From: Lutimaribacter saemankumensis
Lineage (GTDB): Bacteria > Pseudomonadota > Alphaproteobacteria > Rhodobacterales > Rhodobacteraceae
Assembly: GCF_900100005.1 (NCBI RefSeq)
Contig: NZ_FNEB01000003.1
Span: 124,001-188,000, forward strand
Reading direction: 5' to 3'
DNA length: 64,000 nucleotides
A program made the translations under genes and the position numbers. This document shows, piece by piece, positions 1-64,000 of the stretch. The notes under the pieces were generated by a model. It searched no databases, was not told where the DNA came from, and saw only the letters and a program-made list of their open reading frames with translations. Numbering within the stretch: position 1 is the first letter of the stretch; the number at the start of each line of letters is the position of its first letter.

Positions 1-1728
1 GCCCGCTGTGGCCAAAACGCGGTCGATCACCGTGCGGGTGTCGTCGGGGTCGATCACCGCGTCGAATTCCAGCAGGCTCGCCGCGTTCAGCGCGCGGCCC
101 CGTTCATAGAGCTGGTCGACAAGCCGCCGAAACTCGGCCTCGCGCGCGCTTTCGTCCCCGATCGCGGCCAGGTGGTCGCGTGCGCCCAGCCGGACCGCGC
201 CTTCCAGACCCATCGCGCCGACCTCGCCGGTGGGCCAGGCGCAGCACAGTTGCGGCCGGTCGAACCCGCCGCCCGCCATCGCCATCGCGCCCAGCCCATA
301 GGCCTTGCGCAGGATCACCGTGACCATCGGCTGGCCGAAATGCGCCCCCGCCAGGAACAGGCGCGACACATGGGCGACCTGGCCGGTCTTTTCGACCTCG
401 GGGCCGACCATGAAACCGGGCGTGTCGCACAACGTGACGACCGGCAGGCCCCAGGCATCGCAAAGCTGCAGGAACCGCGCGCCCTTGTCTGCGGCGGGCG
501 CGTCGATCGCACCGCCCAGATGCAGCGGGTTGTTCGCCAAAAGGCCGACCTCACGCCCCATGATGCGGGCGAACCCGGTGATCATGCCGCTGCCGAAATC
601 GCGGCGCAGTTCCAGGAAACTGCCCGCGTCCGCCAATGTGCCGATGGCCGCGCGCATGTCATAGGCGCGGGTGCGGTCTGCCGGCACCGCGTCGCGCGGT
701 GCACCGGTGGGCGGCGCGACATCGTCCGCCGCGCCATGCAGGCCCAGCACCTGACGCGCAGCGGCGACGGCGCCCGCCTCGTCTTCGACCAGCAGGTCGA
801 TCACCCCGTTGGCCGCCAGCACGTCGCTTGGGCCGATCTCGGTCGGGGCGACCACGCCAAGCCCGCCGCCTTCGATCATCGCGGGCCCGCCCATGCCGAT
901 GAAGCTGTCCGTCGTGGCAATGCGCAGATCGCAGGTGCCGAAAAGCGCCGCGTTCCCGGCAAAGCAATAGCCGGTGACGATGCCGATCTTGGGCCCCTTG
1001 TGGGCGGCGAAATGCCGGAACGAGGTGACGTTCAGCCAGGCCGCCATGATGTCGGCCACGTCGGTGTCGTTGGGCCGGCCGCCGCCGCCCTCGGCAAAGA
1101 GCACGATGGGCAGGGCATCGCGCGCGGCGACTTCGATTAGCCGGTCCATCTTGCGGTGGTGGTTGAATCCCTGCGTGCCTGCCAGCACCGTGTAGTCCAC
1201 CGCCATGGCCGCCACCGGGCGGCCCCCGACCAGCCCGGTGCCGCAGACGATACCGTCGCCCGGCGTGCGCGCCTGCAACGCGTCCAGCGGGCGGGTGCCG
1301 CGCTGGGCGGCCACCGCGAGCGCGCCGTATTCGGTGAAGCTGCCCGGATCGAACAGGTCGTCCAGGTTTTCGCGTGCCATCCGCTTGCCCTTGGCATGGC
1401 GTGCGGCCACGACGTCAGGGCGTGCGTCATCGCGCACCAGCGCCATGCGTGCGGCGAATTCCGCCAGATCGGCGCGTTCCGCCTGCGCCTCGGGCGCGGG
1501 TTGCGCCACTTCGGCGGGCTCCAGCGTCATCAACGGCGTGCCTTGCCGCACCTCGTCGCCCACCGCGACATGCACCGCCGTCACCCGCGCGCCGAAACCG
1601 GCGCGGATATCGTGGCGCATCTTCATCAGTTCGGTCACCAGCAGCACCGCGCCTTCGGGCACGGTGTCACCTGCGCCCACGCGCAATTCGGCGATGATCG
1701 CCGCACCCTCGGCCGTCAGCGTGGTCAT
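1..1728 (-). CDS. Biotinyl-domain/carboxyltransferase fusion (acyl-CoA carboxylase), 3' end cut by window edge
   Basis: Open from an ATG at 1728 to the window edge (576 codons, no stop reached). The N-terminus is a biotinyl (BCCP-like) domain with the motif ELMKM, giving Lys36 as the likely biotinylated residue. From about residue 75 a carboxyltransferase of the acetyl/propionyl-CoA carboxylase type follows, including the stretches LFAEGGGGRPND, GTCDLRIATTDSFIGMGGPA, CDTPGFMVGP and KAYGLGAMAM. No biotin carboxylase domain is present, so a partner subunit must supply it, perhaps encoded just beyond the window. Only 6 bp separate it from the upstream acyl-CoA synthetase, suggesting one operon that activates an acid and then carboxylates the CoA ester. 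The substrate cannot be told from sequence. Confidence 0.85.
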   Translation of the reverse strand, partial: MTTLTAEGAAIIAELRVGAGDTVPEGAVLLVTELMKMRHDIRAGFGARVTAVHVAVGDEVRQGTPLMTLEPAEVAQPAPEAQAERADLAEFAARMALVRDDARPDVVAARHAKGKRMARENLDDLFDPGSFTEYGALAVAAQRGTRPLDALQARTPGDGIVCGTGLVGGRPVAAMAVDYTVLAGTQGFNHHRKMDRLIEVAARDALPIVLFAEGGGGRPNDTDVADIMAAWLNVTSFRHFAAHKGPKIGIVTGYCFAGNAALFGTCDLRIATTDSFIGMGGPAMIEGGGLGVVAPTEIGPSDVLAANGVIDLLVEDEAGAVAAARQVLGLHGAADDVAPPTGAPRDAVPADRTRAYDMRAAIGTLADAGSFLELRRDFGSGMITGFARIMGREVGLLANNPLHLGGAIDAPAADKGARFLQLCDAWGLPVVTLCDTPGFMVGPEVEKTGQVAHVSRLFLAGAHFGQPMVTVILRKAYGLGAMAMAGGGFDRPQLCCAWPTGEVGAMGLEGAVRLGARDHLAAIGDESAREAEFRRLVDQLYERGRALNAASLLEFDAVIDPDDTRTVIDRVLATAG

Positions 1729-1734
1729 GGGCCG

Positions 1735-3360
1735 CTACATCTCTCTCGCGATGTTGCGAAGCTGGAATTTCTGGATCTTGCCTGTCGATGTCTTGGGCAA
1801 TTCCTGGAACACGACATGCTTGGGCGTCTTGAAGCCGGCCAGCCTTTCGCGCGCATAGGAAATCAGCGCCGCCTCGTCCGCACTGTGCCCGTCCTTGAGC
1901 TCGACAAAGGCGCATGGCACCTCGCCCCATTTCTCGTCCGGCTTGGCCACCACCGCACAGAGCAGCACGTCCGGGTGCCCCATCAGGACGCCCTCGACCT
2001 CGACCGAGCTGATATTCTCGCCGCCCGAGATGATGATGTCCTTGGCCCGGTCCGCGATCTGCAGGTAGGTGTTGGGATGCTGCACGGCGATATCGCCCGA
2101 ATGGTAATAGCCGCCCGCGAACGCCTCGGCCGTGGCCTCGGGGTTCTTCAGGTACCCCTTCATCACGCCGTTGCCGCGAAACACGATCTCGCCCTGGGTC
2201 TTGCCGTCCATCGGCACGGGATTGTGCTTTTCGTCCCAGACCTGCACCGGCTCCATGAAGGGCATGGCGACGCCCTGGCGCGCCTTGACGGCGGCGCGGT
2301 CATCGCCCTGCAACCCGTCCCATTCGCCCTGCCAGGTGCATTCCGTCGCCGGCCCGTAGGTTTCGGTCAGCCCATAGACATGCGTGACGTTGAATCCCAT
2401 CGGCTCGATCTTGGCGAGCGTCGCGGGGGCAGGGGGCGCGCCGGCGGTGAACACCTCGACCACATGGTCGAAATCCCGGCGGTCCTTTTCGGGCGCGTTG
2501 ATCAGCGTGTTCAGCACGATCGGCGCCCCGCCGAAATGCGTGACCTTTTCATCCGCGATCGCGTCGAAAATCGAATCCGCCCTTATGTCGCGGCAGCAGA
2601 TCACCGTGCCGCCCACCGACGGCATCATCCAGGTGTGGCACCAGCCGTTGCAGTGAAACAGCGGCACGATCGTCAGATAGCGGGGATGCAGCGTGATGCG
2701 CCAGCTTATGACCTGGCCCATCGCGTTCAGATAAGCCCCGCGATGGTGATAGACCACGCCCTTGGGCCGGCCCGTCGTACCCGAGGTGTAATTCAGCGCG
2801 ATCGATTCCCATTCGTCCTCGGGCATGATCCAGTCGAATTCCGGGTCGCCCGTTTCCAGCAGCGCCTCGTATTCCATGTAGTGCCCATGCGCATGGACCC
2901 CGGCATGATCGTCGGCCACTTCGATCACGATGGGGGCCGCCCCCTCCATCCGTTCGATCGCCTCGGCCGCCATCGGCAGGAATTGCGGATCGACCAGCAG
3001 CACCTTCGCTTCGCCGTGATCCATGATGTAGGCCACGGTATCCGCCTCGAGACGCGTGTTGATCGTGTTCAGAACGGCCCCGCAGGCGGGCACGCCGAAA
3101 TGTGCCTCGGCCTGGGCGGGGATGTTGGGCAAAAGCGTCGCCACCACGTCGCCCGGTTTCACGCCAAGCTTCGCCAGCGCCGAGGCCAGCCGCGTCACCC
3201 GCTCGTGATATTCGGCATAGCTGCGCCGCACCGGGCCATAGACGACGGCCTCGTGGCCGGGGAAAACCTGCACCGCGCGGCGCAGGAACGACAGCGGCGT
3301 CAGCGGCACGTAATTCGCAGGCGTCTTGCCCAGCCCGGTTTCATCCTTCATCCAGCCCAT
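1735..3360 (-). CDS. AMP-forming acyl-CoA synthetase (fatty acid/DmdB-like)
   Basis: A 541-residue member of the ANL superfamily that activates a carboxylic acid through an acyl-AMP to the CoA thioester. Visible motifs are the phosphate-binding loop YTSGTTGRPKGV, the GLTET motif, the hinge region GYYHSGDIAV and the C-terminal catalytic lysine in LPKTSTGKIQKF. The start at 3360 (MGWMKDE) is preferred over one 18 bp upstream because GAGGGAGGA lies just before it. Length and general pattern fit the medium-chain/methylmercaptopropionate-CoA ligase group, but the substrate is not resolved. It is followed after 6 bp by the biotinyl-carboxyltransferase gene, so both probably act on one degradation route. 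Confidence 0.9.
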   Translation of the reverse strand: MGWMKDETGLGKTPANYVPLTPLSFLRRAVQVFPGHEAVVYGPVRRSYAEYHERVTRLASALAKLGVKPGDVVATLLPNIPAQAEAHFGVPACGAVLNTINTRLEADTVAYIMDHGEAKVLLVDPQFLPMAAEAIERMEGAAPIVIEVADDHAGVHAHGHYMEYEALLETGDPEFDWIMPEDEWESIALNYTSGTTGRPKGVVYHHRGAYLNAMGQVISWRITLHPRYLTIVPLFHCNGWCHTWMMPSVGGTVICCRDIRADSIFDAIADEKVTHFGGAPIVLNTLINAPEKDRRDFDHVVEVFTAGAPPAPATLAKIEPMGFNVTHVYGLTETYGPATECTWQGEWDGLQGDDRAAVKARQGVAMPFMEPVQVWDEKHNPVPMDGKTQGEIVFRGNGVMKGYLKNPEATAEAFAGGYYHSGDIAVQHPNTYLQIADRAKDIIISGGENISSVEVEGVLMGHPDVLLCAVVAKPDEKWGEVPCAFVELKDGHSADEAALISYARERLAGFKTPKHVVFQELPKTSTGKIQKFQLRNIAREM

Positions 3361-3446
3361 CGGCTTCCTCCCTCGCAAGAAAATTGTCTGGCGCGCGGCC
3401 CGGCGGACAGAGTATTGCGCGAAGGCAGGAAATGAAAAGGCCCCGA

Positions 3447-4364
3447 ATGACGAATCCGCAAAACGCCCCGGCCGCTGCCGCCCTGTGGATGCTGGCCGCG
3501 ATGCTGGTCATCGGGTTCATCGACAATTACGTCACCGTGATCGCGCGGGAAATCGGATTGTGGCAGTTCTTCATCCTGCGGTCGGCCATCGCGATCCCGC
3601 TGGTCTGGATCATGTCCAGGCTGGGGATGGGCGCGTTCTGGCCCCGCCGCTGGTGGCCCGTGCTGGGGCGCAGTTTCCTGCTGACGCTTGCGATGCTGTG
3701 CTATTTCGGCGCGCTGGGGCTGATGCCGATCGCGCAGGCACTGGCGGGGCTGTTTACATCCCCCATCTTCGTTCTGCTGATCGGCTGGGCGGTGCTGGGC
3801 CACCGCTTCGGGCCATGGCGCGCGGTGGCGGTTCTGGTGGGGTTTGCCGGTGTGCTGCTGGTGCTGCAGCCGGGCGGGCAGGGGGTGTCAGCCTGGCTGG
3901 TCCTGCCGCTGGCCGGCGGGGCGTTCTATGCCATGAGCGCCCTTGCCACCCGCAGCTGGTGCACGGGCGAAAGCACCATCTGCCTGCTTGCCTGGATGCT
4001 GGCGATGCAGGTGGCGGTGTCGGCCCTGGTGCTGGGCCTGATCCCACTCGCCGGCCTGCAGGGCGACGGGTTCCTGACCCGCGCCTGGGTCTGGCCCGTG
4101 CAGCAAAGCTGGGGCCTGATCTGGCTGCAGGCCGTGGGCTCGGTCGCGGGGGTGTTCGGCATCATCCGCGCCTACCAACTGGCCGAAGCCAGCCATGTCT
4201 CGGTCTTCGAATATTCGGTGATGATCTGGGGCCCGCTGTTCGGCTGGGTGCTGTTCGCGCAGTCCGTGGGGTCGTGGCAGGGCGCGGGGATCGCGTTGAT
4301 CATCCTTGCAGGGCTGCTGATCGCATGGCGCGGGCACAGGCTGCAAACGCCCGACCCGATCTGA
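3447..4364 (+). CDS. DMT/EamA-family permease
   Basis: About 305 residues of mostly hydrophobic sequence with about ten predicted membrane segments arranged as two EamA repeats, typical of drug/metabolite exporters in the inner membrane. The substrate is unknown. The start at 3447 (MTNPQ) has AAAAGG six bases upstream; an ATG at 3432 (MKRPRM) has AGGA only one base away and is less likely. The gene is divergent from the acyl-CoA synthetase, with an 86-bp gap for both promoters. Confidence 0.85.
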   Translation: MTNPQNAPAAAALWMLAAMLVIGFIDNYVTVIAREIGLWQFFILRSAIAIPLVWIMSRLGMGAFWPRRWWPVLGRSFLLTLAMLCYFGALGLMPIAQALAGLFTSPIFVLLIGWAVLGHRFGPWRAVAVLVGFAGVLLVLQPGGQGVSAWLVLPLAGGAFYAMSALATRSWCTGESTICLLAWMLAMQVAVSALVLGLIPLAGLQGDGFLTRAWVWPVQQSWGLIWLQAVGSVAGVFGIIRAYQLAEASHVSVFEYSVMIWGPLFGWVLFAQSVGSWQGAGIALIILAGLLIAWRGHRLQTPDPI

Positions 4365-4373
4365 CCGCCGGGT

Positions 4374-4922
4374 CTAGTCGCCTTCCTTCAAAACCTTTTC
4401 GCGCGACGCTTGCAACCCCGCCTCGAACCCTTCGGCATCGCCGTAATCCAGGAACTCGGCATAATGGCCATGCCGCCCCTCGACCCGCGCGGCGTGCTTG
4501 ATCGGGCACCAATAGGCCTCGGTCCGGCCGGCGATTTCGCGGACATAGGCGATCAGCCCGTTGGCATAGCCGCAATAGATGCAGTTCAGCTTTTGCAGAC
4601 CGTTTAGATATTGCAGGTGATGACGGTCGATGCGGATGTGGTCGCGGCGCCGGACGCGGGGGATGCCGTAGACCGGGAAACACACCGCCTGATAGATCGT
4701 CACGAACAGGTCCAGAAGCGCGAAAGGCACGATCATCGCGTAGATCACCGGCGCGGTCAGCACCACCATGGGCCGGGTCTGGCGCAGGAAAGTACCCAGA
4801 CGCACCCGCATTTCCCGGTGCCGGCGCCGGGCCTCTTCCTCGAACTCGACCCGCCCGTGGCGCAGGCTGTAGCGGAACGCCTCCCCCCGGCGCGAGATTT
4901 CTTCTTCCAGCTCGTCCTGCAA
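4374..4922 (-). CDS. Conserved hypothetical protein with membrane segment and Cys motif
   Basis: A protein of about 182 residues that I do not recognise. It starts with a charged helical region (residues 1-48, many Glu/Arg), followed by a hydrophobic stretch (about 51-86) that is long enough for one hairpin or two membrane helices. A CxxC pair (Cys114, Cys117, in NCIYCGYANG) and Cys139 in YWCPIKH could bind metal. The start is uncertain: TTG at 4922 is used here, but the reading frame stays open about 60 bases further upstream without an ATG or GTG, and no good ribosome site is seen. It is convergent with the preceding permease. Confidence 0.6.
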   Translation of the reverse strand: MQDELEEEISRRGEAFRYSLRHGRVEFEEEARRRHREMRVRLGTFLRQTRPMVVLTAPVIYAMIVPFALLDLFVTIYQAVCFPVYGIPRVRRRDHIRIDRHHLQYLNGLQKLNCIYCGYANGLIAYVREIAGRTEAYWCPIKHAARVEGRHGHYAEFLDYGDAEGFEAGLQASREKVLKEGD

Positions 4923-5041
4923 CGCGCGGATGCGGGCGATCAGCGTTTCGGCGGTGATGGCATGGGCGGTCTCCGCTGGGTGGTCGGAACTACCCTAGCA
5001 GAAAATGGCGCATATTGCAGAACCCGCGGGCAATGGCGCGG

Positions 5042-5617
5042 TCATTCGACGGCAACGGGACCCTCTGTCGCCCAAACCAGTGGTGGCTGCGCGAAAATCG
5101 ACCGCAGGCTCAGGAATATGGCGTGGGGCGACACGCTCTTGTGGCTCAGGTAGTTCACGAAATCGGTGTAGTATTCCCGATCGATTACCTTCCGCATGGA
5201 TGCGCTGATCGAGCCCTTTGGCAGATTATGCCGGCAACATTCGTAATACGTCGCCACCCGCAGCCCGATCACCTCGTTGTGGTGATCGTCGAAAATGTCC
5301 TGCCGCCGGTGCGGCAACAGCGGCTCCAGCTTGTAGATGGGCTGTTTGCGGCGCAGCCAATGGCACAGCCAGCCCGCGTGCTTGAAATGGCACGGTTCTT
5401 CGCTTTCGCGGATGTTCAGTTCCATAAGGTCGCTGTCCCAGACTTCCCAAGCCTGGATCAGCTTTTCCTTGGATACATGGGCGGTGACACCGAAATTGCC
5501 GGCGATCTCGTCGATTTCCTTCGAAATCACCTCGACAAAGATATCTACGGGCCTGTTCTCCCCGTCCCCTTCACGCATGAGGGTCAGGATATCTTTCTGA
5601 ATGAGGTTATAGGACAT
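5042..5617 (-). CDS. Hypothetical protein, unrecognised
   Basis: A 191-residue soluble protein without signal peptide, membrane helix or any motif I know. The sequence is mixed and fairly acidic early (MSYNLIQKDILTLMREGDGE) and rich in aromatic and His residues in the middle (PCHFKHAGWLCHWLRRK, IFDDHHNEV). The codon choice is clearly more AT-tolerant than in neighbours (for example ATA, TTA and AAA codons), which hints at acquisition from elsewhere. The reading frame is clean over its whole length, supporting a real gene; function unknown. Confidence 0.6.
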   Translation of the reverse strand: MSYNLIQKDILTLMREGDGENRPVDIFVEVISKEIDEIAGNFGVTAHVSKEKLIQAWEVWDSDLMELNIRESEEPCHFKHAGWLCHWLRRKQPIYKLEPLLPHRRQDIFDDHHNEVIGLRVATYYECCRHNLPKGSISASMRKVIDREYYTDFVNYLSHKSVSPHAIFLSLRSIFAQPPLVWATEGPVAVE

Positions 5618-5689
5618 GAAACAAACTCACCGCTTACCGGACCTAGGTGATTGTCACGAAGCGTCGCTCGGTGCAAGCGGTGGATGCGA

Positions 5690-5908
5690 TTAATCCGGCA
5701 GCGTGGCGGTTTTGATCGCCTCGGCGTCCTTTTGATCGACGTCATATGTTTTCGGCAGGCCGTTCTTGGACCACGCGGCATGGTCGGCCTGTTGCCGGTT
5801 CGACTGCGCGCGGCGCTTAAGCCACCTTGCGTGGGCCTTGTCCTTCGTGCGCGCAAGTTCTGCGTCGTCGGACCCGGTGAATGCAGAAGGTGTCAAAACA
5901 GTCTCCAT
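5690..5908 (-). CDS. Small hypothetical protein (72 aa)
   Basis: A short hydrophilic, basic and Ala/Gln-rich protein (start METVLTPSAFTG, end TATLPD) with no known domain. The frame is open further upstream to 6004, but that part reads like non-coding sequence, so the ATG at 5908 is preferred; its ribosome site is weak. It lies in a 460-bp stretch between the unknown gene at 5042 and the FKBP terminator, and could be spurious. Confidence 0.4.
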   Translation of the reverse strand: METVLTPSAFTGSDDAELARTKDKAHARWLKRRAQSNRQQADHAAWSKNGLPKTYDVDQKDAEAIKTATLPD

Positions 5909-6030
5909 CGTCAACTTACAAGCGATCGGGGCAATACTCCTGAGCGCTTGCGTTGATTCGCTACCATCAAACGAATTTATGCACAAGCGCGGCCGAAGTC
6001 GCATGAAATTGTTACGCGATGGTGTATGAA

Positions 6031-6058
6031 AAGCGCCACGCAGACCCGCGTGGCGCTT
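6031..6058. terminator. Bidirectional intrinsic terminator
   Basis: A perfect 10-bp stem, AAGCGCCACG (6031-6040) and CGTGGCGCTT (6049-6058), with an 8-base loop. T runs follow on both strands, so it can end the FKBP gene on the minus strand and stop any readthrough on the plus strand. Confidence 0.85.
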
Positions 6059-6076
6059 AACTTTTTCGGATTTCGT

Positions 6077-6505
6077 TCAGCCGATCGACACCAGCTCGAT
6101 CGCGAAGGTCAGGTCGCGGCCGGCCAGCGGGTGGTTGGCGTCCAGCGTGACCTCGCTTTCGGTCACTTCGGCCACGGTCACCGGCATCACCTGGCCCTGC
6201 GGCGTCTGAACCTGCAGCTGGGTGCCGATATCCAGCGGGATCTCGGCCGGGATCTCGGCGCGCGGCACCGCCTGGCGGGCATTCGGGTCGGGCTGGCCAT
6301 AGGCCTCGTCGCAGGGCACCTCGACGACCTTCTTCTCGCCCACTTCCATGCCTGGCATCGCCTTGTCGAGACCGGGAATGATCTGGCCGGACCCAACGGT
6401 GAATTCCAGCGGATCGCGCCCTTCCGAACTGTCGAAAGTCGAGCCGTCAGCCAGCGTGCCCGTGTAATGAATGCGGACGGTATCGCCCGGTTTGACCTGC
6501 GTCAT
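6077..6505 (-). CDS. FKBP-type peptidyl-prolyl isomerase (SlyD-like)
   Basis: A 142-residue FKBP with the canonical beginning VRIHYTGTLADGSTFDSS, then PLEFTVGSGQIIPGLDKAMPGM and the inserted flap domain (residues about 66-125) that marks the SlyD/FkpB subgroup. It catalyses cis-trans isomerisation at proline and usually acts as a folding helper in the cytoplasm. The His-rich metal-binding tail of Escherichia coli SlyD is absent. The start at 6505 is supported by AGGA seven bases upstream, and the gene ends at a strong hairpin terminator. Confidence 0.93.
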   Translation of the reverse strand: MTQVKPGDTVRIHYTGTLADGSTFDSSEGRDPLEFTVGSGQIIPGLDKAMPGMEVGEKKVVEVPCDEAYGQPDPNARQAVPRAEIPAEIPLDIGTQLQVQTPQGQVMPVTVAEVTESEVTLDANHPLAGRDLTFAIELVSIG

Positions 6506-6685
6506 GAATGTATCCTGTCTTTGAGGGGGTGAATTGCGAGGCCGCGTGTCTGCGCGGGTTCTCATGCGTCGCGGGCGATCCTATCCCAAAGGCCCGGAAG
6601 GCGCAAACAGGTCCGTTCGCGCGCTTTTTGCGCTTTTCCAATCTTTTTCCCCGTGCCAGTCTGCCCCCGTGAACAGGAGGGTGGC

Positions 6686-7372
6686 ATGGCCATAACGACA
6701 TGCGTATTCGACGCCTACGGGACGCTATTCGACGTGTCCGCCGCAGCCCGGCAAGCCGCTGAAAGCCCCGGTGGCGAGAAACTGGCCGAACACTGGCCGC
6801 AGCTGGCGGCCGACTGGCGCGCCAAGCAGCTGCAATACAGCTGGCTGCGCGCGATCACCGGCGATCACACCGATTTCTGGACCGTCACGCAGGACGGGCT
6901 GGACTGGGCGCTCGAGGCGCAGGGGCTCGATGGCGATGCCGCGCTGCGCGACCGCCTGCTGGCGCTGTACTGGCAGCTTCAGGCCTACCCCGAGGTGCCG
7001 CAGATGCTGACCCGGCTCAAGGAAAACGGTTTTGCCACGGCAATCCTGTCCAATGGCAGCCCCGACATGCTGGCCGGCGCCGTGCAGTCCGCCGGCCTCG
7101 AAGAGGTGCTCGACGACGTGCTGTCGGTGGAAAGCGTCGGCATCTTCAAGCCCGCCCCGCAAGTCTATGACATGGTGCTGCAGCGGTTCGGCGTGGCCAA
7201 GAACCACGTTCTGTTCGTGTCCTCGAACGGTTGGGATGCGGGCGCGGCGGCGGCCTATGGCTTTGCCACCGTCTGGGTCAACCGCGCGGGCGAACCGGTC
7301 GACCGCCTGCCCGGCCGCCCTGACCACATCCTGAACGATCTTGCCACCATACCCGAACTCGCGAGGGGCTGA
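6686..7372 (+). CDS. Haloacid dehalogenase, type II
   Basis: A 228-residue HAD hydrolase of the L-2-haloacid dehalogenase type. The nucleophile is Asp9 in CVFDAYGTLFD; the second motif is ILSNGSPDML, and the fourth-motif region is FVSSNGWDAGAAAAYGF, where SSN replaces the acidic pair of phosphatase-type HADs, as in true dehalogenases. The start at 6686 follows AGGAGG at good spacing. It opens a three-gene operon (overlap of one base with the hydrolase gene). Confidence 0.9.
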   Translation: MAITTCVFDAYGTLFDVSAAARQAAESPGGEKLAEHWPQLAADWRAKQLQYSWLRAITGDHTDFWTVTQDGLDWALEAQGLDGDAALRDRLLALYWQLQAYPEVPQMLTRLKENGFATAILSNGSPDMLAGAVQSAGLEEVLDDVLSVESVGIFKPAPQVYDMVLQRFGVAKNHVLFVSSNGWDAGAAAAYGFATVWVNRAGEPVDRLPGRPDHILNDLATIPELARG

Positions 7373-8196
7373 TGTCCGATTTCACCACGTCCGACGGGCT
7401 GCGGCTCCATTACGAAGACGAAGGCACCGGCCTGCCGGTGCTGTGCCTGTCCGGGCTGACGCGCAACGCGCGCGACTTCGATTTCGTCGCGCCGCATCTG
7501 GGCCACGCGCGCCTGATCCGGCTGGATTACCGCGGGCGCGGGCAGTCCGACTGGGCAGATCCCGCCACCTACACCGTTCCGCGCGAGGCGCGCGATGCAC
7601 TGGAGCTGATGGACCACCTCGGCCTTCAGAAGGCCGGTGTGCTGGGCACGTCGCGCGGCGGGATCATCGCCATGATGCTGGCCGCCACCGCCCATGACCG
7701 GCTGCTGGGCGTCGCCATGAACGACATCGGCCCCGTGCTGGAACCCGCCGGGCTCGATGTCATCATGGGCTATCTCGGGCGCGATCCCGGCTTTGACGAT
7801 TTCGACAGCATGGCCGCCGCCCGCAAGCAGGCGATGGAGCCCACCTTTCCCGGCGTGCCGCTGGAGCGCTGGCGCAAGGAAGTGACGCATACCCACACCG
7901 AAACGGCCGATGGCGTCAGGATCAACTACGACCCGAAACTGCGCGACGCGGTGATCGCGGCGGGCGCCACCGGTGCGCCTGATCTCTGGCCGCTCTACGA
8001 TGCCATCGCGCCCTTGCCGGCGGCGGTGATCCACGGCGTCAATTCCGACATCCTCAGCGCGGCGACCGTCGACGAAATGGCCCGTCGCAACCCCGACCTG
8101 ATCGTCGCGCGCGTCCCCGACCGCGCGCATATCCCTTTCCTGGACGAAAAACCGGCCCTCGAAGCCCTGCAGGCGTGGATCGCGAAAATGCAATGA
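7372..8196 (+). CDS. Alpha/beta-fold hydrolase
   Basis: A 274-residue alpha/beta hydrolase. The nucleophile elbow is GTSRG with Ser94, the oxyanion region is LSGLTRNARDFD, and the late catalytic His is in DRAHIPFLDE. The family includes dehalogenases, esterases and lactonases; the substrate is not evident. Its start codon overlaps the stop of the dehalogenase gene (TGATG) and its stop overlaps the next start (ATGA), so the three genes are translationally coupled. Confidence 0.88.
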   Translation: MSDFTTSDGLRLHYEDEGTGLPVLCLSGLTRNARDFDFVAPHLGHARLIRLDYRGRGQSDWADPATYTVPREARDALELMDHLGLQKAGVLGTSRGGIIAMMLAATAHDRLLGVAMNDIGPVLEPAGLDVIMGYLGRDPGFDDFDSMAAARKQAMEPTFPGVPLERWRKEVTHTHTETADGVRINYDPKLRDAVIAAGATGAPDLWPLYDAIAPLPAAVIHGVNSDILSAATVDEMARRNPDLIVARVPDRAHIPFLDEKPALEALQAWIAKMQ

Positions 8197-9170
8197 ACAT
8201 CGACATGATCCATGCCGCGAACGGGCGGCTCGCCGGGCAAAAGCGGGTCACGCCGCTCTTGAACGCGCCACTGCTCGACCAGCTTGTCGGGCGCAAGCTC
8301 TACGTCAAGGCCGAGTGCTTGCAATTCACCGGCAGCTTCAAGTTCCGCGGCGGGTTTTCCGCGGTGTCCGCGCTCGATGCCCGGACCCGCGAAAGGGGCG
8401 TCATCGCCTATTCCAGCGGCAACCATGCACAGGGCGTGGCGCTGGCGGCGGCGATGCACGGCGCGCCTGCCGTCATCATCATGCCCGCCGACGCCCCCGC
8501 GATGAAGATCGCCAACACCCGCGCCTACGGGGCCGAGGTGGTTCTGTATGACCGCGCCGGCGGCGAAAGCCGCGAGGAAGTGGGCGCAAAGCTGACCGCC
8601 GAGCGCGGCATGACGCTGATCAAGCCCTATGACGAGCCGCAGGTGATCGCCGGGCAGGGCACGACCGGGCTGGAAATCGCCGAACAGGCCGCCGAGGTCG
8701 GAGTCGAGGACGGCGACGTGCTGGTCTGCTGCGGCGGCGGTGGTCTGACCTCGGGCATCGCACTGGCCCTGGCCGCCGAGGCGCCGGGCCTGCGCGCGCG
8801 TCCCTGCGAACCCGAAGGTTTCGACGACGTCGCGCGTTCGCTCGCGGTCGGCACGATCCAGACCAATGACCGCCCCTCGGGCAGCATCTGCGATGCCATT
8901 GTCACCCCCGCACCGGGCGAGCTGACCTTTCCTATCATGCGGGCGCTGTGCGGGCCGGGTATGGTTGTCACCGACGACCAGGTGCTGCGCGCCATGGCCT
9001 TGGCCTGGCAGCATCTCAAGATCGTTGTCGAACCGGGTGGCGCCGCGGCGCTTGCCGCGGCCATCTTCCACGGCGACCGCATCGAAGGCGAGGCGGTGAT
9101 TGCCGTGGCGACCGGCGGCAACGTCGATCGCGCCATGTTCACCCGCGCGCTCGATACGCTCGAAGGCTAG
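8193..9170 (+). CDS. PLP-dependent threonine/serine dehydratase
   Basis: A 325-residue fold-type II PLP enzyme. Lys50 in FTGSFKFRGG should form the internal aldimine, SSGNHAQGVA is the substrate loop, and CCGGGGLTSG is the glycine-rich phosphate loop. It would deaminate threonine or serine to the 2-oxo acid. There is no C-terminal ACT regulatory domain, so it resembles catabolic TdcB or serine racemase-like enzymes rather than IlvA. It is the last gene of the operon beginning at 6686. Confidence 0.88.
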   Translation: MNIDMIHAANGRLAGQKRVTPLLNAPLLDQLVGRKLYVKAECLQFTGSFKFRGGFSAVSALDARTRERGVIAYSSGNHAQGVALAAAMHGAPAVIIMPADAPAMKIANTRAYGAEVVLYDRAGGESREEVGAKLTAERGMTLIKPYDEPQVIAGQGTTGLEIAEQAAEVGVEDGDVLVCCGGGGLTSGIALALAAEAPGLRARPCEPEGFDDVARSLAVGTIQTNDRPSGSICDAIVTPAPGELTFPIMRALCGPGMVVTDDQVLRAMALAWQHLKIVVEPGGAAALAAAIFHGDRIEGEAVIAVATGGNVDRAMFTRALDTLEG

Positions 9171-9291
9171 GCCGCCCCGCGCGGGCAGTGGTAAGGAATT
9201 TCCGTATAGGCCGGTCTCCGGTTCCGTGGCATCCTGTCGTCACTTTTCACATGACGAGGGGCAGCATTTTTCGCCCCCGAGGGATATTTCG

Positions 9292-9621
9292 ATGGATGTC
9301 TTCCTGACCTCTTCGCGGGTCTTTCTTATCGTATTGGCGGCTGCCGGTTATGCGCTTGCCGCCATCGCGATGAAGCTCATGGCGCAATCCGGCACGACGC
9401 CCCCGTTCATGGCGCTGCTGGCGGTCGTCTTTTTGGTGATTGTCCTGGCCGAGGTGCAGCTTTTGCGCCAGATGGACCTGTCCAACGTCTACATCGCCAT
9501 CATCGCGGCCGAGACACTGATGGTCCTCGGTTACGCGCTCTGGGCTGGCGAAACACTCACCGCCCGCGAAATCGCTGGCGGAGGGCTGGTGATCGCCGGA
9601 ACGATCCTGGTGGGGGCGTAG
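9292..9621 (+). CDS. Small four-helix membrane protein, SMR/EamA-like
   Basis: A 109-residue protein with four predicted membrane segments, the size and layout of small multidrug resistance (SMR) proteins; the end (GETLTAREIAGGGLVIAGTILVG) is typical of that fold. The conserved membrane Glu of EmrE in helix 1 is not present (AAAGYALAAIAMKLM instead), so classical proton-coupled cation export is doubtful. Start ATG 9292 with GAGGG eight bases upstream. Confidence 0.7.
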   Translation: MDVFLTSSRVFLIVLAAAGYALAAIAMKLMAQSGTTPPFMALLAVVFLVIVLAEVQLLRQMDLSNVYIAIIAAETLMVLGYALWAGETLTAREIAGGGLVIAGTILVGA

Positions 9622-9637
9622 GGGCAAACCCTTAACG

Positions 9638-9829
9638 ACCGCGCGGTTTTCAGGCGAAACCGTGCGGTCCCGTCCGGGCCGGGTGGATTTGGGGTAGCAT
9701 GATACCGGGTTGACGAAACCCTGCGGCAGCGCGCGCCGATAACCCGCGCGGTTCTGGGCGCGGATCGCGCGATTTCCGGTAACGTTTCGTTCAGAAGCGC
9801 GCGATTTCACGGCGGAACCGCGCGGTTAA
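9638..9829. repeat. Cluster of six CGCGCG-centred palindromic repeats
   Basis: Between two convergent genes lie six related short palindromes: 9638-9650 (ACCGCGCGGTTTT), 9657-9668 (AAACCGTGCGGT), 9741-9753 (AACCCGCGCGGTT), 9762-9775, 9794-9808 (GAAGCGCGCGATTTC) and 9814-9829 (GGAACCGCGCGGTTAA). Two further copies lie at 55369-55402. Neighbouring copies could pair to form hairpins and may serve as terminators for the flanking genes, but the repeated core suggests a dispersed element or a protein-binding site. Confidence 0.6.
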
Positions 9830-9851
9830 CCATTTAAATCGGGTGGGTCGG

Positions 9852-10274
9852 TCAGGTTCGGCGCAGCCGGATCACGACGTCGACAGCCGCCACTTCGGCC
9901 CCTTCGGGCGCGGTCGGCAGGCGTTTGATTTCCAGCTCTTCGCTCGGGGCGTCCTGCAACGTGCCGCTGTCCTCCCAGAAGAAATGCGGATGGTCATGGG
10001 TGTTGGTGTCGAAATAGCTTTTCGTCCCGTCCACCGTGATCTCGTGCAGCAATCCGACCTCGCAGAACGCGCGGAGCGTGTTGTAAACCGTTGCCAGGCT
10101 TACTTTTTCTCCACTGTCGCGCACATCTGCGAACAGGCTTTCAGCGGTGACGTGCCGATGGTTTCCATCCCCGACGAGAAGCGCCGCCAACGCCACGCGC
10201 TGCCGCGTCGGGCGCAATCCGCCCCCGGCCAGCCAGTCGGTTCCGCGTTCGAGATGCTGCTTGGTCACGATCAT
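9852..10274 (-). CDS. irr: Iron response regulator Irr (Fur family)
   Basis: A 140-residue Fur-family repressor/activator. The winged-helix part contains RPTRQRVALAALL and KVSLATVYNTLRAF; residues 93-97 form HDHPH, the His-rich segment that in Irr proteins binds heme. Lengths and motifs match rhizobial/roseobacter Irr rather than Fur or Zur. In alphaproteobacteria Irr accumulates under iron limitation and represses heme synthesis and iron-using genes. It is divergent from fabA with 176 bp between starts. The ribosome site is GGGGA before ATG 10274. Confidence 0.92.
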   Translation of the reverse strand: MIVTKQHLERGTDWLAGGGLRPTRQRVALAALLVGDGNHRHVTAESLFADVRDSGEKVSLATVYNTLRAFCEVGLLHEITVDGTKSYFDTNTHDHPHFFWEDSGTLQDAPSEELEIKRLPTAPEGAEVAAVDVVIRLRRT

Positions 10275-10450
10275 GCCGATTTCCCCTGTTCAAACGGTAA
10301 TATAGGGGCTGCACCCGGGGGATTTCAAACGAAAACACCGCAAAACCCAACGCCCATTGCCGCAACGCAACATCCCAGCCACTTGCAGCGCGCCGCGGCA
10401 GGGTGCTAGAGGAGGCGCAACTTTGGGACACGACAGAAGGACGCGCCTGC

Positions 10451-10960
10451 ATGGCCAACTATCCGAGCAGCTTCGACAAGGAAGACCTTTTGAAATGCGC
10501 GCGGGGCGAGCTTTTCGGCCCCGGCAACGCACAGCTGCCCGAACCGCCGATGCTGATGATGGACCGCATCACCGACATCTCGGAGGATCGCGGCGCACAC
10601 GGAAAGGGCCATGTCGTGGCCGAATTCGACATCACCCCCGACCTGTGGTTTTTCGAATGCCACTTTCCCGGCAACCCGATCATGCCGGGCTGCCTGGGCC
10701 TGGATGGGCTGTGGCAGCTGACCGGGTTCAACCTCGGCTGGCGCGGCTGGCCGGGGCGCGGCTATGCGCTGGGTGTGGGCGAGGTCAAGCTGAAAGGCAT
10801 GGTGCGACCGGACCGCAAGATGCTGACCTACAAGGTGGATTTCACCAAGGCCGTGCAGACCCGCCGCCTGACCATGGGTGTGGCCGATGGTATCGTCGAG
10901 GCCGATGGCGAAGTGATCTATGAGGTCAAGGACATGAAAGTGGCGCTCAGCGAAAGCTGA
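10451..10960 (+). CDS. fabA: 3-hydroxydecanoyl-ACP dehydratase/isomerase FabA
   Basis: A 169-residue hot-dog fold enzyme. [18 protein letters not shown] supplies the catalytic pair His71 and Asp85 (E. coli His70/Asp84). FabA dehydrates 3-hydroxydecanoyl-ACP and isomerises trans-2 to cis-3-decenoyl-ACP, the entry to anaerobic-type unsaturated fatty acid synthesis. FabB, encoded about 1 kb downstream, elongates the product. The usual compact fabA-fabB-fabI order is interrupted here by yjdM and a RAYT gene. Confidence 0.96.
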
Positions 10961-10973
10961 GCGGCTTAGGCGC

Positions 10974-11303
10974 ATGGAATTGCCCCCCTGTCCCGAGTGC
11001 GGCTCGGCCTTCACCTACGAACTCGACGCGCTGCTGGTCTGCCCGGAATGCGGCCACGAATGGTCCGCGACCACGTCCCAGGACGACGTGATCCGCGACA
11101 GCGTTGGCAACCCGCTCGCCCATGGCGACACGGTGACGGTGATCAAGGATCTCAAGCTGGGCGGCACCTCGTCCACGGTTAAGGTCGGCACCAAGGTGCG
11201 TAACATCCGCCTTGTGGCGGGCGATCACGACATCGATTGCAAGATCCCCGGCGTCGGCCAGATCGGTCTGAAATCGCAGTTCGTGAAGAAAGTGACCAAG
11301 TAG
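10974..11303 (+). CDS. yjdM: Zinc-ribbon protein YjdM (PhnA family)
   Basis: A 109-residue protein with an N-terminal zinc ribbon built from two CPECG knuckles (residues about 6-10 and 23-27) and a C-terminal SH3-like domain (DTVTVIKDLKLGGTSS onwards). It belongs to the PhnA/YjdM family, whose name comes from proximity to phosphonate genes but whose function is unknown. It starts 13 bp after fabA and could be cotranscribed. Confidence 0.9.
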   Translation: MELPPCPECGSAFTYELDALLVCPECGHEWSATTSQDDVIRDSVGNPLAHGDTVTVIKDLKLGGTSSTVKVGTKVRNIRLVAGDHDIDCKIPGVGQIGLKSQFVKKVTK

Positions 11304-11359
11304 CAGCGCGTCATTCGCCTGTTTACCGGTTCTGAACCAATGGCGCGTCAGGGTGGGCC

Positions 11360-11866
11360 ATGCCCAACTATCGACGCCCACGGGTCGCGGGTGCGACCGT
11401 TTTCTTCACTGTCTGCCTTGCCCGGCGGGGCAGCACCTTGCTAACCGACGAAATCCGCATCCTGCGCGAGGCGGTGCAGGTCACCCGCGACCGGCGCCCG
11501 TTTCACATCGACGCCTGGGTGGTGCTGCCCGACCACATGCATGCCATGTGGACCTTGCCTGAAGGCGACAGCAGCTATTCCCAACGCTGGGGCGCGATCA
11601 AGGCACGGTTTTCCAAGAATCTGCGCCTTGCCGGGCGCGCGCCCGAAGCCGCGCCGCTGTCGGTGCGCGGCGGGGTGAACCCCGCCCTACGCAAGGGCGA
11701 AACGGGCATCTGGCAGCCCCGTTTCTGGGAGCATCACATCCGCGACCGTGAAGATTATGAGCGCCATCTGCTGCATTGCCTGACAAGCCCGGTGAAACTG
11801 GGTCTGGCCGACTCCGCCGTGGACTGGCCCTATTCTTCGATCCACCGTGACAGGCGGGCCGCGTGA
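11360..11866 (+). CDS. REP-associated tyrosine transposase (RAYT)
   Basis: A 168-residue Y1 (HUH) transposase-like protein. His59 and His61 in DHMHAMW form the metal site, and Tyr133 in IRDREDYERH is the likely nucleophile; GIWQPRFWEHHIRD and WPYSS are RAYT signatures. RAYTs are single-copy domesticated relatives of IS200/IS605 transposases that process REP palindromes marked by a GTAG tetranucleotide. A perfect REP-like element follows 10 bp after the stop, and a second, inverted copy lies inside the gene and encodes residues 104-111. The usual NPVKHG motif is altered (SPVKLG), so activity is uncertain. It separates fabA/yjdM from fabB. Confidence 0.88.
   Translation: MPNYRRPRVAGATVFFTVCLARRGSTLLTDEIRILREAVQVTRDRRPFHIDAWVVLPDHMHAMWTLPEGDSSYSQRWGAIKARFSKNLRLAGRAPEAAPLSVRGGVNPALRKGETGIWQPRFWEHHIRDREDYERHLLHCLTSPVKLGLADSAVDWPYSSIHRDRRAA
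11669..11690 (-). repeat. REP element inside the RAYT coding sequence
   Basis: On the minus strand: GTAG (11690-11687), then an 8-bp perfect stem GGCGGGGT/ACCCCGCC with a 2-base loop. It equals the element at 11876-11897 except for one loop base and points the opposite way. It is translated in frame as GGVNPALR in the transposase. Confidence 0.8.
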
Positions 11867-11875
11867 CCCGTGCCG

Positions 11876-11897
11876 GTAGGGCGGGGTTTACCCCGCC
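11876..11897 (+). repeat. REP element downstream of the RAYT gene
   Basis: GTAG at 11876-11879 followed by the stem GGCGGGGT (11880-11887), loop TT and ACCCCGCC (11890-11897). The tetranucleotide plus hairpin is the layout that RAYT proteins recognise. It may also act as a transcription stop or a stabilising hairpin before fabB. Confidence 0.8.
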
Positions 11898-11968
11898 GCC
11901 GCCTTCCCTGCTTGCACCTGACCGCCCCCATGCCCTACACAGTCCACGGACACATGAAGGGAGGCCAT

Positions 11969-13198
11969 ATGCGCCGCGTCGTCGTAACAGGGCTGGGCAT
12001 CGTTTCCAGCATCGGCAACAACGCCGAAGAGGTTCTGGCCGCACTCAAGGCTGGCAAATCCGGGATCACCGCCAATGAGGCGATGAAAGAGCACGGGTTC
12101 CGCAGCCAGATCGCGGGGGACGTGAAACTGGACGTCACCGAGCACGTGGACAAGCGCACGCTGCGTTTCATGGGACCGGGTGCCGCCTATGCCTACATCG
12201 CCATGGGCCAGGCGATCGCCGATTCCGGGCTGGATGACAGCGACATCTCCAACCCGCGCACCGGCCTGGTGGCAGGGTCGGGCGGGCCGTCCACATCCGC
12301 GATGCTGGCCGCACACCAGACGGTTCTGAATTCGGGCAGCCCCAAGCGGATCGGGCCGTTCGCCGTGCCGAAATGCATGTCCTCGACGATCAGCGCGAAC
12401 CTGTCGACCGCCTACAAGATCAAGGGCATCAACTATTCCATCACCTCGGCCTGCTCGACCTCGCTGCATTGCATCGGCAACGCGGCGGAACAGATCATGA
12501 TGGGCAAGCAGGACGTGATGTTCGCCGGCGGCGGCGAAGAGCTGGACTGGACGCTGTCGTGCCTTTTCGACGCGATGGGCGCGATGAGCTCGAAATACAA
12601 CGACACGCCGGAAAAGGCGTCGCGCGCATTCGACGCGAACCGCGACGGTTTCGTGATCGGTGGCGGCGGTGGCATCGTCGTGCTGGAAGAGTTGGAACAT
12701 GCGAAGGCGCGCGGCGCCAAGATCTATGCCGAGGTGACGGGCTATGCCGCCACGTCGGACGGGCATGACATGGTGGCCCCCTCGGGCGAGGGGGGCGAGC
12801 GCGCGATGCGCCTGGCCCTGCAGACGCTGTCCGAGGATCGCAAGGTCAGCTACATCAACGCGCATGGCACATCGACCCCGGTGGGCGACGTGGGCGAGAT
12901 CGAGGCCGTGCGCCGCGTCTTTGGCGACGGCCAGACCCCGCCCGTCAGTTCGACCAAGTCGATGACCGGCCACAGCCAGGGCGCCACCGGCGCGCAGGAG
13001 GCGATCTATTGCCTGCTGGCGCTGGAACATGATTTCATCATCCCCTCGATCAACGTCGAAACGCTCGACCCGGCGCTGAAACCGTCCGAGATCGCGACGG
13101 CGCTCGTCGAAAATGCCGGGCTCGACTCGGTTATGACGAACTCGTTCGGCTTTGGCGGCACGAACGGGTCGATGATCCTGTCGAAATTCCGCGAATGA
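11969..13198 (+). CDS. fabB: Beta-ketoacyl-ACP synthase I FabB
   Basis: A 409-residue condensing enzyme with nucleophile Cys162 in [11 protein letters not shown] and the two active-site histidines in [11 protein letters not shown] and TGHSQGATG. In concert with FabA it elongates cis-3-decenoyl-ACP, so it is needed for unsaturated fatty acids. Start ATG 11969 follows GGGAGG; the open frame further upstream runs through the REP hairpin and is not coding. fabI follows after 7 bp in the same operon. Confidence 0.96.
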
Positions 13199-13205
13199 GG
13201 CGAGC

Positions 13206-13997
13206 ATGACGAAACCGATGGAGGGCAAGCGCGGCCTGATCATGGGGGTGGCGAACGACCGCTCCATCGCGTGGGGCATCGCCAAGGCCATGGCCGAAGC
13301 CGGGGCGGAACTGGCCTTTACCTACCAGGGCGAGGCGTTCGGCAAGCGGCTGGAGCCGCTGGCCGAAAGCGTCGGAAGCGATTTCATGGTCGATTGCGAC
13401 GTCACCGACGACGCAACGCTGGACCGCGCCTTTGCCGAGCTGGCCGAGCGCTGGCCGACGATCGATTTCCTGGTCCACGCCATCGCCTATTCCGACAAGA
13501 CGGAACTGACCGGGCGGTTCATCAATACCAGCCGGGCGAATTTCAAGAACTCGATGGATATCTCGGCCTATTCCTTCATCGAGGTGGCGCGCCGTGCCTA
13601 TCCGTTGATGAAGGAAAACGGCGGGACGCTATTGACGCTGACCTATCAGGGCAGCCAGCGGGTCGTGCCGAACTACAACGTGATGGGCGTGGCCAAGGCC
13701 GCGCTCGAGGCCACGACGCGCTATCTGGCCAATGATCTCGGGCCCGACGGCATCCGGGTGAACGCGATCAGCCCCGGCCCGATGAAGACGCTGGCCGGCG
13801 CGGCCATCGGGGGCGCGCGCAAGACCTACAAGCATACCGAGATGAACGCGCCGCTGCGGTCGAACGCGACGCTCGAGGCGGTGGGCGGCACGGCTGTCTG
13901 GCTGGCCTCGGATGCGGGAGCGTATACCACGGGCGAGGTGATCCTTGTCGATGGCGGGTACCACGTGCTGGGGATGCCGCAGCCCGAGAACCTGTAA
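13206..13997 (+). CDS. fabI: Enoyl-ACP reductase FabI
   Basis: A 263-residue short-chain reductase with the FabI-type catalytic set Tyr147, Tyr157 and Lys164 (YNVMGVAK) and the N-terminal nucleotide-binding sequence GVANDRSIAWGIA. It performs the last, NADH-dependent reduction of each fatty acid elongation cycle and is the usual triclosan target. It ends at a GC hairpin about 10 bp after the stop. Confidence 0.96.
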   Translation: MTKPMEGKRGLIMGVANDRSIAWGIAKAMAEAGAELAFTYQGEAFGKRLEPLAESVGSDFMVDCDVTDDATLDRAFAELAERWPTIDFLVHAIAYSDKTELTGRFINTSRANFKNSMDISAYSFIEVARRAYPLMKENGGTLLTLTYQGSQRVVPNYNVMGVAKAALEATTRYLANDLGPDGIRVNAISPGPMKTLAGAAIGGARKTYKHTEMNAPLRSNATLEAVGGTAVWLASDAGAYTTGEVILVDGGYHVLGMPQPENL

Positions 13998-14006
13998 GAC
14001 GATTGT

Positions 14007-14028
14007 GCGCGCCCCTGGCGCGCGCTTT
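14007..14028 (+). terminator. Probable terminator after fabI
   Basis: Seven-base stem GCGCGCC/GGCGCGC (14007-14013 and 14017-14023) with loop CCT, followed by GCTTTG. The T run is short, so termination may be partial. Confidence 0.6.
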
Positions 14029-14057
14029 GTGTCTCGGCGCGTGCCGCGCCTCGGGAT

Positions 14058-14090
14058 GCCTCCGGCGGGAGTATTTGAGGCAAGATGAAG
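14058..14090 (+). repeat. Dispersed intergenic repeat, copy A
   Basis: A 33-bp element beginning GCCTCCGGCGGGAGTATTTG and ending CAAGATGAAG. It matches the reverse complement of 29719-29751 at 31 of 33 positions. It lies between fabI and the phosphoesterase gene. Sequences of this kind recur between genes in many Rhodobacteraceae, as far as I recall. Confidence 0.8.
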
Positions 14091-14135
14091 ATGCGGGCGC
14101 TTGCCCGCCGGGGCGGGGCGCAGTAGGGCAGGGCC

Positions 14136-14948
14136 ATGAAGATATTGTTTCTGGGCGATGTGATGGGGCGGGCCGGGCGCACCGCGGTGACCGAGAGGTT
14201 GGCGGGGCTGCGGGCGGATTGGGGCCTGGATTTCGTGATCGTGAACGGCGAGAACGCCAGCAACGGGGCCGGGCTGACCGCGGCCCATGCCAAGCTGCTG
14301 TTCGAGGCAGGCGCGGATTGCGTGACGCTGGGCGATCATGCCTTCGACCAGAAGGAGATGCTGCAGGCGATCGAGGCCGAGCCGCGCATCATCCGCCCGA
14401 TCAATTTCGCCAAGCAGGCGCCGGGACGCGGGGCGCGGGTGTTTTCGGACGCGCGCGGGCGCAAGATCCTGGTGGCGCAGGTCCTGGGGCAGGTGTTCAT
14501 GAAGCGCGCCTTCGACGATCCGTTTTCGGCCATCGACGGGGTTCTGCGCGCGCACCCGCTGGGCGGTGCGGTTCAGGCGGCGGTGGTCGACATGCACTGC
14601 GAGGCCACGAGCGAGAAGATGGGCATGGGCCATTTCTGCGACGGGCGGGCGAGCCTTGTGGTGGGCACGCATACCCATGTGCCGACGGCGGATGCGCAGA
14701 TCCTGCCCGGCGGCACGGCGCTGCTGTCGGATGCGGGGATGTGCGGCGACTACAACTCGGTCATCGGGATGGAAAAGGCCGAGCCGATGCGCCGCTTCGT
14801 CACCGGCATGGCCAAGGGGCGGTTCACCCCGGCGCTGGGTGAGGCGACGTTGTCGGGGGTCTATATCGAAACCGACGACCGCACTGGGCGCGCCACACGG
14901 ATCGAGATGGTGCGCCAGGGCGGGCACCTGCCGCAGGCGGGCCCGTGA
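14136..14948 (+). CDS. YmdB/TIGR00282-family metallophosphoesterase
   Basis: A 270-residue calcineurin-like phosphoesterase. The N-terminal LFLGDVMGRAGR and the VNGENASNGAGLT segment carry metal ligands, with GDHAFD and HTHVPTAD further on. Bacillus YmdB of this family hydrolyses cyclic nucleotides and influences biofilm and motility; in alphaproteobacteria the role is not established. It overlaps the next gene by four bases (GTGA), so they are coupled. Confidence 0.9.
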   Translation: MKILFLGDVMGRAGRTAVTERLAGLRADWGLDFVIVNGENASNGAGLTAAHAKLLFEAGADCVTLGDHAFDQKEMLQAIEAEPRIIRPINFAKQAPGRGARVFSDARGRKILVAQVLGQVFMKRAFDDPFSAIDGVLRAHPLGGAVQAAVVDMHCEATSEKMGMGHFCDGRASLVVGTHTHVPTADAQILPGGTALLSDAGMCGDYNSVIGMEKAEPMRRFVTGMAKGRFTPALGEATLSGVYIETDDRTGRATRIEMVRQGGHLPQAGP

Positions 14949-15877
14949 CGCGCACCGCATGGGCCGGGCTGGTTGCCGCGCTTGTGGTGATCGGCGCGGG
15001 CTGGGGCGTGACCGGACCGCTGAGCAAGATCGCGGTCAGTACGGGCTATCGCCCGCTGGGCCTGATTTTCTGGCAATTGGCGATTTCGGCGGCGGTGCTG
15101 GGCGTGATCTGCCGCGCCACCGGGCGGCCGCTGCGGATCGGCTGGCCGCAGGTGCGCTGGGCGCTGGTCATTGCGCTGATCGGCACGCTGATCCCCAACA
15201 GCGCCAGCTATGCCGCCTATGCGCGCCTGCCTGCGGGCGTGATGTCGATCCTGCTGTCGCTGATCCCGATGCTGGCCTTTCCCATCGCTCTGGCGCTGGG
15301 CATCGACCGTTTCCGCCCCGTGCGGCTTTTGGGGCTGGCGCTGGGGTTGGCGGCGGTCTGGTTGCTGGTCGCACCCGAAGCCAGCCTGCCGGACCCGGCG
15401 ATGGCGCTGTTCATCCCCTTGGGGCTGATCGCGCCGCTTTGCTATGCCTTCGAGGGAAACATGGTCGCGAAATGGGGAACCGCTGGTCTGGGGCCGCTGC
15501 AATTGCTGTTCTGGGCCTCGGTGTTCGGAACCGGGCTGGCGTTGCCGCTGGCGTGGTTCAGCGGGCAGTGGATTGCACCGCGCTGGCCGCTGGGCGCTCC
15601 GGAATGGGCGCTTGCCGCCTCGTCTGTGGTGCATGCGCTGGTTTACAGCAGCTACGTCTGGCTGGTGGGGCGCGCGGGGTCGGTCTTTGCGGCGCAGGTC
15701 AGTTACCTTGTCACGGGGTTTGGCATGCTCTGGGCCATGCTGATACTTGGCGAAACCTATTCGCCGTTCATCTGGGCGGCGCTTGCGCTGATGCTGGCGG
15801 GGCTTTTCCTTGTTCAGCCGCGGCGCGCGGCGGCCCTTGCCCCGGCACAGGGCATCGGCGAAACTGGCGCGAATTGA
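14945..15877 (+). CDS. DMT/EamA-family permease
   Basis: A 310-residue inner-membrane protein with two EamA repeats and about ten membrane segments. GTG start overlapping the stop of the phosphoesterase gene. WGVTGPLSKIAV at the beginning and the late GLFLVQPRRA are typical of the family. Transported compound unknown; the coupling to a phosphoesterase gene suggests a shared transcript rather than a shared reaction. Confidence 0.85.
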   Translation: MTRTAWAGLVAALVVIGAGWGVTGPLSKIAVSTGYRPLGLIFWQLAISAAVLGVICRATGRPLRIGWPQVRWALVIALIGTLIPNSASYAAYARLPAGVMSILLSLIPMLAFPIALALGIDRFRPVRLLGLALGLAAVWLLVAPEASLPDPAMALFIPLGLIAPLCYAFEGNMVAKWGTAGLGPLQLLFWASVFGTGLALPLAWFSGQWIAPRWPLGAPEWALAASSVVHALVYSSYVWLVGRAGSVFAAQVSYLVTGFGMLWAMLILGETYSPFIWAALALMLAGLFLVQPRRAAALAPAQGIGETGAN

Positions 15878-15901
15878 GCGCGGGCAGCACGAGGCGCAGT
15901 C

Positions 15902-17680
15902 ATGGACATCATCCAGTTTTCCCAGTCGGGACAGGCCGCTCTGACGCTTGTTGTCGTGCTGGTCATGTTCGTGCTGTTCGTCAAGGAATGGTACCCGGCC
16001 GAGGTGGTGGCCATCGGTGGCGCGGCGCTGATGCTGGTTCTGGGGCTGGTGCCCTATGACCGGGCGCTCGATGTGTTGTCGAACCCTGCGCCCTGGACGA
16101 TCGCGACCATGTTCATCGTGATGGGTGCCCTGGTGCGCACAGGGGCGCTGGACGTGTTCACCGCCTTTGCAGACAGGCGCGCGCAAAGCCATCCGCGCCT
16201 GGCCATCGCGATGCTTCTGGGTTTCGTGATCGTGGCGTCGGCCATCATGAACAACACGCCCGTCGTCGTGGTGATGATCCCCGTGTTCGTCCAGCTGGCG
16301 CGCACACTGGGTCATTCGGCATCCAAGTTGCTGATCCCGCTGAGTTATGCCGCTATCCTGGGCGGCACGCTGACGCTGATCGGGACATCGACCAACCTTT
16401 TGGTCGACGGCGTGGCCCGCGCCAACGGGTTGGAGGCGTTTTCGATTTTCGAGGTCACGCCCCTGGCGATCATCCTCGTGGTATGGGGCATGTTCTATCT
16501 GGCCGTGATCGGCCCGCTGCTGCTGCCCGAGCGTGACAGCATGGCCACCATGCTGTCGGACCGCTCGAAGATGAAATTCTTTACCGAGGCGGTCATTCCG
16601 CCCGACAGCAACCTGATCGGGCGCGAGGTCACGGGCGTGCAGCTTTTCAAGCGCGAAGGCGTACGGCTGGTCGACGTGATCCGGGGGGACCAGTCTCTCC
16701 GGCGCGACTTGCAGGGCGTGACGTTGCAGGTGGGCGATAGGGTGGTCTTGCGCACCCAGATGACCGAATTGCTGAGCCTGCAGCGCAACAAGAGCCTCAA
16801 GCGCGTGGACCAGGTGAGCGCGGTGGAAACCTCCACGGTCGAGGTGCTGATCACGCCGGGCTGCAAGATGGTGGGCCGCCGTCTGGGTGCGTTGCGGCTG
16901 CGGCGGCGGTTCGGCGTCTACCCGCTGGCGGTGCACCGGCGGAACCAGAATATCGGCCGGCAGCTCGACGAACTGGTCGTCCGTGTCGGTGACACGCTGC
17001 TGCTGGAAGGCGCGCCCGAAGACATCAAACGCCTGGCGCAGGAAATGGACCTTGTCGATGTCAGCCACCCCTCGGCGCGCGCTTTCCGGCGCGGCCATGC
17101 GCCGGTTGCCATCACCGCCCTAGTCGGCGTCGTTGCGCTTGCGGGGATGGGGGTTGCGCCGATCCTGCCGCTGGCGGTCATCGCGGTGGCGCTGGTGCTG
17201 CTGACGCGCTGCATCGATGCGGACGAGGCGTTTTCCTTTGTCGACGGGCGCCTGTTGGCGCTGATCTTTGCCATGCTGGCCATCGGTGCGGCGCTGGAGC
17301 ACACTGGTGCCGTGGCGCTGATCGTGAACGCGATTTCGCCGGTCCTGTCCGTTCTTCCGCCATTCGCGATCATCTGGGCCATCTACCTGCTGACCAGTGT
17401 GCTGACCGAGATGGTCAGCAACAATGCGGTGGCGGTTGTGATCACCCCCATCGCCATCGGTCTGGCGCAGGCGATCGGCGTCGATCCGCGCCCGCTGGTG
17501 GTGGCGGTCATGGTGGCGGCAAGCTGCAGTTTCGCCACGCCGATCGGATACCAGACAAACATGCTGGTCTACGGGCCGGGCGGGTACCGGTTCACCGATT
17601 TCCTGCGTGTGGGTGTGCCCCTGAACCTGAGCGTGGGAATCCTGGCCTCGGCGCTGATCCCGTTTTTCTTTCCGTTCTGA
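15902..17680 (+). CDS. SLC13-type anion transporter with TrkA-C domains
   Basis: A 592-residue DASS/SLC13-family transporter. Two hydrophobic halves flank a central cytoplasmic part (about residues 205-395) built from two TrkA-C domains (GREVTGVQLFKREGVRL and GRRLGALRLRRRFGVYP). The paired motifs NNTPVVVVM with TLIGTSTN, and SNNAVAVVI with ATPIGYQTN, are the sodium/substrate clamshell motifs of the family. Substrates in the family include sulfate, dicarboxylates and citrate; none can be chosen here. It faces a paralogue with a 3-bp gap. Confidence 0.88.
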   Translation: MDIIQFSQSGQAALTLVVVLVMFVLFVKEWYPAEVVAIGGAALMLVLGLVPYDRALDVLSNPAPWTIATMFIVMGALVRTGALDVFTAFADRRAQSHPRLAIAMLLGFVIVASAIMNNTPVVVVMIPVFVQLARTLGHSASKLLIPLSYAAILGGTLTLIGTSTNLLVDGVARANGLEAFSIFEVTPLAIILVVWGMFYLAVIGPLLLPERDSMATMLSDRSKMKFFTEAVIPPDSNLIGREVTGVQLFKREGVRLVDVIRGDQSLRRDLQGVTLQVGDRVVLRTQMTELLSLQRNKSLKRVDQVSAVETSTVEVLITPGCKMVGRRLGALRLRRRFGVYPLAVHRRNQNIGRQLDELVVRVGDTLLLEGAPEDIKRLAQEMDLVDVSHPSARAFRRGHAPVAITALVGVVALAGMGVAPILPLAVIAVALVLLTRCIDADEAFSFVDGRLLALIFAMLAIGAALEHTGAVALIVNAISPVLSVLPPFAIIWAIYLLTSVLTEMVSNNAVAVVITPIAIGLAQAIGVDPRPLVVAVMVAASCSFATPIGYQTNMLVYGPGGYRFTDFLRVGVPLNLSVGILASALIPFFFPF

Positions 17681-17683
17681 GCC

Positions 17684-19456
17684 TCAGAGCGGCCAGAACA
17701 CAAGGATGAGCGGCACCGAGACCGCGATCACCAGCGCCTCGAGAGGCAGACCCATCCGCCAGTAATCGCCGAACCGGTAGCCGCCAGGGCCCAGGACCAG
17801 CGTGTTGTTCTTGTGCCCTATGGGCGTCAGGAACGCCGACGATGCCGCGATCGCCACGGCCATCAGGAAGGGATCGGGCGACACGCCCAGCGATTGCGCC
17901 ATCTGGATGCCGACTGGGGCGGCGACGATGGCGGTGGCGGTGTTGTTCAGCACGTCCGACAGCGTCATCGTGACGACCATCAGGGTCGCCAGGATCGCCC
18001 AGGCCGGCCAACCTTCCGTCAGGGTCACAAGGCCACCGGCGATCAGCGCGGTGCCGCCCGCATCCTCGAGCGCGGCACCCAGCGGGATCATCGAGCCAAG
18101 CAGGACGATCACCGGCCATTCGATGCTGTCGTAAAGCTCGGACAGGGGCACGATCTTGAGCAGGGCATAGAACACCACGACGATGCCAAGCGCGATGGGC
18201 AGGTAAAGAAAGCCGAAACTGGCCAGCGCCACGGCGACGGCGAACAGGCCGATTGCGGCCCAGGTCTTGCTGTCGTCCGTGACGGTCAGGCCGCGATCGG
18301 CAAGGTGCAGGCACCCGAGCCAGTCGGCGATATCAGCGGCACGGTCGCGCGGGGCCAGGACCAGAAGGATATCGCCCTGTTTGACCTCGGTCTTGCGGAC
18401 CTGCTTGGTGATGCGCCGGCCCTGGCGTGAAATTCCCAGCAGCACCGCGCGCTGGCGCCAGGCAAGTCCCACGGATTGCGCGGTTTTGCCAAGGATGCGG
18501 GCATCCGCCGGCACCACAAGCTCAAGCAGCGACAGTCCTTCGCCCTCGGCCTTGAGCCGTTCTTCGCGGGTTTCGTCGGAAAAGGCGAGGCCAAGCGTGC
18601 TGCGAAACTCGTCCAGCGCGTCGGGCGCGGCCTCGATCACCAAGGCGTCGCCTGCGCGTATCTCGGTGTTGTGGGCGCTGCCGTAGAGCCGCTTTCCCCC
18701 GCGCACAAGCCCGATGATGGCGACATCCGCCTCGTCGGCGTCGGGGATCAGCTCTGCCACGCGGCGGCCCGGCAGGTCGGAGTCCTCGGGCACGGTCAGC
18801 TCGGCGATATAGGCGTTGAAATCGCGCGCCTCGGCCATCGCATCGTCGCGCTGCGGGATCAGCCGCCAGCCGATGGTCGCGACAAAGACCAGCCCGACAA
18901 GCGCGGTCAGCGCGCCGACGGGGGCGAAATCGAACATGGCGAAGGGTTCGCCCAGGCTGTCGCCCCGGATCGCCGCGATGATGATGTTGGGCGGTGTGCC
19001 GATCAGAGTGGCCATGCCGCCCAGGATCGTCGCAAACGACAGCGGCATCAGCGACAGCGACGGGCTGCGCCCGGCCTTGCGCGCGGTCTGGATGTCGACC
19101 GGCATCAGCAGCGCCAGCGCGGCCACGTTGTTCATGAAGGCCGACAGGACGCCCGCGACACCGCCCATCAGCGTGATATGGCCGCCCAGGCTCCGGCCGC
19201 TGTCGATCAGGGTGCGCGTGATCAGCCCAACCGCGCCAGAGCGCATCAGCCCCGTCGACACGACCAGCACCAGCGCCACGACCAGCGTGGCCGGGTGGCC
19301 AAAGCCGGAAAATGCCTGATCGGTCGGAACGACCCCGACCACCACCCCGATCATGAGGGCGGAAAACGCTATGATATCATAGCGGTAACGCCCCCACAGC
19401 AGCATGGCGAAAACACCGGCGAAAAGCGCGAACAAGATGATCTGGTCCTGGGTCAT
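17684..19456 (-). CDS. SLC13-type anion transporter with TrkA-C domains (paralogue)
   Basis: About 590 residues, the same architecture as the convergent gene at 15902: membrane half, two TrkA-C domains (GRRVAELIPDADEADVAI; GKTAQSVGLAWRQRAVLL), second membrane half. Clamshell motifs are MNNVAALALLM with TLIGTPPN, and LNNTATAIV with LTPIGHKNN. The ATG at 19456 is chosen; a TTG two codons upstream is possible. The two proteins differ widely in sequence, so this is an old duplication or independent recruitment rather than a recent tandem copy. Confidence 0.87.
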   Translation of the reverse strand: MTQDQIILFALFAGVFAMLLWGRYRYDIIAFSALMIGVVVGVVPTDQAFSGFGHPATLVVALVLVVSTGLMRSGAVGLITRTLIDSGRSLGGHITLMGGVAGVLSAFMNNVAALALLMPVDIQTARKAGRSPSLSLMPLSFATILGGMATLIGTPPNIIIAAIRGDSLGEPFAMFDFAPVGALTALVGLVFVATIGWRLIPQRDDAMAEARDFNAYIAELTVPEDSDLPGRRVAELIPDADEADVAIIGLVRGGKRLYGSAHNTEIRAGDALVIEAAPDALDEFRSTLGLAFSDETREERLKAEGEGLSLLELVVPADARILGKTAQSVGLAWRQRAVLLGISRQGRRITKQVRKTEVKQGDILLVLAPRDRAADIADWLGCLHLADRGLTVTDDSKTWAAIGLFAVAVALASFGFLYLPIALGIVVVFYALLKIVPLSELYDSIEWPVIVLLGSMIPLGAALEDAGGTALIAGGLVTLTEGWPAWAILATLMVVTMTLSDVLNNTATAIVAAPVGIQMAQSLGVSPDPFLMAVAIAASSAFLTPIGHKNNTLVLGPGGYRFGDYWRMGLPLEALVIAVSVPLILVFWPL

Positions 19457-19498
19457 GCCCAAGGTTTAGACGCTTTGCGGGGGCGCGTCACGGGGGGG

Positions 19499-20095
19499 CT
19501 ATTTCCACCGTATCTCAAACCGGCAGGCATCATGGCCCATCGCGCAGCACGTCACCTCGCGCACGCGGGCCTGTCGGTGGACGAGCGCCGAAAACAGCCG
19601 TTCGAACACCGCCGCGTGCCAGTCGCAGATCGGGCGCATGCGGATTTCGCCGCGCACGACCGGGTTGGCGGCGATCTCGAACACCGTCGGATGGCCAGGA
19701 TGCGCCGCAAGCCGCCCGGTGCCGCAGAATGTCCAGGCATGGGCGGTGATCGCCCGCGTCAGTGCCCGCGCAGCCAGCGGCGCGGGCAGGGTCCGCAAAA
19801 GTGCCCGCGCCGGGGCCGGAATCCGGTTGGCAAGGATGTAATCGCCGGTGGCCAGCCCCGCCTTGCGCGCCATTGAACGTGCCTCGTGCGGAAAACGCAG
19901 GCGCATGTCCTGGTGGATCGCGGCTACAAGACCTTCGTCGATCATCGCGCTGCCGTCAGGCACCTCCATCAGGCCATGCGCGGCGAAAAGGGCGCGCCGC
20001 GCGGCCTCGCCCTCGGTGCGGTCCAGCACGGGGGCCAGCTGCATCAGGGCGTTGGGGCCGATCCGGCCCCCGGTGAGGCCGGAATGGTCAAGCAT
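19499..20095 (-). CDS. bchJ: Bacteriochlorophyll biosynthesis protein BchJ (V4R domain)
   Basis: A 198-residue protein with a C-terminal V4R domain (about residues 120-198, including [11 protein letters not shown] and the Cys-rich end [18 protein letters not shown]). BchJ was first named a 4-vinyl reductase, but its real role seems to be handling divinyl/protochlorophyllide intermediates. The start at 20095 overlaps the last 8 bases of bchE, so the two are coupled and cotranscribed. Confidence 0.9.
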
Positions 20096-21749
20096 CCATT
20101 TGCTCCGTGCTGCCGCCACAGGCCATGACCTTGGCGGCGTCCTCGGGCATCTTGAGTGCGTTGCGTTCCGCCGCGCGTTCCTTGCCTTGTGCACGCACGG
20201 CCTCGCGTCTTTCCGCGGCGCGGGCGGCACGGTCGGCGGCGGCTTCCCAATCCTCCATCTGTGCCTCGGCGATGGTGCGGGTTTCGTCGAAATGGAAATC
20301 GACCTTGCCCTTGGTTTGCGGCCCCCAATACCCGGCCTTGCCAAGGTCATAGAAGGTGCGCCCGACACCCGCCTTCAGGAATGCTTTTAGACATCCCAGC
20401 AGGTAGCGTCGGCGATACCCGGTGCCGCGCCACGGATAGTGGAACAACGCCTTGCGCATGTAGAAGCGGCGGTAATTCTTCATCACGCCGTCCAGCAACT
20501 CGCCCCGCGTCATCGCGGCGGGTTTCATGATCGGGGTGACGAAGTTGTATTTCGAGAAGTCGAATACCTCGACCTGGTCCTTGAGATCCTGGAACAGCGG
20601 CGTGAAAGGCCAGGGCGTGTACATCGACCAGTTGGCCAGGTCGGGCTGCCAGTCCCACGCCATCTGGAAGGTTTCTTCAAGCGTTTCGGGCGTTTCGTTG
20701 TCCAGCCCGACGATGAACTGCGCCTCGGTGAAGATGTCGGCCTCGCGCAGGAGGCGGATCGCCTCCTTGTTTTCCTCGACCTTGGTTTCCTTGTTGAACA
20801 TGTCGAGCTTGAGCTGCGCGGCCGCCTCGGTGCCGAGCGACACATGCACCAGCCCGGCCTTGCGGTAGAATTTCAGCAACTCGCGGTCGCGGTAAATGTC
20901 GGTGACGCGGGTGTTGATCCCCCATTGGACACGACGGGGCAGGTCGCGGCGGATCAGTTCCTCGCAGAACTGGATGAATTTCTTGCGGTTGATGGTGGGT
21001 TCCTCGTCGGCGAGGATGAAAAAGCCGACATCGTGGTTCTCGACCAGGTCTTCGATCTCGTCGACGACCTTTATGGGGTCGCGCACACGGTAGTCGCGCC
21101 AGAACTTCCACTGGCTGCAGAACGAGCATGTGAACGGGCAACCGCGCGCCATGTTGGGGATGGCGACCTTCTTGTTCAGCGGGATGTAGATGTACTTGTC
21201 CCACTCCAGAAGCGACCAGTCGGGGTTGATCGCATCGAGATCCTTGACGGTCGAGGCCGCTTGCGTCGCCACGATCCGTTCGCCATCGCGATAGGCCAGG
21301 CCGTGAATCCGCTTGCGGTCGTCTGGCCACCGGCCGTCATCTATCGCTTTGACGAGATTGGTGAAAACCTCTTCTCCTTCGCCGCGTACGATGACGTCGG
21401 CCCATGGCGCTTCGGACAGAACCTGCTTGTACATGAAGGTCGCGTGCACCCCGCCCAGCACCCGCACCGCATCCGGCACCACGCTTTGCGCGATCTTCAG
21501 CACCTCTTCGGCCTTGTAGATCGACGGCGTGATCGCAGTGACGCCCACGACATCCGGCTGCAACTCGGCCAGTTTTGCGGCCAGTTCGCCGTCTTCCATG
21601 TGGTTGGTCATTGCATCCAGAAAGGTGACATCGGTATATCCCGCATCGCGCAGGTGGCCGGCGAGATAGGCCACCCAGGCGGGCGGCCAGTTCCCGGCGA
21701 TCTCGGCGCCGCCGGAATGGTAATTCGGGTGGACAAGGACGATACGCAT
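20088..21749 (-). CDS. bchE: Mg-protoporphyrin IX monomethyl ester anaerobic cyclase BchE
   Basis: A 553-residue B12-binding/radical SAM protein. Residues 1-190 are the cobalamin-binding domain; Cys204, Cys208 and Cys211 in GCPFTCSFC bind the 4Fe-4S cluster. BchE closes ring E of bacteriochlorophyll with water-derived oxygen, the oxygen-independent counterpart of AcsF. The C-terminus ends in a charged Ala/Arg/Glu-rich helix (about 500-535). The promoter region carries two PpsR-type boxes. Its partner bchJ follows; no other photosynthesis gene is visible in the window. Confidence 0.96.
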
Positions 21750-21767
21750 AGGCAGGACTCCCCATTG

Positions 21768-21785
21768 TGTATCGCCAAGCTAACA
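21768..21785. promoter_or_regulatory. PpsR/CrtJ-type operator 2 (bchE promoter)
   Basis: TGT-N12-ACA (TGT at 21768-21770, ACA at 21783-21785), matching the core PpsR/CrtJ spacing but less palindromic inside than its neighbour. It lies 19-36 bp upstream of the bchE start and covers the expected -10 region. Confidence 0.55.
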
Positions 21786-21792
21786 TCACATC

Positions 21793-21810
21793 TGTCAACT
21801 TTACTTGACA
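21793..21810. promoter_or_regulatory. PpsR/CrtJ-type operator 1 (bchE promoter)
   Basis: TGTCAACTTTACTTGACA: a TGT-N12-ACA site with the full TGTCA/TGACA arms of the PpsR/CrtJ consensus. On the minus strand its arm doubles as a TTGACA -35 hexamer for bchE, so a bound repressor would block RNA polymerase. Seven bases separate it from operator 2, near the usual 8-bp spacing of paired CrtJ sites. Confidence 0.8.
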
Positions 21811-21919
21811 CAGATCAACTCATGAAAATGCGCGCGCTTGACCGTGTGGTAGGGGATTGAACCCGCCACGGCCTTTCGCCTATAGACACGGGCGCAAGTT
21901 TTTCCTCGGGGAGTGCACC

Positions 21920-22660
21920 ATGGCAGGCCATTCAAAATGGGCAAACATCCAGCATCGCAAAGGGCGTCAGGACGCCGTGCGGGCCAAGCTGTTTTCCAAG
22001 CTGTCGAAGGAAATCACCATCGCCGCCAAGATGGGCGACCCCGACCCGGACAAGAACCCCCGTCTGCGCCTGGCCGTGAAAGAGGCCAAGTCGCAGTCCA
22101 TGCCCAAGGACAACATCGAACGGGCCATCAAGAAGGCCATCGGCGGTGAGGGCGAAGAATACGAGGAAATCCGCTACGAGGGCTATGGCCCCAGCGGCGT
22201 CGCCGTGATCGTCGAGGCGATGACCGACAACCGCAACCGCACCGCGTCGAACGTGCGGTCGACCTTTTCCAAGAACGGGGGCAACCTCGGCGAAACCGGC
22301 AGCGTCGGTTTCATGTTCGAACGCAAGGGCGAGGTCGTGTACCCGGCGGATGTGGGCGATGCCGACACCGTGATGATGGCCGCGATCGAAGCGGGGGCCG
22401 AGGACGTGGAAAGCAGCGAGGACGGCCATGTCATCTGGTGTGCGGACACCGATCTGAACGATGTGGCCACCGCGCTCGAGGCTGAGCTGGGGGAAAGCGA
22501 AAGCACCAAGCTGGTGTGGAAGCCCACCACCACGACCGATCTGGACCTCGACGGCATGCAGAAATTGATGAAGCTGATCGACGCGCTTGAGGATGACGAC
22601 GACGTGCAGCGCGTCACCACCAATTTCGAAGCGTCCGACGAAGTAATGGCGCAGCTCTGA
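21920..22660 (+). CDS. yebC: YebC/PmpR-family protein
   Basis: A 246-residue protein with the invariant start [18 protein letters not shown]. It belongs to the YebC/TACO1 family, described both as a DNA-binding regulator and as a factor that helps ribosomes through polyproline and difficult stretches. ATG 21920 is preferred over an upstream ATG at 21857 because the family always starts at MAGHSKW. An intrinsic terminator follows at 22685. Confidence 0.95.
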
Positions 22661-22684
22661 TCCTGCCAGAGCGAAAAATCGTTG

Positions 22685-22711
22685 CGGCGCTGCAATTTGC
22701 GGCGCCGTTTT
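22685..22711 (+). terminator. Intrinsic terminator after yebC
   Basis: Stem CGGCGC (22685-22690) and GCGCCG (22702-22707), 11-base loop, then TTTT. Confidence 0.7.
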
Positions 22712-23111
22712 CATGTGCGCAACAGGCGTGTCCCCACATCGCATGAATGACCGGAAAGTCGGCTAAAATCGCGACGAAATCGAAATTCGCACGAAAGCCC
22801 GAAAATCCAAAGGATTGCGGTACGCTTTTGATTCATTCTCTCAGGAGTTTTGCCGCATCCGTGCGTGTCTGATGTCACGCAATCATGGGTGCCGCCATCT
22901 CTTGTGACTTTCATTTTCACGATGGAAGCGTCCAAGTTATTCACAGGATAGAGCCCGGCACTTGTTTTTTTGCAAGACTGCCCACGGTTTTTCCCAAGCC
23001 CTGTCCGGGTGCGGCGTTCGCACGCTGTTTTGTACTGTTTTGCGCCGGAACTGCGCCCTATTGCGTGGACCCTCGGGGCAGTCTATCGCCGCTTGAAAAA
23101 GAGGGCATGGC
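22712..23111. other. 400-bp intergenic region with a single DnaA-box match
   Basis: No convincing gene on either strand; the open frames here are short and lack ribosome sites or coding character. The stretch is more AT-rich than its surroundings. It holds one perfect match to the DnaA box TTATNCACA (22937-22945) and a small hairpin GTGCG-N5-CGCAC (23009-23023). Promoters for the LysE-type gene at 23112 must lie here. Confidence 0.5.
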
Positions 23112-23708
23112 ATGGGTGCGGCTGTTGCAGGGTTTTCGCTGGGGTTTTCGCTGATACTTGCGATCGGGGCGCAGAACGCATTCGTTTTGCGGCAGGGGCT
23201 GCGGCGCGAACATGTGTTCCCGATCGTCCTGACCTGTGCGCTGTCCGATGCGGCGCTGATCGCGGCGGGCGTTGCGGGGTTCGGTGCGCTGGCCGAAGCC
23301 CTGCCTTGGCTGGAATCCGTCATGCGATATGGCGGTGCGACGTTTCTGACAGTCTATGGCGCGCGCGCCTTTCGCGCGGCGTGGCGCGGCGGTGAGGCGA
23401 TGGAGGTGGGCCGGGCGGCTGGCAGCCTGCGCACGGCGCTGCTGACCTGCCTGGCGCTGACCTGGCTCAATCCGCATGTCTATCTGGATACGGTGGTTCT
23501 GCTTGGGTCGATCTCGGCGCAGTACGACAACGCGGTGGCCTTTGCCCTGGGGGCCATGACGGCCAGTTTCGTGTTCTTCTTTTCGCTGGGATACGGCGCG
23601 CGCCTGCTGGCCCCCCTGTTCGCACGGCCGGTGGCCTGGCGCGTCCTCGACGTCCTTGTGGGGGCCATCATGTGGGCTATCGCTGCAAAGCTTGTGCTGG
23701 GTGGATGA
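23112..23708 (+). CDS. LysE/ArgO-family amino acid exporter
   Basis: A 198-residue protein with about six hydrophobic segments and the LysE signature FSLILAIGAQNAFVLRQGL near the start, followed by WLNPHVYLD. The close match to ArgO/LysE motifs favours basic amino acids (arginine or lysine) as cargo, exported from the cytoplasm. Start ATG 23112 with GAGGG six bases upstream. Confidence 0.88.
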   Translation: MGAAVAGFSLGFSLILAIGAQNAFVLRQGLRREHVFPIVLTCALSDAALIAAGVAGFGALAEALPWLESVMRYGGATFLTVYGARAFRAAWRGGEAMEVGRAAGSLRTALLTCLALTWLNPHVYLDTVVLLGSISAQYDNAVAFALGAMTASFVFFFSLGYGARLLAPLFARPVAWRVLDVLVGAIMWAIAAKLVLGG

Positions 23709-23719
23709 GCCCACTTGAA

Positions 23720-23733
23720 GTTAACGCGTTAAC
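23720..23733. promoter_or_regulatory. 14-bp perfect palindrome upstream of a DMT permease gene
   Basis: GTTAACGCGTTAAC ends 17 bp before the ATG at 23751. It is a perfect inverted repeat and the likely operator of an unidentified regulator; no usual ribosome site follows, so the message may begin close to the start codon. Confidence 0.45.
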
Positions 23734-23750
23734 ATGTGTTCAATGTGCGC

Positions 23751-24659
23751 ATGAGCACATCGCCTGCGACACAACGCCCGGTTCTGGGGGTCTTCTGGAT
23801 GCTGGTCACAGGCATCCTTTTCGTGGGCGTGACGGCGTTGGTGAAGTACCTTGGCACGGATATTCCCGCGCCTCAGGCGGCCTTCATCCGCTATGCGCTG
23901 GGCCTGATTTTCGTGATTCCCATGATCCGGCCGATCCTGAACGCCCGCCTGACACGCCGGCAATGGGGCCTGTTCACGTTGCGCGGCCTTGCCCATTCGG
24001 CGGGGGTTTCCTTGTGGTTCTTCGCGATGGCGCGAATCCCCATCGCGGACGTGACGGCGATGAACTATCTCTCGCCCATCTATGTCACGATAGGCGCAGC
24101 ACTTTTCCTGGGTGAGCGACTGGCGCTGCGGCGTGTGATCGCGGTGGTCGTGGCGCTGATCGGCGCGCTGATCATCCTGCGCCCGGGCTTTCGCGAAGTG
24201 GGCGCCGGGCATATGGCGATGCTTCTGGCGGCAGTGGTTTTCGGGGCGTCCTACCTGCTGGCCAAGGTTCTGACCGACGAGGTGAACGCGATTGTCGTGG
24301 TGGGCATGCTGTCGCTCTGGGTTACTGTGGGGCTGGCGCCGATGGCGGCCAGCGTCTGGGTTCCGACCGACCTGCACACGATTGCGGTGCTGTTCGGCGT
24401 GGCCTGCCTTGCGACCAGCGGACATTACACGATGACGCTGGCCTTTCGATGCGCGCCGCTGACGGTGACGCAACCCGTCACCTTCCTTCAGCTTGTCTGG
24501 GCGGTACTTGTCGGCGCCGTGTTCTTTGGCGAGGCGGTCGACCCTTGGGTGATCGTCGGCGGGCTTGTCATTCTTGGATCGGTCAGCTTCATCACCTGGC
24601 GCGAGGCGATGTTGAAACGCCGCGCGGTGACGCCAGCAGCGCCCGCGACCAAGGTCTGA
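23751..24659 (+). CDS. DMT/EamA-family permease
   Basis: A 302-residue ten-helix protein with two EamA repeats, related to the RhaT/YdcZ-type and S-adenosylmethionine uptake-like permeases common in this family (LPxF-type motif MNYLSPIYVTIGAALFLGERL). Substrate unknown. The ATG at 23751 is used; a GTG at 23736 is possible. It is convergent with the choline transporter operon. Confidence 0.85.
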   Translation: MSTSPATQRPVLGVFWMLVTGILFVGVTALVKYLGTDIPAPQAAFIRYALGLIFVIPMIRPILNARLTRRQWGLFTLRGLAHSAGVSLWFFAMARIPIADVTAMNYLSPIYVTIGAALFLGERLALRRVIAVVVALIGALIILRPGFREVGAGHMAMLLAAVVFGASYLLAKVLTDEVNAIVVVGMLSLWVTVGLAPMAASVWVPTDLHTIAVLFGVACLATSGHYTMTLAFRCAPLTVTQPVTFLQLVWAVLVGAVFFGEAVDPWVIVGGLVILGSVSFITWREAMLKRRAVTPAAPATKV

Positions 24660-24680
24660 TCCGCGCCCGGCAAAGACCGT

Positions 24681-25703
24681 TCAGCCGCGCGGGTCCAGAA
24701 GTTTGTCGAAGATCCGGGCGCGCGTGATCTGGCCCACCAGTTCGCCATTGCTGGTGACGCCGACTGGCGCCTCGGAATTGCGGGCGGCCTCCATGACCTG
24801 CTGGATCGTCGCGTCATCGGGCAGGGTGATGCCGGTGGCGGCTGTCGCCGGCTCCATCACGTCGCGCGCGCACAGCACGCCCAGTGGGTTCATATGTGCC
24901 ACGAAATCGGCGACGTATTCGGTGGCGGGGTTGGTGAAAATCTCTTGCGGGGTGCCGCACTGGACGATGCGCCCGCCTTCCATGATGGCGATGCGGTTGC
25001 CGATCTTGAACGCCTCGTCGAGGTCGTGGCTGACGAAGATGATCGTGCGTTTGCGCTGTTCCTGCAGGTCCAGCAACTCGTCCTGCAGCCGGGTGCGGAT
25101 CAGCGGGTCGAGCGCGGAAAACGGCTCGTCCATCAGCAGGACGGGTGCGCGGGTGGCGAAGGCGCGGGCCAGGCCAACGCGCTGCTGCATGCCGCCCGAC
25201 AGTTCACCCACCTTGCGGTCGGCCCAGTCGGACAGGCCGACCAGGGCCAGTTCCTCGTCTGTGCGGGCGCTGCGTTCGGATTTCGGCATACCCGCCAGTT
25301 CCAGCCCCAGCCAGACGTTCTCGCGCACGCTGCGCCAGGGTAGCAGGCCGAATTGCTGGAACACCATCGCCACGGTTTTCTGCCGCAGCCGGCGCAACGT
25401 CGCGGGATCGGCGGCGGTCACGTTCACGCGGCCCTCGGGCGTGGCCAGCTCCACATGGCCGCGCACCACCGGGTTCAGCGCGTTGACCGCGCGCAGCAGC
25501 GTGGATTTGCCGGACCCGGAAAGCCCCATCAGCACAAGGATTTCGCCCTCGGCCACCTCGAGGCTGCAATCGTGCACGCCCAGCACCTGGCCGGTGTCGC
25601 GCTGTACATCTTCGCGGGATTTGCCGTCGTCCATCAGCGGCAGGGCGGTCTTGGGCTTGTCGCCAAAGACGATCGACACGTTGTGAAAGCTGACGGCGCT
25701 CAT
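24681..25703 (-). CDS. choV: Choline ABC transporter ATP-binding protein ChoV
   Basis: A 340-residue ATPase of the ProV/OpuAA type: Walker A GLSGSGKST (about residues 60-68), signature LSGGMQQRV, Walker B VLLMDEPFSALD, and a C-terminal region with CBS-like sequence (DVMEPATAATGITLPDDATI). It powers import of choline or betaine through ChoW. The start overlaps the choW stop (ATGA). Confidence 0.93.
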   Translation of the reverse strand: MSAVSFHNVSIVFGDKPKTALPLMDDGKSREDVQRDTGQVLGVHDCSLEVAEGEILVLMGLSGSGKSTLLRAVNALNPVVRGHVELATPEGRVNVTAADPATLRRLRQKTVAMVFQQFGLLPWRSVRENVWLGLELAGMPKSERSARTDEELALVGLSDWADRKVGELSGGMQQRVGLARAFATRAPVLLMDEPFSALDPLIRTRLQDELLDLQEQRKRTIIFVSHDLDEAFKIGNRIAIMEGGRIVQCGTPQEIFTNPATEYVADFVAHMNPLGVLCARDVMEPATAATGITLPDDATIQQVMEAARNSEAPVGVTSNGELVGQITRARIFDKLLDPRG

Positions 25704-26551
25704 TTGCGGTCCACCCTGAGAAGACGGTCAAGAAGGATCGCCAGCACCACGATCACGAACCCGGATTCGAACCCTAGCCCGGTATTCACCTGGTTGAGCG
25801 CACGGACCACTGGCACGCCCAGACCGTCGGCGCCGACAAGCGCGGCGATCACCACCATCGACAGCGACAGCATGATCGTCTGGTTCAGCCCGGCCATGAT
25901 CTGCGGCAGGGCATAGGGCAGCTCGACCTTCCACAGCGTCTGGCGCGGTGTCGCGCCGAACGCCTGCGCGGCCTCGAGCAATGGTTTGGGCGTGGCGGTG
26001 ATGCCGAGATGGGTCAACCGGATCGGCGCCGGCAGCACGAAGATCACGGTGGCGATCAGGCCCGGCACCATACCGATGCCGAAAAAGACAATCGCGGGAA
26101 TGAGATAGACAAAGGCGGGCAGCGTCTGCATCAGGTCGAGCACGGGCCGCATCCCGGCATACAGCCTGGGCCGGTGGGCGGCGGCGATGCCGATCGGCAC
26201 ACCCAGCCCCATGCACACGACACAGGCCGACAGCACGAGGGTCAGGCTTTCGGTCGTTTCCTCCCAATAGCCCTGGTTGAGGATGAACAGGAACCCCGCC
26301 ACGATCAGCGCGGGCGCCTGCCAGCGGCGGTGCAGCGCAAAGGCGAGGGCGGCAAACGCGCCGATCACGACCAGCGGGTGGGGCGTCTGCAGCACCCACA
26401 GGATCGCGTCGATCAATGCCTCAAGGGCGTCCGACAGCCCGTCGAAGACCACTGAAAAATTGCGCTGCAACCAGTCGAAACCGTCCTCGGCCCAGTCGCC
26501 GATCGGTATCTTGTTCTCGTGCATCCAGTCGCTGAAGGCGCTGTCGGCCAT
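25700..26551 (-). CDS. choW: Choline ABC transporter permease ChoW
   Basis: A 283-residue inner-membrane permease with about six to seven membrane segments and the BPD-transport EAA loop (LLEAAQAFGATPRQTLWKVELP). The N-terminal 60 residues form a soluble/amphipathic lead typical of OpuAB/ProW homologues. Overlaps choV by four bases and follows choX by 54 bp. Confidence 0.93.
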   Translation of the reverse strand: MADSAFSDWMHENKIPIGDWAEDGFDWLQRNFSVVFDGLSDALEALIDAILWVLQTPHPLVVIGAFAALAFALHRRWQAPALIVAGFLFILNQGYWEETTESLTLVLSACVVCMGLGVPIGIAAAHRPRLYAGMRPVLDLMQTLPAFVYLIPAIVFFGIGMVPGLIATVIFVLPAPIRLTHLGITATPKPLLEAAQAFGATPRQTLWKVELPYALPQIMAGLNQTIMLSLSMVVIAALVGADGLGVPVVRALNQVNTGLGFESGFVIVVLAILLDRLLRVDRK

Positions 26552-26605
26552 GTCTGTCCCTTCGTCGGATTGGCGGCGCGGGTGATCCCGCGCCGCGCCT
26601 CTTCT

Positions 26606-27532
26606 TTACAGGCCGAGCGACGATTTGACGGCGGCCATAGCGTCGCCGCCATCCTTGGTCGTCACACCATCGAGCCAGCCGTCCAGAACGCCCGGATTGG
26701 CCTTGAGCCAGGCGCTTGCCGCATCGTCGGGATCTTCGCCGTCATTCAGGATCGCGCCCATGATCTCGTTTTCCATGGCCAGCGAGAATTCCAGGTTTTC
26801 CAGCAGCTTGCCCACGTTCGGGCATTCGGCGACATACCCGGCCCTCGTGTTGGTATAGACGGTCGCGCCGCCCAGGTTGGGGCCGAACCAGTCATCGCCG
26901 CCGGTCAGGTAGGTCAGGTCGTATTTCGCGTTCATCGGGTGCGGCTCCCAGGCAAGGAACACCACGGGCTCACCCCGGCTGTCGGCGCGGCCGACCTGTG
27001 CCAGCATCCCCTGTTCCGAGCTTTCCTTGACCTCGAAACCGGACAGGCCGAACGCGTCGGCGGAAATCATGTCCATGATCAGGCGGTTGCCGTCGTTGCC
27101 CGGCTCGATGCCATAGATGGTTTCGTCCAGCGCCTCGCCCTGGGCGGCGATGTCGGCGAAATCGCGGATGCCCATCTCGGCGCCGGCGGCATTGGTGGCC
27201 AGGGTGTATTTCGCGCCTTCCAGGTTCGCGCGGACGGTATCGACGGTTCCGGCATCGCGGTAGGGGGCGATGTCGCCTTCCATCGTGGGCATCCAGTTGC
27301 CCAGGAAGACGTCGATGTCGCCGGCGGCCATCGACGTGTAGGTGACCGGCACGGACAGAACCTTGACGTCGGTTTCATACCCCAGTGCCTGCAGCACGGT
27401 TGTGGTGGCGGCGGTGGTGGCCGTGATGTCGGTCCAGCCCACATCCGAGAAGCGCACCGTGCCGCAATCGGCCAGTACCGCAGGGGCAGCGGCCATCAGG
27501 GCCAGGGCGGATAGCGTGTGTTTCAGGCTCAT
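26606..27532 (-). CDS. choX: Choline ABC transporter substrate-binding protein ChoX
   Basis: A 308-residue periplasmic protein with an N-terminal signal peptide (LSALALMAAAPAVLA, cleavage near residue 21) and an OpuAC-type ligand fold. VRFSDVGWTDITATTAAT and the FLGNWMPTMEGD region are typical of ChoX, where aromatic residues box the quaternary amine. It is the first gene of choXWV and is divergent from betI with the shared operator between. Confidence 0.93.
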   Translation of the reverse strand: MSLKHTLSALALMAAAPAVLADCGTVRFSDVGWTDITATTAATTTVLQALGYETDVKVLSVPVTYTSMAAGDIDVFLGNWMPTMEGDIAPYRDAGTVDTVRANLEGAKYTLATNAAGAEMGIRDFADIAAQGEALDETIYGIEPGNDGNRLIMDMISADAFGLSGFEVKESSEQGMLAQVGRADSRGEPVVFLAWEPHPMNAKYDLTYLTGGDDWFGPNLGGATVYTNTRAGYVAECPNVGKLLENLEFSLAMENEIMGAILNDGEDPDDAASAWLKANPGVLDGWLDGVTTKDGGDAMAAVKSSLGL

Positions 27533-27559
27533 TACGGGTCTCCATGTTGTGTGGTTTTA

Positions 27560-27581
27560 TTATTGATTGACGAGTCAATAA
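27560..27581. promoter_or_regulatory. BetI-type operator in the choX/betI intergenic region
   Basis: Inverted repeat TTATTGA-N8-TCAATAA with an inner perfect ATTGAC-GA-GTCAAT (27566-27579). The outer arms resemble the BetI operator known from enterobacterial and rhizobial bet operons. It sits in the 93 bp between divergent choX and betI, so one site could control uptake and oxidation together. Confidence 0.75.
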
Positions 27582-27625
27582 AAAACCAATTAGGTCATTC
27601 GAAGTCAACTCGGGGGTCGCAGATC

Positions 27626-28210
27626 ATGCCCAAGCTCGGGATGGAGCCTATACGCCGCGACGCGCTGGTGAAAGCCACGATTGCCGAGATCGGCAAGGTC
27701 GGCACGCTGGATGTCAGCGTCGCGCAGATCGCAAGGCGCGCGGGGATGTCCTCGGCGCTGGCGCATCATTATTTCGGCGGCAAGGAGCAGATCCTCGTGG
27801 CCGCGATGCGCCATACGATGGGTGTCTATGCCGCCGAGGTGCGCGGCGCGCTGGCCATGGCGGAAGGCCCGCAGGGCCGGGTCGAGGCGATCGTGCGCGC
27901 CTCGTTCAGCCCGCGCAATTTCCGCGCCGACACCGTGGCCGCCTGGATGAATTTCTACGTGCTGGCCCGGCGCGCACCCCAGGCAAGGCGGCTGCTGATC
28001 ATCTACCAGCGCCGGCTTCGCGCGAATCTGACCCATGCGCTGCGCCCGCTGATCGGTGCGCGCGCCGCCGGTGCGGCCGACCGCATCGCGGCGCTGATCG
28101 ACGGCGTTTACCTGCAGCAAAGCCTCGGGCGCGATGCGCCGCAGGGCGCGCAGGCCGCGGCGCAGGTGCTGGGGTATCTCGAACTCGAACTGGAAAGAGC
28201 CGCGAAATGA
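27626..28210 (+). CDS. betI: Choline-responsive TetR repressor BetI
   Basis: A 194-residue TetR-family repressor beginning MPKLGMEPIRRDALVKATI, with the HTH in VAQIARRAGMSSALAHHYFGGKEQIL. BetI releases its operator when choline (or betaine aldehyde) binds. It heads betICBA; the ATGA overlap with betC couples translation. The ATG at 27626 matches the usual BetI start; the frame upstream is noncoding. Confidence 0.94.
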   Translation: MPKLGMEPIRRDALVKATIAEIGKVGTLDVSVAQIARRAGMSSALAHHYFGGKEQILVAAMRHTMGVYAAEVRGALAMAEGPQGRVEAIVRASFSPRNFRADTVAAWMNFYVLARRAPQARRLLIIYQRRLRANLTHALRPLIGARAAGAADRIAALIDGVYLQQSLGRDAPQGAQAAAQVLGYLELELERAAK

Positions 28211-29715
28211 CATGTCCGAACATCCTGATCTTCATGGTCGACCAGTTGAACGGCACGTTCTTCCCCGATGGGCCTGCCGACTGGCTGCATGTGCCAAACC
28301 TGCGCAAGCTTGCGGAACGGTCCACGAGATTTGCCAACGCCTACACCGCCAGCCCGCTTTGCGCGCCGGGTCGGGCGGCCTTCATGTCGGGGCAATTGCC
28401 CAGCCAGACCGGCGTTTACGACAATGCGGCGGAATTCGCCTCGTCCATCCCCACCTTCGCCCATCACCTGCGGAGGGCGGGCTATTACACCTGCCTGTCC
28501 GGCAAGATGCATTTCGTGGGCCCCGACCAGCTTCATGGGTTCGAAAGCCGCCTGACCACGGATATCTACCCGCCCGATTTCGGCTGGACGCCAGATTACC
28601 GCAAACCGGGGGAACGGATCGACTGGTGGTATCACAACATGGGCTCGGTCACCGGCGCGGGTGTGGCCGAGATCACCAACCAGATGGAATACGACGACGA
28701 AGTGGCGTTTCACGGCGTGCAAAAGGTCTATGATCTTGCGCGCGGCAAGGACGACCGCCCCTGGTGCCTGACCGTCAGCTTCACCCACCCGCATGACCCC
28801 TATGTCGCGCGGCGCAAATACTGGGATCTCTACGAGGATTGCGCGCATCTCGCCCCGCAGGTGCCGGCGATGGCCTATGACGATCACGACCCGCACAGCC
28901 AGCGCATCTTCGATGCCAACGACTGGCGCAGCTACGACATCACCGACGATCACATCGCCCGGTCGCGGCGGGCCTATTTCGCCAATATCTCGTATCTCGA
29001 CGACAAGATCGGCGAGGTGCTCGAAGCGCTCGAGGCGACCCGGCAGGAAGCGATCATCCTTTTCGTGTCCGATCACGGCGACATGCTGGGAGAACGCGGC
29101 CTGTGGTTCAAGATGTCGTTCTATGAAGGCTCGGCGCGTGTGCCGCTCATGATCGCGGCACCGCAGATGCAGCCGGGCCTTGTCTCCGATCCGGTCAGCA
29201 ACATCGATATCTGCCCCACGCTCTGCGATCTGGCCGGTGTGCCGATGGATGAGGTGATGCCCTGGACCACTGGCGAAAGCCTTGTGCCGCTGGGGCAGGG
29301 CGCACGCCGCAAAAGCCCGGTGGCGATGGAATACGCCGCCGAGGCATCCTATTCCCCGATGGTCGCCCTGCGCGAGGGGCGCTGGAAATATACGAACTGC
29401 GCGCTCGATCCCGAACAGCTTTTCGACCTGCAGGCCGATCCGCTGGAACTGACGGATCTCGCGGACGATCCCGCCCATGCCGACACGCTGGAGCGGTTCC
29501 GCATCATGGCCGCCGCGCGCTGGGATCTGGAACGCTTCGATGCCGAGGTGCGCCAAAGCCAGGCCCGCCGCTGGGTCGTCTACGAGGCGTTGCGCCAGGG
29601 CGGGTATTTCCCCTGGGATTACCAGCCGCTTCAGAAAGCCTCGGAACGCTACATGCGCAACCACATGGATCTGAACGTGCTGGAGGAAAACCAACGTTTC
29701 CCGCGTGGCGAATAA
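28207..29715 (+). CDS. betC: Choline-sulfatase BetC
   Basis: A 502-residue alkaline phosphatase-superfamily sulfatase. Cys52 in LCAPGRAAF lies in the C-x-P-x-R motif that is converted to formylglycine; NILIFMVDQLNG and SDHGDMLGE hold metal ligands. It splits choline-O-sulfate to choline and sulfate in the cytoplasm, letting the cell use an algal/plant osmolyte. The C-terminus carries the choline-sulfatase extension (NHMDLNVLE). Confidence 0.94.
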   Translation: MTCPNILIFMVDQLNGTFFPDGPADWLHVPNLRKLAERSTRFANAYTASPLCAPGRAAFMSGQLPSQTGVYDNAAEFASSIPTFAHHLRRAGYYTCLSGKMHFVGPDQLHGFESRLTTDIYPPDFGWTPDYRKPGERIDWWYHNMGSVTGAGVAEITNQMEYDDEVAFHGVQKVYDLARGKDDRPWCLTVSFTHPHDPYVARRKYWDLYEDCAHLAPQVPAMAYDDHDPHSQRIFDANDWRSYDITDDHIARSRRAYFANISYLDDKIGEVLEALEATRQEAIILFVSDHGDMLGERGLWFKMSFYEGSARVPLMIAAPQMQPGLVSDPVSNIDICPTLCDLAGVPMDEVMPWTTGESLVPLGQGARRKSPVAMEYAAEASYSPMVALREGRWKYTNCALDPEQLFDLQADPLELTDLADDPAHADTLERFRIMAAARWDLERFDAEVRQSQARRWVVYEALRQGGYFPWDYQPLQKASERYMRNHMDLNVLEENQRFPRGE

Positions 29716-29718
29716 CCC

Positions 29719-29751
29719 CTTCATCTTGCTGCAAATACTCCCGCCGGAGGC
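29719..29751 (-). repeat. Dispersed intergenic repeat, copy B
   Basis: Reverse-oriented copy of the 14058-14090 element (31 of 33 identical on the opposite strand); on the plus strand it starts CTTCATCTTGC and ends CCGCCGGAGGC. It fills most of the 48-bp gap between betC and betB and lies just before the betB ribosome site. Confidence 0.8.
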
Positions 29752-29763
29752 GGTAATTCCGCA

Positions 29764-31224
29764 ATGACCTATCCGACCCAGCCTGTTGCCAGCCATTATG
29801 TCCACGGCGCCTATGTCGAAGACAGCGCAGGCGCGCCGATGGAGGTGAACTATCCCGCCACGGGCGAGGTGATCGCCACGTTGCACGAGGCGACGCCGGC
29901 GATCGTCGACCGGGCGCTCGACGCGGCGCGGGAAGCGCAGGCGGAATGGGCCGCGCTAAGCGGGACGGAACGGGGCCGGGTGCTGCGCCGGGCGGCCGAC
30001 ATCATCGGCGCGCGCAATCACGACCTCAGCGTTCTGGAAACCCGCGATACCGGCAAACCGTACCAGGAAACCAGCGTGGCCGACGCCACCAGTGGCGCGG
30101 ATGCGCTGGAATATTTCGGCGGTCTGGCCGGCAGCCTGACGGGCGAGCATATCCCGCTGCCTGGGGGCGACTGGGCCTATACGATGCGCGAACCGCTGGG
30201 GGTGTGCGTGGGGCTGGGGGCGTGGAACTACCCCACCCAGATCGCCTGCTGGAAGGCGGCGCCCGCGCTGGCCTGCGGCAATGCGATGGTGTTCAAGCCC
30301 TCCGAGACGACGCCGCTTTGCGCGCTGAAGGTGGCCGAAATCCTGACCGAGGCGGGTGCACCGCCGGGTCTGTTCAACGTCGTGCAGGGGGCGGGCCGGG
30401 TCGGCGCGGCACTGACGACCGATCCTCGCGTCGCCAAGGTATCGCTGACCGGCTCGGTGCCTACGGGCAAACGGGTCTACGCCGCTGCCGCCGCCGAGAT
30501 GAAGCATGTCACGATGGAGTTGGGGGGCAAGTCGCCGCTGGTGATCTTCGAGGATGCCGATCTCGACGATGCGGTGGGCGGTGCGATCCTTGGCAATTTC
30601 TATTCTTCGGGGCAGGTCTGTTCCAACGGCACGCGGGTGTTCGTCCACCGTTCGATCCGCGATACGTTCCTTGACCGCCTTGCCGAGCGGCTGCAGGGGG
30701 CGGTGATCGGCGACCCGCTGGACCCGGCCACCAGTTTCGGCCCGATGGTCAGCGAAGCACAGTTGCAGATCGTGCAGTCCTATATCGCCAAGGGCGTCGG
30801 GGAAGGCGCGCGGCTGGTCACCGGCGGGCAGCGGCTCGACCGGCCAGGCTACTGGATCACGCCCGCGGTCTTTGCCGATGTCACCGACGACATGGTCATT
30901 GCCCGCGAAGAGATCTTTGGCCCCGTCATGTGCGTTCTGGATTTCGATGACGAGGACGAGGTGATCGCCCGCGCCAACGCCACCGAATACGGTCTGTCGG
31001 CGGGTGTCTTCACCCGCGACCTGCGACGTGGCCACCGCGTGATCGCGGCACTGCAGGCGGGCAGCTGTTTTCTGAACTCCTACAACGATGCCCCGGTCGA
31101 GCTGCCCTTTGGCGGGGTCAAGATGTCGGGTGTGGGGCGCGAGAATTCAAAGGCCGCCATCGAACATTACAGCCAGATGAAATCCGTCTATGTCCGCATG
31201 GGCCGGGTCGAGGCGCCGTTCTGA
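29764..31224 (+). CDS. betB: Betaine aldehyde dehydrogenase BetB
   Basis: A 486-residue ALDH. The general base is Glu252 in MELGGKSP and the nucleophile is Cys286 in [20 protein letters not shown] belongs to the NAD site. It oxidises betaine aldehyde to glycine betaine, the osmoprotectant, after BetA. Cotranscribed with betC and betA. Confidence 0.95.
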
Positions 31225-31249
31225 GGTTGGCATGGTGCAAGGGTCCGAA

Positions 31250-32908
31250 ATGAAAGCGGAATACGTGATCGTCGGCGCAGGCAGCGCCGGGTGCGCGATG
31301 GCCTACAGGCTGGCCGAGGCCGGCCGGCGCGTGATCGTGATCGAGCATGGCGGCAGCGACGCGGGCCCCTTCATCCAGATGCCCGGCGCGCTGAGCTATC
31401 CGATGAACATGGCGCGCTATGACTGGGGCTACACGACCGAGCCCGAGCCGCATCTGGGCGGGCGGCGCCTGGCCTGTCCGCGCGGCAAGGTGATTGGCGG
31501 ATCATCCTCGATCAACGGGATGATCTATGTCCGTGGGCATGCCCGCGATTTCGACCACTGGCGCGACCAGGGCGCCGATGGCTGGGGCTATGCCGATGTG
31601 CTGCCCTATTTCAAACGGATGGAGAACTGGCACGATGGCGGCCATGGCGGCGACCCGTCCTGGCGCGGCACCGATGGTCCGCTGCATGTCACGCGCGGAC
31701 GCCGCGACAACCCGCTGGTCCGGGCCTTTGTCGAGGCGGGCGTGCAGGCGGGCTATCCCGCGACGGGCGATTACAACGGCCACCAGCAGGAAGGGTTCGG
31801 CCCCTTCGACATGACCGTCTGGCAAGGGCGGCGCTGGTCGGCGGCCAGTGCCTACCTCAAGCCCGCGCTGCGGCGCCAGAACTGCACATTGGTGCGCGCC
31901 TTCGCCCGGCGCGTGATCATCGAGGGCGGCCGCGCAACCGGGGTCGAGGTCACGCGGAACGGCCGCACCGAGGTCATCGGCGCCGGGACCGAAGTGATCG
32001 TCGCGGCATCCGCCATCAACTCGCCCAAGCTGCTGATGCTGTCGGGGATCGGGCCGGCAGCGCATCTGGCGGCCCATGGCATAGAGGTCGTGGCCGACCG
32101 GCCCGGCGTCGGCGCGAACCTGCAGGACCACCTGGAGCTTTACATCCAGATGGCGGCGAAACAGCCCGTCAGCCTTTACAAGTACTGGAACCTGTTCGGA
32201 AAGGCCTGGGTCGGCCTGCAATGGCTGCTGGCCCGGCGCGGCCCCGGCGCATCGAACCAGTTCGAAAGCGCGGGGTTCATCCGCAGCCGCGCGGGCGTGG
32301 ATTATCCCGATATCCAGTATCATTTCCTGCCGCTCGCCGTGCGCTATGACGGGCAGACCGCGGCCGAGGGGCACGGGTTCCAGGCGCATGTCGGGCCGAT
32401 GCGGTCGGTATCGCGGGGGCAGGTCAGCCTGCGCAGCACCGATCCGGGCGACGCGCCGAAGATCCTGTTCAACTACATGAGCGACGAAAGCGACTGGCGC
32501 GACTTCCGCAAGGCGATCCGGCTCACGCGCGAGATTTTCGCGCAGGATGCCTTCAAGCCGTATGTCAAACACGAGATCCAGCCCGGCGACGCCGTCCAAT
32601 CCGACGACGCGCTGGACGATTTCATCCGCGAGCATGTCGAAAGCGCCTATCACCCCTGCGGTACCTGCCGGATGGGGCGCGCCGACGACGCGCAAGCGGT
32701 GGTCGATGCGCAGGCGCGGGTGATTGGCGTTTCGGGTCTGCGCGTGGCCGACAGTTCGATCTTTCCGCGGATCACCAACGGAAACCTGAACGCGCCGTCG
32801 ATCATGGTGGGCGAAAAGGTCAGCGATCACATCCTGGGGGTGGACCCGTTGCCGCCTGAAAACGCGCAGCCCTGGATGCATCCCGACTGGCAGACCTCGC
32901 AGCGTTAA
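31250..32908 (+). CDS. betA: Choline dehydrogenase BetA
   Basis: A 552-residue GMC oxidoreductase with the FAD motif [16 protein letters not shown] and the active-site HPCGTCRMG near the end (about residue 468). It oxidises choline to betaine aldehyde at the membrane. The ATG at 31250 agrees with the family start; an ATG at 31232 with a GAGG site could add six residues. Ends in a TAA that is part of a CtrA-type box. Confidence 0.95.
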
Positions 32909-32920
32909 CCAATTCTTAAC
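32905..32920 (+). promoter_or_regulatory. CtrA-type box 1
   Basis: TTAACCAATTCTTAAC: a perfect TTAA-N7-TTAA(C) match to the CtrA consensus. It overlaps the betA stop codon, 54 bp before the next gene; a third TTAAC half-site follows at 32926-32930. Confidence 0.55.
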
Positions 32921-32965
32921 ATTCGTTAACTTCAGCCGTTGATTTCGCGCGCGCCGGTGCCGAAA

Positions 32966-32980
32966 TTAACCAAATGTTAA
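32966..32980 (+). promoter_or_regulatory. CtrA-type box 2, over a start codon
   Basis: TTAACCAAATGTTAA: TTAA-N7-TTAA at 32966-32969 and 32977-32980. The ATG at 32974-32976 of the nuclease-like gene lies inside the spacer, so binding here would probably repress it. Confidence 0.55.
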
Positions 32981-33642
32981 GACTCTCTGCTGCTCTCGTC
33001 CTTTCCGTTCTGGCCACAGTGACTCTGGCCGATCCCTCGGGCACCGTGCGCGTTGTCGATGGCGATACGCTTAGCGTCGGTGGGGTAACGGTGCGCCTGC
33101 ATGGCATCGACGCCCCCGAAACCGATCAGTTCTGCGGCGGCAATGGCGCGCCCTCCTGGCCCTGTGGTGCGTGGGTCGGCAACGAGTTGCGCGCCCGCGT
33201 CCAGGGGCGGCACGCGACGTGCCGCGCGATCGACACGGACCGCTACGGCCGCGTCGTGGCCAAGTGTTTCGTGGATGGCAAGGACATCGGTCAGGAGCTG
33301 GTGCGCGACGGGCTGGCATTCGCCTATCGCAAGTACAGCTGGGATTACGATCTGGATGAAAAATCCGCCGCAGTGAAGGATCGCGGCCTGCATGGCACGG
33401 GCATCCAGTCGCCCGCGGCCTTTCGCCGGGCCAGCCGCGCGGGGCTGGCGGCGGCGTCCGATCCCGGCGCACCTGCGGGCTGCGTCATCAAGGGCAACAT
33501 TTCGTCAAAGGGGCGGCGCATTTACCATATGCCGGGGCAGGAATGGTACAGCCGCACCCGCATCAACACCGCCAAGGGCGAACGCTGGTTCTGTTCCGAG
33601 GCCGAGGCCCGCGCCGCGGGATGGCGCCGTGCAGCCCGCTGA
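32974..33642 (+). CDS. Secreted thermonuclease-like (SNase) protein
   Basis: A 222-residue protein with a signal peptide (LRLSAALVLSVLATVTLA, cleavage near 19) and a staphylococcal nuclease-like domain: VVDGDTLSVGGVTVRLHGIDAPE and the DRYGRVVAKCF region. The C-terminal part (GCVIKGNISSKGRRIYHMPGQEWY onwards, residues about 170-222) is an excalibur-like/Cys-containing tail found in secreted members. It probably degrades nucleic acids outside the cytoplasm. Flanked by two CtrA-type boxes. Confidence 0.85.
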   Translation: MLRLSAALVLSVLATVTLADPSGTVRVVDGDTLSVGGVTVRLHGIDAPETDQFCGGNGAPSWPCGAWVGNELRARVQGRHATCRAIDTDRYGRVVAKCFVDGKDIGQELVRDGLAFAYRKYSWDYDLDEKSAAVKDRGLHGTGIQSPAAFRRASRAGLAAASDPGAPAGCVIKGNISSKGRRIYHMPGQEWYSRTRINTAKGERWFCSEAEARAAGWRRAAR

Positions 33643-33706
33643 ATTGCACACCGGCTGTGCAATCGCGGTGGCTGGCAGCGTGGCGATTCTCGGCTAAGTC
33701 TTGGTC

Positions 33707-34273
33707 ATGGATAGCAAGCTGACCCTCGACACCCGCACCGGACTGCCCGAACACCTGCGCGTTCTGGCCGACAAATACCCGCGCGAAACCTGGCGTGGGC
33801 ATGCCAATTTCAACGAGCTGACGGCATTCTGGCTGGATCGCCACCTGATGTTCCGGCAGATCATGGAAAAGCTGATCGGCGACACGCAGGCGCATCTCGA
33901 TGACAAGGCCGGGCCGCGTTATGGCGCGGAACTCAGCCGTTACACCGGGTTCTTCCTGCAGCAATTGCATGGCCACCACGGGATTGAGGACGCGCATTAC
34001 TTTCCTCAATTCAAACCGCTGGACGCGCGCGTTTCGGGGGCGTTCGACCTGCTCGATCACGACCACCACGCGCTGGATGGGCACCTGCATGCGCTGGCCG
34101 ACCATACGAACGCCGTGCTGCGCGCCTTGCAGAAGGGCGGCAACGCGCGGGACGAGGCGGGCGCCCTGCTGGCCCGGCACGAAGGGTTCCAGCGGTTCCT
34201 CGACCGGCACCTGACCGACGAGGAAGAGGTGATCGTGCCGCTTGTGCTGGAATACGGGGCCGACATGGCATGA
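33707..34273 (+). CDS. Hemerythrin-domain protein
   Basis: A 188-residue four-helix bundle with the His/Asp/Glu ligands of a di-iron site: HGHHGIEDAHYFPQF, LLDHDHHALDGHLH and HLTDEEEVIVP. Such proteins bind oxygen or nitric oxide or take part in iron-sulfur repair. ATG 33707 is used; a TTG two codons earlier is possible. Its neighbours give no functional clue. Confidence 0.85.
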   Translation: MDSKLTLDTRTGLPEHLRVLADKYPRETWRGHANFNELTAFWLDRHLMFRQIMEKLIGDTQAHLDDKAGPRYGAELSRYTGFFLQQLHGHHGIEDAHYFPQFKPLDARVSGAFDLLDHDHHALDGHLHALADHTNAVLRALQKGGNARDEAGALLARHEGFQRFLDRHLTDEEEVIVPLVLEYGADMA

Positions 34274-34379
34274 CGCAATTTTTTCGCCTCTGCCGCCCGG
34301 TTTGATCCGTATCAAGGATGGCGTGCGGCCAAACCGCCTAGTCTGACCTTCGACAAAGACTCAGGAAGGAGACCGCGCA

Positions 34380-34619
34380 ATGTCCCACACCCCGCACGAG
34401 CTGCAGGAAGAATTCCCCGAATTCGCTGAAAAGATGTCCGCCATGAAGGCGGCGGATGCCCATTTCGCCAAGCTGGCGGATGAGTATCACGAGATTAACC
34501 GCGCCGTGCACCGCGCCGAAACCGATGTGGAACCCACCGACGATCTGCATATGGGTGAAATGCGCAAGAAGCGCGCGGCGCTGAAGGACGAGATCTACCG
34601 GATGCTGTCGGCGGCCTGA
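34380..34619 (+). CDS. DUF465/YdcH-family small helical protein
   Basis: A 79-residue, highly charged protein predicted as a helical hairpin or coiled coil (EFAEKMSAMKAADAHFAKLADEY, then HMGEMRKKRAALKDEIYRML). DUF465 proteins are common in proteobacteria and without known function. Preceded by AGGAGA at suitable spacing. Confidence 0.88.
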   Translation: MSHTPHELQEEFPEFAEKMSAMKAADAHFAKLADEYHEINRAVHRAETDVEPTDDLHMGEMRKKRAALKDEIYRMLSAA

Positions 34620-34655
34620 CTGGCGCCGGGCGAGTTCCGAAAGTCATGCGGATGA

Positions 34656-34690
34656 AAACGGGGGGCGGCGGCGCCACGGGGTGCCGCCCC
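34656..34690 (-). terminator. Intrinsic terminator of pccR
   Basis: Stem GGGGCGGC (34662-34669)/GCCGCCCC (34683-34690) followed on the minus strand by CCGTTTTC. It also lies in the path of the convergent DUF465 gene. Confidence 0.65.
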
Positions 34691-34703
34691 TTCCGCGTGA
34701 ATG

Positions 34704-36101
34704 TCACTCGACCCGGTAGGGCAGAACGCCGCGTTCGTTACTGTCGATCGAAAGGCGCCGCTCCAGTGGCGGTACCGACCGCTGGTGGCACTTCGTACGC
34801 TCGCAAATACGGCACGAAATGCCGATGGGCTCGTAGGCGCGCGGGTTGGTCAGGTCCAGATCGTCGGCATAGACCAGCGCATCGGCGTGGCGCACCTCGC
34901 ATCCCAGCGCGATGGCATAGCGCCGCGTGGGCGCGCCGAACGCGCCGCCCGGTTTGCTGACATCGCGGGCCAGGTTGATATAGCGCACCCCGTCGGGCGT
35001 TTCGGCAAGCTGCCGCAGAAACCGCCCCGGCGTTTCGAACGCGCGGTGTACGTTCCAAAGCGGGCAGGCCCCGCCGAAGCGCGCGAATTGCAATCGCGTG
35101 GCCGAGTGCCTTTTGGTGATGGTGCCTGCCTGATCGACGCGCACGAAAAAGAACGGGATGCCCTTGGCGCCCGGCCGTTGCAAGGTCGACAGCCGGTGCG
35201 CCACCTGTTCGATCGAGGCGGAAAACCGGGTGGCAAGCCTTTCCAGATCGTGACGGTCGGCCTGCGCCGCTTCGAGAAACCGAGTGTAAGGCATCAGCGC
35301 CGCCCCGGCAAAGTAGTTGGCCAGCCCGATCTTGGCGATGGCGCGGGCCTCTTCACTGCGGAATCGTGCGAAATCCAGCGTCGCCTCAAGCAGCTTGTTC
35401 TGCTGCAAAAGCGCGATCTGCAACAGGATCTGAAAGGTCTGGGTTTCGGGCGCCGCGCGGTTCGACAGCGTCAATGTGCGGGCTTCGGTATCGAAATGGC
35501 GCAGGCGGTCGCTGTCTGCCACGCGCAGTGTGATCCCGGCCTTTTCCAGCATCTCGGGCGCATAAAGCCGCATGGGGCGCTGGCCTGCCTGGGATGCCGC
35601 ATGTTCTGCCGCGCGGTCCACCGCGTCGATATAGTTGTCGCAATAGTGGAAAAAGTCGCGCACCTCGTCCCATGGGCTGGGTTGCAGCCGCGATTCCTCG
35701 CGCCCCAGCGCTTCGTCCAGGCTGGCAAGGCGTTCGTGTGTCTGCCGATAGGCGCGGTGCAGGTCGATGAAGGCGCGCGCCAGTGCAGGCGCGTTCGACG
35801 CGGTCAGCCGCAGATCGGCCAGCGGTGGCGGGCTGTCGCCAAAAATCGGGTCGGCCATCGCTTCGCGCATGTCGCTGACCAGCCTTTCGCTGTCGCCGGT
35901 CGAAAGCTCGGTCACGTCGAACCCGAACTCCTGCGCCAGTGCCAGCACCACGGTGGTACTGACGGGGCGGTTGTTGTTCTCCATCTGGTTCAGATAGGGC
36001 AGGGACACGCCCAGCTTGGCGGCAAAATCCTTTTGGGTCAGGCCAAGACGCTGACGCGTCTCGCGCAGTTTCGCGCCGGCATAGAGTTTTTTCGTGGGCA
36101 T
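34704..36101 (-). CDS. pccR: Short-chain fatty acyl-CoA regulator PccR (ScfR family)
   Basis: A 465-residue regulator: N-terminal XRE-type HTH (residues 9-62, LRETRQRLGLTQKDFAAKLGVSLPYLNQMENN), a central DUF955-like region and a C-terminal DUF2083 domain with a Cys set (CRICERTKC) near 425-435. In Rhodobacter sphaeroides PccR activates propionyl-CoA carboxylase genes when propionyl-CoA is present, by binding TTTGCAAA-type repeats. Such repeats occur upstream of this gene and of pccB. ATG 36101 (MPTKKLYAG) is the family start. Confidence 0.92.
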   Translation of the reverse strand: MPTKKLYAGAKLRETRQRLGLTQKDFAAKLGVSLPYLNQMENNNRPVSTTVVLALAQEFGFDVTELSTGDSERLVSDMREAMADPIFGDSPPPLADLRLTASNAPALARAFIDLHRAYRQTHERLASLDEALGREESRLQPSPWDEVRDFFHYCDNYIDAVDRAAEHAASQAGQRPMRLYAPEMLEKAGITLRVADSDRLRHFDTEARTLTLSNRAAPETQTFQILLQIALLQQNKLLEATLDFARFRSEEARAIAKIGLANYFAGAALMPYTRFLEAAQADRHDLERLATRFSASIEQVAHRLSTLQRPGAKGIPFFFVRVDQAGTITKRHSATRLQFARFGGACPLWNVHRAFETPGRFLRQLAETPDGVRYINLARDVSKPGGAFGAPTRRYAIALGCEVRHADALVYADDLDLTNPRAYEPIGISCRICERTKCHQRSVPPLERRLSIDSNERGVLPYRVE

Positions 36102-36109
36102 CGGGTCGC

Positions 36110-36147
36110 TTTGCAGATTTGCGTTTGACGCAGACTGCCTTTGCAAA
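36110..36147. promoter_or_regulatory. PccR-type boxes upstream of pccR
   Basis: TTTGCAGA (36110-36117), TTTGC (36118-36122) and a perfect TTTGCAAA (36140-36147) lie within 50 bp of the pccR start, fitting autoregulation. The overall spacing departs from the described TTTGCAAA-N4-TTTGCAAA. Confidence 0.55.
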
Positions 36148-36173
36148 CTGGTGATGTCCAGACTGTGCCGGAC

Positions 36174-37388
36174 TTACAAGCCAAGCTGGCGTTCGCGCAC
36201 GATGACTCCGGCAATCGCGATGACTGCAAGCAGCGAGGTGACGAACATGATCCAGATCAGCGGGAACTCACCGGCCCCCGGCACCAGCAGCGCGCCGGCC
36301 AGCGCGGACAGCGCCGCGCCGCCGCCGATCATGATCGCCCCGCCCAGCCCCGACGCGGTTCCCGCCAGATGCGGGCGCACCGACAGCATGCCCGCCGTGG
36401 CGTTCGCGATCGTCATTCCGTTGCCCACGCCCACAAGGGTCATGAACCCGAAAAAGCTGATCGGGCTGGAATGCCCGGTGTAGGACGACAGCAGCGACAG
36501 CGCCATGCCGAGGGTCGAAATGATAGTCCCCCACAGAACCATGCGGTTCACGCCTGTCCGCGCGGCAAACGCGCCGGTGATCCAGTTGCCAAGGAAATAC
36601 CCGATCGACGGGGCCGCGAAATAGATGCCCATTTCGCCCGGGCTCAGCCCGAACACGTTCGAGGCCACGAACGGCGCGCCGCCGAGATAGGCAAAGAACG
36701 CCCCCGATCCAAAGGCCGCCGCCATGCAATAGCCCCAGAAACGCGGGCTTTTCAAAAGCTCGGGATATTCGCGGAACTGATCGGCAAGGCTGTTTTCCGA
36801 TTCCCGTGCCGTTTCGCCGAGATCGCGCCAGGACAGCCAGAACACCAGAAGACCGGCGAGAAAGAGCAGTATGAAATTCGCATGCCAGCCGAACAACTCT
36901 TCGAGAAGGCCGCCGATGGCGGGGCCGATCATCGGCACGACCGCCATGCCCATCGTGACATAACCGATCATGGATGCGGCCCGGTCCTGCGTGAACATGT
37001 CGCGCACAACGGCCCGGCTCAGCACCATTGCGACGGCGACCACTGCCTGCAGCATGCGAAACATCAGAAAGACGGTTACGTTCGGCGCCAGTATGCAGCC
37101 CAGTGTCGCCAGCAGATACAGCGTCAAGCCACCCAGGATCACCGGCCGCCGCCCGAACTTGTCTGAGATCGGCCCGACGAGGATCTGCAGAATCGCGTTC
37201 ATGGCCAGGTAGATCGCCACAGACAGCTGCATCAGCCGGTATTCTGTTTCGAAATACGCGGTCATCCCGGGCAGGGACGGCAGGAAGACGTTCATGCTAA
37301 GCGCGGAAATGCCGGCCAGCAGGATCAGCGTCGAGATATGAGGAGGCGTCGTGCGGTCCAAATAGCGCACGTCAGGTGAGTCACTCAT
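36174..37388 (-). CDS. MFS drug exporter, Bcr/CflA type
   Basis: A 404-residue twelve-helix transporter with the motif DKFGRRPVILGG between helices 2 and 3 (MFS motif A) and the Bcr/CflA-like opening LILLAGISALSMNVFLPSLP. Substrates in this group are drugs, sulfonamides or amino acid derivatives. Start is ambiguous: ATG 37388 (MSDSPDVRYL) or ATG 37424; neither has a clear ribosome site. A perfect inverted repeat lies just upstream of 37388. Confidence 0.85.
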   Translation of the reverse strand: MSDSPDVRYLDRTTPPHISTLILLAGISALSMNVFLPSLPGMTAYFETEYRLMQLSVAIYLAMNAILQILVGPISDKFGRRPVILGGLTLYLLATLGCILAPNVTVFLMFRMLQAVVAVAMVLSRAVVRDMFTQDRAASMIGYVTMGMAVVPMIGPAIGGLLEELFGWHANFILLFLAGLLVFWLSWRDLGETARESENSLADQFREYPELLKSPRFWGYCMAAAFGSGAFFAYLGGAPFVASNVFGLSPGEMGIYFAAPSIGYFLGNWITGAFAARTGVNRMVLWGTIISTLGMALSLLSSYTGHSSPISFFGFMTLVGVGNGMTIANATAGMLSVRPHLAGTASGLGGAIMIGGGAALSALAGALLVPGAGEFPLIWIMFVTSLLAVIAIAGVIVRERQLGL

Positions 37389-37391
37389 GAC

Positions 37392-37407
37392 ATATGCGTA
37401 TGCATAT
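37392..37407. promoter_or_regulatory. Inverted repeat before the MFS exporter gene
   Basis: ATATGC-GTAT-GCATAT, a perfect 6-bp inverted repeat ending 4 bp from the ATG at 37388. Likely operator for an unseen regulator; if the 37424 start is used it lies inside the gene. Confidence 0.4.
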
Positions 37408-37448
37408 AGCTTGGGAGTGTCCATATTTGCCGCTGGGTCATTTGCTGT

Positions 37449-37493
37449 TTTGCAATTCGCTGCACTCGTTCTTCACAAGATTTGCAAATTTGC
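37449..37493. promoter_or_regulatory. PccR-type boxes upstream of pccB
   Basis: TTTGCAAT (37449-37456) and TTTGCAAATTTGC (37481-37493, a perfect TTTGCAAA joined to a further TTTGC half-site). These resemble the TTTGCAAA repeats bound by PccR and lie 64-108 bp before the pccB start. Confidence 0.65.
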
Positions 37494-37556
37494 CGGATTC
37501 CGCTTTGTCACGACGCCGCGCAACATTATAACCCGCACAAACGGAAGGGGACCGCC

Positions 37557-39089
37557 ATGAAAGACATCCTGCAGGAATTGGAAGACCGTCGTAACGCCGC
37601 CCGGCTGGGTGGGGGCGAAAAGCGCATCGAAGGCCAGCACGGCAAGGGCAAACTGACCGCCCGCGAACGTATCGAGCTGCTGGTGGATGAAGGCAGCTTT
37701 GAAGAGTACGACATGTTCGTCGCGCATCGCTGCACCGATTTCGGGATGGAAAAGAACCGTCCCTACGGCGACGGCGTGGTGACCGGCTGGGGCACGATCA
37801 ACGGGCGCATGGTCTATGTGTTCAGCCAGGATTTCACAGTTCTGGGCGGGTCGGTGTCGGCCACCCACGCGATGAAGATCTGCAAGATCATGGACATGGC
37901 CATGCAAAACGGTGCGCCCGTGATCGGCATCAACGACTCGGGCGGTGCGCGTATCCAGGAAGGTGTGGATTCGCTGGCCGGCTACGGCGAGGTTTTCCAG
38001 CGCAACATCATGGCGTCGGGTGTGGTGCCGCAGATCAGCCTGATCATGGGCCCCTGCGCCGGCGGCGCGGTTTACAGCCCGGCGATGACCGACTTCATCT
38101 TCATGGTCAAGGACAGCAGCTACATGTTCGTGACCGGCCCGGACGTGGTCAAGACCGTGACGAACGAGGTCGTGACCGCCGAGGAACTGGGCGGCGCATC
38201 GACCCACACCAAGAAATCTTCGGTCGCGGATGGTGCGTTTGAAAACGATGTCGAGGCCCTGGCCGAAGTGCGCCGCCTTGTCGACTTCCTGCCCGCCAAC
38301 AACCGTGAAAAGCCGCCCGTGCGCCCGTTCTTCGACGATGTCGACCGGGTCGAGGAAAGCCTGGACACGCTGGTGCCGGAAAACCCCAACACGCCCTATG
38401 ACATGAAGGAACTGATCCTCAAGGTCGCGGATGAGGGGGATTTCTACGAGATCCAGGAAGATTTCGCCAAGAACATCATCACCGGCTTCATCCGTCTCGA
38501 GGGGCAGACCGTGGGTGTGGTCGCGAACCAGCCGATGGTTCTGGCCGGCGTGCTGGATATCGACAGCGCCCGCAAGGCGGCCCGCTTCGTGCGGTTCTGC
38601 GATGCGTTCGAGATCCCGATCCTGACGCTTGTGGATGTTCCCGGCTTCCTGCCGGGGACCAAGCAGGAATATGACGGCGTGATCAAGCACGGCGCAAAGC
38701 TGCTCTTTGCCTATGGCGAAGCGACGGTGCCCAAGGTGACGGTCATCACGCGCAAGGCTTATGGCGGGGCCTACGTGGTCATGGCGTCCAAGCACCTGCG
38801 CGCCGACGTCAACTATGCCTGGCCCACCTCCGAGGTGGCGGTGATGGGCGCCAAGGGCGCGACCGAGATCCTGTATCGCTCGGAGCTGGGCGATGCCGAC
38901 AAGATCGCGCAGCGCACCAAGGAGTATGAGGACGCGTTCGCCAACCCGTTCGTTGCGGCCGAGCGCGGCTTCATCGACGAGGTGATCCAGCCCCGCTCGA
39001 CGCGCAAACGCGTGGCGCGCGCCTTCGCGATGCTGCGCAACAAGAAGCAGTCGATGCCCTGGAAAAAGCACGACAACATCCCGCTTTGA
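37557..39089 (+). CDS. pccB: Propionyl-CoA carboxylase beta subunit PccB
   Basis: A 510-residue carboxyltransferase subunit. Two crotonase-like halves show [12 protein letters not shown] and [13 protein letters not shown] in the first, VDVPGFLPG and [13 protein letters not shown] in the second; the residue environment matches propionyl-CoA rather than acetyl-CoA carboxylases. With the biotinylated PccA (42131) it makes (S)-methylmalonyl-CoA from propionyl-CoA. A hairpin after the stop may limit readthrough into the small genes behind. Confidence 0.95.
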
Positions 39090-39097
39090 TCGCTGGC

Positions 39098-39130
39098 CGG
39101 GCAGGGGGCTGACGGCCCTCGCCCGACTTT
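39098..39130 (+). terminator. Probable terminator/attenuator after pccB
   Basis: Stem CGGGC-AGGG with CCCT-C-GCCCG (one bulge), then ACTTTTC. Because genes on the same strand continue after it, it may act as an attenuator that lowers downstream transcription. Confidence 0.6.
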
Positions 39131-39152
39131 TCGTCGCCCGGAGGACCATGTT

Positions 39153-39515
39153 TTGGCGGAAGCAACGCATAGAAACGGCTGGCATGCGGAGCGCACCGAC
39201 GCGGCGGTCACCGTTTCGCGTGGGCGGCCCGTGCGGTTCGACCTTGCGGTCGAGGCGCGCTTTCCCGTCATGGGCCGGGAAAGGCTGGCCCGCCAGATCC
39301 GCCAGGACATGTGGCGAGCGCTGCAACGCCTGCGTGGGTTTCGCCCTGCGGTGCAGGTCATGCGCGACGGCGGCGGGCTGCGGGTCGTCGCGGGCGGCGC
39401 GGTCGATGCGCCGTTTCCCAGGCAACGCGCCGAAGCGGTCATTCGCGACATTCTTGAAAACCCGGCCAACCGTGCGCGCTGGCAGCGATTTGCCGGAGGC
39501 CGTCATGACACATAG
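39153..39515 (+). CDS. Hypothetical protein, pccB-DUF6497 linker gene
   Basis: A 120-residue basic, soluble protein (RDIL and RWQRFAGG near the end; central MGRERLARQIRQDMWRALQRL helix). Starts at TTG 39153, with GGAGG exactly 8 bases upstream; an ATG at 39148 in another frame is too close to that site. It overlaps the next gene by 11 bases. No function recognised. Confidence 0.65.
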   Translation: MAEATHRNGWHAERTDAAVTVSRGRPVRFDLAVEARFPVMGRERLARQIRQDMWRALQRLRGFRPAVQVMRDGGGLRVVAGGAVDAPFPRQRAEAVIRDILENPANRARWQRFAGGRHDT

Positions 39516-39915
39516 GCGGATTGGCGTTTTCGTCGCGCTCTGGGGGGCGTTAGCCTGCGCGACCACGGCGACAGGGCAGGAGGAGGCCCTCGCCGTGCCC
39601 TCGGGGCTCGACTTGCGCCTGCAGGAAGTCCGTCTGGAGGATGGCATTTTCGGCCAGCCGCGCGCAGCACGCTTCCGGTTTGTGGCCCCCGCGATCGGCG
39701 AGGGTGCAAGCTTTGCCGACGTAGAGGCGGATTTTGCGTATCTTTGCGAAAACCTCGCGCTGCCCTGGTTGGCGGAGCGCGGTGAAAACGTGCCGCGCGT
39801 CGTCATTTCCTATGCTGCGCGCGACATCGAGTTCGGTGCGATCGACCCCGAGATCGTGCAGTTTTTCGATGCCTTCCGCGTCGAAAACGGCACCTGCATC
39901 TGGGAGAATTTCTGA
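39505..39915 (+). CDS. DUF6497-family secreted protein
   Basis: A 136-residue protein with a signal peptide (RIGVFVALWGALACATTATG, cleavage near residue 22) and a conserved acidic domain of unknown function (VEADFAYLCENLALPWLAE, VVISYAARDIEFG, VQFFDAFRVENGTC). I assign it to DUF6497 from memory of the Rhodobacteraceae pccB neighbourhood. The ATG at 39505 has GGAGG six bases upstream. Confidence 0.7.
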   Translation: MTHRRIGVFVALWGALACATTATGQEEALAVPSGLDLRLQEVRLEDGIFGQPRAARFRFVAPAIGEGASFADVEADFAYLCENLALPWLAERGENVPRVVISYAARDIEFGAIDPEIVQFFDAFRVENGTCIWENF

Positions 39916-40129
39916 CCATGCCACAATATGTTGCGGGACATAGTTCAGAAATCGCGGCGAATGCGGCTTTCCCGTCACAGCGCGCCGGGCTGTGGCCGGC
40001 GACGTATCAATTTTCCCGTCCTTCTTGTATTCTGCGCGGCGGTTGCACCCGAGCGACCAACACCTCGTACGAGGGGCAGGTGGCGCCTGAAGGTGCCGAT
40101 TTGTCCAAAACAAGAGACAGGAGAAACAG

Positions 40130-40273
40130 ATGTCGAAGTGCATCAAGAGCATGCTCGCGCTTGGGCTGGTTGCCGGTCTGGCAGCCTGCGCAAAAGCGCC
40201 CGAGGAAGAATACGTCGTGGTCGAGCCCGAACCGATCTCGGTCGAGCCGACTTACACCGGCAAGTACAAGTAA
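40130..40273 (+). CDS. Small lipoprotein (47 aa)
   Basis: A 47-residue predicted lipoprotein: basic start MSKCIKS, hydrophobic core, lipobox LAAC with Cys20, then an acidic tail AKAPEEEYVVVEPEP. AGGAG sits 7 bases before the ATG. Cytoplasmic export and lipid modification would leave a 28-residue tail on a membrane surface. Function unknown. Confidence 0.75.
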   Translation: MSKCIKSMLALGLVAGLAACAKAPEEEYVVVEPEPISVEPTYTGKYK

Positions 40274-40423
40274 TCCCTTCCGTGGATTGCCGGGGCAGGC
40301 CACAAGGCCTGTCCCATTTCCGCAGCTTGATAAAGATCAAGGTGTAGAGGCCTCGAATAGCGTTTCTTTTTCAAGCCGGGCCTGGCTAGGGCGCGGATTT
40401 GGAGAAGATGGAGGCCAAAAAAG

Positions 40424-40831
40424 ATGTTCAATAAGATTAAACCTGTTTTGGCGACTGCAATCCTTGCCGGTGTTGCGGCATGTGCCCAGGCGCCCGAGCC
40501 TGTCGGGGTTGCACCTACATTTGATAAACTCGGAAACGCTTACTGCCCGGTCGGGTATGCGCTGTCTGGCGATGTCTGCATCCCTGCAAAAAGCGCGTCC
40601 ATGTCTGACGACGGGCATGGAACGACGGCGTCAACCGATTCCGGCACGGATGACAGTTCTGACACCGGAACCGATACGGATACCGACACGCCCGGCGATG
40701 ATGACAATGGCGGCGGTGGAAACCAGAACCAAAGCCAGAACAGCAATCAAAATAGCAACCAGAACAGCAATCAAAACAGCAACCAGAACAGCAACCAGAA
40801 CAGCAACCAGAGCGGCAATCCGAACGACTGA
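40424..40831 (+). CDS. Lipoprotein with Asn/Gln/Ser tandem repeat
   Basis: A 135-residue lipoprotein: lipobox GVAAC with Cys20, a short Cys-containing domain (AYCPVGYALSGDVCIP, residues 39-54), a low-complexity Ser/Thr/Asp linker (60-95) and a C-terminal run of NQNS/NSNQ repeats (about 100-130). The DNA behind the run consists of near-identical 12-bp units (about 40724-40815), so unit number can change easily. Looks like a surface-exposed stalk protein; function unknown. Confidence 0.8.
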   Translation: MFNKIKPVLATAILAGVAACAQAPEPVGVAPTFDKLGNAYCPVGYALSGDVCIPAKSASMSDDGHGTTASTDSGTDDSSDTGTDTDTDTPGDDDNGGGGNQNQSQNSNQNSNQNSNQNSNQNSNQNSNQSGNPND

Positions 40832-40873
40832 CGCATCCGGCGCCGCGCTCTTCGGATGCATGGAGGGCGCGGC

Positions 40874-41218
40874 ATGCTGAAACACCGTGGTTTCCCGGGC
40901 CGTCTTCCCGGGTCCGATTTTCAGTTCACGATCCGACGCGCCAACCCGAAAGGCGCAACGCCCCTGACCCGGCGGGAACGTTACCGCGACCGCAAGGCGG
41001 TGGACAAACGCGCCGACGCGGCATTTCTTGGCGCGCTGTGGGACCATTTTGGCGACCAGCCGTTCGAAAGGGGCAATCTGGATGCCGGCAGGCTGAGCTG
41101 GCTGTTCGGCCGCGAGGTCATCGCTGCCGAAGATCCGTTCGATCCAGAAAGCTATGACGCCCTTCTCGTGATCGACGAAGCGGTCGCGCGCGCCTCTTTC
41201 CCGGAGGTGTTCGAGTGA
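40874..41218 (+). CDS. Hypothetical protein (114 aa)
   Basis: A soluble protein with a basic N-terminal half (RRANPKGATPLTRRERYRDRKAVDKR) and an acidic C-terminal half (EDPFDPESYDALLVIDEAV). No motif is recognised. The start at 40874 follows GGAGG at acceptable spacing. It is the last gene before a 355-bp gap. Confidence 0.65.
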   Translation: MLKHRGFPGRLPGSDFQFTIRRANPKGATPLTRRERYRDRKAVDKRADAAFLGALWDHFGDQPFERGNLDAGRLSWLFGREVIAAEDPFDPESYDALLVIDEAVARASFPEVFE

Positions 41219-41573
41219 TGATCGGCATTTTCCTGCGCAAGACATCGCAACTTTGGCGGGAAATGGCTTATCCGGCCGGTATTCTCGCAAAGCCGATTGC
41301 CGTGCGCGGGCGTGGCATGCATCGTGATTCCGTAGTGGTAAACCGGACATCCCACACCGGGATGATCAGTCTGAACCGTTACCCTTCCCCTGTCGGGCGG
41401 CACGGCTACCCCCAAGGCCGGCCGCCCAATTTTTTCCTGTTTGAACAAAAGCTTGGTTCGCATCGGCAAGGGTTCGCCGGAAACGTGCGGATGCGCGTTG
41501 CGCCCTTTCCTTCGGGCGCTGGTGTTGCAAGATGGCGTCTGGCGATCAACGCAATCCAGGAACAGGACAAAGC
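41219..41573. other. 355-bp intergenic region without visible gene
   Basis: A frame from 41215 to 42114 runs through this stretch and two lipoprotein genes, but its composition is that of noncoding sequence. I see no hairpin terminator or repeat; promoters for the lipoprotein genes at 41574 and 41879 probably lie in its second half. Confidence 0.5.
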
Positions 41574-41777
41574 ATGCAGATCAAACCGATACTCTTCGCT
41601 GTCGCATCGACCGCTGCGCTTGCCGGCTGTGGCGACACCGCATTGGAGCAAAGCCTCATGGGGGCGGGCGCCGGTGCAGCGGGTGCCGCGGTTCTTGATA
41701 CCAGCCTGGCCGGTGGCGCCCTTGTCGGTGCCGTCGCCAACGTGGCCTATTGCCAGCAATACCCATCGCGGTGTTGA
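41574..41777 (+). CDS. Glycine-zipper lipoprotein (67 aa)
   Basis: A small lipoprotein: MQIKPILFAVASTAALAGC with lipobox LAGC (Cys19), followed by a Gly/Ala-rich stretch (GAGAGAAGAAVLDTSLAGGALVGAV) that resembles glycine-zipper membrane domains, and a C-terminal Cys pair (YCQQYPSRC) that may form a disulfide. Similar proteins are frequent in Rhodobacteraceae; role unknown. Confidence 0.78.
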   Translation: MQIKPILFAVASTAALAGCGDTALEQSLMGAGAGAAGAAVLDTSLAGGALVGAVANVAYCQQYPSRC

Positions 41778-41878
41778 CGCAACACTTTGCCGGGTAAGGC
41801 GGCTCTCCCCTAGCGGGAAACGACCGGTTTCTGTAAGCTCCTGCTCAAAGCCTGAACATAAAAACCGAGGCAACGAGC

Positions 41879-42007
41879 ATGAAAACCGTCAGAATCCTGG
41901 CTGCGATGGGCATCATCGCGGCGATCGCTGGATGTTCGGTGCAACCCGAAACGTCCAGCCGCTTTCAATTCAGCCCGGCGCAAGCGTCGCTTCTGGGCAT
42001 CGACTGA
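41879..42007 (+). CDS. Very small lipoprotein (42 aa)
   Basis: MKTVRILAAMGIIAAIAGC then SVQPETSSRFQF: a 42-residue predicted lipoprotein with lipobox IAGC (Cys19) and a 23-residue polar tail. GAGG lies about nine bases before the ATG. It ends 123 bp before pccA. Too short for domain assignment; the clean lipobox is the main evidence. Confidence 0.65.
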   Translation: MKTVRILAAMGIIAAIAGCSVQPETSSRFQFSPAQASLLGID

Positions 42008-42130
42008 CGCCGCGCACCCGCAACCGGGTGCCGGCCCGCCATCAACCGAACCACACGCGAAACAGCGTCGATCGCCCTTGGGCGGCCGGCGCTGTCTTGC
42101 GTTCTGCACCATGAGGAAAAGGGACAGCGC

Positions 42131-44176
42131 ATGTTCAACAAGATCCTGATTGCCAACCGGGGCGAAATCGCCTGCCGCGTGATCAAGACCGCCCGCAAGA
42201 TGGGCATCAAGACCGTTGCGATCTATTCGGACGCCGACAAGAACGCCTTGCATGTCGAAATGGCCGACGAGGCGGTTCACATCGGCCCGCCGCCGGCCAA
42301 CCAGTCCTATATCGTGATCGACAACGTCATGGCCGCGATCAAGGGCACCGGTGCCGAGGCCGTGCACCCGGGCTATGGCTTCCTGTCCGAGAACGCGAAA
42401 TTTGCCGAGGCGCTCGAGGCCGCGGGCGTCGCCTTTATCGGCCCGCCCAAGGGCGCGATCGAGGCGATGGGCGACAAGATCACATCGAAAAAGATCGCCC
42501 AGGAGGCGAATGTCAGCACGGTGCCCGGCTATATGGGCCTGATCGACAGCGCCGATGACGCGGTGCGCATCTCGGGCGAAATCGGCTACCCGGTCATGAT
42601 CAAGGCCAGCGCCGGTGGCGGCGGCAAGGGCATGCGCATCGCCTGGAATGACGAGGAATGCCGCGAGGGCTTCCAAAGCTCCAAGAACGAGGCGGCCAAT
42701 TCGTTTGGCGACGACCGCATCTTCATCGAGAAATTCGTGACCCAGCCCCGCCATATCGAGATCCAGGTTCTGTGCGACGGACATGGCAACGGCGTCTACC
42801 TCGGCGAGCGCGAATGCTCGATCCAGCGCCGGAACCAGAAGGTGATCGAAGAGGCGCCAAGCCCCTTCCTCGACGAGGCCACCCGCCGCGCCATGGGCGA
42901 ACAGGCCGTGGCCCTGGCCAAGGCCGTGGGATACGCCAGCGCGGGCACGGTGGAATTCATCGTCGATGGTGACAAGAATTTCTACTTCCTCGAAATGAAC
43001 ACGCGCCTGCAGGTGGAACACCCGGTGACCGAACTGATCACCGGTGTCGATCTTGTCGAACAGATGATCCGCGTGGCCGCCGGCGAAAAGCTGTCGATCA
43101 CCCAGGACGACGTGAAGCTGAACGGCTGGGCGCTGGAAAGCCGTCTTTACGCCGAAGACCCGTATCGCAACTTCCTGCCGTCGATCGGGCGTCTGACCCG
43201 CTATCGCCCGCCGATGGAGGTGGCCGCAGGGCCGCTGCTGGAAACCGGTAAGTGGCAGGGCGACGCACCCGCGGGCGACACGGCGGTGCGCAACGATACC
43301 GGCGTCTACGAGGGCGGCGAGATCAGCATGTATTACGACCCGATGATCGCCAAGCTCTGCACCTGGGCGCCCACCCGCGCCGAGGCGCTCGAGGCGATGC
43401 GCGTCGCGCTCGACCGGTTCGAGGTCGAGGGGATCGGGCACAACCTGCCATTCCTCAGCGCGGTGATGGATCATCCGAAATTCGTGTCGGGCGACATGAC
43501 CACGGCCTTCATCGCTGAGGAATATCCCGACGGTTTCGAAGGGGTCGAACTGGGCGAGGACGCGCTGCGCCGCATCGCGGCCTCTTGCGCGGCGATGCAT
43601 CGCGTGGCCGAAATCCGCCGTGCCCGCGTGTCCGGCCGGATGGACAACCACGAACGCCATGTGGGCGAGGAATGGAATGTTTCGCTTCAGGGTCATTCCT
43701 TCGACGTCAAGATCGCAGCGGATCGTGACGGCGCGACGATCACCTTCGAAGATGGCAACAGCCATCGCGTGACCGGCGACTGGACGCCGGGCGACCAGAT
43801 CGCCGACATGCTGGTGGACGGCGCGCCGCTGGTGATGAAGGTCGGCAAGATTTCGGGCGGGTTCCGCATTCGCAGCCGCGGGGCGGATATCAAGGCGCAT
43901 GTGCGCACCCCGCGCCAGGCCGAACTGGCCCGGATGATGCCGGAAAAACTGCCGCCCGACACATCCAAGATGCTGCTGTGCCCGATGCCCGGCCTGATCG
44001 TGAAGATCGACGTTGAAGAGGGCCAGGAAGTGCAGGAGGGCCAGGCGCTCTGCACGGTCGAGGCGATGAAGATGGAAAACATCCTGCGCGCCGAGCGCAA
44101 GGGCATCGTCTCGAGGATCAACGCGGGACCGGGCGACAGCCTTGCCGTGGACGACGTGATCATGGAGTTCGAATAA
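42131..44176 (+). CDS. pccA: Propionyl-CoA carboxylase alpha subunit PccA
   Basis: A 681-residue subunit: biotin carboxylase with ATP-grasp (residues 1-445, NRGEIACRVI at the start, KASAGGGGKGMR and EMNTRLQVEHPVTE), a linking BT domain (about 450-605) and a C-terminal biotinyl domain with Lys647 in EAMKM. It carboxylates biotin with ATP and bicarbonate, and PccB transfers the carboxyl to propionyl-CoA. About 3 kb of small genes separate it from pccB. Confidence 0.95.
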   Translation: MFNKILIANRGEIACRVIKTARKMGIKTVAIYSDADKNALHVEMADEAVHIGPPPANQSYIVIDNVMAAIKGTGAEAVHPGYGFLSENAKFAEALEAAGVAFIGPPKGAIEAMGDKITSKKIAQEANVSTVPGYMGLIDSADDAVRISGEIGYPVMIKASAGGGGKGMRIAWNDEECREGFQSSKNEAANSFGDDRIFIEKFVTQPRHIEIQVLCDGHGNGVYLGERECSIQRRNQKVIEEAPSPFLDEATRRAMGEQAVALAKAVGYASAGTVEFIVDGDKNFYFLEMNTRLQVEHPVTELITGVDLVEQMIRVAAGEKLSITQDDVKLNGWALESRLYAEDPYRNFLPSIGRLTRYRPPMEVAAGPLLETGKWQGDAPAGDTAVRNDTGVYEGGEISMYYDPMIAKLCTWAPTRAEALEAMRVALDRFEVEGIGHNLPFLSAVMDHPKFVSGDMTTAFIAEEYPDGFEGVELGEDALRRIAASCAAMHRVAEIRRARVSGRMDNHERHVGEEWNVSLQGHSFDVKIAADRDGATITFEDGNSHRVTGDWTPGDQIADMLVDGAPLVMKVGKISGGFRIRSRGADIKAHVRTPRQAELARMMPEKLPPDTSKMLLCPMPGLIVKIDVEEGQEVQEGQALCTVEAMKMENILRAERKGIVSRINAGPGDSLAVDDVIMEFE

Positions 44177-44260
44177 CCCCGATGACCCTGCGCGCCGTAA
44201 CGATGCGGAAAGGGGTTTTCCCCGATGCTGCCCCCCGGACCTGTTTCGGGGGCGGCTCGC

Positions 44261-44767
44261 ATGGCGTTCATGGCGCGTATCTGGATGATCACGATGGCGC
44301 TGGCCGTGCTTGCGGCCTGCGATTTGGACGACCCGTCAACGGCGCGGACTTACGTGGCACGCTGGGCGTGGCCCGGCGCGAACACGTTCTTCATGTCCCG
44401 CCGCACCTGTTCCGTTGCGGTATTCCGGCTGAAGGCAGGGATTTTGCGCCCGCAGGCCCCGCGTGTCTACGATCTGCGGCAGGGCGTGGCGATGCTGCGG
44501 CAGGGCCGCGCCGTGGCCTTTGCGGATACCAGCGTGACACCGGACGCGCTGGCCCAGGCCGTGATGTCCGCGGATCTGCATGCCGGTCTTGGCCTTCTGG
44601 CCAGCGTGATGGAGCCGCGCGCCTGCATGACGGACGAGGTCGCGCAGGGCGTTCATCGGCTGCTGACCGCCCGCGGGCTTGTAACGGTGTACGACCCGGC
44701 GCAGAGGGCCGTCATGCTTTTGGATTTCGGATCGCGCCACGCCATCGTGATGCGGCGCGCGCCCTGA
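44261..44767 (+). CDS. Hypothetical lipoprotein (168 aa)
   Basis: A predicted lipoprotein (hydrophobic MITMALAVLAAC with lipobox LAAC, Cys20) with a conserved-looking domain after it: two further Cys (RRTCSVAVFRL and RACMTDEV) could be paired. ATG 44261 is used; ATG 44270 is equally possible. It follows pccA by 84 bp and is convergent with the DUF4174 gene (1-bp gap). Function unknown. Confidence 0.7.
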   Translation: MAFMARIWMITMALAVLAACDLDDPSTARTYVARWAWPGANTFFMSRRTCSVAVFRLKAGILRPQAPRVYDLRQGVAMLRQGRAVAFADTSVTPDALAQAVMSADLHAGLGLLASVMEPRACMTDEVAQGVHRLLTARGLVTVYDPAQRAVMLLDFGSRHAIVMRRAP

Positions 44768-44768
44768 C

Positions 44769-45221
44769 TCAGCCGGCTTCGCGGCTGTTCATCTCGCGGA
44801 TTTCCTGCTGCCGGATCGGCATCTTGTCGATCGAGCGGGTGATTTCCCGCACGTCCCAGGGCAGCGGTTTGCGGATGCGCGACAAACCGTCCTTGCTGAT
44901 GATGACCAGTGAAAATCCACGCGGGTTCAGCTCGCGCCGCAAGGGCGAGCGTGCCTCGGGCGTAGTGTCCGTCAGCACCACGACATCCCGGTACAACAAC
45001 GGCCCAGGGTCTTCGCGCAGCAGCCGCATCTGTTCGACATATCGTGGATCGTTGGGGCTGTCGGCAAACACGATGACGGGCCGCGATACCCACAAAAATT
45101 GGTTCAACTCCACACCTTCCGACGACAGCAGCGGCAATTCCGGCGCGGTATCGGACGACTCCTGCGCCAGTGCGGGCAGGGTGAAAAACAATGCGATCCC
45201 AAAGGCTAAGACGTGTTTCAT
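44769..45221 (-). CDS. DUF4174 periplasmic protein
   Basis: A 150-residue protein with a signal peptide (MKHVLAFGIALFFTLPALA, cleavage near 19) and a thioredoxin-like fold of the DUF4174 type (RPVIVFADSPNDPRYVEQMRLL, RGFSLVIISKDG). No CxxC is present, so redox activity is unlikely. AGGAG lies six bases before ATG 45221. Confidence 0.82.
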   Translation of the reverse strand: MKHVLAFGIALFFTLPALAQESSDTAPELPLLSSEGVELNQFLWVSRPVIVFADSPNDPRYVEQMRLLREDPGPLLYRDVVVLTDTTPEARSPLRRELNPRGFSLVIISKDGLSRIRKPLPWDVREITRSIDKMPIRQQEIREMNSREAG

Positions 45222-45401
45222 GCGGTCTCCTGTCTGCAAAGATATAGGAAGCTTGCCGGGGGATGCGAATAGGTTTTTCGTGAAACTTCGGCCAAATGCA
45301 GCCTTTAAGCGCTTGGTCACGGAGATGCGCGGATGATGACGGCCTGTCATTCATACCGCCGCCCGCCCCTGCAGGCGGCCTTCAGCTGGATCCGCACGGC
45401 G

Positions 45402-46340
45402 ATGGACGTCATTCTGCACTTGGGGGCGCACCGCACCGCCTCGACCACATTTCAGGCCTACTTGCGCGACAATTCCGCGGGGCTGTCACGGCATGGAATT
45501 TCGGTCTGGGATCCGCGCCGCACCCGCAACGGGCTGTTCGCGGGTATCTGGCCTGCGCCGCAGATGTTCAACTGCGGGCCGCAGCGGGCCGAGGGGCGGA
45601 TCGCGCTGGCGCTGGCGGCCGAGGCGGGCAGGGGCGCCCGTCAGGTGATTGTGTCGGACGAAAACATCCTGGGAAACCCCCGGCAGGGGGTGCGGGCGGC
45701 GGCGTTGTATCCGGCGGCGGGCGAACGCGTGGCGCGCCTGGCCGCAGCATTCCGGGGCCGCATTACGCAGGCTGTGCTGTCGATCCGTTGCCCCGATGCC
45801 TATTGGGCCTCGCTGATCGCGATGACGGCCGCGCGCGGCCATCCCTTGCCGGGGCCGATGCGGCTTGCCGCGTTGTCGGACGGCCCGCGCGGCTGGCGCG
45901 ACGTTGTCGCCGATGTGGCCTGCGCGCTGCCAGGGGTGCCGCTTGCCGTCATGCCGCACGAGGAATACGGCGCCGCGCCCGAACGCCGGCTTGCCCGGAT
46001 GCTGGGGGACGCTGCCCTTGCGCCGGCCACCCATGCCCGGCGGCGGCTGAACATGGCGCCGCGCCTGCCGCAATTGCGCGCCGCGCTTGCGGCGGCGGGC
46101 CGTGACACCGGGCATCTGCCCGCCGGTGACGGTCATTTCGCCCCTTTCACCCCCGCACAGGCCGCGCGGATGCGGGAACAATATTCGGACGATCTGTTCT
46201 GGCTGGCCGCCGGCGCGGATGGTCTGGCCACCCTGATGACAGAGAAAGTACCCGGACCAGAGGGGAAAACCCCCGTTCCGGGACAAACAGAAAGAGGACA
46301 CGCTCATGACCAAGAAGGACGAGTGGCGCAAACTGGCTGA
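45402..46340 (+). CDS. Sulfotransferase-like protein upstream of and overlapping mcm
   Basis: A 312-residue protein with a sulfotransferase-like P-loop at the start ([21 protein letters not shown], residues 1-21) and a NEN-type second region ([12 protein letters not shown]). The C-terminal 12 codons overlap the mcm start by 35 bases in another frame. It may modify a sugar or lipid; linkage to propionate metabolism is not understood. ATG 45402 is chosen because the P-loop begins there. Confidence 0.72.
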
Positions 46341-48432
46341 AAAGGAACTCCGCGGCCGCCCGCTGGAGGATCTGACCTGGAACACGCTCGAAGGGATCGA
46401 GGTGCAGCCGCTTTACACGGCCGAGGACGTCGAAGACCTGCCGCATATGGGCAGCCTGCCGGGGTTCGGCCCCTTCACGCGCGGCGTGAAGGCCACGATG
46501 TATGCCGGCCGTCCCTGGACGATCCGGCAATATGCCGGCTTTTCCACGGCCGAGGATTCGAACGCCTTTTACCGCAAGGCTCTGGCAGCCGGTCAGCAGG
46601 GCGTTTCGGTGGCCTTCGACCTTGCCACGCACCGCGGCTATGACAGCGACCACCCCCGCGTCGTGGGCGATGTCGGCAAGGCGGGCGTGGCCATCGACAG
46701 CGTCGAGGACATGAAGATCCTGTTCGACGGCATCCCGCTGGATCAGGTCAGCGTGTCGATGACGATGAACGGCGCGGTGATCCCGATCCTCGCGAACTTC
46801 ATCGTGGTGGGCGAAGAGCAGGGCCATGACAAGGCGCTGCTGTCGGGGACCATTCAGAACGACATTCTGAAGGAATTCATGGTCCGCAACACCTATATCT
46901 ACCCGCCCGAGCCGTCGATGCGGATCATCTCGGACATCATCGCCTATACCTCGGACAACATGCCGAAATTCAACTCGATCTCGATCTCGGGCTATCACAT
47001 GCAGGAGGCCGGTGCGAACCTCGTGCAGGAGCTGGCCTATACCCTGGCCGACGGGCGCGAATACGTGCGCGCCGCGATCGAGGCGGGGATGGATGTCGAC
47101 AAGTTCGCCGGGCGGCTGTCGTTCTTCTTTGCCATCGGCATGAATTTCTTCATGGAAATCGCCAAGCTGCGCGCCGCGCGCACGCTGTGGCACCGCGTCA
47201 TGACGGAATTCGGCGCCAAATCCGACCGCTCCAAGATGCTGCGCACCCACTGTCAGACATCGGGCGTGTCCCTGCAGGAACAAGACCCCTACAACAACGT
47301 GATCCGCACCGCGGTCGAAGCCATGAGCGCGGTCCTCGGCGGCACCCAGTCCCTGCACACCAACAGCTTCGACGAAGCGATTGCCCTGCCGACCGAGTTC
47401 AGCGCCCGTATCGCCCGCAACACGCAGCTGATCCTCCAGGAAGAAACCGGGATCACCAAGGTGGTCGATCCGCTGGCGGGCTCCTACTACGTGGAAAGCC
47501 TGACCAACGACCTGATCGAAAAGGCCTGGGCCCTGATGGAAGAGGTCGAAGAAATGGGCGGCATGACCAAGGCCGTCGCCAGCGGTATGCCCAAGCTGCG
47601 GATCGAGGAATCCGCCGCCACCCGGCAGGCCATGATCGACCGCGGGGACGAGTTAATCGTTGGCGTCAACAAGTACCGCAAGGACAAGGAAGACCCGATC
47701 GACATCCTCGATATCGACAACGTCAAGGTGCGCGAAAGCCAGATCGCGCGGCTGGAACGCATCCGCGCCAGCCGTGACGAGGCCGCCTGTCGGGCCGCTC
47801 TCGACGAAGTGACCCGCCGCGCCAAAGAGGGCGGCAACCTGTTGGAAGCGGCGGTCGAGGCCGCGCGCGCACGTGCATCCGTGGGGGAAATCAGCATGGC
47901 TATGGAAAAGGAATTCGGCCGCCACCGCGCCGAGGTGAAGACCCTGGCAGGCGTCTATGGCGCGGCTTACGAAGGCGACGAAGGCTTTGCCGCGATCCAG
48001 AAGTCGGTCGAGGAGTTCGCGGAACAGGAAGGCCGCCGCCCGCGCATGCTGGTCGTCAAGATGGGCCAGGACGGCCATGATCGCGGCGCCAAGGTGATCG
48101 CCACCGCCTTTGCCGATATCGGTTTCGATGTCGACGTGGGCCCGCTGTTCCAGACGCCGGATGAGGCGGCACAGGATGCCATCGACAACGATGTGCACGT
48201 GGTCGGGATCTCGTCGCAGGCGGCCGGGCACAAGACGCTGGCGCCGCAGTTGATCGACGCGTTGCGCGAAAAGGATGCGGGCGACATCATCGTGATCTGC
48301 GGGGGCGTGATCCCGCAGCAGGATTACGATTTCCTGAAAAAGGCAGGCGTCAAGGCGATCTTCGGCCCGGGCACCAACATCCCGGAGGCGGCCCAGGACA
48401 TCCTGCGCCTGATCCGCGAGGCGCGCGGCTGA
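46306..48432 (+). CDS. mcm: Methylmalonyl-CoA mutase (B12-dependent)
   Basis: A 708-residue mutase: substrate-binding barrel (residues about 30-530, with [17 protein letters not shown] and TMNGAVIP) and a C-terminal cobalamin domain (DGHDRG near residue 590, then [12 protein letters not shown]). It turns (R)-methylmalonyl-CoA into succinyl-CoA, completing propionyl-CoA assimilation begun by PccAB. Length suits a single-chain enzyme. A long hairpin terminator follows. Confidence 0.95.
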
Positions 48433-48463
48433 TCCCGATCGCGGCGCCTGGCACGAAACATCC

Positions 48464-48499
48464 AGCCCCGCTGCGCGTCCGCGCGGCGGGGCTTCTTTT
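48464..48499 (+). terminator. Intrinsic terminator after mcm
   Basis: Long stem AGCCCCGC (48464-48471)/GCGGGGCT (48486-48493) with an inner GCGCG-TC-CGCGC, followed by TCTTTTC. Confidence 0.88.
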
Positions 48500-48565
48500 C
48501 GTCGAAAACCGATCTGGCCCCGTCCCGTGCCCGTATTACCTTTAAAGCAGGCGAAAGGCGGCAAG

Positions 48566-48973
48566 ATGCAGCTCATCATTCTTTATGTTGTAACGGCGGT
48601 GGTTTTCCTGGCCGTGGACGCTGTGATGCTGACCAAGGTGATGCGCCCGCTGTTCGAAACCCATCTTGGCGATCAGCTGCTCGACAGCCCGCGCCTTGCG
48701 CCTGCGGCGCTGTTTTACCTGTTCTACGTGGTCGGCGTGCTGGTCTTTGTCTCCTTGCCCGCGCTTCGCGCCGACGCGCCGCTGCAGGCGCTGTTTATGG
48801 GCGCGCTTTTGGGGGCGGTGGCTTATGGCACCTACGAATTCACGAACTTCGCCGTCATGAAAAGCTGGCACTGGCAGATGGTGGCGCTCGATACGGCATG
48901 GGGCGCGGTGCTGACGGGTGGCTCGGCCATGATCGGCGTTCTGGCGGCGCGGGCCTTGTCGTCATCGGGATAG
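48566..48973 (+). CDS. DUF2177-family membrane protein
   Basis: A 135-residue membrane protein with four hydrophobic segments (VVTAVVFLAVDAVML, LFYLFYVVGVLVF, LFMGALLGAVAYGTYEF, TGGSAMIGVLAA). The early Asp in the first helix and GTYEFTNFAV are typical of DUF2177. No known function. Confidence 0.85.
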   Translation: MQLIILYVVTAVVFLAVDAVMLTKVMRPLFETHLGDQLLDSPRLAPAALFYLFYVVGVLVFVSLPALRADAPLQALFMGALLGAVAYGTYEFTNFAVMKSWHWQMVALDTAWGAVLTGGSAMIGVLAARALSSSG

Positions 48974-49102
48974 GCGATTGTGCCACAGCATGTGGCGGCC
49001 GCCTTGGACGGACACCCAAAGGATTGACCGGCCGCGCGTCTGATCCTAGCCTGCGATCATGTTTGTTCACCGGATGTCCGGTCAGTGCAGGGGGTTCCCG
49101 AT

Positions 49103-49387
49103 ATGAAGTTCAAGTCAGTTTTCACCGCCATCGCCATCACGTTGGCCGCCGCTGTTCCGGCTTCGGCCACCGAGGCCAAGACCTACCCGTATCACGCCAA
49201 GGAAAACCACTGCCCGAGCGGCCTGCAGCCAATCGTCATGGCGGGCGTGATCTGCTGCGGAACCCCCAACCAGCCGATGACCTATTCGCAGATGCAGGCG
49301 CATCCCGCGGGCTATCGCAAGACGGTCGAACGCAGCGGTCGCCGGATGGTGTGCCCGGCGGGTGAAAAGGGCTGTTTCTACCAGTAA
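49103..49387 (+). CDS. Small secreted cysteine-containing protein
   Basis: A 94-residue protein with a signal peptide (FTAIAITLAAAVPASA, cleavage near 22) and five Cys in the mature part (HCPSG, ICCGTP, VCPAGEKGC), suggesting disulfides in the periplasm or outside. I do not recognise the family. ATG 49103 is chosen at the signal peptide. Confidence 0.7.
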   Translation: MKFKSVFTAIAITLAAAVPASATEAKTYPYHAKENHCPSGLQPIVMAGVICCGTPNQPMTYSQMQAHPAGYRKTVERSGRRMVCPAGEKGCFYQ

Positions 49388-49396
49388 ACCGATCCA

Positions 49397-49430
49397 CGGG
49401 GGCCGTGCGTGCAACATGCGCACGCCCCGT
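49397..49430. terminator. Bidirectional terminator between a small secreted protein gene and csp
   Basis: Stem GGGG-C-CGTGCG (49399-49409) with CGCACG-CCCC (49419-49428) and loop TGCAACATG; one bulged base. T runs are short (GTTTCT on plus). Confidence 0.6.
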
Positions 49431-49447
49431 TTCTAACGATTTCCGGC

Positions 49448-49654
49448 TTAGATAAGCGTGAGGTCGCTCGCCATCATGCGGCCGTCGCGGCCCTCTTTCA
49501 GTTCGAACCCGACTTTCTGGTTGTCCGCCAGACCGGTCAGGCCCGAACGCTCGACGGCCGAAACGTGGACAAATACGTCCTTGCCGCCATCGTCAGGTGC
49601 AATGAACCCGTAACCTTTTGTGGTATTGAACCATTTCACGGTGCCAGTAGGCAT
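49448..49654 (-). CDS. Cold-shock domain protein
   Basis: A 68-residue single cold-shock domain with both RNA-binding motifs: KGYGFIAPD (RNP1) and DVFVHVSAV (RNP2). It binds single-stranded RNA/DNA and relaxes RNA structure. The start is preceded by AAGGAG, and a roughly 200-bp leader before it contains hairpins, as is usual for csp genes. Confidence 0.94.
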   Translation of the reverse strand: MPTGTVKWFNTTKGYGFIAPDDGGKDVFVHVSAVERSGLTGLADNQKVGFELKEGRDGRMMASDLTLI

Positions 49655-49862
49655 GTCCCGTGTCTCCTTCTACTTCTCAATCCTTCCCGGATATTCCGGG
49701 GTATGCATGCCGGTATTCAGGGGGCCGGCTTGGAAAAAAGCTGGGTCTGAAAGCCATTTTGCACCTGAAAGGATTGCAGCAGTTTTGTAAAACACAAGCA
49801 AAACATATCGGGCAGTGACGTAGAAAATCGGCGAAAACAGCCCGCTGAGAAAGGAACTCCAG
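49655..49862 (-). promoter_or_regulatory. Probable csp 5' leader with hairpin
   Basis: The 208 bp between csp and the divergent ArsC-like gene hold a perfect CCCGGA-TAT-TCCGGG hairpin (49686-49700) close to the csp start, plus AT-rich sequence (49775-49830) that could carry both promoters. Cold-shock mRNAs often have a structured leader. Confidence 0.5.
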
Positions 49863-50177
49863 GTGAAAATCTATGGTCTGAAGAATTGCGATACCTGTCG
49901 CAAGGCTTTGAAATCCCTTGAAGATGCGGAACTGGTAGATGTTCGGGCAACACCGATGCCATCCGATGTGCTGGCCCGTGCCTATGCGCGGTTTGGTGCC
50001 GATCTTGTGAATCGCCGCTCGACCACCTGGCGAAATCTTGGGCAATCCGAGCGTGAAAGACCCGAACTCGAGCTGCTTGCCGATCATCCCAGCCTGATGA
50101 AGCGGCCGCTGATTGAAACCGCGGATGGCAGTCTTTATCTCGGCTGGAGCAAGGAAGTTGAAGCCGCGCTGGCGTAA
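49863..50177 (+). CDS. ArsC/Spx-family glutaredoxin-like protein
   Basis: A 104-residue thioredoxin-fold protein starting MKIYGLKNCDTCRKALKSLE with Cys9 and Cys12 (CDTC), the YffB/ArsC-related arrangement, and the family-typical end PLIETADGSLYLGWSK. Full arsenate reductase activity is doubtful without arsenic genes nearby; a thiol-disulfide role is more likely. Confidence 0.82.
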   Translation: MKIYGLKNCDTCRKALKSLEDAELVDVRATPMPSDVLARAYARFGADLVNRRSTTWRNLGQSERERPELELLADHPSLMKRPLIETADGSLYLGWSKEVEAALA

Positions 50178-50198
50178 GCGTGGCTGGAAAGGCAAAGA

Positions 50199-50567
50199 AT
50201 GCGGAATGCGGCACTGGTTCTTGGCATCATCGGCGGACTGTTCGCGATGCTGGTCGGTTTTTTCAGCTACGGCTATACCGAGGCCGCGGCGCGCTATGCC
50301 GAGATCGAAGAGATCTTCGGCCCGATTGCCAACCGCGACCTGATACGCACCGTCAGTTTCGCCGCGCCGCTGCTGGCCATCGCAGGCGGGGCGATGGCCC
50401 GGGCGCGGGCCTTGTGGGGCGGGGTGCTGATGCTGGTGTCGGCGGCAGGCATGTACATTGCCTTTGGCTTCAACGTGTTCACGATGTTCCCGCTGGGCTT
50501 TTGCCTGCTGGGTGGGGTTCTGGCGATTGCGGCCGGGAAACCGGACGAGCCGAAGGCGCATTTCTGA
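50199..50567 (+). CDS. Small four-helix membrane protein
   Basis: A 122-residue membrane protein with four hydrophobic segments (LVLGIIGGLFAMLVGFF, VSFAAPLLAIAGGAMA, LWGGVLMLVSAAGMYIAF, FPLGFCLLGGVLAIAAG). DUF4064-like by length only. Its last 89 bp overlap the DoxX gene on the other strand. Confidence 0.65.
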   Translation: MRNAALVLGIIGGLFAMLVGFFSYGYTEAAARYAEIEEIFGPIANRDLIRTVSFAAPLLAIAGGAMARARALWGGVLMLVSAAGMYIAFGFNVFTMFPLGFCLLGGVLAIAAGKPDEPKAHF

Positions 50568-51102
50568 ACATCACCCGATCCAGCGAAAGCGCGCCTGCGC
50601 CCTTGATCGCACTGACCAGCAGAACGAACACCCAAAGTGCGCGTTGATCCAGGATCACGCCGTCGGGCATCCGGTCGAACCACGCGCCAAGGGTCGCGGC
50701 ATGCTCGATGCCGCCATGACCATAAAGATCGGTCAGGCTCTGGACCGTGATGAATCCGATCATCCCAAGTGCGGCGACACGGGTGAAAAGACCCAGCAAT
50801 AGCAAAGCGGGCAACAAGAATTCGGCCCAGGTGCCTGCCAGCACGACGATCCCGTGCCAAGGCGGCAATTGGCTGACGTCATAGCCAACCGCCTCGGTCG
50901 CGCGCGGGAAAATCTGGGCATAGGCGCCCACCGATGGCTGAAATATACCCAGCACGCCATCGCCCAGCTTTGTCAGGCCCGAGGCCCAGAAATAGGGCAG
51001 CAACACGGCCGCGAACACGAACCGCGCCAGCACGGGCAGCATCGCGTCGAGGCGTGACAGGGGCGATGTCAGGCGGTCGTAGAGGTTCAATAGCGAAGTC
51101 AT
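50479..51102 (-). CDS. bufD: DoxX-family membrane protein of the buf operon
   Basis: A 207-residue DoxX-type protein with about four membrane segments (FVFAAVLLPYFWASGLTKLGDG; IVVLAGTWAEFLLPALLLLGLFTRVAALGMIGF). Its Pro/Ser-rich C-terminal tail (SARPVSRPQSPEPHPAG) runs into the oppositely directed gene at 50199. Overlaps bufC by four bases, so it is the last gene of the bufABC unit. DoxX proteins in bufferin loci are thought to help with redox or membrane steps; that role is inferred. Confidence 0.78.
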   Translation of the reverse strand: MTSLLNLYDRLTSPLSRLDAMLPVLARFVFAAVLLPYFWASGLTKLGDGVLGIFQPSVGAYAQIFPRATEAVGYDVSQLPPWHGIVVLAGTWAEFLLPALLLLGLFTRVAALGMIGFITVQSLTDLYGHGGIEHAATLGAWFDRMPDGVILDQRALWVFVLLVSAIKGAGALSLDRVMFRNAPSARPVSRPQSPEPHPAGKSPAGTS

Positions 51103-51854
51103 GGCAAGTCCTCGGGTTGGCAAAGCGCGCCATGGCCCAGAAGCAGGCCGAGACTGGCGCCGGGGTCGAAATCGGGGGTGTCTTGCAGGGCCAGTTCCGT
51201 GGCGCGGCCCAACGGCGCGCCCGATTGCAGGGCCCGCAGAAAGGCAAAGCCGCCGGCAGGAAGGGCAACCGGTTCCGGGTCGAACCCCTGGCGCAGGACG
51301 GCGACGTCCTGGCCCGTGCCCGCGGGTTTGGGCGCGCCGTCGCGCATGGTGTAGGCCCAGATTTCCACGATCGGCCAGTCGCTGCGCAACAGCCGTACCG
51401 AAGGCGCAAGCGGCAGTCGCGTATCCTCCAGCCGTTCGGGCGGGATCGCGGCCAGCGCATCGGGGGTCAGCGGAACATGATCGGCAGCGTGGTAGCTGCC
51501 GCGCAACGCCAGTTCCAGCCGCGCCACATCCGGCAGATAAGGGACATGCGCCAGCGCCTCCATGCCTGCCAGGTAGCCGGGGAAAGCCTGGCCATATCCC
51601 ATCATCACCGGCGTGCGCGGTGGGTGCGCCACCGCAAAACCACGCGCCAGATGGCGGAAATTGCGTGATCCGATCAGCCGCGCGACGGCCGGAAACCCGG
51701 TTTCCATCGCCTCGATCAGCGACACCGCGACATTGTTGCGGTAGACGTCGAACCGCCGCCCGGCCGGGCGCCCCGCGCCGTCCGTGACCCCGTCGGGCAC
51801 GGGGCGGGCCGCATCGCGCAAGGCAGGCAGGAAATCGGCGATCAGCCCGGTCAT
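51099..51854 (-). CDS. bufC: DUF2063 bufferin partner protein BufC
   Basis: A 251-residue protein of the DUF2063/HvfC-BufC family: N-terminal domain ([30 protein letters not shown], residues about 33-62) and a C-terminal domain likely to hold the precursor for the modifying enzyme. Its start overlaps the bufB stop (ATGA). Family knowledge: BufC forms a complex with the MNIO enzyme BufB. Confidence 0.87.
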
Positions 51855-52702
51855 GCCGTCACCTGCGCAAGGGCCCTGCCGGCGCGCGCGGCCTCGGCCT
51901 CCAGAACGGGCCAGTCGGGCACGTCGGTGTCCCATTCGATCAGCACCGGGCGGGGGCCGCTTTTCGCCAGCACATGGTCCAGCAATGCCCAGACCGGGTC
52001 GGCCACTTCGGCGCCATGACTATCGATCAGCAGCGGCGCGCCATGATCGTCATGATCCTCGTCATGGCCGCCGAGATGGATTTCGCCGACCGCCTGCAGC
52101 GGGAAGGCATCGATAAAAGCGCGCGGGTCATACCCGAGGTTCATGGCCGACACGAACACGTTGTTCACGTCCAGCAGCAGCCCGCAGCCGGTCCGCCGCG
52201 CGATCTCGGCCAGGAACCCGGGTTCGTCCCAGGTGCTGTCGGCAAAGGCGAGGTAGGAGGACGGGTTTTCCAGCAGCATCCGCCGGCCCAGCACTTCCTG
52301 CACCTCGTCGATATGATCGCAGATGCGCGTCAGGGTCGCGTCGGTATAGGGCAGGGGAAGCAGGTCGTTGAAAAACGCGCCTTCATGCGTCGACCATGCA
52401 AGGTGTTCGGAAAAGCTGGCCGGGTTCAGCCAGTCGCACAGGTGGCGCAGCCGCGCCAGATGATCGGGGTCAAGCCGTCCCTCGCCCCCGATCGACAGAC
52501 CGACACCATGGACGGATACGGGAAACCGGTCTGAAAGATGGCGCAACTGCGCGATCGGGCGCCCGCCGGCGCCCATGTAGTTTTCGGCGTGAATTTCCAG
52601 CCAGCCGAGCGCACCTGGCGACTCCATGATCGCGGCATAATGCTGCGGCTTGTAGCCGACACCGGGTTTCGGGGGCAGGGGCGCGCGGGCGGAATCGAAC
52701 AT
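51851..52702 (-). CDS. bufB: MNIO-family (DUF692) RiPP-modifying enzyme BufB
   Basis: A 283-residue DUF692 protein, the multinuclear non-heme iron oxidase family that includes MbnB. The TIM-barrel iron ligands are visible: [51 protein letters not shown] and [11 protein letters not shown]. MNIOs oxidise Cys residues of a precursor peptide into heterocycles. Gene order bufA-bufB-bufC-DoxX and the Cys-containing precursor upstream fit a bufferin system. Confidence 0.92.
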
Positions 52703-52768
52703 CGGGACATCCTCTGGCAGGCAAGGCGGGATGGACGGCCGCAGCCGGCCATCCCTTGGGGCGCAGGC

Positions 52769-53059
52769 TCAGGTCTGGGGCAGGTCGCGGTCCAGCGGCT
52801 CCAGGCTGCCCATGCGGTCGCCCGGCAGGTCGATCTCGGCGCAGGTGCCCGCGTCGACCAGCGTCCAGGCATTGCCCTGGTAATCGACGGTCGAGGTGCC
52901 GGCGCAGGTCGTGCCGGGGCCAGCCGCGCAATCGTTCTGCCCGGCCAGGCTGACGCCATAGCATTTTTCCTTTTCCATCGCGCTTGCGGCGGTGCCGTGT
53001 GCGGCGATGGCGGTTGCGACGGCGCCCACGAGGGCTGCGGTTTTCAGGGTGGTCGACAT
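52769..53059 (-). CDS. bufA: Bufferin precursor BufA (DUF2282)
   Basis: A 96-residue secreted precursor of the DUF2282 type: signal peptide [20 protein letters not shown] (cleavage near 24-27), then four Cys at 33, 44, 52 and 73 in the family spacing ([22 protein letters not shown]). A 23-residue acidic tail after Cys73 ([20 protein letters not shown]) is longer than I expect for the family. The modified peptide is thought to bind copper in the periplasm. RBS GGGAGAG before ATG 53059. Confidence 0.87.
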
Positions 53060-53154
53060 GGGTTCTCTCCCTAACTGGGTTTCAATACAGGCCACCGATG
53101 CGGTGGTGTTGAAAGGCTGCCAGTCGGAGCACGTCACAGGCCACTCACAGGACC

Positions 53155-53188
53155 GTGCATCACGGTTGCGTCACGGGGCGTGATGCAC
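53155..53188. promoter_or_regulatory. 10-bp inverted repeat upstream of bufA
   Basis: GTGCATCACG (53155-53164) and CGTGATGCAC (53179-53188), perfectly complementary, 14-base spacer. It lies 96-129 bp upstream of the bufA start, so it may be an operator or a leader structure; no T run follows on either strand. Confidence 0.5.
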
Positions 53189-53236
53189 GTGAGAGAAGAA
53201 AATCGTTTGAAACCAAATAAATAATGCAAAACGCAT

Positions 53237-53270
53237 CGCGGCCCGCCGGTTTTGTTACCGACGGGCCGCG
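53237..53270 (-). terminator. Strong intrinsic terminator of thrS
   Basis: Stem of 13 pairs, CGCGGCCCGCCGG (53237-53249) and CCGACGGGCCGCG (53258-53270), with one G-T or mismatch, loop of 8. On the minus strand it is followed by ATGCGTTTTGC. It separates thrS from bufA. Confidence 0.85.
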
Positions 53271-53288
53271 ACAGAATGGCACAGTTTG

Positions 53289-55268
53289 TTACAGAAGATC
53301 GGGCGGTGTCGCCTCTTTGGCCAGCGTGCTCACGACCTCATCCAGAGATGTTACAGAGGTCTTCTGCTCGCCAAGGCGCCGGACCGATACGGTGCGCTCT
53401 TCGATCTCTTTCATCCCGCAGGCCAGGATAACCGGCACCTTTCCCACCGAATGTTCGCGGATCTTGTAGTTGATCTTTTCGTTGCGCAGGTCGGCTTCGG
53501 CGCGGATGCCGGCGGCGTTCAGCGCGGCCACCACCTCGCGGCAGTAATCGTCGGCATCCGACACGATCGACGCCACAACCACCTGGCGCGGGGCCAGCCA
53601 GAACGGCAGCTTGCCTTCCCAGTTCTCGATCAGGATGCCGATGAACCGCTCGAACGAGCCGAGGCAGGCCCGGTGCAGCATGAACGGGCGGTGACGTTCG
53701 CCATCCGCGCCGATATAGCTGGCGCCAAGCCGCTCGGGCAGGTTCGGGTCAACCTGGAACGTGCCGCATTGCCAGACCCGCCCGATCGCGTCCGTCAGGT
53801 AGAAATCCAGCTTGGGCCCGTAGAACGCCCCGTCGCCCGGTTCCAGCGTGTAATCGCGGCCCACGGCCTTGATCGCGTTTTCCAGCGCGCCTTCGACGTA
53901 GTCCCAGCTTTCGTCTGTGCCCACACGCTTTTCGGGGCGGGTGGCGAAACGGATCTCGAATTCGGGGAACCCGAGTTCGCGATAGACATCTGCCAGGAAG
54001 TCGATGAAGCGCGCGCATTCCTGCTGGATCTGATCCTCGGTGCAGAAAATATGCGCATCGTCCTGGGTAAAGCCGCGCACACGCATGATGCCGTGCAACG
54101 CACCCGACGGTTCGAACCGCGCGCACGAGCCGAATTCGGCCAGGCGCAGCGGCAGGTCGCGATAGGATTTCAGCCCCTGGTTATAGACCTGCACGTGGCA
54201 CGGGCAGTTCATCGGCTTGAGCGCGTTGATACGGGTCTGGTCCTTGTTCTTTGCGCTGGCATCGTCTTTCTCGCCATCGCGGCTTTCGTCGACTTCGACG
54301 ATGAACATGTGATGCTGGTATTTTTCCCAGTGACCCGAAGCTTCCCACAGCTTGCGGTCGACGACCTGCGGCGTGTTGATCTCGTTATAGCCACCGGCGC
54401 GCTGCTTGCGGCGCATGTAATCCTGCAGCGTGGTGTAGATCGTCCAGCCGTTGGGATGCCAGAACACCTGCCCGGGCGCCTCTTCCTGCATGTGGAACAG
54501 GTCCATTTCGCGGCCCAGCTTGCGGTGGTCGCGCTTGGCGGCCTCTTCCAGCATGTGCAGGTGCGCCTTGAGCTGTTCCTTGTTCTGGAAAGCCACGCCA
54601 TAGATGCGCTGCAGCATCTGTCGGCTGCTGTCGCCGCGCCAATAGGCGCCCGCGACGCTCATCAGCTTGAAGGCGTCTGCGGGAACCTGCCCGGTGTGCT
54701 GCAGGTGCGGGCCGCGGCAAAGATCCTGCCAGTGGCCATGCCAGTACATGCGGATCGGATCGCTGCCGGGAATGGCCTCGATCAGTTCGACCTTGTAGGG
54801 CTCGTTGTTGGCCTCGTAGTACTTGATGGCGCGGTCGCGATCCCACACCTCGGTGGTGACGGGGTCGCGCTTGTTGATGATCTCGCGCATCTTCTTTTCG
54901 ATGGCGCCCAGGTCTTCGGGGGTGAAAGGCTCGGCGCGGTCGAAATCGTAATACCAGCCGTTGTCGATCACCGGGCCGATCGTGACCTTCACGTCGGGCC
55001 AGATCTCCTGCACGGCGCGGGCCATGATATGCGCCAGGTCGTGGCGGATCAGCTCCAGCGCGGGCGCGGCATCCTGCATCGTGTTGATGGCGATCGTCGC
55101 ATCCCCGTCGATCGGCCACTGGAGATCCCAGTGCTGGCCGTTCACGGTGGCGCTGATGGCCTTTTTCGAAAGCGATTTGGAAATATCGGCGGCCACTTCG
55201 GCAGGGGTTATGCCTGCTGCGTAGTCGCGCGCATTGCCATCGGGGAATGTGAGGGAAATCTGTGCCAT
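53289..55268 (-). CDS. thrS: Threonyl-tRNA synthetase
   Basis: A 659-residue class II synthetase: TGS domain (1-62, [21 protein letters not shown]), editing domain with HDLAH (around 75), catalytic core with MNCPCHV (zinc Cys) and [20 protein letters not shown] (motif 2), [13 protein letters not shown] (motif 3), and C-terminal anticodon domain. Charges tRNA-Thr in translation. It ends in a strong hairpin terminator. Confidence 0.97.
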
Positions 55269-55368
55269 CTGGCTGGCTCCTCGTCGGTTTGGCGCCCACG
55301 GAACGCCCGGTTGCGGGTATATGGTGTGGGGCGCTTCTGCCCCTCTGCAAAGGCAAAGTCAAGCACGC

Positions 55369-55402
55369 GAAACCGCGCGGCATCGGTGGAAAACCGCGCG
55401 GT
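55369..55402. repeat. Two CGCGCG palindromic repeats upstream of thrS
   Basis: GAAACCGCGCGGC (55369-55381) and AAAACCGCGCGGT (55390-55402), the same core as the cluster at 9638-9829. They sit between divergent thrS and an MFS gene. Confidence 0.6.
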
Positions 55403-55462
55403 CGCGCTTAGGTAAGGACAGGCACGGCGCGGGTGCCTGCCGCGTGACGATTGGATGAGGGA

Positions 55463-56719
55463 ATGACCGACAGCCGCTCACAAGAGCTGTTCGAAACGCT
55501 GGCCGGCGAGGCCGATGGCGGACAGCACGAGGCCCGCAACGGGTTGCGCCACATGGCCGCGCTGAGCCTGACGAAGATATCCGACGGGCTGATCGACCCC
55601 AAACTGGTTCTGAGCTGGCTGCTCACCGGGTTGGGCACGCCTGCGGCCTTCGTCGGTGCGCTGGTCCCGATACGCGAGGCTGGCGCGCTTTTGCCGCAGC
55701 TTGGTCTGGCCACAATCCTGCGCCGCATGACGCAGCGCAAATGGATGTGGGTCGCGGGCTCGGCGGTGCAGGGGATGGCCGCGGCGGGAATTGCGATTGC
55801 CACGGCCATGCTGTCGGGCTGGCAGGCGGGGCTTGTTGTCTGCGCACTGCTCGCGGTGCTGGCGCTGGCGCGTGCGGCCTGTTCGGTCAGCTACAAGGAT
55901 ATCCTCGGCAAGACCGTCGGCAACACGCGGCGGGGCGCGGTGACGGGGTTTGCCGGGTCGGTGTCGGCGGCGGCTGTGTTCGGCTTTGCGCTGCTGCTGT
56001 TGTCGGGCTTGCTGGAAAGCCGCGCCGCCGTGATCTGGGCCGTGGTTCTGGCGGCGGTTCTTTGGGTCGTGGCGGCGGCGATCCTCGCCACGCTGGCCGA
56101 ACCCGCAAGCGAAGACCCCGGCGCCAAGGACCGACCCGACTATGTCGGCATCCTGCGCCGCGATGCGCAGTTGCGCCGCTTCATCGCCGTGCGCGGGCTG
56201 CTGGTCGTCACCTCGCTGGCGCCGCCCTATTTCGTCGTGCTTGCCGGTCAGGCCGGGGCGGCAGGGCTGGACCAGCTGGGCGCTCTGGTGCTGGCATCGA
56301 GCGCGGCGGCGTTCCTGTCCTCGTATGTCTGGGGGCGGCTTTCCGACCGGTCTTCGCGGCTGGTGCTGGTCCTTGCGGGCATCGTGGCCGCCATCGCCAT
56401 GCTGGGCGCGGTCGGCCTGCACCTGGCGGGGCAGGCGGGCGGCTGGGGCATCCCGGCGGTGCTGTTCGTGCAGATGATCGCCTATCATGGCGTGCGGCAG
56501 GGTCGCTCGACCTACCTGGTCGACATGTCGCCCGAGGATGCCCGTGCCTCCTACGCGGCGCTGGCCAACACGGTCATCGGCACATTGTTGTTGATCGTTG
56601 GCGCGCTGGGTGGGGCGTTATCCGCCATCGGCGCGGGCTGGGCGCTGACCGGGTTTGCGGTGCTGTCGGTTCTGGGCGCGGCCTTCGCGCTGGGCCTGCG
56701 CGAAGTCGAAGACACCTGA
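55463..56719 (+). CDS. MFS transporter
   Basis: A 418-residue major facilitator with about twelve membrane segments and a loop motif WGRLSDRSSRLVLVL between helices 8 and 9. The N-terminal 30 residues are soluble (ELFETLAGEADGGQHEARNGLRH). No substrate evident. Start ATG 55463 follows GAGGGA. Divergent from thrS. Confidence 0.82.
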   Translation: MTDSRSQELFETLAGEADGGQHEARNGLRHMAALSLTKISDGLIDPKLVLSWLLTGLGTPAAFVGALVPIREAGALLPQLGLATILRRMTQRKWMWVAGSAVQGMAAAGIAIATAMLSGWQAGLVVCALLAVLALARAACSVSYKDILGKTVGNTRRGAVTGFAGSVSAAAVFGFALLLLSGLLESRAAVIWAVVLAAVLWVVAAAILATLAEPASEDPGAKDRPDYVGILRRDAQLRRFIAVRGLLVVTSLAPPYFVVLAGQAGAAGLDQLGALVLASSAAAFLSSYVWGRLSDRSSRLVLVLAGIVAAIAMLGAVGLHLAGQAGGWGIPAVLFVQMIAYHGVRQGRSTYLVDMSPEDARASYAALANTVIGTLLLIVGALGGALSAIGAGWALTGFAVLSVLGAAFALGLREVEDT

Positions 56720-56783
56720 CGCCCGAATACCCGATTGCACCTGCTGTTCTCGCATGCACTATGGGCGCAAAAGGGAGAGCAAC

Positions 56784-57605
56784 ATGCCGGAAACCGACTG
56801 GGCGCGCCTGAAGGCGCATGAACTGCGCCAGCTGGCCGACGAAAACGCCGTGGTAATCCTGCCCGTCGCCTCGATCGAGCAGCACGGCCCGCATCTGCCG
56901 ACGATGACCGACACCCGGCTGGGATACGAAATCGCCCACCGCGCCGCGCGCATCGCCTATGACACGCGGCCCGTGGTGGTGACGCCCGTTGTCTGGTCGG
57001 GGCTGAGCGAACATCACATGCCCTTCGGCGGCACCCTGACGGTCAGCCATGCGACGTTCCGGGCCATCCTGGCCGATCTGATCGACGCTCTGACGCGGCT
57101 CGGGTTCCGCGACATCCTGATTTCCAACAGCCATGGCGGTAATATCATCTCATGTCAGCAGATCATCGACGAACTTGCCCCGCAGGTAGAGGCCACGTTG
57201 GCCTTCGTCACCTATCCGATGGAAGCCGCCGAGGCTTATGGCGGGATACTTGAGGATCAGGCCCAGATCATGCATGCGGGCGAGGGCGAGACATCCATGA
57301 TGATGGCCTGCGAGGGCGATCTGGTCGACACTTCCGATCTGGGCGGTATCGTCCAGATGGGCGAAGACAGCGGCGCCAGTTTTCTCAAGGCCGGCAAATC
57401 CGGCTATCGCTGGCGGCCATTCGCCCACATGACGGCCAACGGCCTTGCGGGTAACCCGACGCGTTCGAGCGCGGAAAAAGGGGAACGCCTGCTGCAGGCG
57501 GGCGCCGAGGCGGTCGCTGCGCTGATCACCGATCCGGCCACATGGGCCGCACCGCAGGACATGCGCGGCGCCGGCACCCAGGGCGTGAACTTTCGCAAAG
57601 AGTGA
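56784..57605 (+). CDS. Creatininase-family amidohydrolase
   Basis: A 273-residue creatininase/MftE-family enzyme. Metal ligands are in SIEQHGPHLPTMTDT, SHGGNIIS and AGEGETSM. The family hydrolyses creatinine, formamides or lactams; the actual substrate is unknown. Good GGGAGAG ribosome site. Starts a run of hydrolase genes (56784-60135) that may form a degradation cassette. Confidence 0.86.
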   Translation: MPETDWARLKAHELRQLADENAVVILPVASIEQHGPHLPTMTDTRLGYEIAHRAARIAYDTRPVVVTPVVWSGLSEHHMPFGGTLTVSHATFRAILADLIDALTRLGFRDILISNSHGGNIISCQQIIDELAPQVEATLAFVTYPMEAAEAYGGILEDQAQIMHAGEGETSMMMACEGDLVDTSDLGGIVQMGEDSGASFLKAGKSGYRWRPFAHMTANGLAGNPTRSSAEKGERLLQAGAEAVAALITDPATWAAPQDMRGAGTQGVNFRKE

Positions 57606-57609
57606 CGGT

Positions 57610-58371
57610 ATGACCGAACCCAGCTACATCGACACGCCGCAGGGGCGGCGCATCGCGTATCACAAGACCGAAGGCACTGGCCCAGGTGTGGTGTTCCTGG
57701 GCGGGTTCAAATCCGACATGGAAGGCACCAAGGCGCTGCATCTCGAAGATTGGGCGCGTACGGTGGGCCGGGCCTTTCTGCGGTTCGATTATTCCGGTCA
57801 CGGCCAGAGCTCGGGCGATTTCGAGGATGGCTGCATCGGCGATTGGGCGGCGGATGCCATGGCCGCGATCGCGGGCCTGACCGAGGGGCCGCAGATCCTT
57901 GTCGGATCGTCCATGGGCGGCTGGGTTTCCCTGCTGACATGCCGCGCGATGCCCGAACGCGTGGCCGGTCTGGTGACCATCGCCGCCGCGCCCGACTTCA
58001 CCGAAGATTCGATGTGGGCGGGTTTCGACGACGCGCAGCGTGCCGCGTTGTCAAAGGACGGCCGGGTCGAATTGCCCAGCGAATACGATGACAGCCCCTA
58101 TGTCATCACGCGGCGCCTGATCGAGGATGGCCGCAATCAACTGGTTTTGCGCGACGCGCTGCCCTTGCCGTTTCCGGTGCGGTTCCTGCAGGGCACGGCG
58201 GATGCGGATGTGGACATGTCGGTCGCGTTGCGGCTGCTGGAACATGCCCAGGGCCCGGACATGCGCCTGACGCTGGTGGACGGGGCGGATCACCGGTTCT
58301 CGGACAGCGATTGCCTGGGCCTGATCGTGCAGTCCATCGAGGAGGTGACAGCGCGGATAGGGGGCGCGTGA
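57610..58371 (+). CDS. Alpha/beta hydrolase
   Basis: A 253-residue alpha/beta hydrolase with nucleophile Ser101 in VGSSMGGW, oxyanion region FLGGFKSDMEG and the catalytic His in DGADHRFSD. It resembles carboxylesterase/acyl-peptidase-like enzymes of the BioH/YqiA-like group. Starts 4 bp after the creatininase-family gene and overlaps the next start by one base. Confidence 0.85.
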   Translation: MTEPSYIDTPQGRRIAYHKTEGTGPGVVFLGGFKSDMEGTKALHLEDWARTVGRAFLRFDYSGHGQSSGDFEDGCIGDWAADAMAAIAGLTEGPQILVGSSMGGWVSLLTCRAMPERVAGLVTIAAAPDFTEDSMWAGFDDAQRAALSKDGRVELPSEYDDSPYVITRRLIEDGRNQLVLRDALPLPFPVRFLQGTADADVDMSVALRLLEHAQGPDMRLTLVDGADHRFSDSDCLGLIVQSIEEVTARIGGA

Positions 58372-59351
58372 TGCGCGGCGCGGTCAAATGGCTTGGCCGG
58401 GGGCTGTTGTTCTTGGCCGTGTGTGCCGCCGGCCTTTTCGTGCTGGGCCCGTACGAACCCGTCGACGCAGAAATCACTCTGGACCGGGATGCGATTGCCG
58501 CCGATCCGGCGGGTTATCTGGCCATGCGCGAGGCGCGGTTCGGCGACATCCGGCCGGGTCAGCAAAAGCAGATCGTCTGGGCCGGTGCGCCGGGCGCGAA
58601 GACCCCGCTGAGCGTGGTGTATTTCCATGGCTTTTCCGCCAGTGCCAACGAAATCCGTCCGGTGCCCGACAACGTGGCAGGGGCCTTGGGCGCGAACCTT
58701 GTCTTCACCCGGTTCGCCGGTCATGGGCGCGATAGCGGCGCGATGGGCGAGGCCCGCGCCGGTGACTGGATCGCGGATGCCGCCGAAGCGATGGAGGTGG
58801 CCCGCGCCGTGGGCGACGAGGTGGTGATCATCTCGACCTCGACCGGGGGAACGCTGGCCGCGCTGGCGGCAATCGACCCGGAGATGTCGCGAGGATTGAA
58901 GGGGATCGTGTTCGTCGCGCCCAATTTCGGTATCAACAACCCCGCCGCGCCGCTGCTGACCCTGCCCGCCGCGCGGCAATGGCTGCCCGTCCTTTTCGGC
59001 GCGACCCGCAGCTACGAGCCCGCAAGCGACGCGCAGGCCGCAAGCTGGACGACTAGCTATCCATCGACCGCCGTTCTGCCGCTGGCCGCGCTGGTGCAAC
59101 ATGCCGTGGCGCAGGATTTCGGCCGGGCGACCGCACCGGCGCTGTTCTATTTCTCGGAACACGACAAGGTGGTCGTTCCGTCCCGCACCCACGAGATCAT
59201 CGAACGCTGGGGCGGGCCTGTCACGGTGATGGCGCCGCGCCTTGGGCCGCGGGACGATCCCAACGCCCACGTGATCACCGGCGATATCATGTCGCCCGGA
59301 ACGACCGCTGAGGCGACCGGAATAATCCTCGACTGGGTGCGGGGGATGTGA
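58371..59351 (+). CDS. Membrane-anchored alpha/beta hydrolase
   Basis: A 326-residue alpha/beta hydrolase with an N-terminal hydrophobic anchor (LLFLAVCAAGLFVLGP, residues 12-27), so probably anchored to the inner membrane with its catalytic domain in the periplasm. HGFSASANEIRP is the oxyanion region, Ser157 in STSTGGT the nucleophile, and His late in NAHVITGD. Coupled to the previous gene (TGATG overlap). Confidence 0.82.
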   Translation: MRGAVKWLGRGLLFLAVCAAGLFVLGPYEPVDAEITLDRDAIAADPAGYLAMREARFGDIRPGQQKQIVWAGAPGAKTPLSVVYFHGFSASANEIRPVPDNVAGALGANLVFTRFAGHGRDSGAMGEARAGDWIADAAEAMEVARAVGDEVVIISTSTGGTLAALAAIDPEMSRGLKGIVFVAPNFGINNPAAPLLTLPAARQWLPVLFGATRSYEPASDAQAASWTTSYPSTAVLPLAALVQHAVAQDFGRATAPALFYFSEHDKVVVPSRTHEIIERWGGPVTVMAPRLGPRDDPNAHVITGDIMSPGTTAEATGIILDWVRGM

Positions 59352-59424
59352 GGTGCGGGATTGCAGGAGCTCGGCCGCCAAGGCATATCGCGTCAGTGTG
59401 AAAGCGTGAGGGGGGCGTTAGAAA

Positions 59425-60135
59425 ATGGCTGAGCCGCTGGTCTTTCTGCCCGGCATGATGTGTGACGCGCGCCTGTTCGAACCGCAGGTGAACGAGCTGT
59501 CGCGCGAGCGCCCGGTCATGGTCGCCCCGATCAGCGCCGGAGAACGTATCGAGGAAATCGCGAGCGGGCTGCTCGATGCGCTGCCGCGCAAGTTTGCGCT
59601 GGCCGGGCTGAGCATGGGGGGTATCGTCGCGATGGAAATCCTGCGTCGTGCACCCGATCGCGTGGCGCGTATCGCGCTGATGGATACCAACCCGCTGGCG
59701 GAAACGCCGCAAAGCGCCAGCGCCTACGAGCCGCTTCTGATCAAGGCGCGCGCCGGGCGGCTGGACGAGGCCCTGCGCGACATGATGCGCCCCGATTACC
59801 TGGCGCCGGGGCCGGGGCGCGCGGGGATTATGAACCGTTTTCTGGAAATGGCCGCCGATCATGGCCCCGAGGTGTTCGCCCGCCAGATCCGCGCGCTGCA
59901 ACGCCGCCGCGACCAGCAGCCGACCCTGCGCCGCTGCAAGGTGCCCGCGCTGGTGCTGTGCGGCGCGCATGACGGGCTGACCCCGCCCAAGCGCCACAGT
60001 TTCATGGCCGAGCTGATCCCCTATGCGGAACTGGCAATCCTGGAAGATGCCGGTCACCTGCCGACGATGGAAGCCCCGGACGCGGTGACCGCGGCTCTGC
60101 GGGGCTGGCTGGCGCAGCCATTCGTGCTGCAATGA
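59425..60135 (+). CDS. Alpha/beta hydrolase
   Basis: A 236-residue alpha/beta hydrolase: oxyanion FLPGMMCDARLF, nucleophile Ser63 in GLSMGGI, acid-base His in DAGHLPTME. The PGMMCDARL motif is common in BioH-like thioesterase/esterase proteins of this group. Its stop overlaps the start of the CitF-like gene (ATGA), tying it to CoA chemistry by context. Confidence 0.83.
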   Translation: MAEPLVFLPGMMCDARLFEPQVNELSRERPVMVAPISAGERIEEIASGLLDALPRKFALAGLSMGGIVAMEILRRAPDRVARIALMDTNPLAETPQSASAYEPLLIKARAGRLDEALRDMMRPDYLAPGPGRAGIMNRFLEMAADHGPEVFARQIRALQRRRDQQPTLRRCKVPALVLCGAHDGLTPPKRHSFMAELIPYAELAILEDAGHLPTMEAPDAVTAALRGWLAQPFVLQ

Positions 60136-61619
60136 CGGACCGTTTGGCAGGATACGGCCCTGTCGTGCCCTTCGGCACGGCCATGCCCGCGTGGCCTACC
60201 CGGCCAGAGCGGCGGGCGGCGGGGTTGTCATTCGCGCCCGACCTGGAAAGCGCGCTGCGTGCGGCCGGTCTGCAGGATGGGCAATCCGTGTCCTTTCATC
60301 ACCATCTGCGCAACGGCGACGGGGTTCTGAACGCCACGCTCGATGCGGCGGCGGGGCTTGGCGTGGGCGATCTGACGCTCTGCCCAAGTTCGGTCTTTCC
60401 GGTTCATGCCCCGCTGGTGGGCCACATGGCGCGCGGCACGGTGACGGGGCTGCGCACGGGCTATGTCTCGGGTCCGGTGGCGCAGGCGCTGGGGCAAGGT
60501 GTGCTGGCGCGCCCGGCGGTTCTGACGACACATGGGGGCCGTGCGCGCGATGTCGAAAGCGGCCGTACCGTGCCGGACGTCGCCGTGATCGCCGCGGCGA
60601 TGGCGGATCGCGCGGGCAACCTGACCGGGCTTTACGGGGACGAGGCGTTCGGCCCGATGGGATATGCCCAACCCGATGCCGCCCATGCGCGCCATGTCAT
60701 CGCGGTGACGGATTGCCTTGTCGACACGCTGCCCGTGGCCCCGGCCATTCCCGGCCATCAGGTCGACCAGATCGTCGTTCTGCCCCGCATCGGCGCGGCG
60801 GCGGGGATCGTTTCGGGCACGACGCAGATCACGCAAGACCCCGAGGGGCTGCGCATCGCAGACATGGCCGCACGTCTGATCGCGGCATCCGGCGCAATGC
60901 GTGACGGATTGAACTTTCAGACCGGGGCAGGGGCGGTGTCGCTGGCCGTCGCGGCGCGGCTTGGCAGTTTCATGCGCGATGCCGGCGTGACCGGCGGCTT
61001 CGCCTGCGGGGGTATCACGGCACCGCTTGTAGACCTGCACCGCGCGGGCCTGTTTCCGGTGCTTCGCGATGTGCAGTGCTTCGATCTTGCGGGTGTCGAA
61101 AGCCTGCGGGACGATCCGGGCCACAGCCCGATGTCTGCCAGCGAATATGCCCATCCCGACCGGGCCGATTCAGTCGTTGGGGCGCTCGATGTGGTGATTT
61201 TGGGTGCGGCCGAGGTCGATCTGGAGTTCAACGTGAACGTCACCACCGGCAGCGATGGCGCGATCCTTGGCGGATCGGGCGGTCACGCCGATTGTGCGGC
61301 CGGGGCCGATCTGACGATCATCGTCACGCGCCGTGCCGCGCGCGGAAGCAGCCGCATCGTCGACCGCGTGACCTGCCGGACGACGCCGGGGCGCGATATC
61401 GACGCCGTCGTGACCGAGGCCGGTATCGCCATCAACCCCGCCCGCACCGAACTGATCGACCGCGCCCGCGCGGCGGGTCTGCCCGTGGTTTCGCTGGACG
61501 AGATGCGCAGGGGCCTGCCGCTACCGGAAACTCGGGGCGATCAGGGTCCGGTCGTGGCCGTGTGCGAATACCGCGACGGCAGCGTGATCGACCTGGTCAG
61601 GGGGCGCGATGGCGGATGA
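60132..61619 (+). CDS. Citrate lyase alpha-like CoA-transferase (orphan CitF)
   Basis: A 495-residue CoA-transferase with CitF-type motifs: SFHHHLRNGDGVLN near residue 53, then VNVTTGSDGAILGGSGGHADC and the Glu-containing VVILGAAEVDLEFNVN. In citrate lyase CitF moves the CoA-like group to citrate, but no citE, citD, citC or citG lies nearby, so it may act as a stand-alone CoA-transferase. Overlaps its flanking genes (ATGA before; 11 bp after). Confidence 0.78.
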   Translation: MTDRLAGYGPVVPFGTAMPAWPTRPERRAAGLSFAPDLESALRAAGLQDGQSVSFHHHLRNGDGVLNATLDAAAGLGVGDLTLCPSSVFPVHAPLVGHMARGTVTGLRTGYVSGPVAQALGQGVLARPAVLTTHGGRARDVESGRTVPDVAVIAAAMADRAGNLTGLYGDEAFGPMGYAQPDAAHARHVIAVTDCLVDTLPVAPAIPGHQVDQIVVLPRIGAAAGIVSGTTQITQDPEGLRIADMAARLIAASGAMRDGLNFQTGAGAVSLAVAARLGSFMRDAGVTGGFACGGITAPLVDLHRAGLFPVLRDVQCFDLAGVESLRDDPGHSPMSASEYAHPDRADSVVGALDVVILGAAEVDLEFNVNVTTGSDGAILGGSGGHADCAAGADLTIIVTRRAARGSSRIVDRVTCRTTPGRDIDAVVTEAGIAINPARTELIDRARAAGLPVVSLDEMRRGLPLPETRGDQGPVVAVCEYRDGSVIDLVRGRDGG

Positions 61620-61848
61620 CTGGCGCAAGAGCCTGAAGCGCGCCCGCCAGCGCACCCAGATATGGGCACGCCGGCACATTCCGCCGGGCCTGCGTCTGGT
61701 GGTCGGCCTGATCGTGATGGTGGGCGGCGTGTTCGGATTTTTGCCGGTGCTGGGGTTCTGGATGATCCCGCTGGGCCTTGCCATCGCCGCGCTGGACGTT
61801 GTGCCGCTCTGGCGGTGGCTGCGTGGGCGCCACCGCAAGGACGACTAG
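61609..61848 (+). CDS. Small membrane protein (79 aa)
   Basis: A 79-residue protein with one to two hydrophobic segments (LRLVVGLIVMVGGVFGFLPVLGFWMIPLGLAIAALDVVPL) and basic ends. Starts inside the CitF-like gene. The FGFLPVLGFWMIPLGL motif suggests a conserved PGPG-like membrane hairpin. Unknown function. Confidence 0.7.
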   Translation: MADDWRKSLKRARQRTQIWARRHIPPGLRLVVGLIVMVGGVFGFLPVLGFWMIPLGLAIAALDVVPLWRWLRGRHRKDD

Positions 61849-61855
61849 ACCCGGC

Positions 61856-63130
61856 CTACTTGGCCGCCGCGTTGCGGTTGGCGGGCTTGAGCGCCTTCTT
61901 GCCGCTGTTGGCGTTCATGAAATCCAAAACCAGCGGGCGGATGTTGTTGCGCCAGCTCTTGCCCGCGAAGATGCCGTAATGACCCGCGCCGGGTTCGACA
62001 TGGCTGGCCTTCATGCTGTCGGGCAGACCCGTGCAAAGACCAAGCGCCGCGACGCACTGACCGGGGGCCGAGATGTCGTCATTCGCGCCTTCGACCGTCT
62101 TGACCGCGACCTTGGTGATCTTGCCGATATCCACCTTCTTGCCCGCGACGGTAAAGACGTTGCGCGCGATTTCGCGGTTCTTGAAGACCCGCTCCACCGT
62201 CGACAGGTAGAATTCGGCCGTCATGTCCATCACGGCAAGGTATTCGTCGTAAAAGCGGTTATGCGCATCGTGATCCGACGCCTCGCCGCGCATTACGCGC
62301 GAAATCTGGTCCTGGAACGCCTTGGAGTGGCGGTCGGCGTTCATCGACATGAACGATGCCAGTTGCAAGAGGCCCGGATAGACCATGCGCCCCACGCCTT
62401 CGTATTTGAAACCGACGCGCTGGATCATCATTTCCTCGAGCTGGCCCATGGTGACGCGGTTGCCGAAATCGGTCACGTCGGTGGGGGTGGCGTCGGGGTC
62501 GATCGGGCCGCCGATCAGGGTCAGGGTGCGCGGCTGTGCGTCGGGCTCTTCCTCGGCCAGGTATGCGGTTGCGGCCAGCGTCAGCGGCGCGGGCTGGCAC
62601 ACGGCGATCACATGCGTGTCGGGGCCGAGATGCTTCATGAAATCGACAAGGTAGAGGGTGTAATCCTCGACATCGAACTTGCCTTCGGACACCGGGATGT
62701 CGCGCGCGTTATGCCAGTCGGTGACATACACTTCGTTGTTGACGATCAGCGACTTCACGGTCGAGCGCAGAAGCGTCGCGTAATGGCCCGACATCGGCGC
62801 GACGAGAAGGATCTTGCGCGGCTGTTCGGCGCGGCCCCCGACATTGAAATGGATCAGGTCGCCAAAGGGCTTTTCGACCACCGTTTCGATGTTGACCAGA
62901 TGGTCCTTGCCGTCTTCGCAGGTGAAGGTGCGGATACCCCAATCCGGTTTGGCGACCATGCGCTGGAAGGTGCGTTCCGTCACCTCGCCCCAGGCGGCCA
63001 TCCACTGCAGTGCGGGATTTGGCACCATGCTGAAAATTGGGTAGGATGCAAAGGAAAGGGCGGAGGCACCCAGCCATTGATTTGTGTTGCGCATGGTTTC
63101 CATCAGATCGTATGTGGCCATGTAGCGCAT
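61856..63130 (-). CDS. phaZ: Intracellular polyhydroxyalkanoate depolymerase PhaZ
   Basis: A 424-residue depolymerase of the intracellular PhaZ type; Cys178 in VIAVCQPAPL is the nucleophile that replaces serine in this family. It degrades storage poly(3-hydroxybutyrate) granules. ATG 63130 (MRYMATYDLMETMRN) is the usual start for the family, with GGAG upstream; the frame extends 9 codons further. Divergent from phaC. Confidence 0.9.
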   Translation of the reverse strand: MRYMATYDLMETMRNTNQWLGASALSFASYPIFSMVPNPALQWMAAWGEVTERTFQRMVAKPDWGIRTFTCEDGKDHLVNIETVVEKPFGDLIHFNVGGRAEQPRKILLVAPMSGHYATLLRSTVKSLIVNNEVYVTDWHNARDIPVSEGKFDVEDYTLYLVDFMKHLGPDTHVIAVCQPAPLTLAATAYLAEEEPDAQPRTLTLIGGPIDPDATPTDVTDFGNRVTMGQLEEMMIQRVGFKYEGVGRMVYPGLLQLASFMSMNADRHSKAFQDQISRVMRGEASDHDAHNRFYDEYLAVMDMTAEFYLSTVERVFKNREIARNVFTVAGKKVDIGKITKVAVKTVEGANDDISAPGQCVAALGLCTGLPDSMKASHVEPGAGHYGIFAGKSWRNNIRPLVLDFMNANSGKKALKPANRNAAAK

Positions 63131-63207
63131 TTGCGGTATCTCCATGTTGCCGGGCATGTTGCCCGTTTTTGCCGGTCGCGTCCGCCCTGTCTACTTGGCG
63201 ACCTTAT

Positions 63208-63220
63208 GCTGCGTAGCAGC
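63208..63220. promoter_or_regulatory. PhaR-type operator in the phaZ/phaC intergenic region
   Basis: GCTGC-GTA-GCAGC, containing CTGC-N3-GCAG, the sequence reported for PhaR binding in Paracoccus and Rhodobacter. It lies 24-36 bp before the phaC start and 78-90 bp before phaZ. Confidence 0.65.
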
Positions 63221-63243
63221 GAAGATACGGGGAATCTGTTAAT

Positions 63244-64000
63244 ATGACAACTAAAGACAACGTCGCAGGTGAAAATCTGGAACGGCTCAACGCGAATCTC
63301 GCCAAGGTCGAAGAGCTGTCCCAGCGCCTGATCGCGGCCATGTCGCGGCGCGACCCTGTCAATCCGACACTGAACGCCCCTGGCCCCGACCTGATGGTCA
63401 AGGCCACCCAGGGCTACTGGCAGGAGATGATGCACAACCCCGCCCGGATTTTCGAGCAGCAGGTGGAATACTGGGGCAAGTCGGTCAAACATTTCCTCGA
63501 GGCGCAGCAGGCACTGGCGCAAGGCAAGCTCGAGGCGCCCGAGGACGACACCCCGACCGACCGGCGCTTTGCCAACCCGCTGTGGAAGACGCATCCCTAT
63601 TTCAACTACATCAAGCAGCAATACCTTCTGAACGCCGAGGCGATCCGCAAGGCGGTGGCCGATATCGAGGATTTGGAGCCCAAGGAACGCCGGCGGCTCG
63701 AATATTTCTCGAACCAGATCATCGACATGCTGGCGCCGACGAATTTCCTGTCGACCAATCCCGACGCGCTGGAACGCGCGATCGAAACCGACGGCGAAAG
63801 CCTGGTGAAGGGGCTGGAAAACCTTGTGGCCGATCTCGAGGCCAACAACGGCGAAATGCTGGTGCGGCTGGCCGACGAAGAAGCGTTTCGCCTGGGCGAA
63901 AACATCGCGACCACGCCGGGGCAGGTGGTCTATCGCAACCGCATGATGGAGCTGATCCAGTACGCGCCCGCGACCGAACAGGTCCACGCCACGCCGATCG
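63244..64000 (+). CDS. phaC: Class I poly(3-hydroxyalkanoate) synthase PhaC, N-terminal part, cut by window edge
   Basis: The first 252 codons only; the frame continues past the window end. The N-terminal PHA-synthase domain is recognisable (VEELSQRLIAAM, NPARIFEQQVEYWGKSVKHFL, DRRFANPLWKTHPYFNYIKQQYLL, FSNQIIDMLAPTNFLSTNPDAL). The catalytic Cys box lies beyond the edge. It polymerises 3-hydroxybutyryl-CoA into PHB; the neighbour phaZ breaks it down. Confidence 0.93.
   Translation, partial: MTTKDNVAGENLERLNANLAKVEELSQRLIAAMSRRDPVNPTLNAPGPDLMVKATQGYWQEMMHNPARIFEQQVEYWGKSVKHFLEAQQALAQGKLEAPEDDTPTDRRFANPLWKTHPYFNYIKQQYLLNAEAIRKAVADIEDLEPKERRRLEYFSNQIIDMLAPTNFLSTNPDALERAIETDGESLVKGLENLVADLEANNGEMLVRLADEEAFRLGENIATTPGQVVYRNRMMELIQYAPATEQVHATPI

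Follow-up and report, generated by a model that had tools for sequence, protein, structure and literature searches.

A Buf1-type bufferin operon of a marine roseobacter and the conserved element upstream of it

The bufferin operon and its products

The window is the whole stretch of Lutimaribacter saemankumensis DNA that was analysed, 64,000 nucleotides in length. The best explanation, held as a whole with high confidence, is that this marine roseobacter has at positions 53059-50479, on the minus strand of the window, a complete bufferin operon of the Buf1 type, which is a kind of captophorin operon, with the gene order bufA-bufB-bufC-doxX (Table 1). A complete bufferin-type operon had been proposed in the first-pass annotation. 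Its gene order and coordinates are exact, and all four products exceed the Pfam gathering scores of their domains (DUF2282, MbnB_TglH_ChrH, DUF2063, and DoxX). The tight coupling through two ATGA overlaps, also described there, is confirmed by overlaps of 4 nt each at bufB/bufC and bufC/doxX, and bufA and bufB are separated by 66 nt. Chance is no serious alternative as the source of the four-gene match.

Table 1. Features of the operon and of its upstream region
Feature	Positions	Strand	Description	Support
bufA	52769..53059	-	DUF2282 (Buf1) bufferin precursor, 96 aa	PF10048 6.4e-25
bufB	51851..52702	-	MNIO bufferin maturase, 283 aa	PF05114 1.2e-103; NF050167 374.8 bits
bufC	51099..51854	-	DUF2063 + RRE-like MNIO partner (PME-type 1), 251 aa	PF09836 1.9e-23
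doxX	50479..51102	-	DoxX-family membrane protein, 207 aa	PF07681 3e-7, 31.3 bits (cut-off 23.6)
Conserved 34-bp promoter element	53141..53174	-	Putative double palindrome upstream of bufA	Conservation
-10-like hexamer	53114..53119	-	CAGCCT, degenerate	At the offset where relatives have TANNNT
thrS intrinsic terminator	53234..53273	-	Strong; separates thrS from buf	

The core of a bufferin cluster comprises genes for the precursor, the MNIO, a DUF2063 protein, and DoxX, and Buf1 precursors are DUF2282 proteins with four conserved cysteines, of which the central two are modified and the outer two are joined in a disulphide (MNIO landscape, PMC12452194). The window contains a four-Cys DUF2282 precursor, a BufB-family MNIO, a PME-type 1 partner, and a DoxX protein, the last being a frequent and not an obligatory member of the Buf1 core cluster. 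No second DUF2282 or MNIO locus was found in the genome, and the window locus is the sole one. The gene set is a further example of a very common copper-defence system and contains little that is new in its genes.

BufA: The precursor has cysteines at positions 33, 44, 52, and 73, as first reported. The family spacing claimed for them was borne out by comparison with DUF2282 proteins: the spacing 0/11/19/40 is exact in 53 of 60 family matches, and the remaining seven keep it with one more Cys in the matched stretch. Residues 1 to about 27 form a putative signal peptide: inspection by eye shows typical n, h, and c regions and an ASA site, and these are kept in the alignment. The acidic tail of 23 residues is real, but its suggested role as a special binding or targeting part was rejected, as there is no sign of additional metal binding or targeting. 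It has neither Cys nor His, and its C-terminal sequence GSLExLxRDLP is conserved throughout the clade and thus is not special to BufA. Endings of the RD(L/I/R)P type occur in 48 of the 60 family matches and a G/A-S/A/T-L motif in 54, and R82, G84, L89, R91, and D92 are invariant among 50 relatives. In a wider class sample, the GSL part is kept in 21/28 sequences and the RDLP part in 3/28. The AlphaFold model of BufA is of low confidence (pLDDT 53) and was not used.

BufB: The score against the curated NCBIfam bufferin-maturase model, 374.8 bits, lies over the cut-off of 310. The alignment comprises 80 rows, the window and 79 relatives, and the invariant residues are His65, His100, Glu145, Asp178, Asn181, His209, His213, Asp227, His229, Glu256, and Asp258. 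The His/Asp/Glu iron ligands assigned earlier to this MNIO fall at positions invariant in all 80 rows. The invariant motifs align with those of solved MNIO structures, including 3BWW and TglH. The family literature would place the iron ligands, together with the catalytic base, among these invariant positions. By motif, Asp258 is read as the probable counterpart of Asp249 of FonB (PMC13097082).

BufC and DoxX: BufC has no match in the PDB by sequence. Its structural model (pLDDT 94.7) matches the solved MNIO partners TglI (8hi7_A) and NGO1945 (3dee), and BufC is thus predicted to fold like these known partners. BufC and DoxX score below the cut-offs of the NCBIfam HvfC and HvfX models, which describe another captophorin branch.

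Genomic setting and upstream sequence

Of 198 genomes from the family, 140 contain DUF2282, as do 100 of 289 class-wide, and a bufferin operon is not unusual within the family. The operon sits at a conserved Rhodobacterales site between thrS and arsC-csp. Of 40 loci taken by position from genomes of the genus and family, 30 have thrS upstream; arsC and csp are usually downstream, and the window has the same order. Sigma and NrsF genes adjoin the operon at nine of these 40 loci (two Paracoccus plasmids; one also thrS-linked). The context tallies are based on single phmmer queries of stretches of about 8-13 kb, so that sigma or thrS genes lying farther away escape detection. Because a strong terminator ends thrS, buf is a transcription unit of its own.

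The locus L044 (G009:C18:50000-61000) has two bufA genes in tandem before a single bufB, and G102:C45:5470-6052 contains two DUF2282 matches about 290 bases apart. At L075 (G151:C1, 5563-6805), bufB is seemingly split over two frames with two partial phmmer hits, possibly through a frameshift or a sequencing error. In the window, positions 49085-49387 on the plus strand encode a small, apparently secreted protein with five cysteines and no Pfam or NCBIfam match.

Characterised alphaproteobacterial buf1 operons have an ECF sigma factor, a linked anti-sigma factor, and a GTAAC-N16-CGAA box, and the sigma-F site of Caulobacter is GTAACC-N16-CGAA (PMC3511200). The window operon has none of the control features of a sigma-F/NrsF-controlled buf1 operon: no sigma or anti-sigma gene (sigF/nrsF) lies beside it, no GTAACC-N16-CGAA box was found upstream of bufA, and NrsF was not found in the genome. 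The GTAAC-N16-CGAA box is present in most sigma-linked operons and absent from the window and most thrS-linked operons. Two thrS-linked operons without the 34-bp element or nearby sigma-F genes (L074 and L076, in G137 and G177) have a GTAACG-type box, and a sigma factor gene located elsewhere may serve them.

The conserved element upstream of bufA has the consensus.T.ACgc...cGTGA..CACGg.c..GTGA.Tgg. It can be read as a pair of palindromes, TSACG-N4-CGTGA and NCACG-N4-YGTGA, spaced 15 bp from centre to centre. All 41 element sites agree in four GTGA positions, and the remaining thrS-bufA spacer has diverged. In the discovery set of 61 upstream regions, 43 contain the element with a score over 20, whereas the highest score among 1220 shuffles was 13.0; the element is absent from the sigma-linked operons of that set. 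Of the 80 named genomes in the held-out set, 76 were used; the four dropped were two in which no bufA was read and two that contain training sites. Here the element is present in 55/62 thrS-linked sigma-less operons, in 2/10 operons linked to neither thrS nor sigma genes, and in 0/4 sigma-linked operons, while the sigma-F box occurs in 0/62 of the first group and 4/4 of the last; these counts are not phylogenetically independent, and both discovery and testing of the element drew mainly on Rhodobacterales. TANNNT starts 20 or 21 nt past the element in 31 of the 55 held-out sites, with at most one site at any other offset. No plain sigma-70 consensus promoter, including its -35 hexamer, was found upstream of bufA.

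The element is nearly confined to the region upstream of bufA. When 61 genomes were searched with a profile, strong matches (E < 0.001) were obtained in 20, each at the bufA locus, and the reading frames around ten loci with weak hits share no gene or regulator. Other targets were considered and rejected, as the best genome site with one mismatch lies inside an ABC-transporter reading frame. An RNA element was likewise rejected: the only Rfam match in the region is a sub-threshold cspA thermoregulator (49397-49703, minus strand; 26.9 bits, gathering score 78) that spans the csp gene and its leader. Low folding energy upstream of bufA was set aside, since the thrS terminator lies within the folded region. 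That the element is new is judged from the open-access literature searched, which contains nothing on a roseobacter regulator of DUF692 operons.

Proposed control and function

Transcription of buf would start from its own promoter below the thrS terminator. The pattern of the element suggests that it is most likely bound by an activator protein. Positioned on the double palindrome, immediately before the -35 region, this putative activator, and not sigma-F/NrsF, would switch on a housekeeping-type promoter. It is possible, though doubtful, that the site is instead bound by a repressor or by an unusual sigma factor, as the double palindrome lies near the -35 region and palindromes also suit repressors. 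However, the TANNNT hexamer 20-21 nt past the element and the lack of a consensus sigma-70 -35 suit an activated promoter, and an ECF promoter is not expected to take the form of a double palindrome.

The proposed chemistry follows that of characterised relatives. BufA would be made with a Sec signal peptide and bound by BufB-BufC in the cytoplasm, and BufB, as a multi-iron oxidase, would convert the central Cys44 and Cys52 into 5-thiooxazoles. The modified BufA would then be exported and cleaved, the Cys33-Cys73 disulphide would form, and the mature protein would bind copper in the periplasm. DoxX may have an accessory role at the membrane. The loss of 4 Da per modified Cys given in the first-pass annotation stands for each such residue, but it applies to the two central cysteines and not to all four. 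In all, a change of about -8 Da plus -2 Da is expected, because only the central cysteines are modified and Cys1 and Cys4 form a disulphide (PMC12452194).

It is improbable that the same genes have a natural ligand or stress other than copper, such as gold, mercury, chromate, cadmium, or oxidants. In favour of another ligand, the gold-induced gig operons are bufferin operons under a different name, and MerC fusions occur among bufferins (PMC12452194). The Caulobacter operons respond to dichromate and cadmium via sigma-F (PMC3511200), and the roseobacter buf promoter is unlike those studied. Against this, copper is bound by all characterised thiooxazole products of MNIO-PME1 pairs (PMC13097082). 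The inducer cannot be transferred from Caulobacter, because the operon of the roseobacter clade lacks the known sigma-F-type control. For the same reason, and contrary to the first-pass annotation, an operon unaffected by copper would not refute the bufferin assignment.

The counts come from related genomes with a syntenic locus and so are not independent, but a phylogenetic remnant without regulatory role is very improbable, given that the spacer has diverged around the four invariant GTGA positions, that the element scores 20-42 where shuffles reach at most 13.0, that the -10 offset is fixed, and that operons accompanied by sigma-F genes lack the element, even when they occupy this same site. 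A quick tree of BufB pairs two sigma-linked loci with element-bearing sisters: L046 with L222 (support 100) and L184 with L196 (support 94). All four are at the thrS site. Because sister operons at this site differ, the two control systems have been exchanged on more than one occasion, in one direction or the other. There is about an even chance that in roseobacters sigma-F/NrsF control has been exchanged at the same site, more than once, for a dedicated, previously undescribed activator on a double TCACG-N4-CGTGA-like operator. If true, bacteria would have a second means of sensing the stress to which bufferins respond.

Comparison with known systems

In most roseobacters examined, the operon occupies one fixed site without the regulator expected from the work on Caulobacter and Sinorhizobium. 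Induction through sigma-F is not to be assumed in marine roseobacters, and the defined 34-bp element and the -10 position are directly testable targets.

Caulobacter vibrioides: The sigma-F/NrsF bufferin-1 operon CC3254-CC3257 has the same four genes in the same order as the window (PMC3511200, Table 1; PMC12452194). In contrast, the window lacks linked sigma-F/NrsF genes and the GTAACC-N16-CGAA box and has another promoter element. Its BufA has a longer C-terminus (GSLExLxRDLP), and it has one locus compared to two in Caulobacter.

Sinorhizobium meliloti: SMb20530-20527 with rpoE7/ecfR7 is, like the window, an alphaproteobacterial DUF692/DUF2063 operon. It needs the ECF sigma factor RpoE7 and has a GTAAC..CGAA promoter (PMC6180224), whereas the roseobacter operon shows neither.

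EGKCG-type captophorins: In oxazolin (HvfABC), fontiphorin, and gonophorin, an MNIO and a PME-type 1 partner install 5-thiooxazole, and copper is bound (PMC13097082). The window precursor differs in that it is a four-Cys DUF2282 domain without EGKCG repeats, and the Hvf models score below cut-off.
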